Positions 1 through 40,479 of a stretch of DNA of 40,479 nt are shown piece by piece. How positions within the stretch are numbered: the stretch's first letter is position 1; each line of letters starts with the position of its first letter. Where the stretch lies: positions 259,570 through 300,048 of the forward strand of contig MFJV01000001.1 of assembly GCA_001780985.1 (NCBI GenBank), written 5' to 3'. The notes under the pieces are model-generated. The model was not told the DNA's origin, searched no databases, and saw only the letters and a list, made by a program, of their open reading frames with translations. This DNA is from Candidatus Gottesmanbacteria bacterium RIFCSPLOWO2_01_FULL_43_11b (lineage in GTDB: Bacteria > Patescibacteriota > Microgenomatia > UBA10105 > UBA927). A program made the position numbers and the translations under genes.

Positions 1-715
1 GCCTTCTGCCAAAAACTTCTTTAAACCACGCCCCGTGAGTGCCAGAACGAATTTCTTTAGCATAGGTCGGTGAAACGGTCGTGACGCAGTCTGCGTATTC
101 CATTCCTTCACGTAAGAGTTTCACCGATTGTCCGCTAAATTCGTGAAAGCGTGTCTCTGCCACCCCAAGTAAACGGGCAAGGGAAAGGGAAGCGTTGCCT
201 TGATATAGAAAATTATGGATCGTGAAAATGGTCCTCGTGCGAACAGATTCTATGGTTTTGGAACTTCTACCGACCTTACGCCGCTCCCCCAAAAGCAAGG
301 GGACAAGTGCCGTATGCCAATCGTTGACATGCACAATGTCGTAGGGGCCGCCGAGTTTTTCATTGGAAAAAAGATAAAATTCGGCGACTGCTTTACAGAA
401 AAACGCAAACCGCATTACACTCTCCGGGGCATCATAGTCATACAAGAGCGGATGGCGAAAAAGGTATACCGGAATATTGGTTCCGGGCAATATGGTTTGA
501 AAAACAAACACGAGTTCTCGTTTACCGTCAAAATCTACTGCAAGTTGGCCTATGCAGTGTACGACTTTCGTTTGAATTTTTGCATAATGGGGCATTGCTA
601 TAGCAACCTCCACCCTTTTTTTCTGGAGAGCAACCGGCAGGGAATAACTTACGTCCCCAAGCCCTCCCCGTTTAAAGAGCGTTGCGACTTCACTCGTGAC
701 AAATAACACGCGCAT
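1..715 (-). CDS. glgA: Glycogen/starch synthase-like glycosyltransferase (GT5), partial, runs off the window edge
   Basis: Minus-strand translation from ATG at 715: MRVLFVTSEVATLFKRGGLGDVSYSLPVALQKKRVEVAIAMPHY...YDIVHVNDWHTALVPLLLGE...TIFTIHNFLYQG; KxGGLGDV, HxNDWHT and TIHNxxYQG motifs of GlgA. Absent from the ORF track because the 3' end is outside the window. Confidence 0.85.
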   Translation of the reverse strand, partial: MRVLFVTSEVATLFKRGGLGDVSYSLPVALQKKRVEVAIAMPHYAKIQTKVVHCIGQLAVDFDGKRELVFVFQTILPGTNIPVYLFRHPLLYDYDAPESVMRFAFFCKAVAEFYLFSNEKLGGPYDIVHVNDWHTALVPLLLGERRKVGRSSKTIESVRTRTIFTIHNFLYQGNASLSLARLLGVAETRFHEFSGQSVKLLREGMEYADCVTTVSPTYAKEIRSGTHGAWFKEVFGRR

Positions 716-730
716 AGTTTTTACAAGTTT

Positions 731-1888
731 TTACAAGTTTTTACCCACCAATATTTTCTGGTAAACCGCTTCATAACCGTCAACCATTTTCTCGACAGCA
801 AAGTGCTCTTCTACATGTCGTCGACAGGCGGCCCGGTCGATTTCCCCAATTCGTTTGACTGCCTCAACAAGTCCTTCAATTCCCTGCTTTTTTATAACCC
901 AACTTCCCTTCCCAGACCGATTTTCATTATCAGGATCTATGATAAAGCCCGTTATCCCATCTTTGACTACTTCCGCAACACTCCCGCGATTGTACGCAAT
1001 GACCGGCGTCCCACAAGCCATAGCCTCTATCATAACCAAACCAAACGGCTCCTCCCATTTGATGGGAAAAAGGAGGCCTTTTGCACGCCCTAACAATTCT
1101 GCCCTACGACGAGTGGTAACCATACCTATTTTTTCGATATTCGGATCATCAAGAAAAGGTGCTACCGATGTACGATAGTACGGCGAGGCTTCTTGAGGCC
1201 CAGGAAACTGCGATCCGATACCCAAACGTTCATTGGTAATAACACAAGCTTTCATGGCATCGTCCACTCCCTTTTGGGGCACCAGGCGACCCAACCATAT
1301 AAATCCACTCCCTCCTTTGCCAACTGGAAATAAACTCGTATCGATTCCGTGATAGACCATACCGATCATATGGTAGCCCTCGTATGCCTGCTGTTGTGAG
1401 CGGCTTATGGCGACATATCGATGTTTTTTGAAATTATCGTAGAGCGCATATGCAAGGGTATCGCGCTCTGGTACAGAATCATGGAGGGTATATACCGTGG
1501 GAATTGGACGAAAAAAATCGTCAAAATAATGGGCGAGATCTTTTTGGTATATGTGAACAAGATCATACGTACCGGATTTGGCTTCATGGATAGCGCGAAC
1601 GAGAAGATCGATCTCATAATCCCGCCGTATTGCATCTATCATCCGTGCTGCCGGAAGGTCGACAATCTCTCCCTTCCCCATCACGCGGTCAAGGAGGGCT
1701 AAGAGGGCTTTGTTTCCAGGCAGTATTGTGGCCCGGGTCGGTACATCCGGGGTCGTTGCAAACGTTACGGTGTGCCCTTTTGCCACAAGGCCGTCGACGA
1801 GAGCAATCGATAAATCTCGCGGAGCAAAAATCATATGCCCGAAGCGGGGTGACATGTAGGCGTTCGGGCAAAGGAAAAGAATCTTCAT
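731..1888 (-). CDS. Glycosyltransferase family 4
   Basis: ORF 385 aa; GRLVPQKGVDDAM and EEPFGLVMIEAMACGTPVIAYNRGSVAEVV GT4 motif. Confidence 0.9.
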   Translation of the reverse strand: MKILFLCPNAYMSPRFGHMIFAPRDLSIALVDGLVAKGHTVTFATTPDVPTRATILPGNKALLALLDRVMGKGEIVDLPAARMIDAIRRDYEIDLLVRAIHEAKSGTYDLVHIYQKDLAHYFDDFFRPIPTVYTLHDSVPERDTLAYALYDNFKKHRYVAISRSQQQAYEGYHMIGMVYHGIDTSLFPVGKGGSGFIWLGRLVPQKGVDDAMKACVITNERLGIGSQFPGPQEASPYYRTSVAPFLDDPNIEKIGMVTTRRRAELLGRAKGLLFPIKWEEPFGLVMIEAMACGTPVIAYNRGSVAEVVKDGITGFIIDPDNENRSGKGSWVIKKQGIEGLVEAVKRIGEIDRAACRRHVEEHFAVEKMVDGYEAVYQKILVGKNL

Positions 1889-1902
1889 GGGCAGTTTAGA
1901 GG

Positions 1903-3138
1903 CTATCCCTCAATAAGCGGGATAAGCCGGTTTATTATGATGGTTTCAAGGCTATATTGTGTCCGAACGAGGCGGTTGAGACCAATGCCTGGAACAGTTT
2001 CCAGGTATTCATGAGCCTGTGTAGCTAGCTGTTGGGGGGTATGGGTCGTCGGTACGTACGTGAGCTGGTTACCGCCAATTTCATGAAATACCGCCAAATC
2101 CGATACCCAAATCGGCGTCTTGGTGAGTCCTGCCTCCAAAATGGGCAAACCAAAATTTTCTTGTTTAGAGAAGTAAAACACAAGATCAGCTATATCGTAG
2201 AGATCATGTAACTCTTGGTCTGTAAGGGCTCGCTTCACATGCTCTGCCAGAAAAAAAACATGATTACCCAGCGAGAGATCAGTCACTTTTTTCTTAAGTG
2301 TTTGAAAATATCCAGCCGTATCTCTGTGTTCCGATGGCTGGCCGCTTATGATATAGCGCAGATTGGGATAATCACGTACGAGCTCACTAACCACGTCCAG
2401 ACAGTAGTCTAAATTTTTTCTTTCCAAAATATTCACCGGCGTCAGGATAATCGGAAATGCCTCGAGTATGCGCTCTTTTTGCACAATATCCCAGATCGCA
2501 TCATCTATCTCAAGAAATCGTTTGATATGGAGCCCATCAGGGATCACGAGAAGTTTGACACGCGCAATCTGCATAATTTGCGTTAGCAACTTCTTGAATG
2601 TCTCTGAAATAACGACGTAGTTTGCTTGCAACATGGGAGTAATCAATAATTCTCGTATTTTGGTATCTAAAGTAATCCCTGGTTTGGGATCTACTACCCT
2701 CCCATTATCAATAAATGTCTGATCGTGAACCCAAATGATTATTTTTTTCTCCGGGTGCTTTTGTGAATACGATTTAAAGGCTGCAACAAAGGGCATATTG
2801 TGAATGAGAGTCATCATGTTATGAACAATAATGACATCGCGGTCTTTGAGGTTTTGCTCAAGCGTAGATTCAATTTGACCAGCAAGACGTGAGAAAGCGT
2901 CGTTGATTTGGCCGCCTGAAATAATGTGATCCTGGAGGCTTGGATCGAATCGGCGTAATGCGGCAAATTCAGGGATTTCTTTGAAGGCTATTTTAGGATC
3001 AGATTCAGCACCGGATCCGGCAAATACAGCAACTTCGTATCCCTTATCAGCTAAAATTAATGCGTGCTCGCGAATCAACCGCTCTACTCCACCCATTTTT
3101 GGCGGATATGCATAGTGTATGAGCGCAATTTTTTTCAT
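1903..3138 (-). CDS. Glycosyltransferase family 4
   Basis: ORF 411 aa; N-term YAYPPKMGGVERLIREHA, C-term ENFGLPILEAGLTKTPIW. Confidence 0.88.
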   Translation of the reverse strand: MKKIALIHYAYPPKMGGVERLIREHALILADKGYEVAVFAGSGAESDPKIAFKEIPEFAALRRFDPSLQDHIISGGQINDAFSRLAGQIESTLEQNLKDRDVIIVHNMMTLIHNMPFVAAFKSYSQKHPEKKIIIWVHDQTFIDNGRVVDPKPGITLDTKIRELLITPMLQANYVVISETFKKLLTQIMQIARVKLLVIPDGLHIKRFLEIDDAIWDIVQKERILEAFPIILTPVNILERKNLDYCLDVVSELVRDYPNLRYIISGQPSEHRDTAGYFQTLKKKVTDLSLGNHVFFLAEHVKRALTDQELHDLYDIADLVFYFSKQENFGLPILEAGLTKTPIWVSDLAVFHEIGGNQLTYVPTTHTPQQLATQAHEYLETVPGIGLNRLVRTQYSLETIIINRLIPLIEG

Positions 3139-4205
3139 CGAATAATTACCTCGTTATAGAGTTTTTCGTAGTCATCTGCCATTCTGGATTTACTGAATCG
3201 AGTTACTGCATCTTTTCGACACTCTTCAGAACTAATTTGAGATAGTTTGGATAGTTTGTTTATAAATCCATCTACTCCCTCACTTACTTCTACTACAAAC
3301 CCATTCTTAGTATCTATAACTATTTCAGATACACTCCCACGATTGAATGCAACCACCGGAGTTCCACAAGCCATAGCCTCTGCCATGACTAAACCGAACG
3401 GTTCTTCCCAGTTTATGGGGAAAAGAAATGCTTTGGCGCCCTGAAATAATTCGCGCATCTGTTCTCGTGTGAGCAATTGCTCGCTTGAAACGTCACCGAC
3501 AAATTCGATTTTGTCAGACAAATGAGGTTTGATTAACGTTTCAAAAAATGCCGAATCTTCAACATTTCCGACAATTTTAAGCCTATCACCGGTTTTTTGA
3601 GCTATTTTGATAGCGTTTACAACACCTTTTGGGTCGAGAAAATTACCCTTCTCGTTTTTTGCCTTACTCATGCGACCTACGAACAACAAATAATCCCTTA
3701 CGGCATTTCCCGGTATAAAGAACTCAGTATCAATACCATTGTGAATAACCGGTATGTCGAGGCCGGAGAGTTTTTTAGCTGATTCTGAAATCGCTACAAG
3801 GTGTGCCTCGAGAAATAGCTTCAGTGTGTCTGCCATTTCAGGTGTCATTTGAGCGTGAATTGTGGTTACAAGCGGTGTTTTAAATGAGGCTAAAAGTGCA
3901 AGAAATTCAGGATACATGTGGTTATGGATGATATCGAAATCATCTGTCACCATTTTTATCATCTTCGTTAAATACGCGCTATGTTGGTAGAAAGGGTTCT
4001 CTGCCGCAGGTAGGAAATTTAACGCTTTTGGTATGACTCCAACAACCTCTGCTCCCGGAACTACCGAATCGGCTGTTCCAAAAATCGTGATCTTGTGTCC
4101 TCGTTTGATAAGTTCCGAGACAAGATCAAAAATCACCCTCGGCCGGCTGGCAGTCACGTCAGGAGTAATTGCTCGTTTAAGGGGAGCCAGAATTGCAATA
4201 CGCAT
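3135..4205 (-). CDS. Glycosyltransferase family 4
   Basis: ORF 356 aa; EEPFGLVMAEAMACGTPVVAFNRGSVSEIV; overlaps the next gene by 4 nt. Confidence 0.9.
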   Translation of the reverse strand: MRIAILAPLKRAITPDVTASRPRVIFDLVSELIKRGHKITIFGTADSVVPGAEVVGVIPKALNFLPAAENPFYQHSAYLTKMIKMVTDDFDIIHNHMYPEFLALLASFKTPLVTTIHAQMTPEMADTLKLFLEAHLVAISESAKKLSGLDIPVIHNGIDTEFFIPGNAVRDYLLFVGRMSKAKNEKGNFLDPKGVVNAIKIAQKTGDRLKIVGNVEDSAFFETLIKPHLSDKIEFVGDVSSEQLLTREQMRELFQGAKAFLFPINWEEPFGLVMAEAMACGTPVVAFNRGSVSEIVIDTKNGFVVEVSEGVDGFINKLSKLSQISSEECRKDAVTRFSKSRMADDYEKLYNEVIIR

Positions 4206-4235
4206 GTGTTTTCATGGTAATTCATCCCAATGAGC

Positions 4236-4264
4236 TTGACAAGGCAGAGAGAGAGGGATAAACT
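4236..4264 (+). promoter_or_regulatory. Sigma70-type promoter TTGACA-N17-TAAACT
   Basis: TTGACA 4236-4241, TAAACT 4259-4264; start codon immediately downstream (second ATG at 4274). Confidence 0.6.
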
Positions 4265-4609
4265 ATGGGCCATATGCCAAATGCAGACAGCAGACCAGGT
4301 TTTATACAACCAATTCAGCCTCAAGACCAATGGACGGCAAAACTATATGAAAAATATGGGTTTATCACACCTCCATCACTTGAGGAACTCGAACTTAAAG
4401 TAACACAAATGCTTGAAGATCCCCTTGAAGCACTCTCTGCTGCCGAAATGATGCTCGGACGAAGAGTTGATGCACAAGATAAAGAGGTTACTCCAATTTT
4501 ATTTAACCTTGGCCTTTCCGGCGCAGAAAAATTCGGTTTATTGTTAATACAGAAAACCCTTGAGGCAAATCCTACCGGTCAAACAGCAAAGTTTAAACTT
4601 CGTAAATAA
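4265..4609 (+). CDS. Hypothetical protein (start may be ATG 4274)
   Basis: ORF 114 aa with promoter-like sequence upstream; no recognised family. Confidence 0.65.
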   Translation: MGHMPNADSRPGFIQPIQPQDQWTAKLYEKYGFITPPSLEELELKVTQMLEDPLEALSAAEMMLGRRVDAQDKEVTPILFNLGLSGAEKFGLLLIQKTLEANPTGQTAKFKLRK

Positions 4610-4618
4610 CCAAAAGCC

Positions 4619-4903
4619 TTACTTCCATTGCATCTCTTCCCGCACTTTTTCAGCGAGGAATATCTTCATGAGGCTCTGGTAGGGCACATCACGCTTGTTG
4701 GCAAGCGATTTCACCTGCGCAAGAAGCCATGCCGGCAGCCGTAAAGAAATCGTGTCAGTTGATGGCTTGAGATTAGGAAACACGCTCCAGCGGGCTTTTG
4801 ACCAGTCAATATAGTCAGTTGAACTGTGCGTTGCCCAAAAATCCCGCTCTTCATCTTCGAACTTAAATATGGGTAAAGTTTTAAATTTTTTTTGCTTTTT
4901 CAT
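4619..4903 (-). CDS. brnA: BrnA-like CopG/RHH antitoxin
   Basis: EDEERDFWATHSSTDYIDWSKA...ISLRLPAWLLAQVKSLANKRDVPYQSLMK; overlaps brnT-like gene. Confidence 0.8.
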   Translation of the reverse strand: MKKQKKFKTLPIFKFEDEERDFWATHSSTDYIDWSKARWSVFPNLKPSTDTISLRLPAWLLAQVKSLANKRDVPYQSLMKIFLAEKVREEMQWK

Positions 4904-5183
4904 ACATCCTCCTTTCTTTTTTATCCATGAGTCGAGCTGATATAATTCTGACTTTCCTCTTCCTCACGGTAAACACGATAAAGAGCAGCCGCGTTGCTCC
5001 TGTCTCACCCATTACCTGGTACCGCATTTCTCCTTTTGAATGAACTGTGTCTTGTAAGAGTAATAACGGCTTGTGGACAAAGATCTCTTCCGCTTCTTTA
5101 TTGGTTACACCATGTTGCCGTTCATTTTTATCAAAGTTTCCGGTATCCCACTCAAAAACTAATGGTTCCGGCAGAATGTCCAT
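4881..5183 (-). CDS. brnT: BrnT-family toxin
   Basis: FEWDTGNFDKNERQHGVTNKEAEEIF...RLLFIVFTVRKRKVRIISARLMDKKERRMYE. Confidence 0.85.
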   Translation of the reverse strand: MDILPEPLVFEWDTGNFDKNERQHGVTNKEAEEIFVHKPLLLLQDTVHSKGEMRYQVMGETGATRLLFIVFTVRKRKVRIISARLMDKKERRMYEKAKKI

Positions 5184-5189
5184 GTGAAA

Positions 5190-5219
5190 AGTATATGATA
5201 GTCATATACAATTTGTCAA
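5190..5219 (-). promoter_or_regulatory. Promoter TTGACA-N18-TATACT of brnTA-1 overlapped by perfect operator-like inverted repeat
   Basis: -35 at 5214-5219, -10 at 5190-5195; GTATATGA-TAG-TCATATAC at 5191-5209. Confidence 0.75.
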
Positions 5220-5231
5220 GTGGTGTGCGTT

Positions 5232-6458
5232 CTATTTGCCGTTGTTTGGCTTCGGAGCGGCTTTGACAAGACGGAGATACTCTTTTGTCGTAAATGCGTA
5301 GCGGTGGTAGATACGGGCAAATTTCTCAGCAATTTTATCCCATGTAAACTTGGACGCTACTGTTTCATACGCGCGCTCTGTCATTTTCTGCCGTAGTGCA
5401 TCGTTTTCCAAAAGTAAGTTTACTTTTTCAGCAATTTCTTTAGCATTCCTTGCACGCACGAGAAAGCCGTTATACCCGTCTTTTACAATGCTTGCAACGC
5501 CGCCTTTTCGTGTTGCAATCACAGGTGTTCTTCCTGCCATCGCTTCAAGTATCACTAACCCCAATGGTTCATGCCACGTAGATGGCGCAACATACACGTC
5601 TGCACGATTGTAGAATGTTTTAAAGTTTACCTGTTCTTTCGGGCTCATGTATCCTAAAATCTTCACGTTTGTAAGTTTATATTGCTTAATAAGATTTTCA
5701 AGATTGTTTCGCTCCGGACCATCACCGAGAATAATGACTTCCCCATGGATTAATCGCGCGGCTTTAATGAGAATGTCCACCCCTTTATGCTCTGTAAGAC
5801 GGCCGGTAAATAGCACTACCTTTTTGCCGGCCAGATTATATTTTTTGTTGAGAAGACTGATATTTTCTTCTTTTCTTTCGTATTCAGACAAATACACACC
5901 GCCCGGTATGGTCCGAATTTTTCTCGCCCACTCCGGCCCAAACATTTTGAGAAACCACCTACGGGTAAAATTGCTGTTTGCCGTCACCATAGCGCACACG
6001 CGCACCGCATCTTTGATAAGACCAATGAGGCGCTTGTCGCGGTTGAGATAATGGAGATCACTCCCGTGAGTTGTAACGATAAAACGAATTCCATAGAAAA
6101 TTTTTGCTAAACGGGCAACTGGCGGTAAGAACGCGGTATGAAACGCATGGATAATTTCCGGTTCAAATTCTTTAACCGCAGCAATGGTGGTGTCGATGTA
6201 GCTTGTGTAAATTTTGGATAGTTCCACGCCGGTCATTTCTTCATATTTTTTCGCGTTGGGAAGCTCGGGGTTACCGACAAACACGCCCATCTGCGGCGGT
6301 TTGACGAGAAATTGTTTGACTCCTTCAAGTTTTCGTTTTTCCGGAGAAACGATTGCAACTTCATGACCATCTTTCACCATTTCTTTTGAAAGAGCCCGCA
6401 ACCACGCACCACTTCCATTACCCCACAGAGGAAACATGTAGAGGAACATGATTTTCAT
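5232..6458 (-). CDS. Glycosyltransferase family 4
   Basis: ORF 408 aa; GRLTEHKGVDILIKA...HEPLGLVILEAMAGRTPVIATRKGG. Confidence 0.9.
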   Translation of the reverse strand: MKIMFLYMFPLWGNGSGAWLRALSKEMVKDGHEVAIVSPEKRKLEGVKQFLVKPPQMGVFVGNPELPNAKKYEEMTGVELSKIYTSYIDTTIAAVKEFEPEIIHAFHTAFLPPVARLAKIFYGIRFIVTTHGSDLHYLNRDKRLIGLIKDAVRVCAMVTANSNFTRRWFLKMFGPEWARKIRTIPGGVYLSEYERKEENISLLNKKYNLAGKKVVLFTGRLTEHKGVDILIKAARLIHGEVIILGDGPERNNLENLIKQYKLTNVKILGYMSPKEQVNFKTFYNRADVYVAPSTWHEPLGLVILEAMAGRTPVIATRKGGVASIVKDGYNGFLVRARNAKEIAEKVNLLLENDALRQKMTERAYETVASKFTWDKIAEKFARIYHRYAFTTKEYLRLVKAAPKPNNGK

Positions 6459-6558
6459 TGTGCCGAGATTATACTTGACGCCTCATGTGGAATACAAGGA
6501 AGAAAAGGATTGTCAGAACAACCCACTTGTTCACTTACCAAAGCTAACCGGAACACAT

Positions 6559-6891
6559 TCACTGTGTCCTCTCAAAAATAATCTCGCCGCTCTTACTCGT
6601 AACTGTTGTCCCGACACTAATTTCTACCCGGTTAACAGAGGTATTAGTTAAATCAAATTTATCCACAACATCTCCTTTGTTAACTTCTTGAAGATGAATT
6701 GGGGGCGGATTCGGATCTATTTCTAAGCTTATAGAATGTTCATCGTCGGCGAAACTGATTATCCGTTGTTCCACTATTACGTCGTGTATCTTATTTGTTT
6801 TAATACCATTCCATGTGGCAAAAAGAGATTCTATACCAAGGCGCGTATATCCTTCTGGATTTCTTAATCTTGCATGTATTGTCATATTCAC
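6559..6891 (-). CDS. Hypothetical protein
   Basis: ORF 110 aa overlapping the GT26 stop by 4 nt. Confidence 0.55.
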   Translation of the reverse strand: MNMTIHARLRNPEGYTRLGIESLFATWNGIKTNKIHDVIVEQRIISFADDEHSISLEIDPNPPPIHLQEVNKGDVVDKFDLTNTSVNRVEISVGTTVTSKSGEIIFERTQ

Positions 6892-7607
6892 CTCCCGTTC
6901 CTGGCAGGGGATAGCCTGTATAGTAGCACATTTTTCATAAATTCAAAAAGCGCGAGCTGACGCTTCCATCGCCAGGGTTCACGAAACAATCGCCAGGCCC
7001 ATTCAAACCCTATCAATCTAATAAATAGTGGTGCACGAGGAATATGCCCGGCGATGATATCAAACGAACCGCCTACGGCCATGAGAATGAGCGGAGTTGT
7101 TAGCCTGCCTGCCGGCGAGGCAGGTTGTAAGTTATTCGTTGTCAGTTCTTCAATGAAGTATTCTTGTTTCGGTGCGCCAAGGGCTACAAATACAATTTTC
7201 GCTTTTCGTATATCTCCGACAGAGCCGGTAAGACCTGGATATTTTTTTTGTAAGCACTCGAGGGCTTCGACTGCTACTCTGCCCTTTCCGCCAATAAGTC
7301 CGATTCTATAGCCCCACTTTGCAGCCATTTCTACCACGTCTTCCATAAATTCTACCCCTGCAATTCTTTGAATTCCCAATGTGAGTGCGATTCCAATGCC
7401 GTCCGGGAGCGATAGATCGGCCCGATTGAGGATATCAGCAAAACGTTTATTTTTTTGTGCAAAGACCACTTGTTCGGGGTTTGGAGTAACAATAATTAAT
7501 GGTTTTTTCGCTTTTGATCGTAGATACTTTTCAATATACTCTAAGATTTCATTTTTTTTATTCTTCGTTATCGAAATTCCCAGTATTTTTACCGCATTTA
7601 GACTCAT
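6888..7607 (-). CDS. WecG/TagA/CpsF family glycosyltransferase (GT26)
   Basis: ITPNPEQVVFAQ...ADLSLPDGIGIAL...VFVALGAPKQEYFI...AVGGSFDIIAGHIPRAP. Confidence 0.9.
   Translation of the reverse strand: MSLNAVKILGISITKNKKNEILEYIEKYLRSKAKKPLIIVTPNPEQVVFAQKNKRFADILNRADLSLPDGIGIALTLGIQRIAGVEFMEDVVEMAAKWGYRIGLIGGKGRVAVEALECLQKKYPGLTGSVGDIRKAKIVFVALGAPKQEYFIEELTTNNLQPASPAGRLTTPLILMAVGGSFDIIAGHIPRAPLFIRLIGFEWAWRLFREPWRWKRQLALFEFMKNVLLYRLSPARNGR
7104..7124. repeat. Short GC-rich palindrome CCTGCCT-GCCGGCG-AGGCAGG inside GT26 CDS
   Basis: 7-bp arms, 7-nt centre; encodes part of NLQPASPAGRLTT. Confidence 0.7.
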
Positions 7608-7798
7608 AGTTTTCTAAATAAGTTATCAACTTAAGTACCTATGCATACGAAATAGTACGATTGAGCACAAAATATTGTATCTATTTTTTTCATTTGTCTA
7701 TATCTTCATTTTCTGAATATATAGTTATAGGTCTATATGCTAAGTGGACAAAATTTGAGGTTTTTTAACCAAAGTTTTCATTTTTTATTTTTTATAGG

Positions 7799-8809
7799 CT
7801 ATCTTCTACTTATACTTCTCTTGTAGAGCTCAATATTTTCAATGGCAACCCCGGTCCCCCTCACTACACAAAGAAGTGGTTCTTCCGCTACATGAGCAGG
7901 GACTCCTGTCATCTGCGTCATAAGTTTGTCAAAATTTCGAAGTAGACTTGTCCCTCCGGCCATAACGATTCCTTTATCAATAATATCGGCAGCAAGCTCC
8001 GGAGGAGTATTTTCAAGAACAGCTTTTACCGCTCCTATGATTTGGTGAAGCACCGGGGCAATTGCCTCTGTTGCTTCACGAGCAGTAAGTGTAACCATGC
8101 GAGGAAGTCCGGTGATTGCGTCGCGACCGCGAACTTCCATTGATTCAGAATTCTCTACAGGTAATGCATCTCCAATGGTGATTTTAATCGTCTCCGCCAT
8201 CCGCTCACCGATAATGAGGTTGTATTTTTTCTTGACAAAATTTGCAATCGCCTCATCAATTTTGTTGCCAGCGACCCGTGCACTATGGTGGGCAACAACC
8301 CCGCCTAAGGAAATAACCGCTGCCTCAGTACTGCCCCCTCCTATATCGACAATCATGCTCCCGGAAGGTTGCGCGATGGGAATTTTAGCCCCGATTGCTG
8401 CTGCCAATGGTTCTTCTATAAGGTAAGCAACACGTGCTCCTGCTGAAAGTGTCGCGTCCAACACTGCTCTGCGTTCAACTTGAGTTACTCCAGTAGGCAC
8501 ACAAATCATGACTTCCGGCCGAAATAGTCGGCTTTTCCCGACCGTGCGGTCAATAAAATATGCAAGGAGTGCTTCAGTAATGCGATAATCTGCAATAACG
8601 CCTTCGCGCATTGGGCGCGTTGCCATGATATTTACTGGTGTTCTCCCGAGCATTTCCTTCGCCTCATTTCCTACAGCGACTACCCGATTATCATCAAGTG
8701 TGACTGCAACGACCGTGGGTTCATTCAGGACTACCCCTACTCCGGCAAGCCAGACTAAACTATTGGCAGTACCTAAATCTATTCCGAGTCTCTTTGTCAT
8801 TCCAAACAT
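7799..8809 (-). CDS. mreB: Rod shape-determining protein MreB
   Basis: LGIDLGTANSLVW, MIVDIGGGSTEAAVISLGG, GIVMAGGTSLLRN actin/HSP70-fold motifs. Confidence 0.95.
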   Translation of the reverse strand: MFGMTKRLGIDLGTANSLVWLAGVGVVLNEPTVVAVTLDDNRVVAVGNEAKEMLGRTPVNIMATRPMREGVIADYRITEALLAYFIDRTVGKSRLFRPEVMICVPTGVTQVERRAVLDATLSAGARVAYLIEEPLAAAIGAKIPIAQPSGSMIVDIGGGSTEAAVISLGGVVAHHSARVAGNKIDEAIANFVKKKYNLIIGERMAETIKITIGDALPVENSESMEVRGRDAITGLPRMVTLTAREATEAIAPVLHQIIGAVKAVLENTPPELAADIIDKGIVMAGGTSLLRNFDKLMTQMTGVPAHVAEEPLLCVVRGTGVAIENIELYKRSISRR

Positions 8810-8847
8810 AGTGGTATTCTACCACACCACGGCGTATATCAATCCTA

Positions 8848-8877
8848 TTGATATATCGGGGCTCAAGCCGCTATAAT
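8848..8877 (+). promoter_or_regulatory. Promoter TTGATA-N18-TATAAT upstream of PEGA-domain gene
   Basis: -35 8848-8853, -10 8872-8877, ATG at 8887. Confidence 0.6.
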
Positions 8878-8886
8878 AATGTCAGT

Positions 8887-10062
8887 ATGGTTGCGAAAAT
8901 AAGATCTATTTTAATATCTTTTATTACATTATGTATCATTTTTGGAGTGGCTGCCGCGGTCATTGCATACGGTCGCGGATACCGCTTTAGCTTTTCACAA
9001 AAATCACTCCAAACCACAGGACTCTTAACCGTTACTTCAGAACCATCCGGTGCTCAGATTTTTATAAATAGTAAACTTAAGACTGCAACAAATGCTACTG
9101 TTTCACTCGAACCAGAGTGGTATACGATAACAGTCAGTAAAGAGGGTTTTCAAGCGTGGGAGAAAAAAATACGTGTTCAAGGTGAAGTGGTAGTACGAGC
9201 AGATGCTCTACTTCTTCCGACGAATCCGTCGCTTACAGCAATCACAGCGAGCGGAGTAACAAGCCCATCATTATCTCCTGATGGCAGTAAACTCATCTAT
9301 GTCATACCGAATCAAAAAGAATCAACTACAACGCTTCCCACTACTCGACCGGGCATATGGGTTCTTGATCTTGTAGACAAACCATTGGGACTCAACCGGG
9401 ACGCCCGTCAAATTGCACGGGGCAATTTTCCAAATATGACGCTTACCTGGTCACCAGACAGCAAACAGATCCTTGCTGACAACTATCTCCTTGATTCTGA
9501 AAATCTGAACGAATCACTTATCCCTGTAAGCAATATTAAACTCGTTCAAAATGAATGGAATGATATCAAAATGCTTAGAGAAAAGGAAAAGCTTGCAACT
9601 CTCCCCTCCGATCTTGTTGCTATTGCAACCTCTTCGGTGAAGTTAGTAGAATTTTCTCCTGATGAATCAAAGTTCTATTACGAAGCAACACGATCTGCAA
9701 CGATTCCGACAATTATCAATCCTCCACTCATCGGTGCAAACTCTACCGATGAAATTCGTGCTATCAAACCGGGAAATGTGTACGTGTATGACATCAAAGA
9801 AGACAGAAATTATGCACTCGGAACCTCTCAATCAATTCTTCCCATGCAGTGGTTACCAACATCCCGACACTTTATTCTGGTTACCAAAGACAAAATAGAA
9901 ATCATGGATTTTGACGGAACCAATCGACGGACCGCATATGCAGGACCTTTCTGGGATGCTTTCGCCGTTCCGTGGACGTCAGGCGGGAAACTCATCATTC
10001 TCACAAACCTCAATCCATCAGCTTCAGAAGTCAACAATCTCTACGCCGTCAATTTACGATAG
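8887..10062 (+). CDS. PEGA-domain protein with N-terminal TM and TolB/WD40-like repeats
   Basis: TVTSEPSGAQIFINSKLKTATNATVSLEPEWYTITVSKEGFQAWEKKIRV PEGA pattern; SPDGSKLIYV, SPDSKQILAD repeats; start moved from 8848 to ATG 8887. Confidence 0.82.
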   Translation: MVAKIRSILISFITLCIIFGVAAAVIAYGRGYRFSFSQKSLQTTGLLTVTSEPSGAQIFINSKLKTATNATVSLEPEWYTITVSKEGFQAWEKKIRVQGEVVVRADALLLPTNPSLTAITASGVTSPSLSPDGSKLIYVIPNQKESTTTLPTTRPGIWVLDLVDKPLGLNRDARQIARGNFPNMTLTWSPDSKQILADNYLLDSENLNESLIPVSNIKLVQNEWNDIKMLREKEKLATLPSDLVAIATSSVKLVEFSPDESKFYYEATRSATIPTIINPPLIGANSTDEIRAIKPGNVYVYDIKEDRNYALGTSQSILPMQWLPTSRHFILVTKDKIEIMDFDGTNRRTAYAGPFWDAFAVPWTSGGKLIILTNLNPSASEVNNLYAVNLR

Positions 10063-10134
10063 TGCCCCCAGGAGGAATCGAACTTCCATCTTTCCCTTAG
10101 GACGGGACTGCTCTATCCGTTGAGCTATGGGGGC
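10063..10134 (-). tRNA. tRNA-Arg (anticodon CCT)
   Basis: Reverse complement GCCCCCATAGCTCAACGGATAGAGCAGTCCCGTCCTAAGGGAAAGATGGAAGTTCGATTCCTCCTGGGGGCA folds as a cloverleaf with an A.C in the T stem and a G.A at 27-43. Confidence 0.85.
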
Positions 10135-10140
10135 TCCTGG

Positions 10141-10213
10141 TCGGGGTAGCCAGACTCGAACTGGCGACCTCTTCGTCCCGAACGAAGCGCACTACCAACT
10201 GTGCCATACCCCG
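10141..10213 (-). tRNA. tRNA-Pro (anticodon CGG)
   Basis: Reverse complement CGGGGTATGGCACAGTTGGTAGTGCGCTTCGTTCGGGACGAAGAGGTCGCCAGTTCGAGTCTGGCTACCCCGA; all four stems pair perfectly. Confidence 0.95.
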
Positions 10214-10374
10214 AAACGTTCTCATTGTAACAAATATATGCTTTTTTTGCCCTCACCTGCTACATTCCTTCTTTTGTAACGCCATTTCAGAGTGATCTTC
10301 GAATGTTGTTAGCCACACAAAAAAGCATAAATCGGGCGTAGCAATCATCACAAAAATACGGTATAATCCGTCAT

Positions 10375-11025
10375 ATGGCAATTCGTTTTAGCTCTCCCAA
10401 CGCAATTCCCATTGAACCACCCGTTGATCTTATTCTCGCCTCACAATCCATTGGCAGGCGCGCTTTACTGGAAAAACTGGGCGTTCGCTTCCGAATCATT
10501 GCAACACACATAAACGAAGATAACATTCAAGGAGGCGACCCTATCGGGACCCTTCGTAAACGGGCCGCAGCTAAAGCAGATGAAATCGCTGGCCACCCGG
10601 GTGTCTACGGCGTGTCTGAAACAGCCAAAACGCTCGTTATTGCAGCTGATTCGATGGGGTTTATCGGCAAACGTACGTTCGGCAAGCCGGCAGATCGCGA
10701 ACATGTCAAAACTTTGCTCAAAAGCCTCATGGGTAAAACCCATACCTTCGGTACTGCAATCCACCTCGTCTATCTTGTCGCCGGCAAAGTGAAAAAAAGC
10801 TGGGAAAAAGTGGTCAAAACAAAGGTGACGCTCAAAAAATTGACCCCTGTTGAGATCGAGAGCTACGTTGCCCGCTACGACCTTTCCCGTTTTGCCGCCG
10901 GCTATGCATTTAACGAAGCCCCCTGGGATCTGGTGACTAAAATCGACGGCAGTTACACCAACGTTATCGGCCTCCCATTCGAAGTGCTCCTCCCTATCCT
11001 CCGCTCTCTTAAAGTCATCGTATAA
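10375..11025 (+). CDS. maf: Maf-like nucleotide pyrophosphatase
   Basis: LILASQSIGRRALLEKLGVRFRII...RAAAKADEIA...IAADSM...GKPADREHVKTLLKSLMGKTHTFGTAIHLV. Confidence 0.85.
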   Translation: MAIRFSSPNAIPIEPPVDLILASQSIGRRALLEKLGVRFRIIATHINEDNIQGGDPIGTLRKRAAAKADEIAGHPGVYGVSETAKTLVIAADSMGFIGKRTFGKPADREHVKTLLKSLMGKTHTFGTAIHLVYLVAGKVKKSWEKVVKTKVTLKKLTPVEIESYVARYDLSRFAAGYAFNEAPWDLVTKIDGSYTNVIGLPFEVLLPILRSLKVIV

Positions 11026-11038
11026 TTATACACAAAAT

Positions 11039-11338
11039 ATGCCATATACCAATTCTGAATGGAATAGATCACTACATCAAACATTTGCGCAACAAAAACA
11101 GGAAGATATTCGACAAATAACACTTCATCTGAAACCACGTTTGAAACTGGGGGAGGTATTTATCGCAAAAGCTCAAGCGCAAATAAGTGAAAATGAGTCT
11201 TCGGCAATGGTTGAAAAATATACAGAGAGCGGCGATTATTTCACAGTCCGAGTGCTACCTATTGCCTTTTTTCCGGACGGTACAATTGATCAAAACCGCC
11301 AGACTTTTGTAGGTATCCCAAAAAAACGAAAGACATAA
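11039..11338 (+). CDS. Hypothetical protein
   Basis: ORF 99 aa, co-directional with maf. Confidence 0.5.
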   Translation: MPYTNSEWNRSLHQTFAQQKQEDIRQITLHLKPRLKLGEVFIAKAQAQISENESSAMVEKYTESGDYFTVRVLPIAFFPDGTIDQNRQTFVGIPKKRKT

Positions 11339-11341
11339 TCT

Positions 11342-12163
11342 TTGATGAAAGCATTGTTCGTACGTATTGATCGTTCTCCCTTACTTTCCCAACTCATTCC
11401 CCTCTCGCTCACCCTCGTGGTTTTTATTATCTTTGTCGCCCTTCTCCATGCAGTTCTCCTTCTTTTTAACCGCATTCCGCAAGCTGAATATGTCCGACTG
11501 ACACCCCGCTGGTACGACATTGCGGTCGGAGCAACGATATATCTTAAAACCAGTATCGATTTTGCGATATTTATGGGCCGACTTATGGCGTCTAATCCCG
11601 GCTGGAGAAACAGAATCGCCATTGAAATCGGTACTGCTGCAGGCAACACAATTGGCACGATTGCAATAATCGGTCTCTGGGTAGTTTTTAAAAATGTTGA
11701 GTTGCTGCTTGCCGGAATGGTGTTTATAGCGTCCCTCGTTCTGTTTGAGCTTGCCAACGGAAGTCTGGAACACATCAAAAATAGAAAATTGCGCAAACCA
11801 CTCCACTGGTTTCTCAGGGTCGTTACCCGGTTCACGCCGAAAATCGGAATCGATCTTTCTAGCCGCAAAAATCTGCCGTGGTGGGGACTTTTGGGATTTT
11901 CCATGAGCGTCCCTTTTATCCTTGGTCTTGATGACTTTGCCGGCTACGTGCCGCTTTTTACCGTAGTTAATGTCTACGGATTTGCTATCGGCGTCATCGG
12001 CGCCCATACACTTCTCAATATTGCTCTTTTTCTCTCCCCTCGCCGCACCATCGAAGCAGTCAGAAATGAAATCGTCTCATTCCTTGGAGCGTTAGCATTT
12101 ATTGGCCTCGGAATCTATGGACTGGTTGAAACTGTGAGAATTCTATTTGAAGTGTTTACGTAA
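11342..12163 (+). CDS. Multi-pass membrane protein, unknown function
   Basis: ORF 273 aa with several hydrophobic segments. Confidence 0.75.
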   Translation: MMKALFVRIDRSPLLSQLIPLSLTLVVFIIFVALLHAVLLLFNRIPQAEYVRLTPRWYDIAVGATIYLKTSIDFAIFMGRLMASNPGWRNRIAIEIGTAAGNTIGTIAIIGLWVVFKNVELLLAGMVFIASLVLFELANGSLEHIKNRKLRKPLHWFLRVVTRFTPKIGIDLSSRKNLPWWGLLGFSMSVPFILGLDDFAGYVPLFTVVNVYGFAIGVIGAHTLLNIALFLSPRRTIEAVRNEIVSFLGALAFIGLGIYGLVETVRILFEVFT

Positions 12164-12310
12164 ATATCAAATTGCAGCGGAAGACGCATGTTGTCACAAA
12201 TTTTTACATTTATTTATCTGCCGCCTCAATCCGTCTCATATTGACGTCTATACTGCCTCTCTCGCAAAAAAATGCAAGCGTATGCCAGTGGGTGTTATAC
12301 TGCGCCTCGT

Positions 12311-12772
12311 ATGCTAAAAGAAGGGAGCGTTGAACTTGAACGCTTTAGAATGAAACACGGGTGTGTGGTCCGTGCTTTTTCATCAGTCGTAGGCAGAAAC
12401 CCGACGATAGTTGATTGGGAGCTTCGGCGAAAAGGACAAAAAAGGTTTTTTGACTATAACCAAGACTCGGATGATAGCACAGTTGAGTCAAATTCAAACA
12501 TACTTCAATTTGTTCGCGATGCAATACGTCGACACACCCCCATCGGCAAGGAGTTACGGGACCGATCGATTGAAATAAAAACTGTTTCATACGATCAACT
12601 TCGTACACTACTGCAATCTGGAGAAGATGTAATCATCCGAAAACCGCGTCATACCGCACATATAGTCCTTTGGGCTGGATTGCTGATTTCAAAAAGTGAT
12701 AATTTACTCTTTTTCGTGAAACGCAATCAATCGCACCCTATCTTGATTATTCACAAAAAGGCACTCGCTTGA
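12311..12772 (+). CDS. Hypothetical protein, possible divergent papain-like (C39-like) fold
   Basis: ATG 12311 preferred over 12272 because TATACT lies 9 nt upstream; HGCVVRAFSSVVG plus LLQSGEDVIIRKPRHTAHIVLWAGLL arrangement. Confidence 0.5.
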   Translation: MLKEGSVELERFRMKHGCVVRAFSSVVGRNPTIVDWELRRKGQKRFFDYNQDSDDSTVESNSNILQFVRDAIRRHTPIGKELRDRSIEIKTVSYDQLRTLLQSGEDVIIRKPRHTAHIVLWAGLLISKSDNLLFFVKRNQSHPILIIHKKALA

Positions 12773-12815
12773 CCTAAACTTCATTAAACTGTTACACTTC
12801 TCTAAAGGAGGAAAT

Positions 12816-13076
12816 ATGGGTCTGAAAAATTTAGAACATCCGGAGGGACCGTTAAAAAACGCACAAGAATGGCGTGGGAGGGGTGCTGGACACGGGCGAA
12901 CAGGCGCACAAATAAGGGGGGGTAGGTGGCCGATTACGAGAGGTCGACCAGAAATTCCTGAATATAACGATGGAACCCCCAAAGTTCCGTTTACTGTTGC
13001 TTACCCGCCTGAAAAATCAGCTGTAAAAAAAATTGTTGGTCGTATAAAAAATCTCTTTAAGCTCCGAGGTAGATAG
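12816..13076 (+). CDS. Small basic protein, unknown function
   Basis: ORF 86 aa preceded by AAAGGAGG; Gly/Arg-rich, ends KKIVGRIKNLFKLRGR. Confidence 0.6.
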   Translation: MGLKNLEHPEGPLKNAQEWRGRGAGHGRTGAQIRGGRWPITRGRPEIPEYNDGTPKVPFTVAYPPEKSAVKKIVGRIKNLFKLRGR

Positions 13077-13083
13077 CATTTTT

Positions 13084-13293
13084 TTAAGTTTGGGGTAATT
13101 CTGCAGATGTTCGTGTGAGACGTCTGCGTGGTGGAATATGGGTAGCTACTTGTTCTCTGTGTAACGCTTTTTCTGCTTCAATAAGGTCTTGCATCTGCTT
13201 ATCAAGTGGTACGGGTTTTTGTTTCGGGACTTTGATAGGCTCCGGCGGTTCTTGTGAACCCGGAAATTCAGTCATGACATCAACTTTAGGCAT
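13084..13293 (-). CDS. Hypothetical Pro-rich small protein
   Basis: Start ATG 13293 inferred because TATACT sits 7 nt upstream (plus 13301-13306); ORF track gives 13329. Confidence 0.5.
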   Translation of the reverse strand: MPKVDVMTEFPGSQEPPEPIKVPKQKPVPLDKQMQDLIEAEKALHREQVATHIPPRRRLTRTSAELPQT

Positions 13294-13322
13294 GGCTTTT
13301 AGTATATCAAATTTTAAACCGC

Positions 13323-13352
13323 TTGACACCTTCTCTGCCTAATTTGTATAAT
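13323..13352 (+). promoter_or_regulatory. Promoter TTGACA-N18-TATAAT of brnTA-2
   Basis: TTGACA 13323-13328, TATAAT 13347-13352, ATG 13364. Confidence 0.75.
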
Positions 13353-13363
13353 GCAGTATATAC

Positions 13364-13675
13364 ATGAAGGTCCTGCCGAAACCGCTCTCATTTGTCTGGG
13401 ATAAGGGAAACGAGGAGAAAAATCTCCGCAAACACAGCGTTTCCAATAAGGAGACAGAAGAGGCGTTTTTTGACAAAAAGAAAAAGACGTTTCCCGATCG
13501 TCTGCATTCGGCTCATGAAGAGCGATTCCGGATCATCGGAAAAACGAAGCACCGGAGGCTATTATTTATTGTTTTTACCATTCGCCGTTTAACGATACGA
13601 ATTATTTCGGCACGAGATATAAACAAAAAGGAGGTGTCATTGTATGAAAAAACCACTAAAACTACCAAAATTTAA
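13364..13675 (+). CDS. brnT: BrnT-family toxin (second copy)
   Basis: FVWDKGNEEKNLRKHSVSNKETEEAFFD...RRLLFIVFTIRRLTIRIISARDINKKEVSLYE. Confidence 0.85.
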   Translation: MKVLPKPLSFVWDKGNEEKNLRKHSVSNKETEEAFFDKKKKTFPDRLHSAHEERFRIIGKTKHRRLLFIVFTIRRLTIRIISARDINKKEVSLYEKTTKTTKI

Positions 13676-13910
13676 AAACGAAGACGAGGAACGGAACTTT
13701 TGGGCAAAACTGGATTTGTCTAAATATTACGAACCGTCAGACATGGAACCGGTGAGTTTCCCGAATCTCAAGCCTACGAGTCGCGCCATCTCCATCCGCA
13801 TCCCGGAATATCTTATCAATCGGGTGAAGGAAAAGGCAAATTCGCTCAATATTCCCTACCAGTCACTGATTAAGCAATATATAAACCGTGGCGTAATGAT
13901 GGATCTTTAG
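13644..13910 (+). CDS. brnA: BrnA-like antitoxin (second copy)
   Basis: KFKNEDEERNFWAKLDLSKYYEP...ISIRIPEYLINRVKEKANSLNIPYQSLIKQYI. Confidence 0.8.
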   Translation: MKKPLKLPKFKNEDEERNFWAKLDLSKYYEPSDMEPVSFPNLKPTSRAISIRIPEYLINRVKEKANSLNIPYQSLIKQYINRGVMMDL

Positions 13911-14326
13911 ATTAATATTTCTTCGGATCTAAATAGTAATCCGACTTCTTTCGCTGCTGCCTCAGCGCTATCTGATCGGTGAACGACGTTTTTGGGCTTA
14001 CTTTCACCAAAATCTTTTCGAATGGTTCCGGGTGCGGCCTCTGCCGGATCCGTCGGACCGCAAATATCAAATACTTTCTGTATTGCTCCCTCCCCTTCCA
14101 AAACCATCGCAACAACCGGTGTTGCCATCATGTCCTGCACTAATTGAGGAAAAAATGGCTTATCTGCATGATGTGCATACCAAACCTTAAGAATATCCTC
14201 TGTAAGCATGATCATTTTGAGTCCGACGAGTTTGAGTCCGGCCTTCTCAAATCGGCTAATGATCTCGCCAACAATATATTTCTGCATTCCATCAGGCTTG
14301 ATAAGGACAACCGTTCGTTCGATCAT
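13907..14326 (-). CDS. ndk: Nucleoside diphosphate kinase
   Basis: ERTVVLIKPDGMQKYIVGEIISRFEKAGLKLVGLKM...NVVHRSDSAEAAAKEVGLLF. Confidence 0.95.
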   Translation of the reverse strand: MIERTVVLIKPDGMQKYIVGEIISRFEKAGLKLVGLKMIMLTEDILKVWYAHHADKPFFPQLVQDMMATPVVAMVLEGEGAIQKVFDICGPTDPAEAAPGTIRKDFGESKPKNVVHRSDSAEAAAKEVGLLFRSEEILI

Positions 14327-15609
14327 ATTTTCAATAACTTTTCTAGTGTATCATCTTTCTTGCGATTCCACACCAATGCCATATTAAGAGTTTCTGTTTT
14401 AAAATATTTACGGATCAGATGATTAATGTCATTCTTTGTTACAGATTCTATCTTTTTGATATAGTCATCAACTGTTAAAATGTCTTGATTATAAACTTCC
14501 TGCCGGCCATACCATTCGGTAAAAAACTCCGGATCTTCAGATTTAAAGGCAAGTAATGTTTTGAGGCGCTTCCTAGCAATCTGCAATTCCTCTTGTGTTA
14601 TGCCGTTTTCTTTCGCCTTCCCTAGTTCTCCTAGTATTGCTTGTGTTGCGAGCGTTACTTTCTCAGTGGCTACTCCTGCATAGATATCCCACGACCCTAC
14701 TTCTTCAAAGTTACCTGAAGAGCTTCTGATGTGGTAGCAGAGTCCACGTTTTTCCCGAATTTCGCGAAAGAGTCGCGAGGTAAAGGACACTCCCATAATG
14801 AGATTAAAGAGATTCCACGCAAATCTATCCTCACTCCGTCGCTCAAACGTGCGAAGTCCAATAACGAGGTGTGCCTGCTGTGCATCAGGCTTGGTTACTA
14901 CTTCGAGTCTTGGTTTTTCCTGCTTGAGAGATACTTTTTCAATTGATGTTGTTTTTCGAGGTTTTATATTTCCGAACCACTCTTCTGTTTTTTGTCTGAT
15001 AGCTGACGACTGACGACTGACGACTCCCGCCAATACTACCACCATTCTTTCCGGACTATACTGCCTCTCGTGATACAGTTTAAGCTCTTTTGATGCAACT
15101 GACCGTAAACTTCTTTCCGTCCCGATAATCCGCATCCCGAGCGTAGTCGAGGGATACAGCATCATGTGGTAGGCTTCCTCAACTTTTGCTGCAGGCTCAT
15201 CTTCGTAACGCTTCATTTCTTCAATGATGACATCCCTCTCTTTATCAACATGCTCTTGAAGAAGAAGTGGCGACAGAGCAAGCTCTTTATTAACTTCTAG
15301 CGCTAACTCCCAGTCAGTGCTAAGTGCCTTGTTATGATAGTTTGTTACATCAATGTCCGTGTATGCGTTTTGGAGCCCCCCAACCTTCTCAATAATATTA
15401 ACATCATCGGTCGTCGGATACTTTTTTGTGCCTTTAAACACCATGTGCTCGAGAAAATGGGAAATGCCGTTTATTTGAGGGGTTTCATACCTACTCCCTA
15501 CTCCAACCATGACAGAGGTTGCAATCGAATTGACTCCGTGCATAGGAATAAGCAGGAGGCGAACAGCATTAGAAAGAGTGTATCGATGATATGGTCTATT
15601 GTCCGTCAC
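14323..15609 (-). CDS. M16-family zinc peptidase (GTG start)
   Basis: HFLEHMVFKGT HxxEH motif; SFTSRLFREIREKRGLCYHIRSS. Confidence 0.93.
   Translation of the reverse strand: MTDNRPYHRYTLSNAVRLLLIPMHGVNSIATSVMVGVGSRYETPQINGISHFLEHMVFKGTKKYPTTDDVNIIEKVGGLQNAYTDIDVTNYHNKALSTDWELALEVNKELALSPLLLQEHVDKERDVIIEEMKRYEDEPAAKVEEAYHMMLYPSTTLGMRIIGTERSLRSVASKELKLYHERQYSPERMVVVLAGVVSRQSSAIRQKTEEWFGNIKPRKTTSIEKVSLKQEKPRLEVVTKPDAQQAHLVIGLRTFERRSEDRFAWNLFNLIMGVSFTSRLFREIREKRGLCYHIRSSSGNFEEVGSWDIYAGVATEKVTLATQAILGELGKAKENGITQEELQIARKRLKTLLAFKSEDPEFFTEWYGRQEVYNQDILTVDDYIKKIESVTKNDINHLIRKYFKTETLNMALVWNRKKDDTLEKLLKI
15003..15026. repeat. 7-bp tandem repeat (TGACGAC)x3 inside the M16 CDS
   Basis: ctgacgactgacgactgacgactc. 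Confidence 0.8.
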
Positions 15610-15634
15610 AAGATTAGTATTGTATCATAAATTA

Positions 15635-16000
15635 ATGACCCCGGATGACATGCGCCAGCAGATAGAACTTAATGTTGTTGAGCTCATTAAAGAGAAGCTT
15701 TCCGATGGATCGATGACAGAGGATCGGGCACAGGAGATATCTCAGATGGTTTTAGATGTCCTCAAACCAGGCATGAGCTTTGAAGAGCTTTACAAAGTCA
15801 TTCCGAAGCTTGACGATCAGTATAATGAACTTTCACCGATTGTTCTTCCGCTTATTCGTGATTACGAAGAGCGAATTGTAAAAGAAGCCCAAAAAGGAGT
15901 CCAAAATCTCATCCGGCAGGGACAATTCGACGCAGCAGTTACCCTTGCTCAAAAAGCAATAAAGCAAGATGTGAAACTTGAGTACGTAGGCTCTTCCTGA
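15635..16000 (+). CDS. Hypothetical helical protein
   Basis: ATG 15635 preceded by TATCAT 6 nt upstream; ORF 121 aa. Confidence 0.65.
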   Translation: MTPDDMRQQIELNVVELIKEKLSDGSMTEDRAQEISQMVLDVLKPGMSFEELYKVIPKLDDQYNELSPIVLPLIRDYEERIVKEAQKGVQNLIRQGQFDAAVTLAQKAIKQDVKLEYVGSS

Positions 16001-16016
16001 TATACTTCCCCGACTT

Positions 16017-16718
16017 ATGCGTACTTCCGGCGTTATTTACGTCTATAGACCTAAACACCGTCACTCGTTGAACCAAAAGTTCGGTCTCGCCCTGCTTGCC
16101 TTAGCTTTAGGTGGCCTGACCGGGCCGATGTTGCCTGCAATTCGGCTTGAGGCTAATTACGCATACAACCAAATATTTTCAAAACCAAAAGAGCAAAGTC
16201 TGCCTAAATCAGTACCTGTACTTTTTGATCCGCTTAAAATTGAAAACGGGAGCATCATTTCGCCGATTAATACAGAATTTAGCCTTATTGTCCCGAAAAT
16301 CGGGATAAATGCCCCTGTTATCCCGGCTGTCAATCCAGCCAACCCAGGAGAGTATCTTGAGGCACTCCAAAAGGGTGTTGCGCACTCTTCAACAAGTTTC
16401 TTTCCGGATCAGAATGGCACGGTATATCTCTTTTCTCACTCAACCAACTATGACTGGTTTGTTAAAGACTTAAATGCCGTCTTCTACCTTATCAAAAACC
16501 TCGAGGAAGGTGACCTCATTGTGCTCTTTTATAAAGGAAACCGATATACCTACCGATTGAGAGAAAAACAGGTAGTTTCAGCAAAATCAGTCTCATATAT
16601 CGCTCCCCAGCAAGGGGGTAAACGCTTAATCCTTCAAACCTGCTGGCCTCCCGGAACAACTACTGAAAGACTTCTTATTTTTGCAGATTTAGTAGAAGAA
16701 TACGGCACTACAATTTGA
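16017..16718 (+). CDS. Sortase family transpeptidase
   Basis: TM N-term; FSLIVPKIGINAPVI, GTVYLFSHST (His), LILQTCWPPGTTTERLLIFA (TCxxxxxxxR). Confidence 0.88.
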   Translation: MRTSGVIYVYRPKHRHSLNQKFGLALLALALGGLTGPMLPAIRLEANYAYNQIFSKPKEQSLPKSVPVLFDPLKIENGSIISPINTEFSLIVPKIGINAPVIPAVNPANPGEYLEALQKGVAHSSTSFFPDQNGTVYLFSHSTNYDWFVKDLNAVFYLIKNLEEGDLIVLFYKGNRYTYRLREKQVVSAKSVSYIAPQQGGKRLILQTCWPPGTTTERLLIFADLVEEYGTTI

Positions 16719-16751
16719 CAAACGACTAACTATTTCGTAATATAGCTTACT

Positions 16752-17387
16752 ATGAAGAAAAACATCGTTCTGTCTATTCCATTGTTAGTTGCAAGTTCTC
16801 TGTTGTTTGTTCGCGCAGCGCTCGCCCAAAACTGTGTTTCAGAATATGGCGGAACAATCTCTTGTCCTCCGGCAGATCTCACCATTAATAAAGAAGTCAA
16901 AAATCCATCAAGTGGGCTTTTCGTTGAAAATCTCGCCTCAACGGATGCAACCTACTCTCCGGGTAGCGAAGTTCTTTTTAAGTTGACTATAAAAAACACT
17001 AGTGGTGAAACATTCAATCCCGTAACCGTTAAAGATGTCTTCCCACAATACATGAGTTTTGCAGGAGGTCCCGGAAACTATGATAAAGACAGCCGAACTC
17101 TCACATTTACAACAGAAAACCTCGTTGCCGGTGAATCTCGAACATTTGAAATTTTAGGAAAAATTGATAGCACCATTCCTTCTAATATTTCGTGTCTTAC
17201 TAATTTAGGAAAAGTATCAGCACCCGCCCGACCAAACGGCGATGATGATACAGCGCAGTTTTGTATACAAGGGCAAGTTTTAGGCGTAACCACTCTTCCA
17301 GCTGCAGGATTTAATGACGCTCTCCTCCTCCTGCCGTTTGCCGCAATGGGCTTAGGCGGTATTGTGCTTTTGAGAAAACGAGTGTAA
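16752..17387 (+). CDS. Secreted DUF11-type protein with sortase-like sorting signal
   Basis: Signal peptide; TYSPGSEVLFKLTIKNTSGETFNPVTVKDVFP; C-terminus LPAAGFNDALLLLPFAAMGLGGIVLLRKRV. Confidence 0.85.
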   Translation: MKKNIVLSIPLLVASSLLFVRAALAQNCVSEYGGTISCPPADLTINKEVKNPSSGLFVENLASTDATYSPGSEVLFKLTIKNTSGETFNPVTVKDVFPQYMSFAGGPGNYDKDSRTLTFTTENLVAGESRTFEILGKIDSTIPSNISCLTNLGKVSAPARPNGDDDTAQFCIQGQVLGVTTLPAAGFNDALLLLPFAAMGLGGIVLLRKRV

Positions 17388-17419
17388 TTAGTTTATTACA
17401 CCACTGCCGGAGACAATAA

Positions 17420-17443
17420 AGCCGGCAAGGAGCTGGTTTTTTT
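17420..17443 (+). terminator. Rho-independent terminator after DUF11 gene
   Basis: AGCCGGC-AAGGA-GCTGGTT stem (with G-T pairs) followed by T7. Confidence 0.55.
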
Positions 17444-17447
17444 ATGT

Positions 17448-17553
17448 CGAGAATGAGGGTGTTTGTCTAATAAATGTTAGAGTTCGTACGGCAGGACGCA
17501 TTCTAACAAAACACAGGTAAACACTCTCGTTTTCGGCATTAATATAAAGCCGA
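17448..17553 (+). other. Structured leader/ncRNA candidate upstream of 17574 gene
   Basis: 17-bp outer helix 17448-17464/17519-17535, inner helix 17475-17483/17500-17508, alternative hairpin TCGGC/GCCGA 17533-17553. Confidence 0.5.
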
Positions 17554-17573
17554 TTGAAGGAGGTGAATGAACA

Positions 17574-18203
17574 ATGGCAAAAACAGCAGATAATAGTATT
17601 GGTAGGGGAAATTTTATGAAAATGGGACTTGGTATTTTTAGCTTAGGTCTCATTCCGACAGAATATCGTCCCGGAGCTGATTCCAATCTTCCTTACGCCA
17701 ATGGCAAGTATCAAACATTTCCTCGGCTGGAAGTGACGATAGGCGGAAAGAAAGAACAAGTTGTCCAAGATATAGATCTTGGAACGCTTGGTCCCAATGT
17801 GGACACTGTTTTTGGATTGGATTTTCAAGGGGATATTCCAACCGAAGCACTTGTCGTTTATCAACCAAGCGGAAAGGTAGAAGAAACACGCGTTATTGGT
17901 ATAAAAAGGACTGATGTTGAAACAGCTCAGTTCAACGACGCTCTCGGCGGAGATCGATTTGATGTGTATCAAATGGATAAGTTTGGAGGGAATGCGGCAC
18001 TTGACGCGATGGCCCGTAAGCACGCACAAAATACCGCACGAACGCACCAAAAAGTCGTCTACATAGGAGATCTCGGTGGATTTGAAAAAGCATATGGAGC
18101 TCAGGAAAAAGCTCTTTTGAGCCGGATTATTCGGGCTCAAAGACCAGCAGTTCCGGCAGCGGGAATACCTGAACCAAATTTTGTTAATCCGAGAACATAT
18201 TAA
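17574..18203 (+). CDS. Hypothetical protein
   Basis: ORF 209 aa with AAGGAGGTGA SD at about 17557-17566. Confidence 0.7.
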   Translation: MAKTADNSIGRGNFMKMGLGIFSLGLIPTEYRPGADSNLPYANGKYQTFPRLEVTIGGKKEQVVQDIDLGTLGPNVDTVFGLDFQGDIPTEALVVYQPSGKVEETRVIGIKRTDVETAQFNDALGGDRFDVYQMDKFGGNAALDAMARKHAQNTARTHQKVVYIGDLGGFEKAYGAQEKALLSRIIRAQRPAVPAAGIPEPNFVNPRTY

Positions 18204-18234
18204 TAGTCTCGGATCGATATATCGATTTTTTAAA

Positions 18235-18275
18235 GAAAACAGGCTGGAGAAGAATTTTTCTTTCAGCCTGTTTTC
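18235..18275. terminator. Strong hairpin, probable bidirectional terminator
   Basis: GAAAACAGGCTG ... CAGCCTGTTTTC, 12-bp perfect stem. Confidence 0.65.
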
Positions 18276-18287
18276 ATAAACAAGATT

Positions 18288-19190
18288 ATGCTACGAAAAC
18301 CTTTAGTGTCAGTCATTATGCCCATTTACAACGGGTCTCGGTTCATGGGAAAAGCTATAGACAGTATTTTAGCTCAAACCTATCATAATTTTGAACTCAT
18401 TGTTGTCGACGACGGTTCAACCGACACAACGCTATCGATTCTTAAAAATTACAAAAAAAACTACCCGAATAAAATTCGCCTTTTCTGTCACTCAAAAAAT
18501 ATCGGTGCCTTTGCAGCGACGAATCTTGGTTTCACGCATGCTAAAGGAGTCTATATCGGACTCATGGACTGCGATGACATAAGTAATCCTTCCCGCCTTG
18601 AAAAAGAAGTAACATTTTTACAAAATCATCCCGATGTCATTCTTGTCGGAACCCAGGCAAAAATTATCGATGACAAAGGGAAAATTACCGGTCAAAAAAT
18701 CTACCCTAATGATCATGAGGAAATTTATAAAGCATTTGCATGGATTAATCCGATTGTCCACCCATCAGCAATGATAAACCGCGCTCTACTACCAAAGAAC
18801 AACTATCTCTATCACACAAACTTCGGCGTCAACAGTGACTACTACAGCTTCTTTGAATGGCTCAATTACGGCAAATTTGCCAACTTACCGGAGTTTCTTC
18901 TATCATACCGAGTTCACGGCGGAAATAGCTCCCTGCAAAACCTAAAACAGAGATTTTATACTATTACTAAAATTCGTCTTGCGGCAGTTAAGCATCTCAA
19001 CTATCGCTTTCCCAGCTCCGCGATACTAAAATTTATTACACAGCATGTTTTAGTGAGTTTACTTCCTGAAAGATTGCTTCTCCCACTCTATTTAACTCTG
19101 CGTGGAATGAGAAAAGTCAAACTCCCAAATATTTTTAAAATTAGCCGAAACATGCGACAATTGAAGCGCTATGCCCTCTCTACGAACTAA
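18288..19190 (+). CDS. Glycosyltransferase family 2
   Basis: PLVSVIMPIYNGSRFMGKAIDSILAQTYHNFELIVVDDGSTDTTLSIL. Confidence 0.93.
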   Translation: MLRKPLVSVIMPIYNGSRFMGKAIDSILAQTYHNFELIVVDDGSTDTTLSILKNYKKNYPNKIRLFCHSKNIGAFAATNLGFTHAKGVYIGLMDCDDISNPSRLEKEVTFLQNHPDVILVGTQAKIIDDKGKITGQKIYPNDHEEIYKAFAWINPIVHPSAMINRALLPKNNYLYHTNFGVNSDYYSFFEWLNYGKFANLPEFLLSYRVHGGNSSLQNLKQRFYTITKIRLAAVKHLNYRFPSSAILKFITQHVLVSLLPERLLLPLYLTLRGMRKVKLPNIFKISRNMRQLKRYALSTN

Positions 19191-21684
19191 ACTCCGAACA
19201 TATTGGCCAATTTTGTTATTAGCATTCGTTGAATTAATCCTGTTTTCGACGAATTATAAACCGGGCACATGGCTTATTGGTTGGGATAATGCGATTCCGG
19301 AGTTTAATTTCAGCGAAGCGTTTAAACGCAGCATCTTTGGCGTCTGGCAGGAGCATCGAGGTGTAGGTTTATACGACGGCATGAGTCATATTGCAAACCT
19401 CGTTCACACCACGTTTCTCTGGCTCCTCTCTTTCGTTTTACCGGCAAATGTTCTGCGCTATTTTTTCCATTTCCTAATGCACTTCCTTGGAGGCCTTGGG
19501 GTTTACTTCCTCCTTATCAATCGTTCAAAATTCCTCGCATTGACGGGAGCTCTCTTTTACATGCTCAATTTCGCGACTATTCAAATGTTCTATACACCTC
19601 TTGAGGCATTCTCCATCCACTTTGCAGCCCTCCCATGGCTTGCATTTGCTGCTCAAAAAAAATTGCCTTTCTGGTTATTTATAGTCGTACTACTTACCTC
19701 TTCCCAATTTTACGTTCCAACACTTCTTATTCCAACAGGTATTCTACTTGTAATCGTAGCAAGAAAACGTATTTTACCTATCCTAACGGGCTTCATCCTC
19801 CTTAATGCATTCTGGCTTCTCCCCTACCTCTGGGGACTTGCTGATAATGCGCCCATCATCCGCGCGGCCAAAATTAATCAAATGTCGACAGATGAAGTAT
19901 TCCTCCGCAATCAGGCATTCGGAGATTTAAAGAACGTTTTTCTCCTTCGTGGCTTCTCACTTGATTTTGAAGATATCAACGCAGCTGGCTCTTTTGACTA
20001 TCTTATGGCTTCGTGGCGAAATTTTTTGTCTCTTCCGATTGCACAACTACTCGGATTTGCACTTTTGACTATCGCTCTTGTCGGGTTTAGTTGGCCTTAC
20101 GGTCTTCTTTTTATGATTGGGATATTTACACTCGGTAATGATATTCCGATTATTCGGGAAGTGAATTTATGGGTTCGAACGATATTTCCAACCTTCGGGG
20201 AAGCGTTCCGTTTTCCGTTTACAAAATTCAGTTTACTCTTTGCGTTCTCATATTCGATGTTACTTGTAGCAGGACTCCAAAAGCTTAAAAATTCGTTTCT
20301 TACTTTCGCTGCTTGTGTTGCAATTATTGCTCTTTCTTGGCCCGCATTTACTGGAAATTTTCTCTCACAGAATCTTCGAGTTGCCATACCAAGTGACTAT
20401 TTCGCGCTGTTTGAGTTCATGAAAACTCAAGACTCTTCGTCTAGAATCGCGTATTTACCACAACCTTCATACTGGAGCTGGAAATATTATAATTTTGGCT
20501 ACCGGGGTTCGGGTTTTGTCTGGCACGGACTACGACAACCAGTCATGGATCGGGCGTTTGATCCATGGAGTAACTTTAATGAAAATTACTACTGGGAACT
20601 AACAAAAGTGCTCTACAGCAAAGACAACGCAGCGCTTTCGTCAGTTTTTGCAAAGTATGACATTCGGTTTATTCTCTTAGACGAATATTTAGTTTCATTT
20701 AGTCATGACCGGGCTTTATTTACCGACGAAACCAAGGAACTTTTATCCCAAATGCCGAATGTGAGAGAAGCTGCCAAATTCGGTAAACTTACACTTTATG
20801 AAAGAAATGAAAAAGAAAGCATAGATTATGTAACAGTTAAAGATATCCCAACTGTCTCTCCGATCTATGCTTGGACAGACAATGATGTTGCGTATCAGGA
20901 ACTTGGAGATTATATTGCAGCCCCAACCGGCGGCTTCACGTACCAATATCGATCGCTTTTTACGAAACGGTCAGTCGATGAACGAGCGTTTTCTTTAGAC
21001 ACGACTGGTCTTGTCTACGAGAGTGCACTTGATGCAACGAAAGTAATTAAGTGTGGTTTGCTCAAAGATGGCACTGCGCAGGGAAATGCTGTTGATAGTG
21101 GTATTAGATTCACAAGTCTTAATCAACGCGGATGTTTAAGTTTCGGCATTCCCATTCTATCGCATCGAGAGGGATATCTTGTCGAAGTGGAATCAAATCA
21201 TATTTCCGGCCGACCGCTACTTATTTCGTTTATTAATCAAACTGCCAAACACGTCGAGTTAGAAGCGTACCTCTCACCTGGTGTAAACAACTTTATTCTT
21301 CCTCCTTTAGCTTCTGATGGGCTTGGATATACAGTGTATTTAGCAAATGACAGTATCGGCAGATATGAATCCATAAACGATATCAAAAGAATCAGTTTCT
21401 ATAAAATACCCTATCAAGAACTCGTCACCACATCCGATGTGGAATCTTCTCTCACATCGGATGTAAATAAAAAGACTCTTATTTTCAACCAATCCTTCCA
21501 CCCCGGCTGGGTTGCAGTAGCAAATAGCAAGATACTACCACACGTTCTTGTAAACAACTGGGCAAACGGCTGGATTTTACCAAGTAATCAAATAACCAAT
21601 AAGGATGTAACAATTTTCTTCTGGCCACAACTACTCGAATGGCTTGGTTTTCTTTTACTTCCCATAGCATTCCTGCTACTCTAG
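19171..21684 (+). CDS. Large GT-C-like/YfhO-like multi-pass membrane protein
   Basis: ORF 837 aa; many TM helices, extracytoplasmic region, C-terminal TM; adjacent to GT2. Confidence 0.65.
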   Translation: MPSLRTKLRTYWPILLLAFVELILFSTNYKPGTWLIGWDNAIPEFNFSEAFKRSIFGVWQEHRGVGLYDGMSHIANLVHTTFLWLLSFVLPANVLRYFFHFLMHFLGGLGVYFLLINRSKFLALTGALFYMLNFATIQMFYTPLEAFSIHFAALPWLAFAAQKKLPFWLFIVVLLTSSQFYVPTLLIPTGILLVIVARKRILPILTGFILLNAFWLLPYLWGLADNAPIIRAAKINQMSTDEVFLRNQAFGDLKNVFLLRGFSLDFEDINAAGSFDYLMASWRNFLSLPIAQLLGFALLTIALVGFSWPYGLLFMIGIFTLGNDIPIIREVNLWVRTIFPTFGEAFRFPFTKFSLLFAFSYSMLLVAGLQKLKNSFLTFAACVAIIALSWPAFTGNFLSQNLRVAIPSDYFALFEFMKTQDSSSRIAYLPQPSYWSWKYYNFGYRGSGFVWHGLRQPVMDRAFDPWSNFNENYYWELTKVLYSKDNAALSSVFAKYDIRFILLDEYLVSFSHDRALFTDETKELLSQMPNVREAAKFGKLTLYERNEKESIDYVTVKDIPTVSPIYAWTDNDVAYQELGDYIAAPTGGFTYQYRSLFTKRSVDERAFSLDTTGLVYESALDATKVIKCGLLKDGTAQGNAVDSGIRFTSLNQRGCLSFGIPILSHREGYLVEVESNHISGRPLLISFINQTAKHVELEAYLSPGVNNFILPPLASDGLGYTVYLANDSIGRYESINDIKRISFYKIPYQELVTTSDVESSLTSDVNKKTLIFNQSFHPGWVAVANSKILPHVLVNNWANGWILPSNQITNKDVTIFFWPQLLEWLGFLLLPIAFLLL

Positions 21685-21688
21685 AATC

Positions 21689-22354
21689 ATGATTTCTACT
21701 CTTGGAATTCTTGCCGAACTCCTTTTGCTCTTTTTTTTATCTAAAAAACTCATTCAAAATATTTACACGCTGTTTTATCTTGTAATCCGCAATAGACCTG
21801 TTGCCCTCTCTATCGTCACCCTCCTTCTGTTTCCTGGTACAGTTATCCATGAACTCTCGCATTTATTTACTGCAGAAATCTTAGGTGTACGGACGGGAAA
21901 ACTCATTCTGGCTCCCGAGTCAATTCGAGGGAGTGAAATCCAAGCAGGAAGTGTGGCAATTGTCAAAACCGGCCCATTTCGTCGAATTCTTATTGGATTA
22001 GCACCGCTTTTCTGGGGCATGGGAGCGCTCTTTGTTGTATCTTATTTCCAAAATATCCCCTATATTGTTGCTTTTTATCTCATGTTCTCTATTTCCAACT
22101 CCATGTTCCCGTCAGCAATTGATATGAAAGAATCACCAGGTCCTATTCTAGTGGTACTTATCTTTTTTTCCGCAGCGTACATTGCGGGAATCAGGTTAAG
22201 CTTATCCGGACAACCTCTTGAGATCATTACAACTCTTCTCTACTCCTTGGTTCAGAGTCTTGGAATAGTTTTAGCAGTCAATATAGGATTACTGCTAATA
22301 ATACATGTTTTGATTGTTCTATTGGGTTCTTTTCAAAACTTCAAAAAAGGCTGA
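21689..22354 (+). CDS. M50-like membrane metallopeptidase candidate
   Basis: LFPGTVIHELSHLFTAEILGV HExxH in a TM context. Confidence 0.6.
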   Translation: MISTLGILAELLLLFFLSKKLIQNIYTLFYLVIRNRPVALSIVTLLLFPGTVIHELSHLFTAEILGVRTGKLILAPESIRGSEIQAGSVAIVKTGPFRRILIGLAPLFWGMGALFVVSYFQNIPYIVAFYLMFSISNSMFPSAIDMKESPGPILVVLIFFSAAYIAGIRLSLSGQPLEIITTLLYSLVQSLGIVLAVNIGLLLIIHVLIVLLGSFQNFKKG

Positions 22355-24265
22355 CTGGGGTATCTCTACTCTTCCGACCATTTTCATCCTCGCCTTCCCT
22401 TTTGCTTGTTTCTTCAAAAGTTTATCTTTACGAGTTCGGTCACCCCCGTAGAGTTTTTGAATAACGTCTTTACGAAAAGGTTTTACATCGGCACGAGCAA
22501 TTATTTGCCCCCCGATAGCAGCCTGAATGGGAATAGAAAATTGTTGTCTGGGAATTACTTCGGACAGACGCTCCACTATTGAGATTGCCCGTTGTCTTGC
22601 CTGATCTTTCACTGTTAAAAAAGAAAGTGCGTCAACTTTTTCGTGATTCACTAAAATATCAATTTTTGCAACTTCAACGGTTTGAAAATCAAAAAATTGA
22701 TAATCAAGGGACGCATATCCTTCAGAAATGCTCTTTAAACGGTCAAAAAAATCAATAATCATTTCTGAAAGTGGCAAAAGATATGTAAATTCAGCCTGCC
22801 CGCCATCGCTGCGCTCAGGCGCTGGCAGGCGGGCCTGATCTTTCACTCCATAATATTTCAAATCTACATATTGCCCTCTTTTTTCTTGGGCAAGCTGCAT
22901 AATCGTTCCAACATATCTCCTCGGAGTGTAGATTTTTACCTCCATAATTGGCTCCCTGACTTCTTTGATTTGCGACGGATCCGGAAATTCGCTGGCTGAT
23001 TGAATAGAGGTGTTGTTGACGCGATACTCAACATTTGGTGCTGTTGCGATCATGTGGAGGTTGAATTCTCGCGACAACCGCTCTTGTACAATTTCTGCAT
23101 GAAGTAAGCCTAAGAAACCACAGTGAAATCCGTTTCCCAATGCAAGAGATGCGATGGGACGAAAGGTAAATGCGCTATCTGAAAGCCGCAATTTCTCCAT
23201 AGCTTCCCGCGCAAGCGTAAACTCGTCAGTTTGAATAGGAAACAATCCTAAAAATACCATTGGTTTTGGTTCTTTGTACCCGGGGAGAGACTTTATTTTG
23301 TCATCCCGGCCCCCGAGCCGGGATCCAGTCTTTTCGGAAGAAGATGGATTCCGGGTCAAGCCCGGAATGACACCAAAAGTAGTTATCGTGTCCCCCACTT
23401 TTGCATACCGTACATCTTTCAAACCTGTTGCAATATATCCTACTTCACCAGTTCGTAATGTATCAGAAGGAATCATTTTCGGGATAAAATACCCTTTTTC
23501 AATCGGTGTTACTTCTGCACCTGAAGCCAAAAAATGTAGTGTTTCACCTTTTAAACTTCCGTCGACAACGCGCACAAAAACAACAACTCCTTTATGCGTG
23601 TCGTACTGCGAGGAAAAAACGAGCGCCCGTAATGGTGAACTTGTCGAACCAGAGGGTGGAGGGATTCGTTCGACAATTGCTTCAAGTACTTTTTCGACAT
23701 TCTCTCCGGTTTTTGCCGATATTTCTATGATTTCTTCCTTTCTAAATCCTAGCGTTTCTAGTTCTTCTCGCGTTTCTGTTATTCGTGCATTGGGTAGATC
23801 AATTTTATTTATAATAGGAATTATCGTAAGCTTGTGATTCCGTGCTTGGTGGAGGTTTGCAAGAGTCTGTGCTTGAATACCTTGTGCTGCATCGACAACC
23901 AAAATAGCTCCTTCACAGGCAGCAAGAGATCTACTGACTTCGTAGCCAAAATCAACGTGTCCGGGTGTATCTATGAGGTTGAGAATGTACTCTTCTTTTT
24001 TGTCATTCCGGGCTTGACCCGGAATCCATCTTTCTTCCTCATGGATCCCGGCTCGGGGGCCGGGATGACAACGGAAAATCATTCGTACGGGTGCAAGTTT
24101 AATAGTGATTCCCCGCTCTCGCTCAATCGGATTACTATCGAGAATCTGCTCCTGCATGTTCCGCTTCTCAATAGTCCCAGTTATCTCCAAGAGCCGATCG
24201 GCAAGTGTCGACTTGCCATGATCTATGTGGGCGATGATAGCAAAATTTCGGATGTGATCCTGCAT
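22319..24265 (-). CDS. lepA: Elongation factor 4 (LepA) with three in-frame repeat insertions
   Basis: IIAHIDHGKSTLADRLLE, DTPGHVDFGYEVSRSLAACEGAILVVDAAQGIQAQT, LPGYKEPKPMVF, GFLGLLHAEIVQERL. Confidence 0.95.
   Translation of the reverse strand: MQDHIRNFAIIAHIDHGKSTLADRLLEITGTIEKRNMQEQILDSNPIERERGITIKLAPVRMIFRCHPGPRAGIHEEERWIPGQARNDKKEEYILNLIDTPGHVDFGYEVSRSLAACEGAILVVDAAQGIQAQTLANLHQARNHKLTIIPIINKIDLPNARITETREELETLGFRKEEIIEISAKTGENVEKVLEAIVERIPPPSGSTSSPLRALVFSSQYDTHKGVVVFVRVVDGSLKGETLHFLASGAEVTPIEKGYFIPKMIPSDTLRTGEVGYIATGLKDVRYAKVGDTITTFGVIPGLTRNPSSSEKTGSRLGGRDDKIKSLPGYKEPKPMVFLGLFPIQTDEFTLAREAMEKLRLSDSAFTFRPIASLALGNGFHCGFLGLLHAEIVQERLSREFNLHMIATAPNVEYRVNNTSIQSASEFPDPSQIKEVREPIMEVKIYTPRRYVGTIMQLAQEKRGQYVDLKYYGVKDQARLPAPERSDGGQAEFTYLLPLSEMIIDFFDRLKSISEGYASLDYQFFDFQTVEVAKIDILVNHEKVDALSFLTVKDQARQRAISIVERLSEVIPRQQFSIPIQAAIGGQIIARADVKPFRKDVIQKLYGGDRTRKDKLLKKQAKGKARMKMVGRVEIPQSAFFEVLKRTQ
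22795..22835. repeat. 41-nt palindromic element, copy 1 (in lepA)
   Basis: cctgcccgccatcgctgcgctcaggcgctggcaggcgggcc, identical to 38809-38849. Confidence 0.92.
23300..23371. repeat. Double-hairpin palindromic element, copy A (in lepA)
   Basis: GTCATCCCGGCCCCCGAGCCGGGATCC...GATGGATTCCGGGTCAAGCCCGGAATGAC. Confidence 0.92.
24002..24069. repeat. Double-hairpin palindromic element, copy B, inverted relative to copy A (in lepA)
   Basis: Reverse complement matches copy A across 27 nt left and 29 nt right ends; only the centre differs. Confidence 0.92.
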
Positions 24266-24295
24266 GAAGCTATTCTACCACGAGGATGTGCCCAT

Positions 24296-24598
24296 TTACT
24301 CTATATTACTTCCAATAGCGTTGTAGTCGATACCGCTAACAATCGAAAGTTCTCCTGACAATTGTGCCTCTGAAACTTCTCTCTTGTTTCGTATAACACG
24401 TCCTTTTTCATCTGGTGTAATAATGAGAGTTAATTTTAGTTCTGGTTGACATAGTTGTTGGAGTTGCGACATTGGTTTCCCATCAGGGATAGCCACGAGT
24501 GTGTGACCAGGCATGTCGAGTATCTCGACGTCTCCTTTTATTTCAAAAGGTTTAAACAGCTTCGCTGCACCGAATCCTTTGATTTCAGCTTTTGGCAT
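24296..24598 (-). CDS. Hypothetical protein
   Basis: ORF 100 aa with consensus promoter 8 nt upstream. Confidence 0.65.
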   Translation of the reverse strand: MPKAEIKGFGAAKLFKPFEIKGDVEILDMPGHTLVAIPDGKPMSQLQQLCQPELKLTLIITPDEKGRVIRNKREVSEAQLSGELSIVSGIDYNAIGSNIE

Positions 24599-24606
24599 AT
24601 AATCGA

Positions 24607-24635
24607 ATTATATCCTATAATATTTTGACTGTCAA
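24607..24635 (-). promoter_or_regulatory. Perfect consensus promoter TTGACA-N17-TATAAT
   Basis: -35 24630-24635, -10 24607-24612 on minus; ATG at 24598. Confidence 0.85.
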
Positions 24636-24681
24636 TGTTGCCCTCTTGCAATTCCACATGAGCTGGGTCTAGGATAAGTTT

Positions 24682-25296
24682 ATGGCAGACAACACAACGC
24701 TCCGACGCACCACCCGCCAACTTATTCGTGCCTATGAGGCTCGCGCGCTCAAAAAGCGCCCGTTTGCAATCCGTGTCGCTGACTATTTAACCACCTATTT
24801 CGGTAGTCTGGAGTTTCTATTTCTTAACCTTATTGTCTTTGGTACATGGATTGGTGTAAATGCGGGCTTGGTCCCGGGTGTTGCCCCTTTTGATCCTTTT
24901 CCTTTTATACTTTTGACTATGCTGTTGTCTGTCGAGGCTATCTGTCTAACCATAATCGTTCTTATGAGCCAAAATAGACAAGGGTATGTGAGTGCTGTCC
25001 GTGACGAGCTCGATCTTCAGGTCAATTTACTCTCCGAGCGGGAGGTTACCAAAGCCTTACGGCTCCTCCTTGCCCTCCATGAGCATCACAAAATTAAAGC
25101 AGACGAAGATCCGGAACTTGAATCAATGCTTCGGGCAACCAATATTTCGTATATTCAACGAAAACTTGAAGAACAGCTCCATACAGACCAACCAACATTC
25201 CCTAAAATAGTCACCAAACCTATCACCAAATTAACTCAAGCCGTCAAAACCCTCGGACCAACGAAAAATGGGGGCGGAAAAAGTAAAACCCATTAA
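24682..25296 (+). CDS. DUF1003-family membrane protein
   Basis: YFGSLEFLFLNLIVFGTWIGVN...FDPFPFILLTMLLSVEAICLTIIVLMSQNRQ. Confidence 0.85.
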   Translation: MADNTTLRRTTRQLIRAYEARALKKRPFAIRVADYLTTYFGSLEFLFLNLIVFGTWIGVNAGLVPGVAPFDPFPFILLTMLLSVEAICLTIIVLMSQNRQGYVSAVRDELDLQVNLLSEREVTKALRLLLALHEHHKIKADEDPELESMLRATNISYIQRKLEEQLHTDQPTFPKIVTKPITKLTQAVKTLGPTKNGGGKSKTH

Positions 25297-25341
25297 CAAC
25301 TCTCTATACAGACGAGCCTCTTTGTAGTAGCATCGACAATT

Positions 25342-26004
25342 ATGCTTTCCGTTGAAATGAGACGCACGTCGCAAGCACATTTTCTGCAGTCGAACGACTG
25401 GTTTTGTACGGTCGCAATCATGCGATCAGTTCACCATATGCGCCGTGATCCTGTACCAGAAGAATTGCAACTTGCCCAAACACTCGGAGCAAATATTGCC
25501 CACGGCGTCGCTCAAAAAGATCTCGTTTCTTACCTTGCCGTGCGCGGCATTCCACACCGAGTCCATCACGACACATCCATTTCTACACTTTGGGAGGGAC
25601 TGCGGAGAGGAAATGGCTTTCTCGTTTCCTACCAGGAGGTTTCAGACGGCGATATAGAGGGAAACGGTGGAAGAATCTGGTCAGAGCGGTATCTCCGACC
25701 TTACGACCCGTACCTTGACGACGGGCATGACAATTTGCTATTTGGGTTAACTGAAAATTCTCGGAATGTTTACCTTCTCGACCCGGGGTTAAACTACCAA
25801 ATAAGTGGCCTGCCGAAAGGCATACGTACAATCCCCCTTCCCGTTTTTGAGTGTCGTTGGATCGATAGCGACACAAACCAGCTCCTCCGACGATCTGCTA
25901 TTGAAATTGAGCTTTCTCCGCCAAAATCCCGTTCGTGGGTGTGGGAAATCCTTCTCAAATACTTCCCTCACATCCGCTCAACCGTTTCTATGCCGAGGAA
26001 ATAG
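25342..26004 (+). CDS. C39-like papain-fold cysteine peptidase candidate
   Basis: QSNDWFCTVAIMRSV (Cys), DGHDNLLFGLTENSRNVYLLDP (His, Asp). Confidence 0.55.
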   Translation: MLSVEMRRTSQAHFLQSNDWFCTVAIMRSVHHMRRDPVPEELQLAQTLGANIAHGVAQKDLVSYLAVRGIPHRVHHDTSISTLWEGLRRGNGFLVSYQEVSDGDIEGNGGRIWSERYLRPYDPYLDDGHDNLLFGLTENSRNVYLLDPGLNYQISGLPKGIRTIPLPVFECRWIDSDTNQLLRRSAIEIELSPPKSRSWVWEILLKYFPHIRSTVSMPRK

Positions 26005-26724
26005 AAGTCGTGGGGGATTTTCTATAACCGTGCTCAATTTCCGAAGAGCCTCATCTGTGGTATCGGAATCATTTGCAAAATGCAGCTCTTGACGACCGAT
26101 GGAAGCCAATAGCGTCAATGCCTTCTCTGCATCAAACTGCTCGGCGGTTTTTTGAGTCAAACAAAACTTTGGCCACTCGGAATCATCGGGGGGCGATACC
26201 TTAAGTCCATATGTTTTATCGAATCCCGTAATATCAAGACCGCCTATAATATCAAACACTCTAACCCTCATAGTTGAGTCTTGCCCGAGATAGTAAGACA
26301 ACATAAAACTGCTTGTGGCTCCGGAAATCGACATATTATCAACTTGCAATGTATACGATTTCTCAGATTGGAATTCAGGGATTTGCGGACAGTAACCCAC
26401 AGCCACGAGCATGATGTGCTGGTCTTTTAGCGGCGTCGAGTGCCGCCCGTTCAATCCTGCAAACGTGAGCTGCTCTTTCCCACCACGCGAAGCGACGGCT
26501 TCTAATTTAACGATTGTTTTTCCATCCGTCCCTTCCAGGATTTGCTCAAACCCTACCAGTAACGACTCATCTTGTAATCGAGTGTTCACTGGCTGGAAGT
26601 TGCGCGTCGTTGCTGAAATGATGCCCTGGCTGAAAGCAAAATCCTCGACAGCTATAGCCACAGAATGAAGTTTTTCTTCCGAGAATGTGCCTTTTCCGTC
26701 GTTTTGTTCAATGGTATACCTCAT
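25978..26724 (-). CDS. Hypothetical protein
   Basis: ORF 248 aa, downstream of argS on the same strand. Confidence 0.65.
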   Translation of the reverse strand: MRYTIEQNDGKGTFSEEKLHSVAIAVEDFAFSQGIISATTRNFQPVNTRLQDESLLVGFEQILEGTDGKTIVKLEAVASRGGKEQLTFAGLNGRHSTPLKDQHIMLVAVGYCPQIPEFQSEKSYTLQVDNMSISGATSSFMLSYYLGQDSTMRVRVFDIIGGLDITGFDKTYGLKVSPPDDSEWPKFCLTQKTAEQFDAEKALTLLASIGRQELHFANDSDTTDEALRKLSTVIENPPRLLFPRHRNG

Positions 26725-26748
26725 ACCATAACTAAGTATACCATACTA

Positions 26749-28623
26749 TTACATCCGCTCAACCGTAGAAATCCCAAGAAGATAAAGTCCATTTTGAATA
26801 GTTTGAGCAGTTGCAGCTGTTAAAGCCAAACGGGCATTATTCCCTAAAATCGGATGTTTTTGATAAAACAGGTTAAATGCCTGTGCGAGATTAAAAAGAT
26901 ACGTACAGAGCATGTTCGGCGCAAACTCACGGGCTGCCTGACCAACTATTTCTGGGAAAAAGTTGATGAGACGAGCGATGGAACGCTCTTCGGCGTTAAA
27001 GCTCCAATCACCAAATTCCAAACTCCAAACAAATTCCAAATTTGAATGTTCCAAACGTTTAGTATTTGATGCTTTGTGTTTATTTGGTGCTTGATGCTTG
27101 AGGTTTGATGCTTCCGCTGCCTTGTGGAGCACGGATTTGCAACGCGCGTATGTGTAAAGCAGATAGGGCCCGGAATCACCGTCAAAACTTACCGATTCTT
27201 TTAGATCAAACGCAATTTCCTGTTTCGTCGAAACTTTAAGAAACGCATACTTTACTGCGGCAACCGCGCCCTTCTCCGCAATTTCATCCTGTTCCTCTTT
27301 GGTATATTTCGATTCATTTTGTTTTAATATCTCATAGATTGATTGCTTTGCTTCGTCAAGCAGCCACTCACCTAAAACAACGTTCCCACTCCTGCTGCTC
27401 ATTTTCCCTTCTTTGAGTCCTACCCAACCATAAATAAGATGATGTTCTTTTCCTTTTGTATCCGGAAACACTTGTTCTAACGCCTTAAAGATCACCTGGA
27501 AGTATCCGGTTTGTTCAGGACCAACCACATGAATGATTTGATCGGGACTATATTCATCAAATTGGAGCCTTCCAAGACCAATATCTTTCGCTTCATATGT
27601 GGCATTCCCTTCGCCTGTTATGAAAACTCTGTTGTGAAGACCCCATTTTTCTCCCGGAAAAACAACTGCTCCGTCGCTTTGCACAAATATGCCTTTCTTT
27701 AATGCCTCCTGAACATACTTTTTTCCGTTTTCATACACTTCACCCTCAAAATAATATCGATCATAGTGCGTTCCAACGCGCTTATATATACTTTCAAAAT
27801 AATCCAGACTCCATTTTCTTGTCTCCTGATACATCGGGTAAATCGAAGAGTCTTTGGCGTAAATTTTTTTATTGATCTCTCCTATTTCCCTCTTTGCACT
27901 CTCTTCATAATCTTTATGCCCATTTGCATACGCTTTTCCAAGGTATTCAATTTTTTCATCTAATGATTTCTTTTTTATTTCTTCAAACGTTTTATCTTTC
28001 AAAATTCCGTAGATACATTTGGCAATATGTAATCCAACATCTCCTTGATAATTAACCCTGATGACTTTATTTCCCGCCGACTCAAGGAGTCGGACAATAC
28101 TTTCGCCGGTTGAAATATTTCTCAAATGTCCTATATGAAACTGCTTATGCGTGTTTGGGTGAGCGAATTCTACCATAAGCTTTTTTCCGGTCTTCGTTTT
28201 AGCCGTTCCGAAGCGCTCTTTCTCTTTTAGCACTTCATCTATCTGATTGCCAAGTTTAGATTCGGTCAAGAAGAAGTTTATGAACCCCGGCGGCACGACT
28301 TCAACCCGGTCAATATCCTGTAATACGCTTTTTGCGGGAATCTGCGGAGATGCTTTTTGATATTGTTTATTTGTAATCTGATCTGGTATCTTACGTCTTA
28401 CATCTTTCATCTTCTCGTCTATAATCTTCTTAACCCATAGTGCTACGTCTACCGGCGATTTTTTAAGAGTCTTTGCAACCCTCATCGCAATATTGGTTGT
28501 ATACTCCCCGTGGTTGGGATCACCGGAAATTTCAACTTCGGGTTCAATATCTGTAACCCCAAATTCTTTGAGAATTTCCTTAAGTAGTTCGAAAAGATTT
28601 TGTCTCATGGTTTCTTCAATCAT
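26749..28623 (-). CDS. argS: Arginyl-tRNA synthetase with low-complexity insertion
   Basis: VEFAHPNTHKQFHIGHLRNISTGESIVRLLE; GLKEGKMSSRSGNVV. Confidence 0.96.
   Translation of the reverse strand: MIEETMRQNLFELLKEILKEFGVTDIEPEVEISGDPNHGEYTTNIAMRVAKTLKKSPVDVALWVKKIIDEKMKDVRRKIPDQITNKQYQKASPQIPAKSVLQDIDRVEVVPPGFINFFLTESKLGNQIDEVLKEKERFGTAKTKTGKKLMVEFAHPNTHKQFHIGHLRNISTGESIVRLLESAGNKVIRVNYQGDVGLHIAKCIYGILKDKTFEEIKKKSLDEKIEYLGKAYANGHKDYEESAKREIGEINKKIYAKDSSIYPMYQETRKWSLDYFESIYKRVGTHYDRYYFEGEVYENGKKYVQEALKKGIFVQSDGAVVFPGEKWGLHNRVFITGEGNATYEAKDIGLGRLQFDEYSPDQIIHVVGPEQTGYFQVIFKALEQVFPDTKGKEHHLIYGWVGLKEGKMSSRSGNVVLGEWLLDEAKQSIYEILKQNESKYTKEEQDEIAEKGAVAAVKYAFLKVSTKQEIAFDLKESVSFDGDSGPYLLYTYARCKSVLHKAAEASNLKHQAPNKHKASNTKRLEHSNLEFVWSLEFGDWSFNAEERSIARLINFFPEIVGQAAREFAPNMLCTYLFNLAQAFNLFYQKHPILGNNARLALTAATAQTIQNGLYLLGISTVERM
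27003..27113. repeat. CAAAT/TTTGG low-complexity imperfect palindrome inside argS
   Basis: ccaatcaccaaattccaaactccaaac...aaacgttt...tatttggtgcttgatgcttgaggtttgatg; encodes SNLKHQAPNKHKASNTKRLEHSNLEFVWSLEFGDWSF. Confidence 0.8.
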
Positions 28624-29540
28624 ACCAAACTCTTATTTTTTTTGTTTTCCGTAACAAGAACTACAATTCCACTTATGATAATAAACGCCCCAATCCATTG
28701 GTGTATTAAGAACCGTTCACCTGAGATAACTCCCAAAATTACACTTATGGCAATCGGTAACGTCACAAGGAGAGAAAATTGTTTAACTTCCATTCGTTTT
28801 AGCGCCGTATAGTAAAGCACGAGGGCTATTGCCGAAGCCCCCATACCCAAATATAATAATTTCAGCCAGTCATTCATTGATACGCCGCTAATTATATTCG
28901 TTATGTTTTCTTTATATAGAATAAACACTATCAAACTGTTAAATACACTAGCAACAGCAAAACGGTAAAAGGCAACTACCATCGATGAAAGTTCCCCCAG
29001 AAGTACCTTTCCGATAATAGTACAGGCACCCCAGAGTATTGCAGCAAGGAGTGAAGTTGAAATTCCGATCCAGAAACTCATACTCCAAGCGATATTGAAA
29101 TTTCCGCTACTTGTGACCAAAACGACTCCAAAAAGAATACAGACAGCAAGAATAAGGAAGCGCTTAGTTACTTTTTCACCAAGAAACCATACGGCAAAGA
29201 GAATTCCCAGGGGAATCTCGAGATTAACTAAGATTGTTGTCAGCGCAGCACCAATTTGACGAATCGCAACCACATTAAGCCATGAAGCTATCCCCGATCC
29301 GACTGTACCCAAGAGTAAAAGTCCGATCAACTGTTTCTTTGTAATAGATAGGTAAGACTTTTTCCATTTTCCAAAAATGAGCATAAATAGAAAAAGGAAC
29401 ACTGCGGCAAAGCTAAACCGGATCGCCACAAGAAGAAAACTGGGTACGGAAAAACTAATGAATTTTGTCACTACCGGGCTTACGCCCGAAATAAGATCGA
29501 ATGCCAATACTGACAGTAAACCAACTAACTGATTATTCAT
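28620..29540 (-). CDS. EamA/DMT-superfamily transporter
   Basis: ORF 306 aa, 10-TM pattern; LEIPLGILFAVWFLGEKVTKR and LPIAISVILGVISGERFLIHQWIGAFIIISGIV. Confidence 0.88.
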   Translation of the reverse strand: MNNQLVGLLSVLAFDLISGVSPVVTKFISFSVPSFLLVAIRFSFAAVFLFLFMLIFGKWKKSYLSITKKQLIGLLLLGTVGSGIASWLNVVAIRQIGAALTTILVNLEIPLGILFAVWFLGEKVTKRFLILAVCILFGVVLVTSSGNFNIAWSMSFWIGISTSLLAAILWGACTIIGKVLLGELSSMVVAFYRFAVASVFNSLIVFILYKENITNIISGVSMNDWLKLLYLGMGASAIALVLYYTALKRMEVKQFSLLVTLPIAISVILGVISGERFLIHQWIGAFIIISGIVVLVTENKKNKSLV

Positions 29541-29733
29541 ATTTTTTCTCCAACTTTTGTTTTACTGCCTTCTTAATTAATATTTTTTCAAGCAGACTTA
29601 CTTCAGAGCTTACCACAAACTCTCCCGCCTCATGTCCATGAAGTTCTATGGTCTTTTTAGGGTCAATACCTTTTTGAATGTCAGTTACAACACTTCCAGA
29701 TGGTATAAATATCATTTTCTCTTTCATACTCAC
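29533..29733 (-). CDS. Small protein of unknown function in arg operon
   Basis: ORF 66 aa overlapping both argG and the EamA gene. Confidence 0.6.
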   Translation of the reverse strand: MSMKEKMIFIPSGSVVTDIQKGIDPKKTIELHGHEAGEFVVSSEVSLLEKILIKKAVKQKLEKKYE

Positions 29734-30989
29734 CCACCCCCTTTCGCATGTACTTGATTTGCCAGTTTCATCTGAAGCGTATATACCTCGATAAAACCTG
29801 CGCTTGCATTAACGTTATATTTATAGCCTCCTGTTGTCGTAAATGATGCGTGGTGCATGGCAAAGGGAGAGGTCATCGCAACCACGGTTACCTTGCCTTT
29901 GTAGAGTTTGACTGTCACTATACCGGTCACTTTTTGATTCACCCAGTCGTTGAAGTTGTTAATCGCTCCCATCACCGGATCAAACCATTTCGCACCATAA
30001 CAAAGATACGCCCATTTGACGTCGAGCTGATTTTTCAGTTCGTTAAGTTCACGCGTCGAAACGTACTGCTCGAGTGCTTTGTGAGCAGTAATAATCACAT
30101 GACCGGCCGGAAGCTCATACACTCCACGGTCTTTGAGGCCTATCAAACGATCCTCGACCAAATGGACCACACCGACACCATGCTTGCCTGCGATCTTATT
30201 TAAGGTCATAATCAAGATCGCAAGTTTCATTTTTTTGTTGTTTAACGCGACCGGCATGCCCTTATTGAACGTAATTTTTATGAATTCTTCCTTATCCGGT
30301 GCGTTTTTGGCGAGAGTGTAGGTTGTCAAAAACTTCTCGACTTTGGGAATAAACTGGGGATCCTCGATCTCCCCGCCTTCCCACGTCATCCCCCACATGT
30401 TGTCATCGACACTGTAGGGAAAGTCCAAACTCGCAGGAACGGGAATACCGTGCTTTTGGGCGTATTTAATCTCATTATTTCTATCCATATCCCATTCACG
30501 CACCGGAGCGATGATCTTTATCTCTGGATTTAATGTGAGCATGTAGCCTTCCAAACGTACCTGATCATTCCCTTTACCCGTACAACCGTGTGCAATTGCG
30601 TCCGCACCGACTTTTTGAGCAACTTCAACTGCCTTGGCAGCTGTGATCGCGCGACCGATTGGGGTAGAAAGATGATAATCTCCTTGATAGGCGGCATTTG
30701 CCTTGATTCCGTATGAAATATACTTTTCGGCAAATTCATCCTTCACATCCAAAACGATCGCCTTCTTTGCACCAAATTTGAGCGCTTTTTTTTGAATTGC
30801 GACAAGGTCATCGCCCTGCTGGCCCAAATCCATAGTTAAGGTCACCACATCGGCCTTATACGTATCTTGTATCCACTTTAGCATGACCGACGTATCCAGC
30901 CCTCCGCTATAAAGCAAGAGAACTTTTTTGACTTCTCCCTTTTTTGCCTCATGTGAAGCTACTTTGATATAGTTTGTATGTGTTTCCAT
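29730..30989 (-). CDS. argG: Argininosuccinate synthase
   Basis: KVLLLYSGGLDTSVMLKWI; STPIGRAITAAKAVEVAQKVGADAIAHGCTGKGNDQVR. Confidence 0.97.
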   Translation of the reverse strand: METHTNYIKVASHEAKKGEVKKVLLLYSGGLDTSVMLKWIQDTYKADVVTLTMDLGQQGDDLVAIQKKALKFGAKKAIVLDVKDEFAEKYISYGIKANAAYQGDYHLSTPIGRAITAAKAVEVAQKVGADAIAHGCTGKGNDQVRLEGYMLTLNPEIKIIAPVREWDMDRNNEIKYAQKHGIPVPASLDFPYSVDDNMWGMTWEGGEIEDPQFIPKVEKFLTTYTLAKNAPDKEEFIKITFNKGMPVALNNKKMKLAILIMTLNKIAGKHGVGVVHLVEDRLIGLKDRGVYELPAGHVIITAHKALEQYVSTRELNELKNQLDVKWAYLCYGAKWFDPVMGAINNFNDWVNQKVTGIVTVKLYKGKVTVVAMTSPFAMHHASFTTTGGYKYNVNASAGFIEVYTLQMKLANQVHAKGGG

Positions 30990-32398
30990 AACAACTCCTG
31001 TGCATGTTCTTTTTCTTTTTGCTTTTGCAAAAGCCAGGTTTTGTGACTTGAAAGCTTCTTCTTGAGTTTCTTTAACGCCGTTTTCATGCTGTTTTTTCCC
31101 GGTCCTCCAAAGGATTTGGTCAGAGAAATAACCTTTTTTGGATCAAGATCAAGCTTGTCGCTACCCGTTTTAACAAGCTGTTCAACTTTCACTTTCGCCT
31201 CACGCATTGGCATGTGCGAGTTCTGTATGATTTGTTCCATAACCGTCGTGGCTGCTATAAAACCCTTGTGGCACCATTTCTCCATTACGTCAGCATTGAC
31301 TGTCATGGTTTCCAAAACTCCCGCAAGAACTACCGGTGCGAGCTTACACTCATTGATAAGATCCATGATGATGTATTTGGTCCACTGGGAATCGCGGTTG
31401 TAGCCGATGAAATTTGCTTTTCCGATAGCAAGCAAACTCACGAGTTGCCCCTGCGCAAACGCGGTTTTCCCTTTGATCACTTCCAGAGGATCCGGATTTT
31501 TCTTTTGGGGCATGATGGAACTTCCCGTGCTAAATGCATCCGCTAGCTTGATCATGTCAAATTCAGAAGTTGCCAGAAGAATCAGTGTTTCGGCAATAAG
31601 CGACAGGTGATTCATAAGAATCGTGATCGCAAAAGCAAAATCTGCCTCCGGTTCCCAACGGTTGGTGATGGCATCCATGGAATTTAGATCCGGCCCGTCA
31701 AAACCCAAAAGCTCGGCCGTAAGCTTTTTGTTAATCGGAAAGGACGTGCCATAAGCCACGCTATTGCCTAATGGGCTTTGATTGTGAAGTTTATACCAGC
31801 CTTCGAAACGCTCTATGTCGCGGATTATCATCGTCGCAAACCCGGCAAGAACATGCCCAAATGTCGTCACCATCGCATGCTGATGGTGGGTAAATCCCGG
31901 AAACGATACTGCTTTGTATATTTCTGCAAGTTTTATTAACGTTTGAGCTAATCCAGTGCCATTACTTACATACATAAGCATCTGATCTTTGAGGTATAAC
32001 TTCATGTCTGTTACAATTTGATCGTTCCTGCTACGGGCGGTGTGGAGCTTTCCGGCAACCTCAATCCCTAATTTTTTCGTGAGCCATGATTCGATGTTTG
32101 TGTGGACGTCTTCTTTACTCGGTTCAAGATGAAATTTACCTTTTATAACGAGCTTTTCTAATTCTAGGAGTCCAGCAAGAATTTTCCCCGCGTCAGCCAC
32201 CGGAATAATGCCTGTTTTAGCCAACATGACACAGTGGGCTTTATCCACCCACACATCGTATGGAAGGAGCACAGCATCTGCCGGTGGCACACTAACAACG
32301 TCCCTTCCGGCAGTAAATGCGAGTACTGCTTCTGAGGGTTGCTGGTTAAACGCCGTACCCCATAATTTATTTATCTGTTTTTTCATAGGTTTTGCCAT
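30959..32398 (-). CDS. argH: Argininosuccinate lyase
   Basis: TARSRNDQIVTDMKLYL, GSSIMPQKKNPDPLEVIKGK; start ATG 32398 because the ORF extension to 32446 translates the terminator hairpin. Confidence 0.96.
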   Translation of the reverse strand: MAKPMKKQINKLWGTAFNQQPSEAVLAFTAGRDVVSVPPADAVLLPYDVWVDKAHCVMLAKTGIIPVADAGKILAGLLELEKLVIKGKFHLEPSKEDVHTNIESWLTKKLGIEVAGKLHTARSRNDQIVTDMKLYLKDQMLMYVSNGTGLAQTLIKLAEIYKAVSFPGFTHHQHAMVTTFGHVLAGFATMIIRDIERFEGWYKLHNQSPLGNSVAYGTSFPINKKLTAELLGFDGPDLNSMDAITNRWEPEADFAFAITILMNHLSLIAETLILLATSEFDMIKLADAFSTGSSIMPQKKNPDPLEVIKGKTAFAQGQLVSLLAIGKANFIGYNRDSQWTKYIIMDLINECKLAPVVLAGVLETMTVNADVMEKWCHKGFIAATTVMEQIIQNSHMPMREAKVKVEQLVKTGSDKLDLDPKKVISLTKSFGGPGKNSMKTALKKLKKKLSSHKTWLLQKQKEKEHAQELLWKHIQTISK

Positions 32399-32399
32399 C

Positions 32400-32451
32400 A
32401 AAAAATCCCCTTGACCCTCGTACCCTAAAGAGGGTATGAGGACCAAAGGGA
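32400..32451 (-). terminator. Leader intrinsic terminator of the T-box-like element
   Basis: CCCTTTGGTCCTCATACCCT-CTTT-AGGGTACGAGGGTCAAGGGG then ATTTTTT. Confidence 0.85.
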
Positions 32452-32640
32452 CTTTCCGTCAGCTGACGGATGGTGGTGCCACCCTTCTTCCTAACCAAGC
32501 GTCCTTTAGAACGCAAAAATCTCTGTGTCAGCCTTGACAGAGTTTGGCTAGCTCGTTTGGTGTTTCTTACTTTCCCACTTCGCTTAAGCTTCGCGGGATT
32601 TCTTCGGAAACTGCCTCCCCATCTCGAATGGATCACAGGC
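32400..32640 (-). promoter_or_regulatory. T-box riboswitch-like leader upstream of argH
   Basis: Minus strand AAGGGTGGCACCACC (32475-32486 core) followed by GTCCCTT, upstream hairpins, and an intrinsic terminator ending in T6. Confidence 0.82.
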
Positions 32641-32684
32641 TATTTAATTGTAGGTTAGTAATTTACTACACTATTTTTCCCTTG

Positions 32685-33194
32685 TCAAGTTCTTAATGAA
32701 TTTTCATTGGAAAGACGCACAAAATCAATAATGCGTAAAAAGAGAGTTCCGGTGGTGTACACGGTTGTTTTATCCGTACTCATTACACGAACTAAGGTGG
32801 TAATTGCTCTGTTTTCTGCCTCAACAGATTCGACTTGCGCAACTGTTAGGATCGTTTTGTTAATAGGTATAGCCATGTGGTAGTCTAACTCTGAGTGTTT
32901 TAACACTATCATTTTGTCGAACTGTTGATCTGCCACAACCGCCGCCGCGGTGCCACCAACCAAATCAATAAGTTTTGCAGTAAATCCTCCATTGACAATC
33001 CCATTCCATCCTTGGTTGATACAGGAAGTTGTCATTTCAAGAACGAGGGTTGGCGGAATATTATCTCCAAACCATACCGCTTCTGGCATATTAATATAAT
33101 CCGAAAGGTATGCTGCACTACTCGAAATAAGAAGATTGTTTATACGCTTGCTCCCAAGCTCAGCAATGCGCTTTCCTCCTTCGTATGGATTCAT
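32685..33194 (-). CDS. Hotdog-fold thioesterase-like protein
   Basis: GWNGIVNGGFTAKLIDLVGGTAAAVVADQ resembles PaaI/4HBT pattern. Confidence 0.7.
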   Translation of the reverse strand: MNPYEGGKRIAELGSKRINNLLISSSAAYLSDYINMPEAVWFGDNIPPTLVLEMTTSCINQGWNGIVNGGFTAKLIDLVGGTAAAVVADQQFDKMIVLKHSELDYHMAIPINKTILTVAQVESVEAENRAITTLVRVMSTDKTTVYTTGTLFLRIIDFVRLSNENSLRT

Positions 33195-33239
33195 GCGGGC
33201 TATTCTAGCACAATCCTTGCGAGGCGTATAATAGTATCC

Positions 33240-34574
33240 GTGCGTGCACGTACATTCTCTATCACAATTCTATTTTTCATCCTCCTACGTGTGGTTTTTC
33301 TCACCAGCCTTCCAATTGTGACTGATGAGGCAATTTACATGCACTGGGGTTCGAAATTTTTAACAACCTGGGATGATCCCCAGATGCCACTTTCTCTCCA
33401 AGGGAAACAAGCAGCGACACTTTTAACACTAGGAATCTCACAACTAGCTCCTCTTGATCCTCTTGTGGCAGCACGGTTAAGTACTGTCCTTTTTTCTCTT
33501 CTCGTTTTTCTAGCGTTTCAAAGTAACTCTCTTGCTCTCTTGCTACTGGCTACCAGCCCCCTGTTTCTCTTTTTCAACCGCCTTGCCATCCCCGATACTG
33601 CTGTTGCAGCAAGCTATACTCTTGCAATGGTGCTCGCATTCAAACTTCAAAAAAAACCGACCGTATTACATTCTCTCCTTCTTGGATTAACTGTTGCAGT
33701 TGGCTGGTGGTTTAAGTCAACCGCACTTTTGGCCCTTCCGGCAATCTTTTTTACTGTCGGTATACGGGGAATTTTACCAATATTAATCGCATTACTTTTC
33801 TCTATTGGACTTATTCAAATTCCGCTCTTACACCGTGTTGTTCCTCTTTCTCAAACAGAACATGTCTTTACCATTGCTCAACTTCTCGCTTTCCCGTGGA
33901 CCTTTTGGTTGAATAATGTAGTCATGGTGCTTGAGGCAATACTCATTATGAGTTCTCCGATAGCACTTCTCGCATTCTTTCAAAATAAGATCTTTAAGCA
34001 AAAAACGCTTTGGATTTGGTTTCTTACTCCGGTTGTCTCAGAAATCGTTCTTGCCAAAATTTTTAACCTCCGTTATCTCATCATGGCAGTCCCCGCCTTC
34101 TGCCTTCTCCTTGCATTCCTCTTAGAGCGAAAGCGAATTTTTTCCGGAATTGTTGTTACAACAAGCTTATTTCTATCAGTCTTTATGGTTGTTAACCCCA
34201 TCGGGTTTTATACATCCCTCACTCTACTTTCCTCTGTCAAACAGGATATAAGCCAGTATGTCACCGGTTGGGCATCGGGATGGGGGGTTAAAGAGACTGC
34301 GGAATTTCTGCAAAATGAAGCAAAAAGCGGTCCTATCACAGTTTTTGTCCGATTAGATAGCGGCAATCCTGAATCAGCGATGTACGTGTACCTACGTAAC
34401 AATAAAAATATTCGTATTCTTCCTATAACCTATCTTCCTAGTGTTCCTACAATATCTTCTTACTTCGTCTCACGAGGGACTCAATACGCTGATTTAGGGG
34501 ATAGACTCGAGGAAGTTATCCGTTTTCCAAAACCCTTAGACAATGAATTTGTCGGAATCTACAGAATCAATTGA
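33240..34574 (+). CDS. GT39/ArnT-like membrane glycosyltransferase (GTG start)
   Basis: LPIVTDEAIYMHWGSKFLTTWDDPQMPLSLQGKQ with multiple TM; TATAAT 7 nt before GTG 33240. Confidence 0.75.
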   Translation: MRARTFSITILFFILLRVVFLTSLPIVTDEAIYMHWGSKFLTTWDDPQMPLSLQGKQAATLLTLGISQLAPLDPLVAARLSTVLFSLLVFLAFQSNSLALLLLATSPLFLFFNRLAIPDTAVAASYTLAMVLAFKLQKKPTVLHSLLLGLTVAVGWWFKSTALLALPAIFFTVGIRGILPILIALLFSIGLIQIPLLHRVVPLSQTEHVFTIAQLLAFPWTFWLNNVVMVLEAILIMSSPIALLAFFQNKIFKQKTLWIWFLTPVVSEIVLAKIFNLRYLIMAVPAFCLLLAFLLERKRIFSGIVVTTSLFLSVFMVVNPIGFYTSLTLLSSVKQDISQYVTGWASGWGVKETAEFLQNEAKSGPITVFVRLDSGNPESAMYVYLRNNKNIRILPITYLPSVPTISSYFVSRGTQYADLGDRLEEVIRFPKPLDNEFVGIYRIN

Positions 34575-35403
34575 CTTCAAAATTTTTTCCATCACTCACT
34601 ACCTCAATATCACCTTCTTGATCCGTTCTCATAACTCGTATTGCTCGTGCTTCTAGCATTTCTAATATTTCCTGAGTCGGGTGGCCGTAGGTATTGTTTT
34701 TACCGACAGAAATGACGGCAAGACTCGGCCGTACCGAGTCAACAAACGCTTCGTTCATGCCTGTTTTTGATCCGTGATGCGGAACCTTCAAAACCTCAAT
34801 TGCATCGCCAGCTTGCCACTCGAAGCCTTGGCGAAGGGTGGCATCGCCAGTGAATAATGCATCGAAACTGCCGTAACGAAGGAAGAAAACGACACTTGCA
34901 TCATTGATATCAGTCGTTGCTCCCAAGACATCCGGAGACGGCCAGGCAACGGAAAGTTTTGTTTGATCGATATCGATAAGCTCTCCTGTTGTAACGAATT
35001 TCTGCGGAATGTTTTTACTTTGTACGACATTCTGAAGTTCTTTGTACCCCTCAGTCGTATTTTCAACATTGCTTCGTACAAAATAGTCAACGTCATACCG
35101 CTCAAAAACAGAAATCAATCCCTGCATGTGGTCCTTTTGAGGATGAGTCATGACAACTATGTCTATGTGTCGATCCCAAAACGGCATGTAGCGCCCCAAA
35201 CACCCTAGAATTTTATCGTTCGGTCCACCGTCGACAACCATATCCCGTCCGTCGGGAAACCGGATGTATGCCCCATCCCCTTGGCCGACGTCACAGAACA
35301 CAATTCTGAGTTTTTCGTCCGGAAGCGAGGTAAAGTAACTAAAGAGCAATACAAGGCCTGTAGCAATACCGGTTAGCACGTATCCTATTTTTAAACGAAA
35401 CAT
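34567..35403 (-). CDS. ComEC C-terminal-like metallo-beta-lactamase fold protein
   Basis: LRIVFCDVGQGDGAYIRFPDGRDMVVDGG, THPQKDHMQGL, VLKVPHHGSKTG. Confidence 0.9.
   Translation of the reverse strand: MFRLKIGYVLTGIATGLVLLFSYFTSLPDEKLRIVFCDVGQGDGAYIRFPDGRDMVVDGGPNDKILGCLGRYMPFWDRHIDIVVMTHPQKDHMQGLISVFERYDVDYFVRSNVENTTEGYKELQNVVQSKNIPQKFVTTGELIDIDQTKLSVAWPSPDVLGATTDINDASVVFFLRYGSFDALFTGDATLRQGFEWQAGDAIEVLKVPHHGSKTGMNEAFVDSVRPSLAVISVGKNNTYGHPTQEILEMLEARAIRVMRTDQEGDIEVVSDGKNFEVN
34802..34850. repeat. Insertion flanked by 10-bp direct repeats GCATCGCCAG in the MBL gene
   Basis: GCATCGCCAG at 34802-34811 and 34841-34850, period 39 nt; encodes TLRQGFEWQAGDA. Confidence 0.85.
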
Positions 35404-35481
35404 ACGTTATATCTTATATTAATTATTCTAAAGTCTATTTTTTGAACACCTTTAGCCTCAACGGTGTATACTTTGATATAG

Positions 35482-36255
35482 TCAAAATCCAAGACTTGCA
35501 AATGGAACTTTTGCCGTCCATGTTACCACTGCAACCAAGTAACTAAGGAGCGTCCAATCAATCCATGCAATAATTTTTCCCAACGGTAACCATAACGAAC
35601 CAAAAAAAACTGTCCCCCATCCCAACATTGTCAGAGGACCGATGAGCCAACCGATGAGGATGTTACTTACGGGAGAAATGAGGGAAATCCTGTGAAAGTG
35701 ATAAAGAATAATTGGAATAGTAAACACCTGTGCAGAAAGAGTCAGTCGCAAATCCGACAGCAAAATATTTTTCTCAGTCTTTCCAAACAGTATGATTCCC
35801 AAAGTTGCCAGTACTGAAAGTTGAAAGGAAATGTCAAAAAGCCATTGAAAGTTTAGCAATAACATCGCAGTCGTTGCCAACACCCAAGAAAAAATCGACC
35901 AGTATTGTCTGCCGGATACAACTGCAAGTAAACTTATACTTCCCATTATGGCAGCCCGTACAATGCTTGCGCTGGGGCCAACAAACAATACAAACCACCA
36001 AATAGCCAACAAAATTACAAGACTCGCCACCCGTTTACTCATTACCACCGTAAACATTCCGCCCAAAATACCGGCAACAATGCTTATGTTCATGCCGGAT
36101 AATGCAACTATATGGAGCGTTCCGCTTCTGACAAGTGCATCGTAAAGTTCTTGAGATAAAGAGGTTTTCGTCCCAAACATAAGTCCTGCTAAAAGTCCTG
36201 CATGGGGCTCCGGAAGGACCTGATTGATTATTGAAGTTAGTGTCTGGACGTTCAA
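35482..36255 (-). CDS. comEC: ComEC/Rec2 competence-domain membrane channel (core only)
   Basis: EPHAGLLAGLMFGTKTSLSQELYDALVRSGTLHIVALSGMNISIVAGIL. Confidence 0.9.
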   Translation of the reverse strand: MNVQTLTSIINQVLPEPHAGLLAGLMFGTKTSLSQELYDALVRSGTLHIVALSGMNISIVAGILGGMFTVVMSKRVASLVILLAIWWFVLFVGPSASIVRAAIMGSISLLAVVSGRQYWSIFSWVLATTAMLLLNFQWLFDISFQLSVLATLGIILFGKTEKNILLSDLRLTLSAQVFTIPIILYHFHRISLISPVSNILIGWLIGPLTMLGWGTVFFGSLWLPLGKIIAWIDWTLLSYLVAVVTWTAKVPFASLGF

Positions 36256-36827
36256 AGTGTAAGCTGTTCTTTAAGCTTATTAAACAAACTCTGTCCTAAA
36301 ACTTTCTTTGAGAGAAGCTCTTCAATATTCATGTATGGTCTGCCATCAATGATCTTTTTGGCAATGACAGGTCCAACCCCTGGGAGTGCTTCCAACTCTG
36401 CCTGCGTGGATGTGTTGACAGAAACAACTCCAGATTGACTTGAAATCCCCTTCAAGGAGTCTCCTTGAAGGGGTATGTATAATTTTGAGCCATCGGAAAG
36501 TTTTGCTGCACGATTGATTGTCGTCGCGATACGTTCTGTGTCTGCCTGGTTATTCAATCCACCGGCAGCGATAATCGCCTCTTCAACACGTGCTCCGTTG
36601 GGCAACCTATATACGCCAGGGTTTACAACCGCTCCCTGCACATCGACAATAATTTCACTTAAAACTCCCGCAACCGATGCTTCCGGATTATCAGAACTAA
36701 ATTGAATTGGTGTTGTGGTTTGATATGATTTTATAAGAAGAGTGATAGAAAGAAGTATTAAAAAGAGACTAACCGAACCCAAAATAATGGGAATTTTATA
36801 TTCCTGCCATACCCTCCCCACGTCCAT
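36252..36827 (-). CDS. comEA: ComEA-type SLBB + helix-hairpin-helix DNA-binding protein
   Basis: VDVQGAVVNPGVYRLPNGARVEEAIIAAGG; VNTSTQAELEALPGVGPVIAKKIIDGRPY. Confidence 0.93.
   Translation of the reverse strand: MDVGRVWQEYKIPIILGSVSLFLILLSITLLIKSYQTTTPIQFSSDNPEASVAGVLSEIIVDVQGAVVNPGVYRLPNGARVEEAIIAAGGLNNQADTERIATTINRAAKLSDGSKLYIPLQGDSLKGISSQSGVVSVNTSTQAELEALPGVGPVIAKKIIDGRPYMNIEELLSKKVLGQSLFNKLKEQLTL
36447..36473. repeat. 27-nt perfect palindrome inside comEA
   Basis: CCCCTTCAAGGAG-T-CTCCTTGAAGGGG, 13-bp arms. Confidence 0.95.
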
Positions 36828-36884
36828 GATTCCAGTTAAACATAAGATGAAAAGGAAGTAAAATCTATGGTATACTTCCTATCC

Positions 36885-37253
36885 ATGGCAGGATATGACA
36901 GTCTCGAAAAACGCACACAGCAAATAAGAGATGCTGTTACAGAGTTAGCCCGTGGCCTTGAAATTACTGATGGCCTGTTTGTTTTCAATCACACAACAAA
37001 GCTCTATCGTCGATACGACTTCGGGGAGCTTACTGTAAAACAATTAAAAGATATTCGTAAAGCACTTAACGAGCAGGAAGGACAGGTAGTACTCTCGAAC
37101 GTGGAATATACAGAAAAGGGGAAAAAAATGACAGCTTTTGGATTGGCCATTACTCCTGAGCACTCGCTGCAATTTGCATTCAAAGAGAACGGTGAACCCA
37201 TGGAAACAGGTATGAATCGGATGAATCCAAGCAGAAAAGAAGTCCGGAAGTAA
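36885..37253 (+). CDS. Hypothetical protein
   Basis: ATG 36885, 8 nt after TATACT; ORF track start 36867. Confidence 0.65.
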   Translation: MAGYDSLEKRTQQIRDAVTELARGLEITDGLFVFNHTTKLYRRYDFGELTVKQLKDIRKALNEQEGQVVLSNVEYTEKGKKMTAFGLAITPEHSLQFAFKENGEPMETGMNRMNPSRKEVRK

Positions 37254-37258
37254 GTGTA

Positions 37259-37636
37259 TCAAACTAAAACCTGTTGGCCGGTCGGGTAATACTTTCCTTC
37301 ATGGAGAGAAAAAATTTGACCTGTTTCAACACTTACAATACGTAAAACCTGTGCTTTTGTTTTTTTCTCTGTTGATTCAAAAGCCACAGCTTGGATTATC
37401 TCTTCTCCTCCATCGTCTATATACACTGAATAATTAGTCGATTGATTTTCCTTAATCGCTCTCCTCGCAAATCCCTCTCCAATGATACAAGTATAATGAC
37501 GGCAGTGACCTGCATTGGTTATTAACGGGACAATTTTCCCGTTATTACGAACTCTTTCCGGAGTAAAAATTTTGGGACAATTCGAAACATTAAGACAGTT
37601 TTTACAGACCTCAAGAGATTGATTCATTAAGAACAA
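37259..37636 (-). CDS. Hypothetical Cys-containing protein
   Basis: ORF 125 aa; CKNCLNVSNC...HCRHYTC. Confidence 0.6.
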   Translation of the reverse strand: MFLMNQSLEVCKNCLNVSNCPKIFTPERVRNNGKIVPLITNAGHCRHYTCIIGEGFARRAIKENQSTNYSVYIDDGGEEIIQAVAFESTEKKTKAQVLRIVSVETGQIFSLHEGKYYPTGQQVLV

Positions 37637-37668
37637 ATTATATCGTAAGTAGTCAAAGTTATCTACAA

Positions 37669-40263
37669 TTACACCACGAAGTTCATGAGTTTGCCGGGGA
37701 CAAAAATGATTTTTTTGACGGTTTGACCTTCAAGATATTTCTTAATCTTTTCATTCTCCTTTGCAAGTTTTTCTATTTCACTTTTTTCTTTTCCAGTATC
37801 AGCCTGTACTTGTAAAGTGTCACGCAATTTCCCATTTACTTGGATAATGATGGTTATTTGATTTTCTTTGATATATTTTGAATCAAATGTTGGCCAAGGT
37901 TGTTGGTGAATTGAAAATGCACCTCTATTTTTCTCCCAGAGTTCTTCCGCTATATGTGGTGCATAGGGCGCCAGTAAAAGCAAAAATATTTTTAGCAAAT
38001 CAGGTGTAAGATTGCCATTCTGATCAGAAACAAGGTTAGTAAATTCCATCATTGCAGCAATTGCAGTGTTATACCGTCGTTTCTCAGTATCTTCCGTGAT
38101 CTTTTTAACCAATTTATGAAGCGCGCGCTGCATTTGTTCGCTTGAAGTTTGCGCTGTACGTAAGCGCCAAATACGATTAACCCAACGGGACATTCCCTCC
38201 ATTGCGCTGTCCCGAAAGTCCCCTCCTAAATCAAACGGGCCCATGAACATTAAATAAAGTCTCAATGCATCGGTTCCATAGAGTTTGATATATTCATCGG
38301 GAGTAACCACATTGCCCTTAGACTTACTCATTTTCGCACCGTCTTTAATGACAAGACCGTGTGCGTAGAAGTTTGGGAATGGTTCTTCAAAGTCTAAATA
38401 TCCCCAATCATGAAGCGCCATTGTGATGAATCGGCTATACATAAGGTGCAAAACACTATGCTCTGCTCCTCCTGTATACATATCAACCGGCAGCCATTTT
38501 TTGGTAATTGCGGGATTCCATGGGAGGCCGCCGACGGCGATATCGGAGCGACTGGCGTCCCCTTTAGGGGCCCGAAGGAGCGACGATTTGCCGTCAAGGC
38601 CAACGGAGGGATAGCGCAAAAAATACCACGCGCTATCTAAAAACGTATCAGAAACATCAGTCTCCCTTCGCGCTTTATTTCCACAGCCAGGACAATTTAC
38701 TTCATAAAACTCTTTGTGTTTAGCAAGCGGTGCAATCCCGTCATCTCCCGGCTTGTAGTCTTTTATATATGGTAATTCAAGAGGTAAATCTTTTTCTGGC
38801 ACAGTGTACCTGCCCGCCATCGCTGCGCTCAGGCGCTGGCAGGCGGGCCAACCACCAATACTCTCAATGTAAGGTTTAACTTCCTCCGTCGTAAACCAAC
38901 TCTTGCCCTCTTTTGCACATTTTTCGCAAAAGATCATCGGAATCGGCGGGCCCCAATAGCGTTGGCGAGATATCAACCAATCACGGAGATGATAATTTAT
39001 CTCTTTTTTTCCAATCTTTTTTTCAGCAATCCACTCGACCATTTCATGAATAAGCTTGGGGCTGATACTTTTTCCGGAAAACGGCCCGGAATCCTTTAGA
39101 ACTCCCTTATTTTCGTGTGCATTCACCGGAGTCTTTACATCCTCTCGATCAACAACTTCTTTCAGAGAAATTTTATATTTTTGTGCAAATTCAAAATCTC
39201 GTGGATCATGGGCGCTACAGCGAATAATGCCGGTGCCAAAATCCATCAAGGCAAAATTTGCAAGCCACACAGGCATATCATTCCCTGAAAAAGGATCGGT
39301 AACATATCTGCCGGTAAAAATCCCCTCTTTTTCATCCTCCTTTGTTCTGGTACTTTTCTTGCTATTTTTATACTTTTTGACATAGTCTAAAACTTCATTT
39401 TCGTACGTCGTACCTTTCACCAATGTTGCAACCTGAGGGTGATCAGGCGCAAGAACGAGAAATGTATCCGCAAAAAGCCATGCTGGATAGGCACTAAAGG
39501 CGTCAAGTGTTTCATCTAATTCTTTTACTTTGTGGTGAATAATAACCCCCTCTTTCTTCCCGATCCACTGTCGTTGAGCGACAAGGACTTTTTCTGACCA
39601 ATTGAGCGTATTTGTATTTTGCAGAAGTTTTTCCGCGTATGCGGTAATACGGAAAAACCATTGTTCCAACAATCTTTTTTCAACAATATTCCCGCATCGC
39701 TCACATCGACCATCCACCACCTGCTCGTCAGCCAAAACTGTCTTACACGATGGGCACCAATTTACTTCAGCTTTTCCCCTATATGCAAGACCATGTTTAA
39801 ACATTTGGACAAAAATCCACTGAGTCCATTTGTAGTAATTCGGATCATATGTTTCGACTGTCCTACTCCAATCAAACATTGCACCTATCACTCCTAGCTG
39901 TCGATAGTAGTTTTTCTCTGAAACTTTCGCCTGATCCATGGGATTTTTGCCAATTTTAAGAGCAAAGTTCTCGCTGTGAATACCAAATCCGTCAAGTCCG
40001 ATCGGCTCAAATACGTTATGTCCTTGCATTCGTTTAAACCGGCCAAAAATATCACTTCCAGTGAATGCGTACATGTTCCCTACATGTAAACCCTCTGCCG
40101 AAGGATACGGGAACATCATGAGGTTATAGAAGGGTTTAGGAGCTTTTTCAATATTCGTTTCGTCCAATTTTGCTTCCTGCCACTTCTTTTGCCACTTAGA
40201 TTCAATACTCTGGTGATCGTATTTTTGATTCTTGACGTCCATATGGCTTCTAAGTATACTCAT
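37669..40263 (-). CDS. leuS: Leucyl-tRNA synthetase with two in-frame repeat insertions (start may be ATG 40242)
   Basis: MMFPYPSAEGLHVGNMYAFTGSDIFGRF; ETDVSDTFLDSAWYFLRYPS; GAKMSKSKGNVV. Confidence 0.96.
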   Translation of the reverse strand: MSILRSHMDVKNQKYDHQSIESKWQKKWQEAKLDETNIEKAPKPFYNLMMFPYPSAEGLHVGNMYAFTGSDIFGRFKRMQGHNVFEPIGLDGFGIHSENFALKIGKNPMDQAKVSEKNYYRQLGVIGAMFDWSRTVETYDPNYYKWTQWIFVQMFKHGLAYRGKAEVNWCPSCKTVLADEQVVDGRCERCGNIVEKRLLEQWFFRITAYAEKLLQNTNTLNWSEKVLVAQRQWIGKKEGVIIHHKVKELDETLDAFSAYPAWLFADTFLVLAPDHPQVATLVKGTTYENEVLDYVKKYKNSKKSTRTKEDEKEGIFTGRYVTDPFSGNDMPVWLANFALMDFGTGIIRCSAHDPRDFEFAQKYKISLKEVVDREDVKTPVNAHENKGVLKDSGPFSGKSISPKLIHEMVEWIAEKKIGKKEINYHLRDWLISRQRYWGPPIPMIFCEKCAKEGKSWFTTEEVKPYIESIGGWPACQRLSAAMAGRYTVPEKDLPLELPYIKDYKPGDDGIAPLAKHKEFYEVNCPGCGNKARRETDVSDTFLDSAWYFLRYPSVGLDGKSSLLRAPKGDASRSDIAVGGLPWNPAITKKWLPVDMYTGGAEHSVLHLMYSRFITMALHDWGYLDFEEPFPNFYAHGLVIKDGAKMSKSKGNVVTPDEYIKLYGTDALRLYLMFMGPFDLGGDFRDSAMEGMSRWVNRIWRLRTAQTSSEQMQRALHKLVKKITEDTEKRRYNTAIAAMMEFTNLVSDQNGNLTPDLLKIFLLLLAPYAPHIAEELWEKNRGAFSIHQQPWPTFDSKYIKENQITIIIQVNGKLRDTLQVQADTGKEKSEIEKLAKENEKIKKYLEGQTVKKIIFVPGKLMNFVV
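38525..38600. repeat. GC-rich imperfect palindromic insertion in leuS
   Basis: gacggcgatatcggagcgactggcgtccccttt-aggggcccgaaggagcgacgatttgccgtc; outer gacggc/gccgtc, inner cccct/agggg. Confidence 0.75.
38809..38849. repeat. 41-nt palindromic element, copy 2 (in leuS)
   Basis: Identical to 22795-22835. Confidence 0.92.
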
Positions 40264-40479
40264 TTTCGTAGCTAAAAAAAAGACCTTGGTGGGATTTACA
40301 AATAAGTAGAAACCTATAATAGAATATTCCGGCGGAAATATTCTCGGAATAGTTAGATTTCTCGCAAGAAAATTTGATTAATCGTATAAAAATTTTTGTA
40401 TATAAGAATTCACTACTTCTGGTACTTTAGCTCATTCCCCGATTGTTTTTAGCCATTCAGAGAGGCTCGATAATTTTTT

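What the first reader, a model, noticed from the sequence alone, without database searches (positions are those of the whole stretch)
32400..32640. T-box riboswitch-like leader controlling the argHG operon
On the minus strand AAGGGTGGCACCACC is followed by GTCCCTT, close to the canonical T-box antiterminator AAGGGTGGNACCGCG...CGTCCCTT. The CCCTT that would pair with AAGGG is also the 5' strand of a strong terminator ending in T6 just before argH, giving mutually exclusive folds. T-boxes are best known from Firmicutes; one in a probable CPR genome on arginine genes would be notable. The variable bulge base C predicts a G73 tRNA, whereas the tRNA-Arg(CCT) in this window has A73, so another tRNA is probably sensed. 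Stem I looks short and I could not assign the specifier codon.
Basis: partly seen in the sequence, partly recalled or inferred. Interest (0 to 1): 0.75.

Follow-up and report, generated by a model that had tools for sequence, protein, structure and literature searches.

The report
Short-stem arginine T-box in CPR bacterium
The RNA in front of this tiny bacterium's arginine genes is a real T-box switch that very probably turns the genes on when the transfer RNA for arginine is empty, and it belongs to a large, overlooked set of stripped-down T-boxes in the Candidate Phyla Radiation.

Summary
[quoted passage not shown] Rfam's T-box model barely sees it (18 bits, cut-off 93), but a covariance model from seven relatives finds the same leader before argH, argG, argF and argC in other families of the class, with compensatory changes in five of six helices counted. 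The missing specifier is CGA (32626-32624), in the apical loop of a 28-nt K-turn hairpin that is all of Stem I. The genome's tRNA-Arg(UCG) matches it and has G73, matching bulge base C, as predicted. Relatives show a graded series from a canonical specifier loop to this apical-loop form, always an Arg codon plus G. T-boxes occur in 127 of 380 genomes sampled from the phylum, only 13 over Rfam's cut-off. The variant joins features not described together in the papers I could search: Class III-like Stem I, Stem II S-turn without the IIA/B pseudoknot, transcription terminator, and a terminator-like hairpin inside Stem III. Nothing was tested at the bench.

The parts
32660..32688 (-). sigma-70-like promoter TTGACA-17-TAAATT; transcription would start about 32653
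   Evidence: the block TTGACA...TGTAGTAAAKT recurs at the same place in L088, L089, L090
32613..32640 (-). ultrashort Stem I: K-turn (GCC-UGU-GA / GA-GGC) plus 5-bp helix UCCAU/AUGGG and 5-nt apical loop UCGAG
   Evidence: mechanical K-turn search; helix changes in compensation in relatives (CCAU/AUGG, GGUG/CACC, GAGG/CCUC, GGGG/CCCC, GGAG/CUCC, GAAG/CUUC) while codon and G stay
32624..32626 (-). specifier codon CGA (Arg), followed by conserved purine G (32623)
   Evidence: CGA-G or AGA-G top-ranked in most leaders in which a K-turn hairpin was found mechanically; tRNA-Arg(UCG) in genome
32562..32611 (-). Stem II with S-turn: helix GUUUC/GAAAC, GAAGAAA / AAGUA internal loop, inner helix UCCCGC/GUGGGA
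   Evidence: lower helix: 6 of 6 pairs with two-sided changes
32552..32561 (-). 10-nt linker ACCAAACGAG (RRRNG-type motif before Stem III); no room for the Stem IIA/B pseudoknot
32491..32551 (-). Stem III: outer helix CUAGCCAA/UUGGUUAG enclosing two hairpins
32515..32542 (-). terminator-like hairpin CUCUGU-CAAGGCUGAC-ACAGAG followed by AUUUUU inside Stem III; loop motif conserved in arginine leaders
   Evidence: (helix 4)
32446..32486 (-). T-box antiterminator: A1 helix AAGGG/CCCUU, bulge UGGCACC (N = C), A2 helix AC/GU, capping hairpin CCGUCAGCUGACGG
   Evidence: A1 is AAGCG/CGCUU in L131, L132, L134, L137, L145
32400..32452 (-). intrinsic terminator sharing CCCUU with the antiterminator, then U6; its 3' arm holds AAGGGG (32412-32407), a Shine-Dalgarno-like stretch 8 nt before ATG 32398
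30959..32398 (-). argH, argininosuccinate lyase (start ATG 32398 or the later in-frame ATG)
   Evidence: (PF00206)
29730..30989 (-). argG, argininosuccinate synthase
   Evidence: PF00764, PF20979
28620..29540 (-). EamA-family transporter in the same run of genes
   Evidence: PF00892
26749..28623 (-). argS, arginyl-tRNA synthetase
   Evidence: PF00750, PF05746, PF03485

Best explanation
This is a tRNA-Arg(UCG)-sensing T-box riboswitch that controls argH-argG-(EamA)-argS mainly by transcription antitermination. As the leader is made, the K-turn folds Stem I against the Stem II S-turn, and the apical loop UCGAG presents the codon CGA to the anticodon UCG. If that tRNA is uncharged, its free 3' end G73-C-C-A pairs with the bulge UGGC, the AAGGG/CCCUU antiterminator is held, and polymerase reads through into argH. 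If it is charged, the far more stable terminator forms and transcription stops before argH. Shown by sequence and comparison: promoter, helices, covariation, specifier-gene agreement, matching tRNA and discriminator base, overlapping terminator. Inferred: tRNA binding, the switch itself and its direction, and that it works without a tRNA-elbow contact.
For: Anatomy and folds. Covariation in seven leaders: 89.0% of cells paired, 19 of 34 pairs with two-sided changes, slid controls 41-52%. Model R1 finds matches in 78 of 374 genomes of the class, about 31 of them below E 1e-15, in several families; the negative control of 80 named ArgH loci from other phyla gives nothing better than E 0.079. Genes behind those leaders: argF L124, argG L125, L132, L134, L139, L143, argH L128, L138, argC L145. 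Specifier found mechanically is CGA-G or AGA-G. tRNA-Arg(UCG) has G73, Arg(CCU) has A73; the Arg isoacceptors were located. Other leaders of the same apical type in the phylum carry AUC before ileS, GUC before valS, GAC before aspS, GGC before glyS, CCG before proS. Own genome has two further T-boxes.
Against: The Rfam model scores only 18 bits. Without tRNA the pre-terminator RNA prefers another fold than the antiterminator, which fits a default-off switch but is not proof. The IDTM and the IIA/B pseudoknot, important in studied T-boxes, are missing. No expression or binding data exist. The window itself was one of the seven rows used to build R1, so its own score is not independent.
Confidence: 0.88

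Rival explanations
1. Dual or mainly translational control: the terminator hairpin also hides the Shine-Dalgarno-like AAGGGG next to the start codon, so the tRNA mostly frees translation, as in actinobacterial short-stem T-boxes.
For: AAGGGG lies in the 3' arm of the terminator 8 nt before ATG 32398. In 20 of 76 T-box-like sites of the scan, which includes a few chance matches, an ORF starts within 4 nt of the terminator U-tract. [quoted passage not shown]
Against: A -31 kcal/mol hairpin with U6 is a textbook intrinsic terminator. In close relatives L118-L120 the argH start lies roughly 150-210 nt after the T-box, so sequestration by the same hairpin is not conserved.
Confidence: 0.2
2. Classical attenuation by a leader peptide with arginine codons.
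For: A 12-codon ORF (MGRQFPKKSREA) with two Arg codons starts inside Stem I at 32622 (read).
Against: No Shine-Dalgarno before it; the equivalent frame in L088 has no Arg codon (read); the conserved features are RNA helices, the T-box bulge and the specifier, not a peptide.
Confidence: 0.02
3. A decayed T-box that no longer switches.
For: Stem I, IDTM and IIA/B are reduced; score is low in the Rfam model.
Against: Same reduced form conserved with compensatory changes in several genera; specifier, bulge base and tRNA agree; promoter and terminator intact.
Confidence: 0.05

Closest known systems
Class III T-box (Nocardia farcinica ileS type; PMC10482949)
   Same: Short Stem I without IDTM, specifier in a 5-6-nt apical loop, K-turn, Stem II S-turn.
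   Different: Class III is mostly translational and has the IIA/B pseudoknot; here there is a transcription terminator, no IIA/B, a composite Stem III, and arginine specificity in a probable CPR genome.
Class I T-box (Bacillus subtilis tyrS type, Rfam RF00230)
   Same: Transcriptional antitermination, UGGN bulge, CCCUU shared by antiterminator and terminator, Stem II S-turn.
   Different: Class I has long Stem I with distal IDTM and an internal-loop specifier plus IIA/B; all absent here.
Class IV T-box (Actinomyces odontolyticus ileS type)
   Same: The intermediate forms in relatives (L124, L125, L128, L136) have a side-bulge specifier and no IDTM.
   Different: Class IV is described as mostly translational; these precede intrinsic terminators.
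Arginine T-boxes of Firmicutes (Clostridioides difficile argininosuccinate synthase and lyase genes, PMC11477304)
   Same: Same regulated genes, so T-box control of arginine synthesis is itself known.
   Different: Different phylum; no architecture of those leaders was compared here.

Membership tests
T-box riboswitch | T-box sequence with UGGN bulge able to pair with tRNA 3' NCCA | tested here: met
   UGGC at 32481-32478; tRNA-Arg(UCG) has G73
T-box riboswitch | Antiterminator and terminator mutually exclusive through a shared strand | tested here: met
   CCCUU used by both; folds; A1 covaries in relatives
T-box riboswitch | Specifier codon in Stem I matching the regulated amino acid | tested here: met
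   CGA, arginine genes; the same geometry gives the right amino acid for Ile, Val, Asp, Gly, Pro leaders
T-box riboswitch | Stem II with S-turn (GAA / AGUA) | tested here: met
   GAAGAAA / AAGUA core, flanking helix fully covarying
T-box riboswitch | Rfam RF00230 gathering score (93 bits) | tested here: not met
   18.0 bits; most T-boxes of this phylum also fall below it
T-box riboswitch | tRNA-dependent, charging-sensitive antitermination | not testable with these tools
   needs transcription or binding assays
Class III T-box | Short Stem I, apical-loop specifier of 5-6 nt, no IDTM | tested here: met
   28-nt hairpin, 5-nt loop UCGAG
Class III T-box | Stem IIA/B pseudoknot with F-box | tested here: not met
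   linker of about 3-12 nt in the arginine group, no F-box; an F-box-like motif is present in 41 of 54 other leaders of the phylum (judged by sequence motif and spacing)
Class III T-box | Control of translation initiation | tested here: inconclusive
   intrinsic terminator present, but SD-like AAGGGG lies within it
Class I T-box | Long Stem I with IDTM | tested here: not met
   Stem I ends at the specifier loop

The most novel reading that the evidence does not exclude
Patescibacterial arginine T-boxes are a separate, fifth architectural class: transcriptional, with apical or side-bulge specifier and no elbow contact, Stem II docking without the IIA/B pseudoknot, and a built-in hairpin with U-tract and conserved GUCAAGGC...AUAC loop in Stem III. 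That hairpin acts as a pause or first-stage terminator that buys time for tRNA capture, replacing the role of the IDTM.
Probability: 0.3. Interest if true: 0.8.

Novelty: new variant of a known kind. Interest (0 to 1): 0.64.

Why it matters
A 2013 survey limits T-boxes to Firmicutes, Actinobacteria, Chloroflexi, Deinococcus-Thermus and Geobacter, and leaves open whether they arose in Firmicutes and spread or are ancestral (PMC3766115). About a third of sampled genomes of this phylum carry T-box matches, nearly all under Rfam's cut-off, which makes that question testable with a much wider sample. A review states that transcriptional T-boxes generally need a long Stem I with the elbow-binding IDTM (PMC7583486); a transcriptional leader with a 28-nt Stem I would be a natural counter-example. 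The specifier-gene rule also gives amino-acid functions to unknown genes in lineages with almost no genetics.

Tried and rejected
Rfam sub-threshold matches GA-cis (21 bits), Flavi SL6, SAM-II and ZNRD1-AS1: chance level. Finding named relatives through ArgH in genome contigs gave only other phyla, so the lineage is named by inference only. 16 named loci around argH of Firmicutes and similar bacteria had no T-box over Rfam's cut-off, so there is no direct Firmicutes comparison of architecture. A first fully automatic specifier search was too permissive and was replaced by one anchored on Stem II and the K-turn; it missed or mis-ranked some leaders (L106, L126, L127, L131, L132, L139, L142, L143, L144) whose specifiers I then read by eye as CGA-G or AGA-G; L146 remained unassigned. 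A first F-box count was spoiled by a pattern that matched the K-turn and was redone. Pairing of the conserved Stem III loop CAAGG with the CCCUU strand was considered and rejected because the loop is unchanged where A1 is AAGCG/CGCUU. ARAGORN's tRNA-Pyl(CUA) is tRNA-Arg(UCU).

Full report
WHAT IS THERE. The minus strand from 32688 to 26749 reads: promoter TTGACA-17-TAAATT, a leader of about 255 nt, then argH, argG, an EamA-family transporter and argS. The leader folds 4.2 standard deviations below shuffles. The terminator is worth -31.2 kcal/mol and the antiterminator element alone -14.3, so the default state without tRNA should be off.

RFAM. The Rfam T-box model gives 18.0 bits against a cut-off of 93. 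The same model finds two clearer T-boxes in the same genome, at 78291 (80.5 bits) and 166928 (33.4 bits; before csaA-like and proS genes), and matches in 44 of 59 relatives and 127 of 380 genomes across the phylum at E 0.001. Only 13 of those 380 reach the cut-off. At that E-value the 14 control genomes ring only in Bacillus, Lactococcus, Corynebacterium, Thermus and Deinobacterium, groups for which T-boxes are known. The model under-detects this lineage; it does not ring at random.

CONSERVATION. Leaders before argH in relatives align with the window. For a structure with 34 pairs, 89.0% of cells are paired, 19 pairs have changes on both sides, and sliding the partners by one to three columns drops pairing to 41-52%. 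All six pairs of the lower Stem II helix have two-sided changes around a GAARAAA/AAGUA core, the sequence of an S-turn. A covariance model (R1) then found matches in 78 of 374 genomes of the class, about 31 of them below E 1e-15 and in several families. NCBIfam names the genes behind them argF (L124), argG (L125, L132, L134, L139, L143), argH (L128, L138) and argC (L145). Over 667 kb around argH genes of named bacteria of other phyla, R1 gives nothing better than E 0.079.

STEM I AND SPECIFIER. Stem I is only 28 nt: GCC-UGU-GA-UCCAU-[UCGAG]-AUGGG-GA-GGC. That is a K-turn followed by a 5-bp helix and a 5-nt loop. The loop carries CGA (Arg) followed by G. A mechanical search anchored on the Stem II motif and K-turn geometry, with no codon given, ranked CGA-G or AGA-G first in most leaders for which it returned a candidate; the exceptions were L127, L139 and L142. 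The adjoining helix took the forms CCAU/AUGG, GGUG/CACC, GAGG/CCUC, GGGG/CCCC, GGAG/CUCC and GAAG/CUUC. These leaders are related, so the count is not a probability. The same geometry in other leaders of the phylum gives AUC before ileS, GUC before valS, GAC before aspS, GGC before glyS and CCG before proS. One aspS leader carries AAC, the Asn codon, which would fit an AspRS that also charges tRNA-Asn (inference).

A GRADED SERIES. L106 has the classical specifier loop with loop E (AGUA/GAA) and CGA-G. L112, L032/L136, L124, L125 and L128 have a short upper hairpin and a side bulge ending in CGA-G. The window, L088-L090, L123, L135 and L141 have lost everything above the specifier, which now sits in the apical loop. 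This looks like step-wise reduction of Stem I, although direction was not tested with a tree.

THE LIGAND. The genome has tRNA-Arg with anticodons UCG, CCG, GCG, CCU and, after correcting an ARAGORN miscall, UCU. UCG is the exact complement of CGA. Its discriminator is G73, which pairs with the C of UGGC, while Arg(CCU) has A73.

WHAT IS DIFFERENT. First, there is no IDTM: Stem I ends at the specifier. Second, there is no Stem IIA/B: arginine leaders pass from Stem II to Stem III through about 3-12 nt with an RRRNG-like motif, whereas 41 of 54 other leaders of the phylum contain an F-box-like motif (this is a motif and spacing argument). Third, the expression platform is a strong intrinsic terminator. 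In the literature, Class III T-boxes (apical-loop specifier) and Class IV (side bulge, no IDTM) are mostly translational (PMC10482949), and transcriptional ones generally require the IDTM (PMC7583486). Fourth, Stem III encloses a hairpin followed by a U-tract. Such terminator-like hairpins occur in 31 of 77 leaders against 2.2 +/- 1.3 in shuffles (shuffles underestimate hairpins in structured RNA). In the arginine group the loop GUCAAGGC...AUAC is conserved while its stem varies.

MECHANISM. Best supported: uncharged tRNA-Arg(UCG) docks through CGA and UGGC, stabilises the antiterminator and lets transcription into argHG-EamA-argS; charged tRNA leaves the terminator to form. Steps shown here are sequence, covariation, codon-gene and codon-tRNA agreement. 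Binding and switching are inferred from the T-box family. A translational contribution is possible because AAGGGG, 8 nt before ATG 32398, lies in the terminator arm; this spacing is not conserved in the closest relatives.

LINEAGE. The genome is one contig of 1.02 Mb. Ribosomal protein L30 is not found, and phylum-mates are about 0.5-2 Mb. From general knowledge this fits the Candidate Phyla Radiation (Patescibacteria), but no named record was obtained.

NOVELTY. T-box control of argininosuccinate genes is known in Clostridioides difficile (PMC11477304). I found no paper in the open library that reports T-boxes in CPR/Patescibacteria, and a survey of T-box distribution does not list them (PMC3766115). 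Subscription literature and TBDB itself could not be checked. I file it as a new variant of a known kind.

Noticed in passing
L001 1810-1881 (G000 about 78600-78672); L011, L013, L017, L018, L019, L024, L026: T-boxes of this family with a UAC (Tyr) specifier are followed within a few hundred nt by a tRNA-Tyr(GUA) gene or by a tRNA-Tyr-like element that keeps acceptor and T arm but has lost the anticodon arm (own genome, L024, L026), then a methyltransferase-like or unknown ORF. A T-box that may control its own ligand tRNA or a pseudo-tRNA.
   Followed up: partly
window 32542-32515 and Stem III of many leaders: Terminator-like hairpin plus U-tract inside Stem III, upstream of the antiterminator, in 31 of 77 leaders; role unknown.
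   Followed up: partly
L245 (G000:438091-438176, minus): A further T-box-like element in the same genome with an altered bulge UGGCACA, ending in a terminator before an ORF beginning MNHEFQFVTAIHGNE.
   Followed up: no
L123, L126, L127, L129, L131, L133, L136: Arg-specific T-boxes (CGA or AGA) precede ORFs, several without a Pfam match, some next to a metallo-beta-lactamase-like gene; arginine-related function predicted.
   Followed up: no
L037 1421-1494 (G000:37115-37187): ARAGORN calls tRNA-Pyl(CUA); the canonical fold gives tRNA-Arg(UCU) with G73.
   Followed up: yes
L084: aspS leader with an AAC (Asn) specifier, which would fit an AspRS that also charges tRNA-Asn.
   Followed up: no
L069, L072, L035, L082, L105, L106 and others: In 20 of 76 T-box-like sites an ORF starts within 4 nt of the terminator U-tract, so terminator and ribosome site overlap.
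   Followed up: partly
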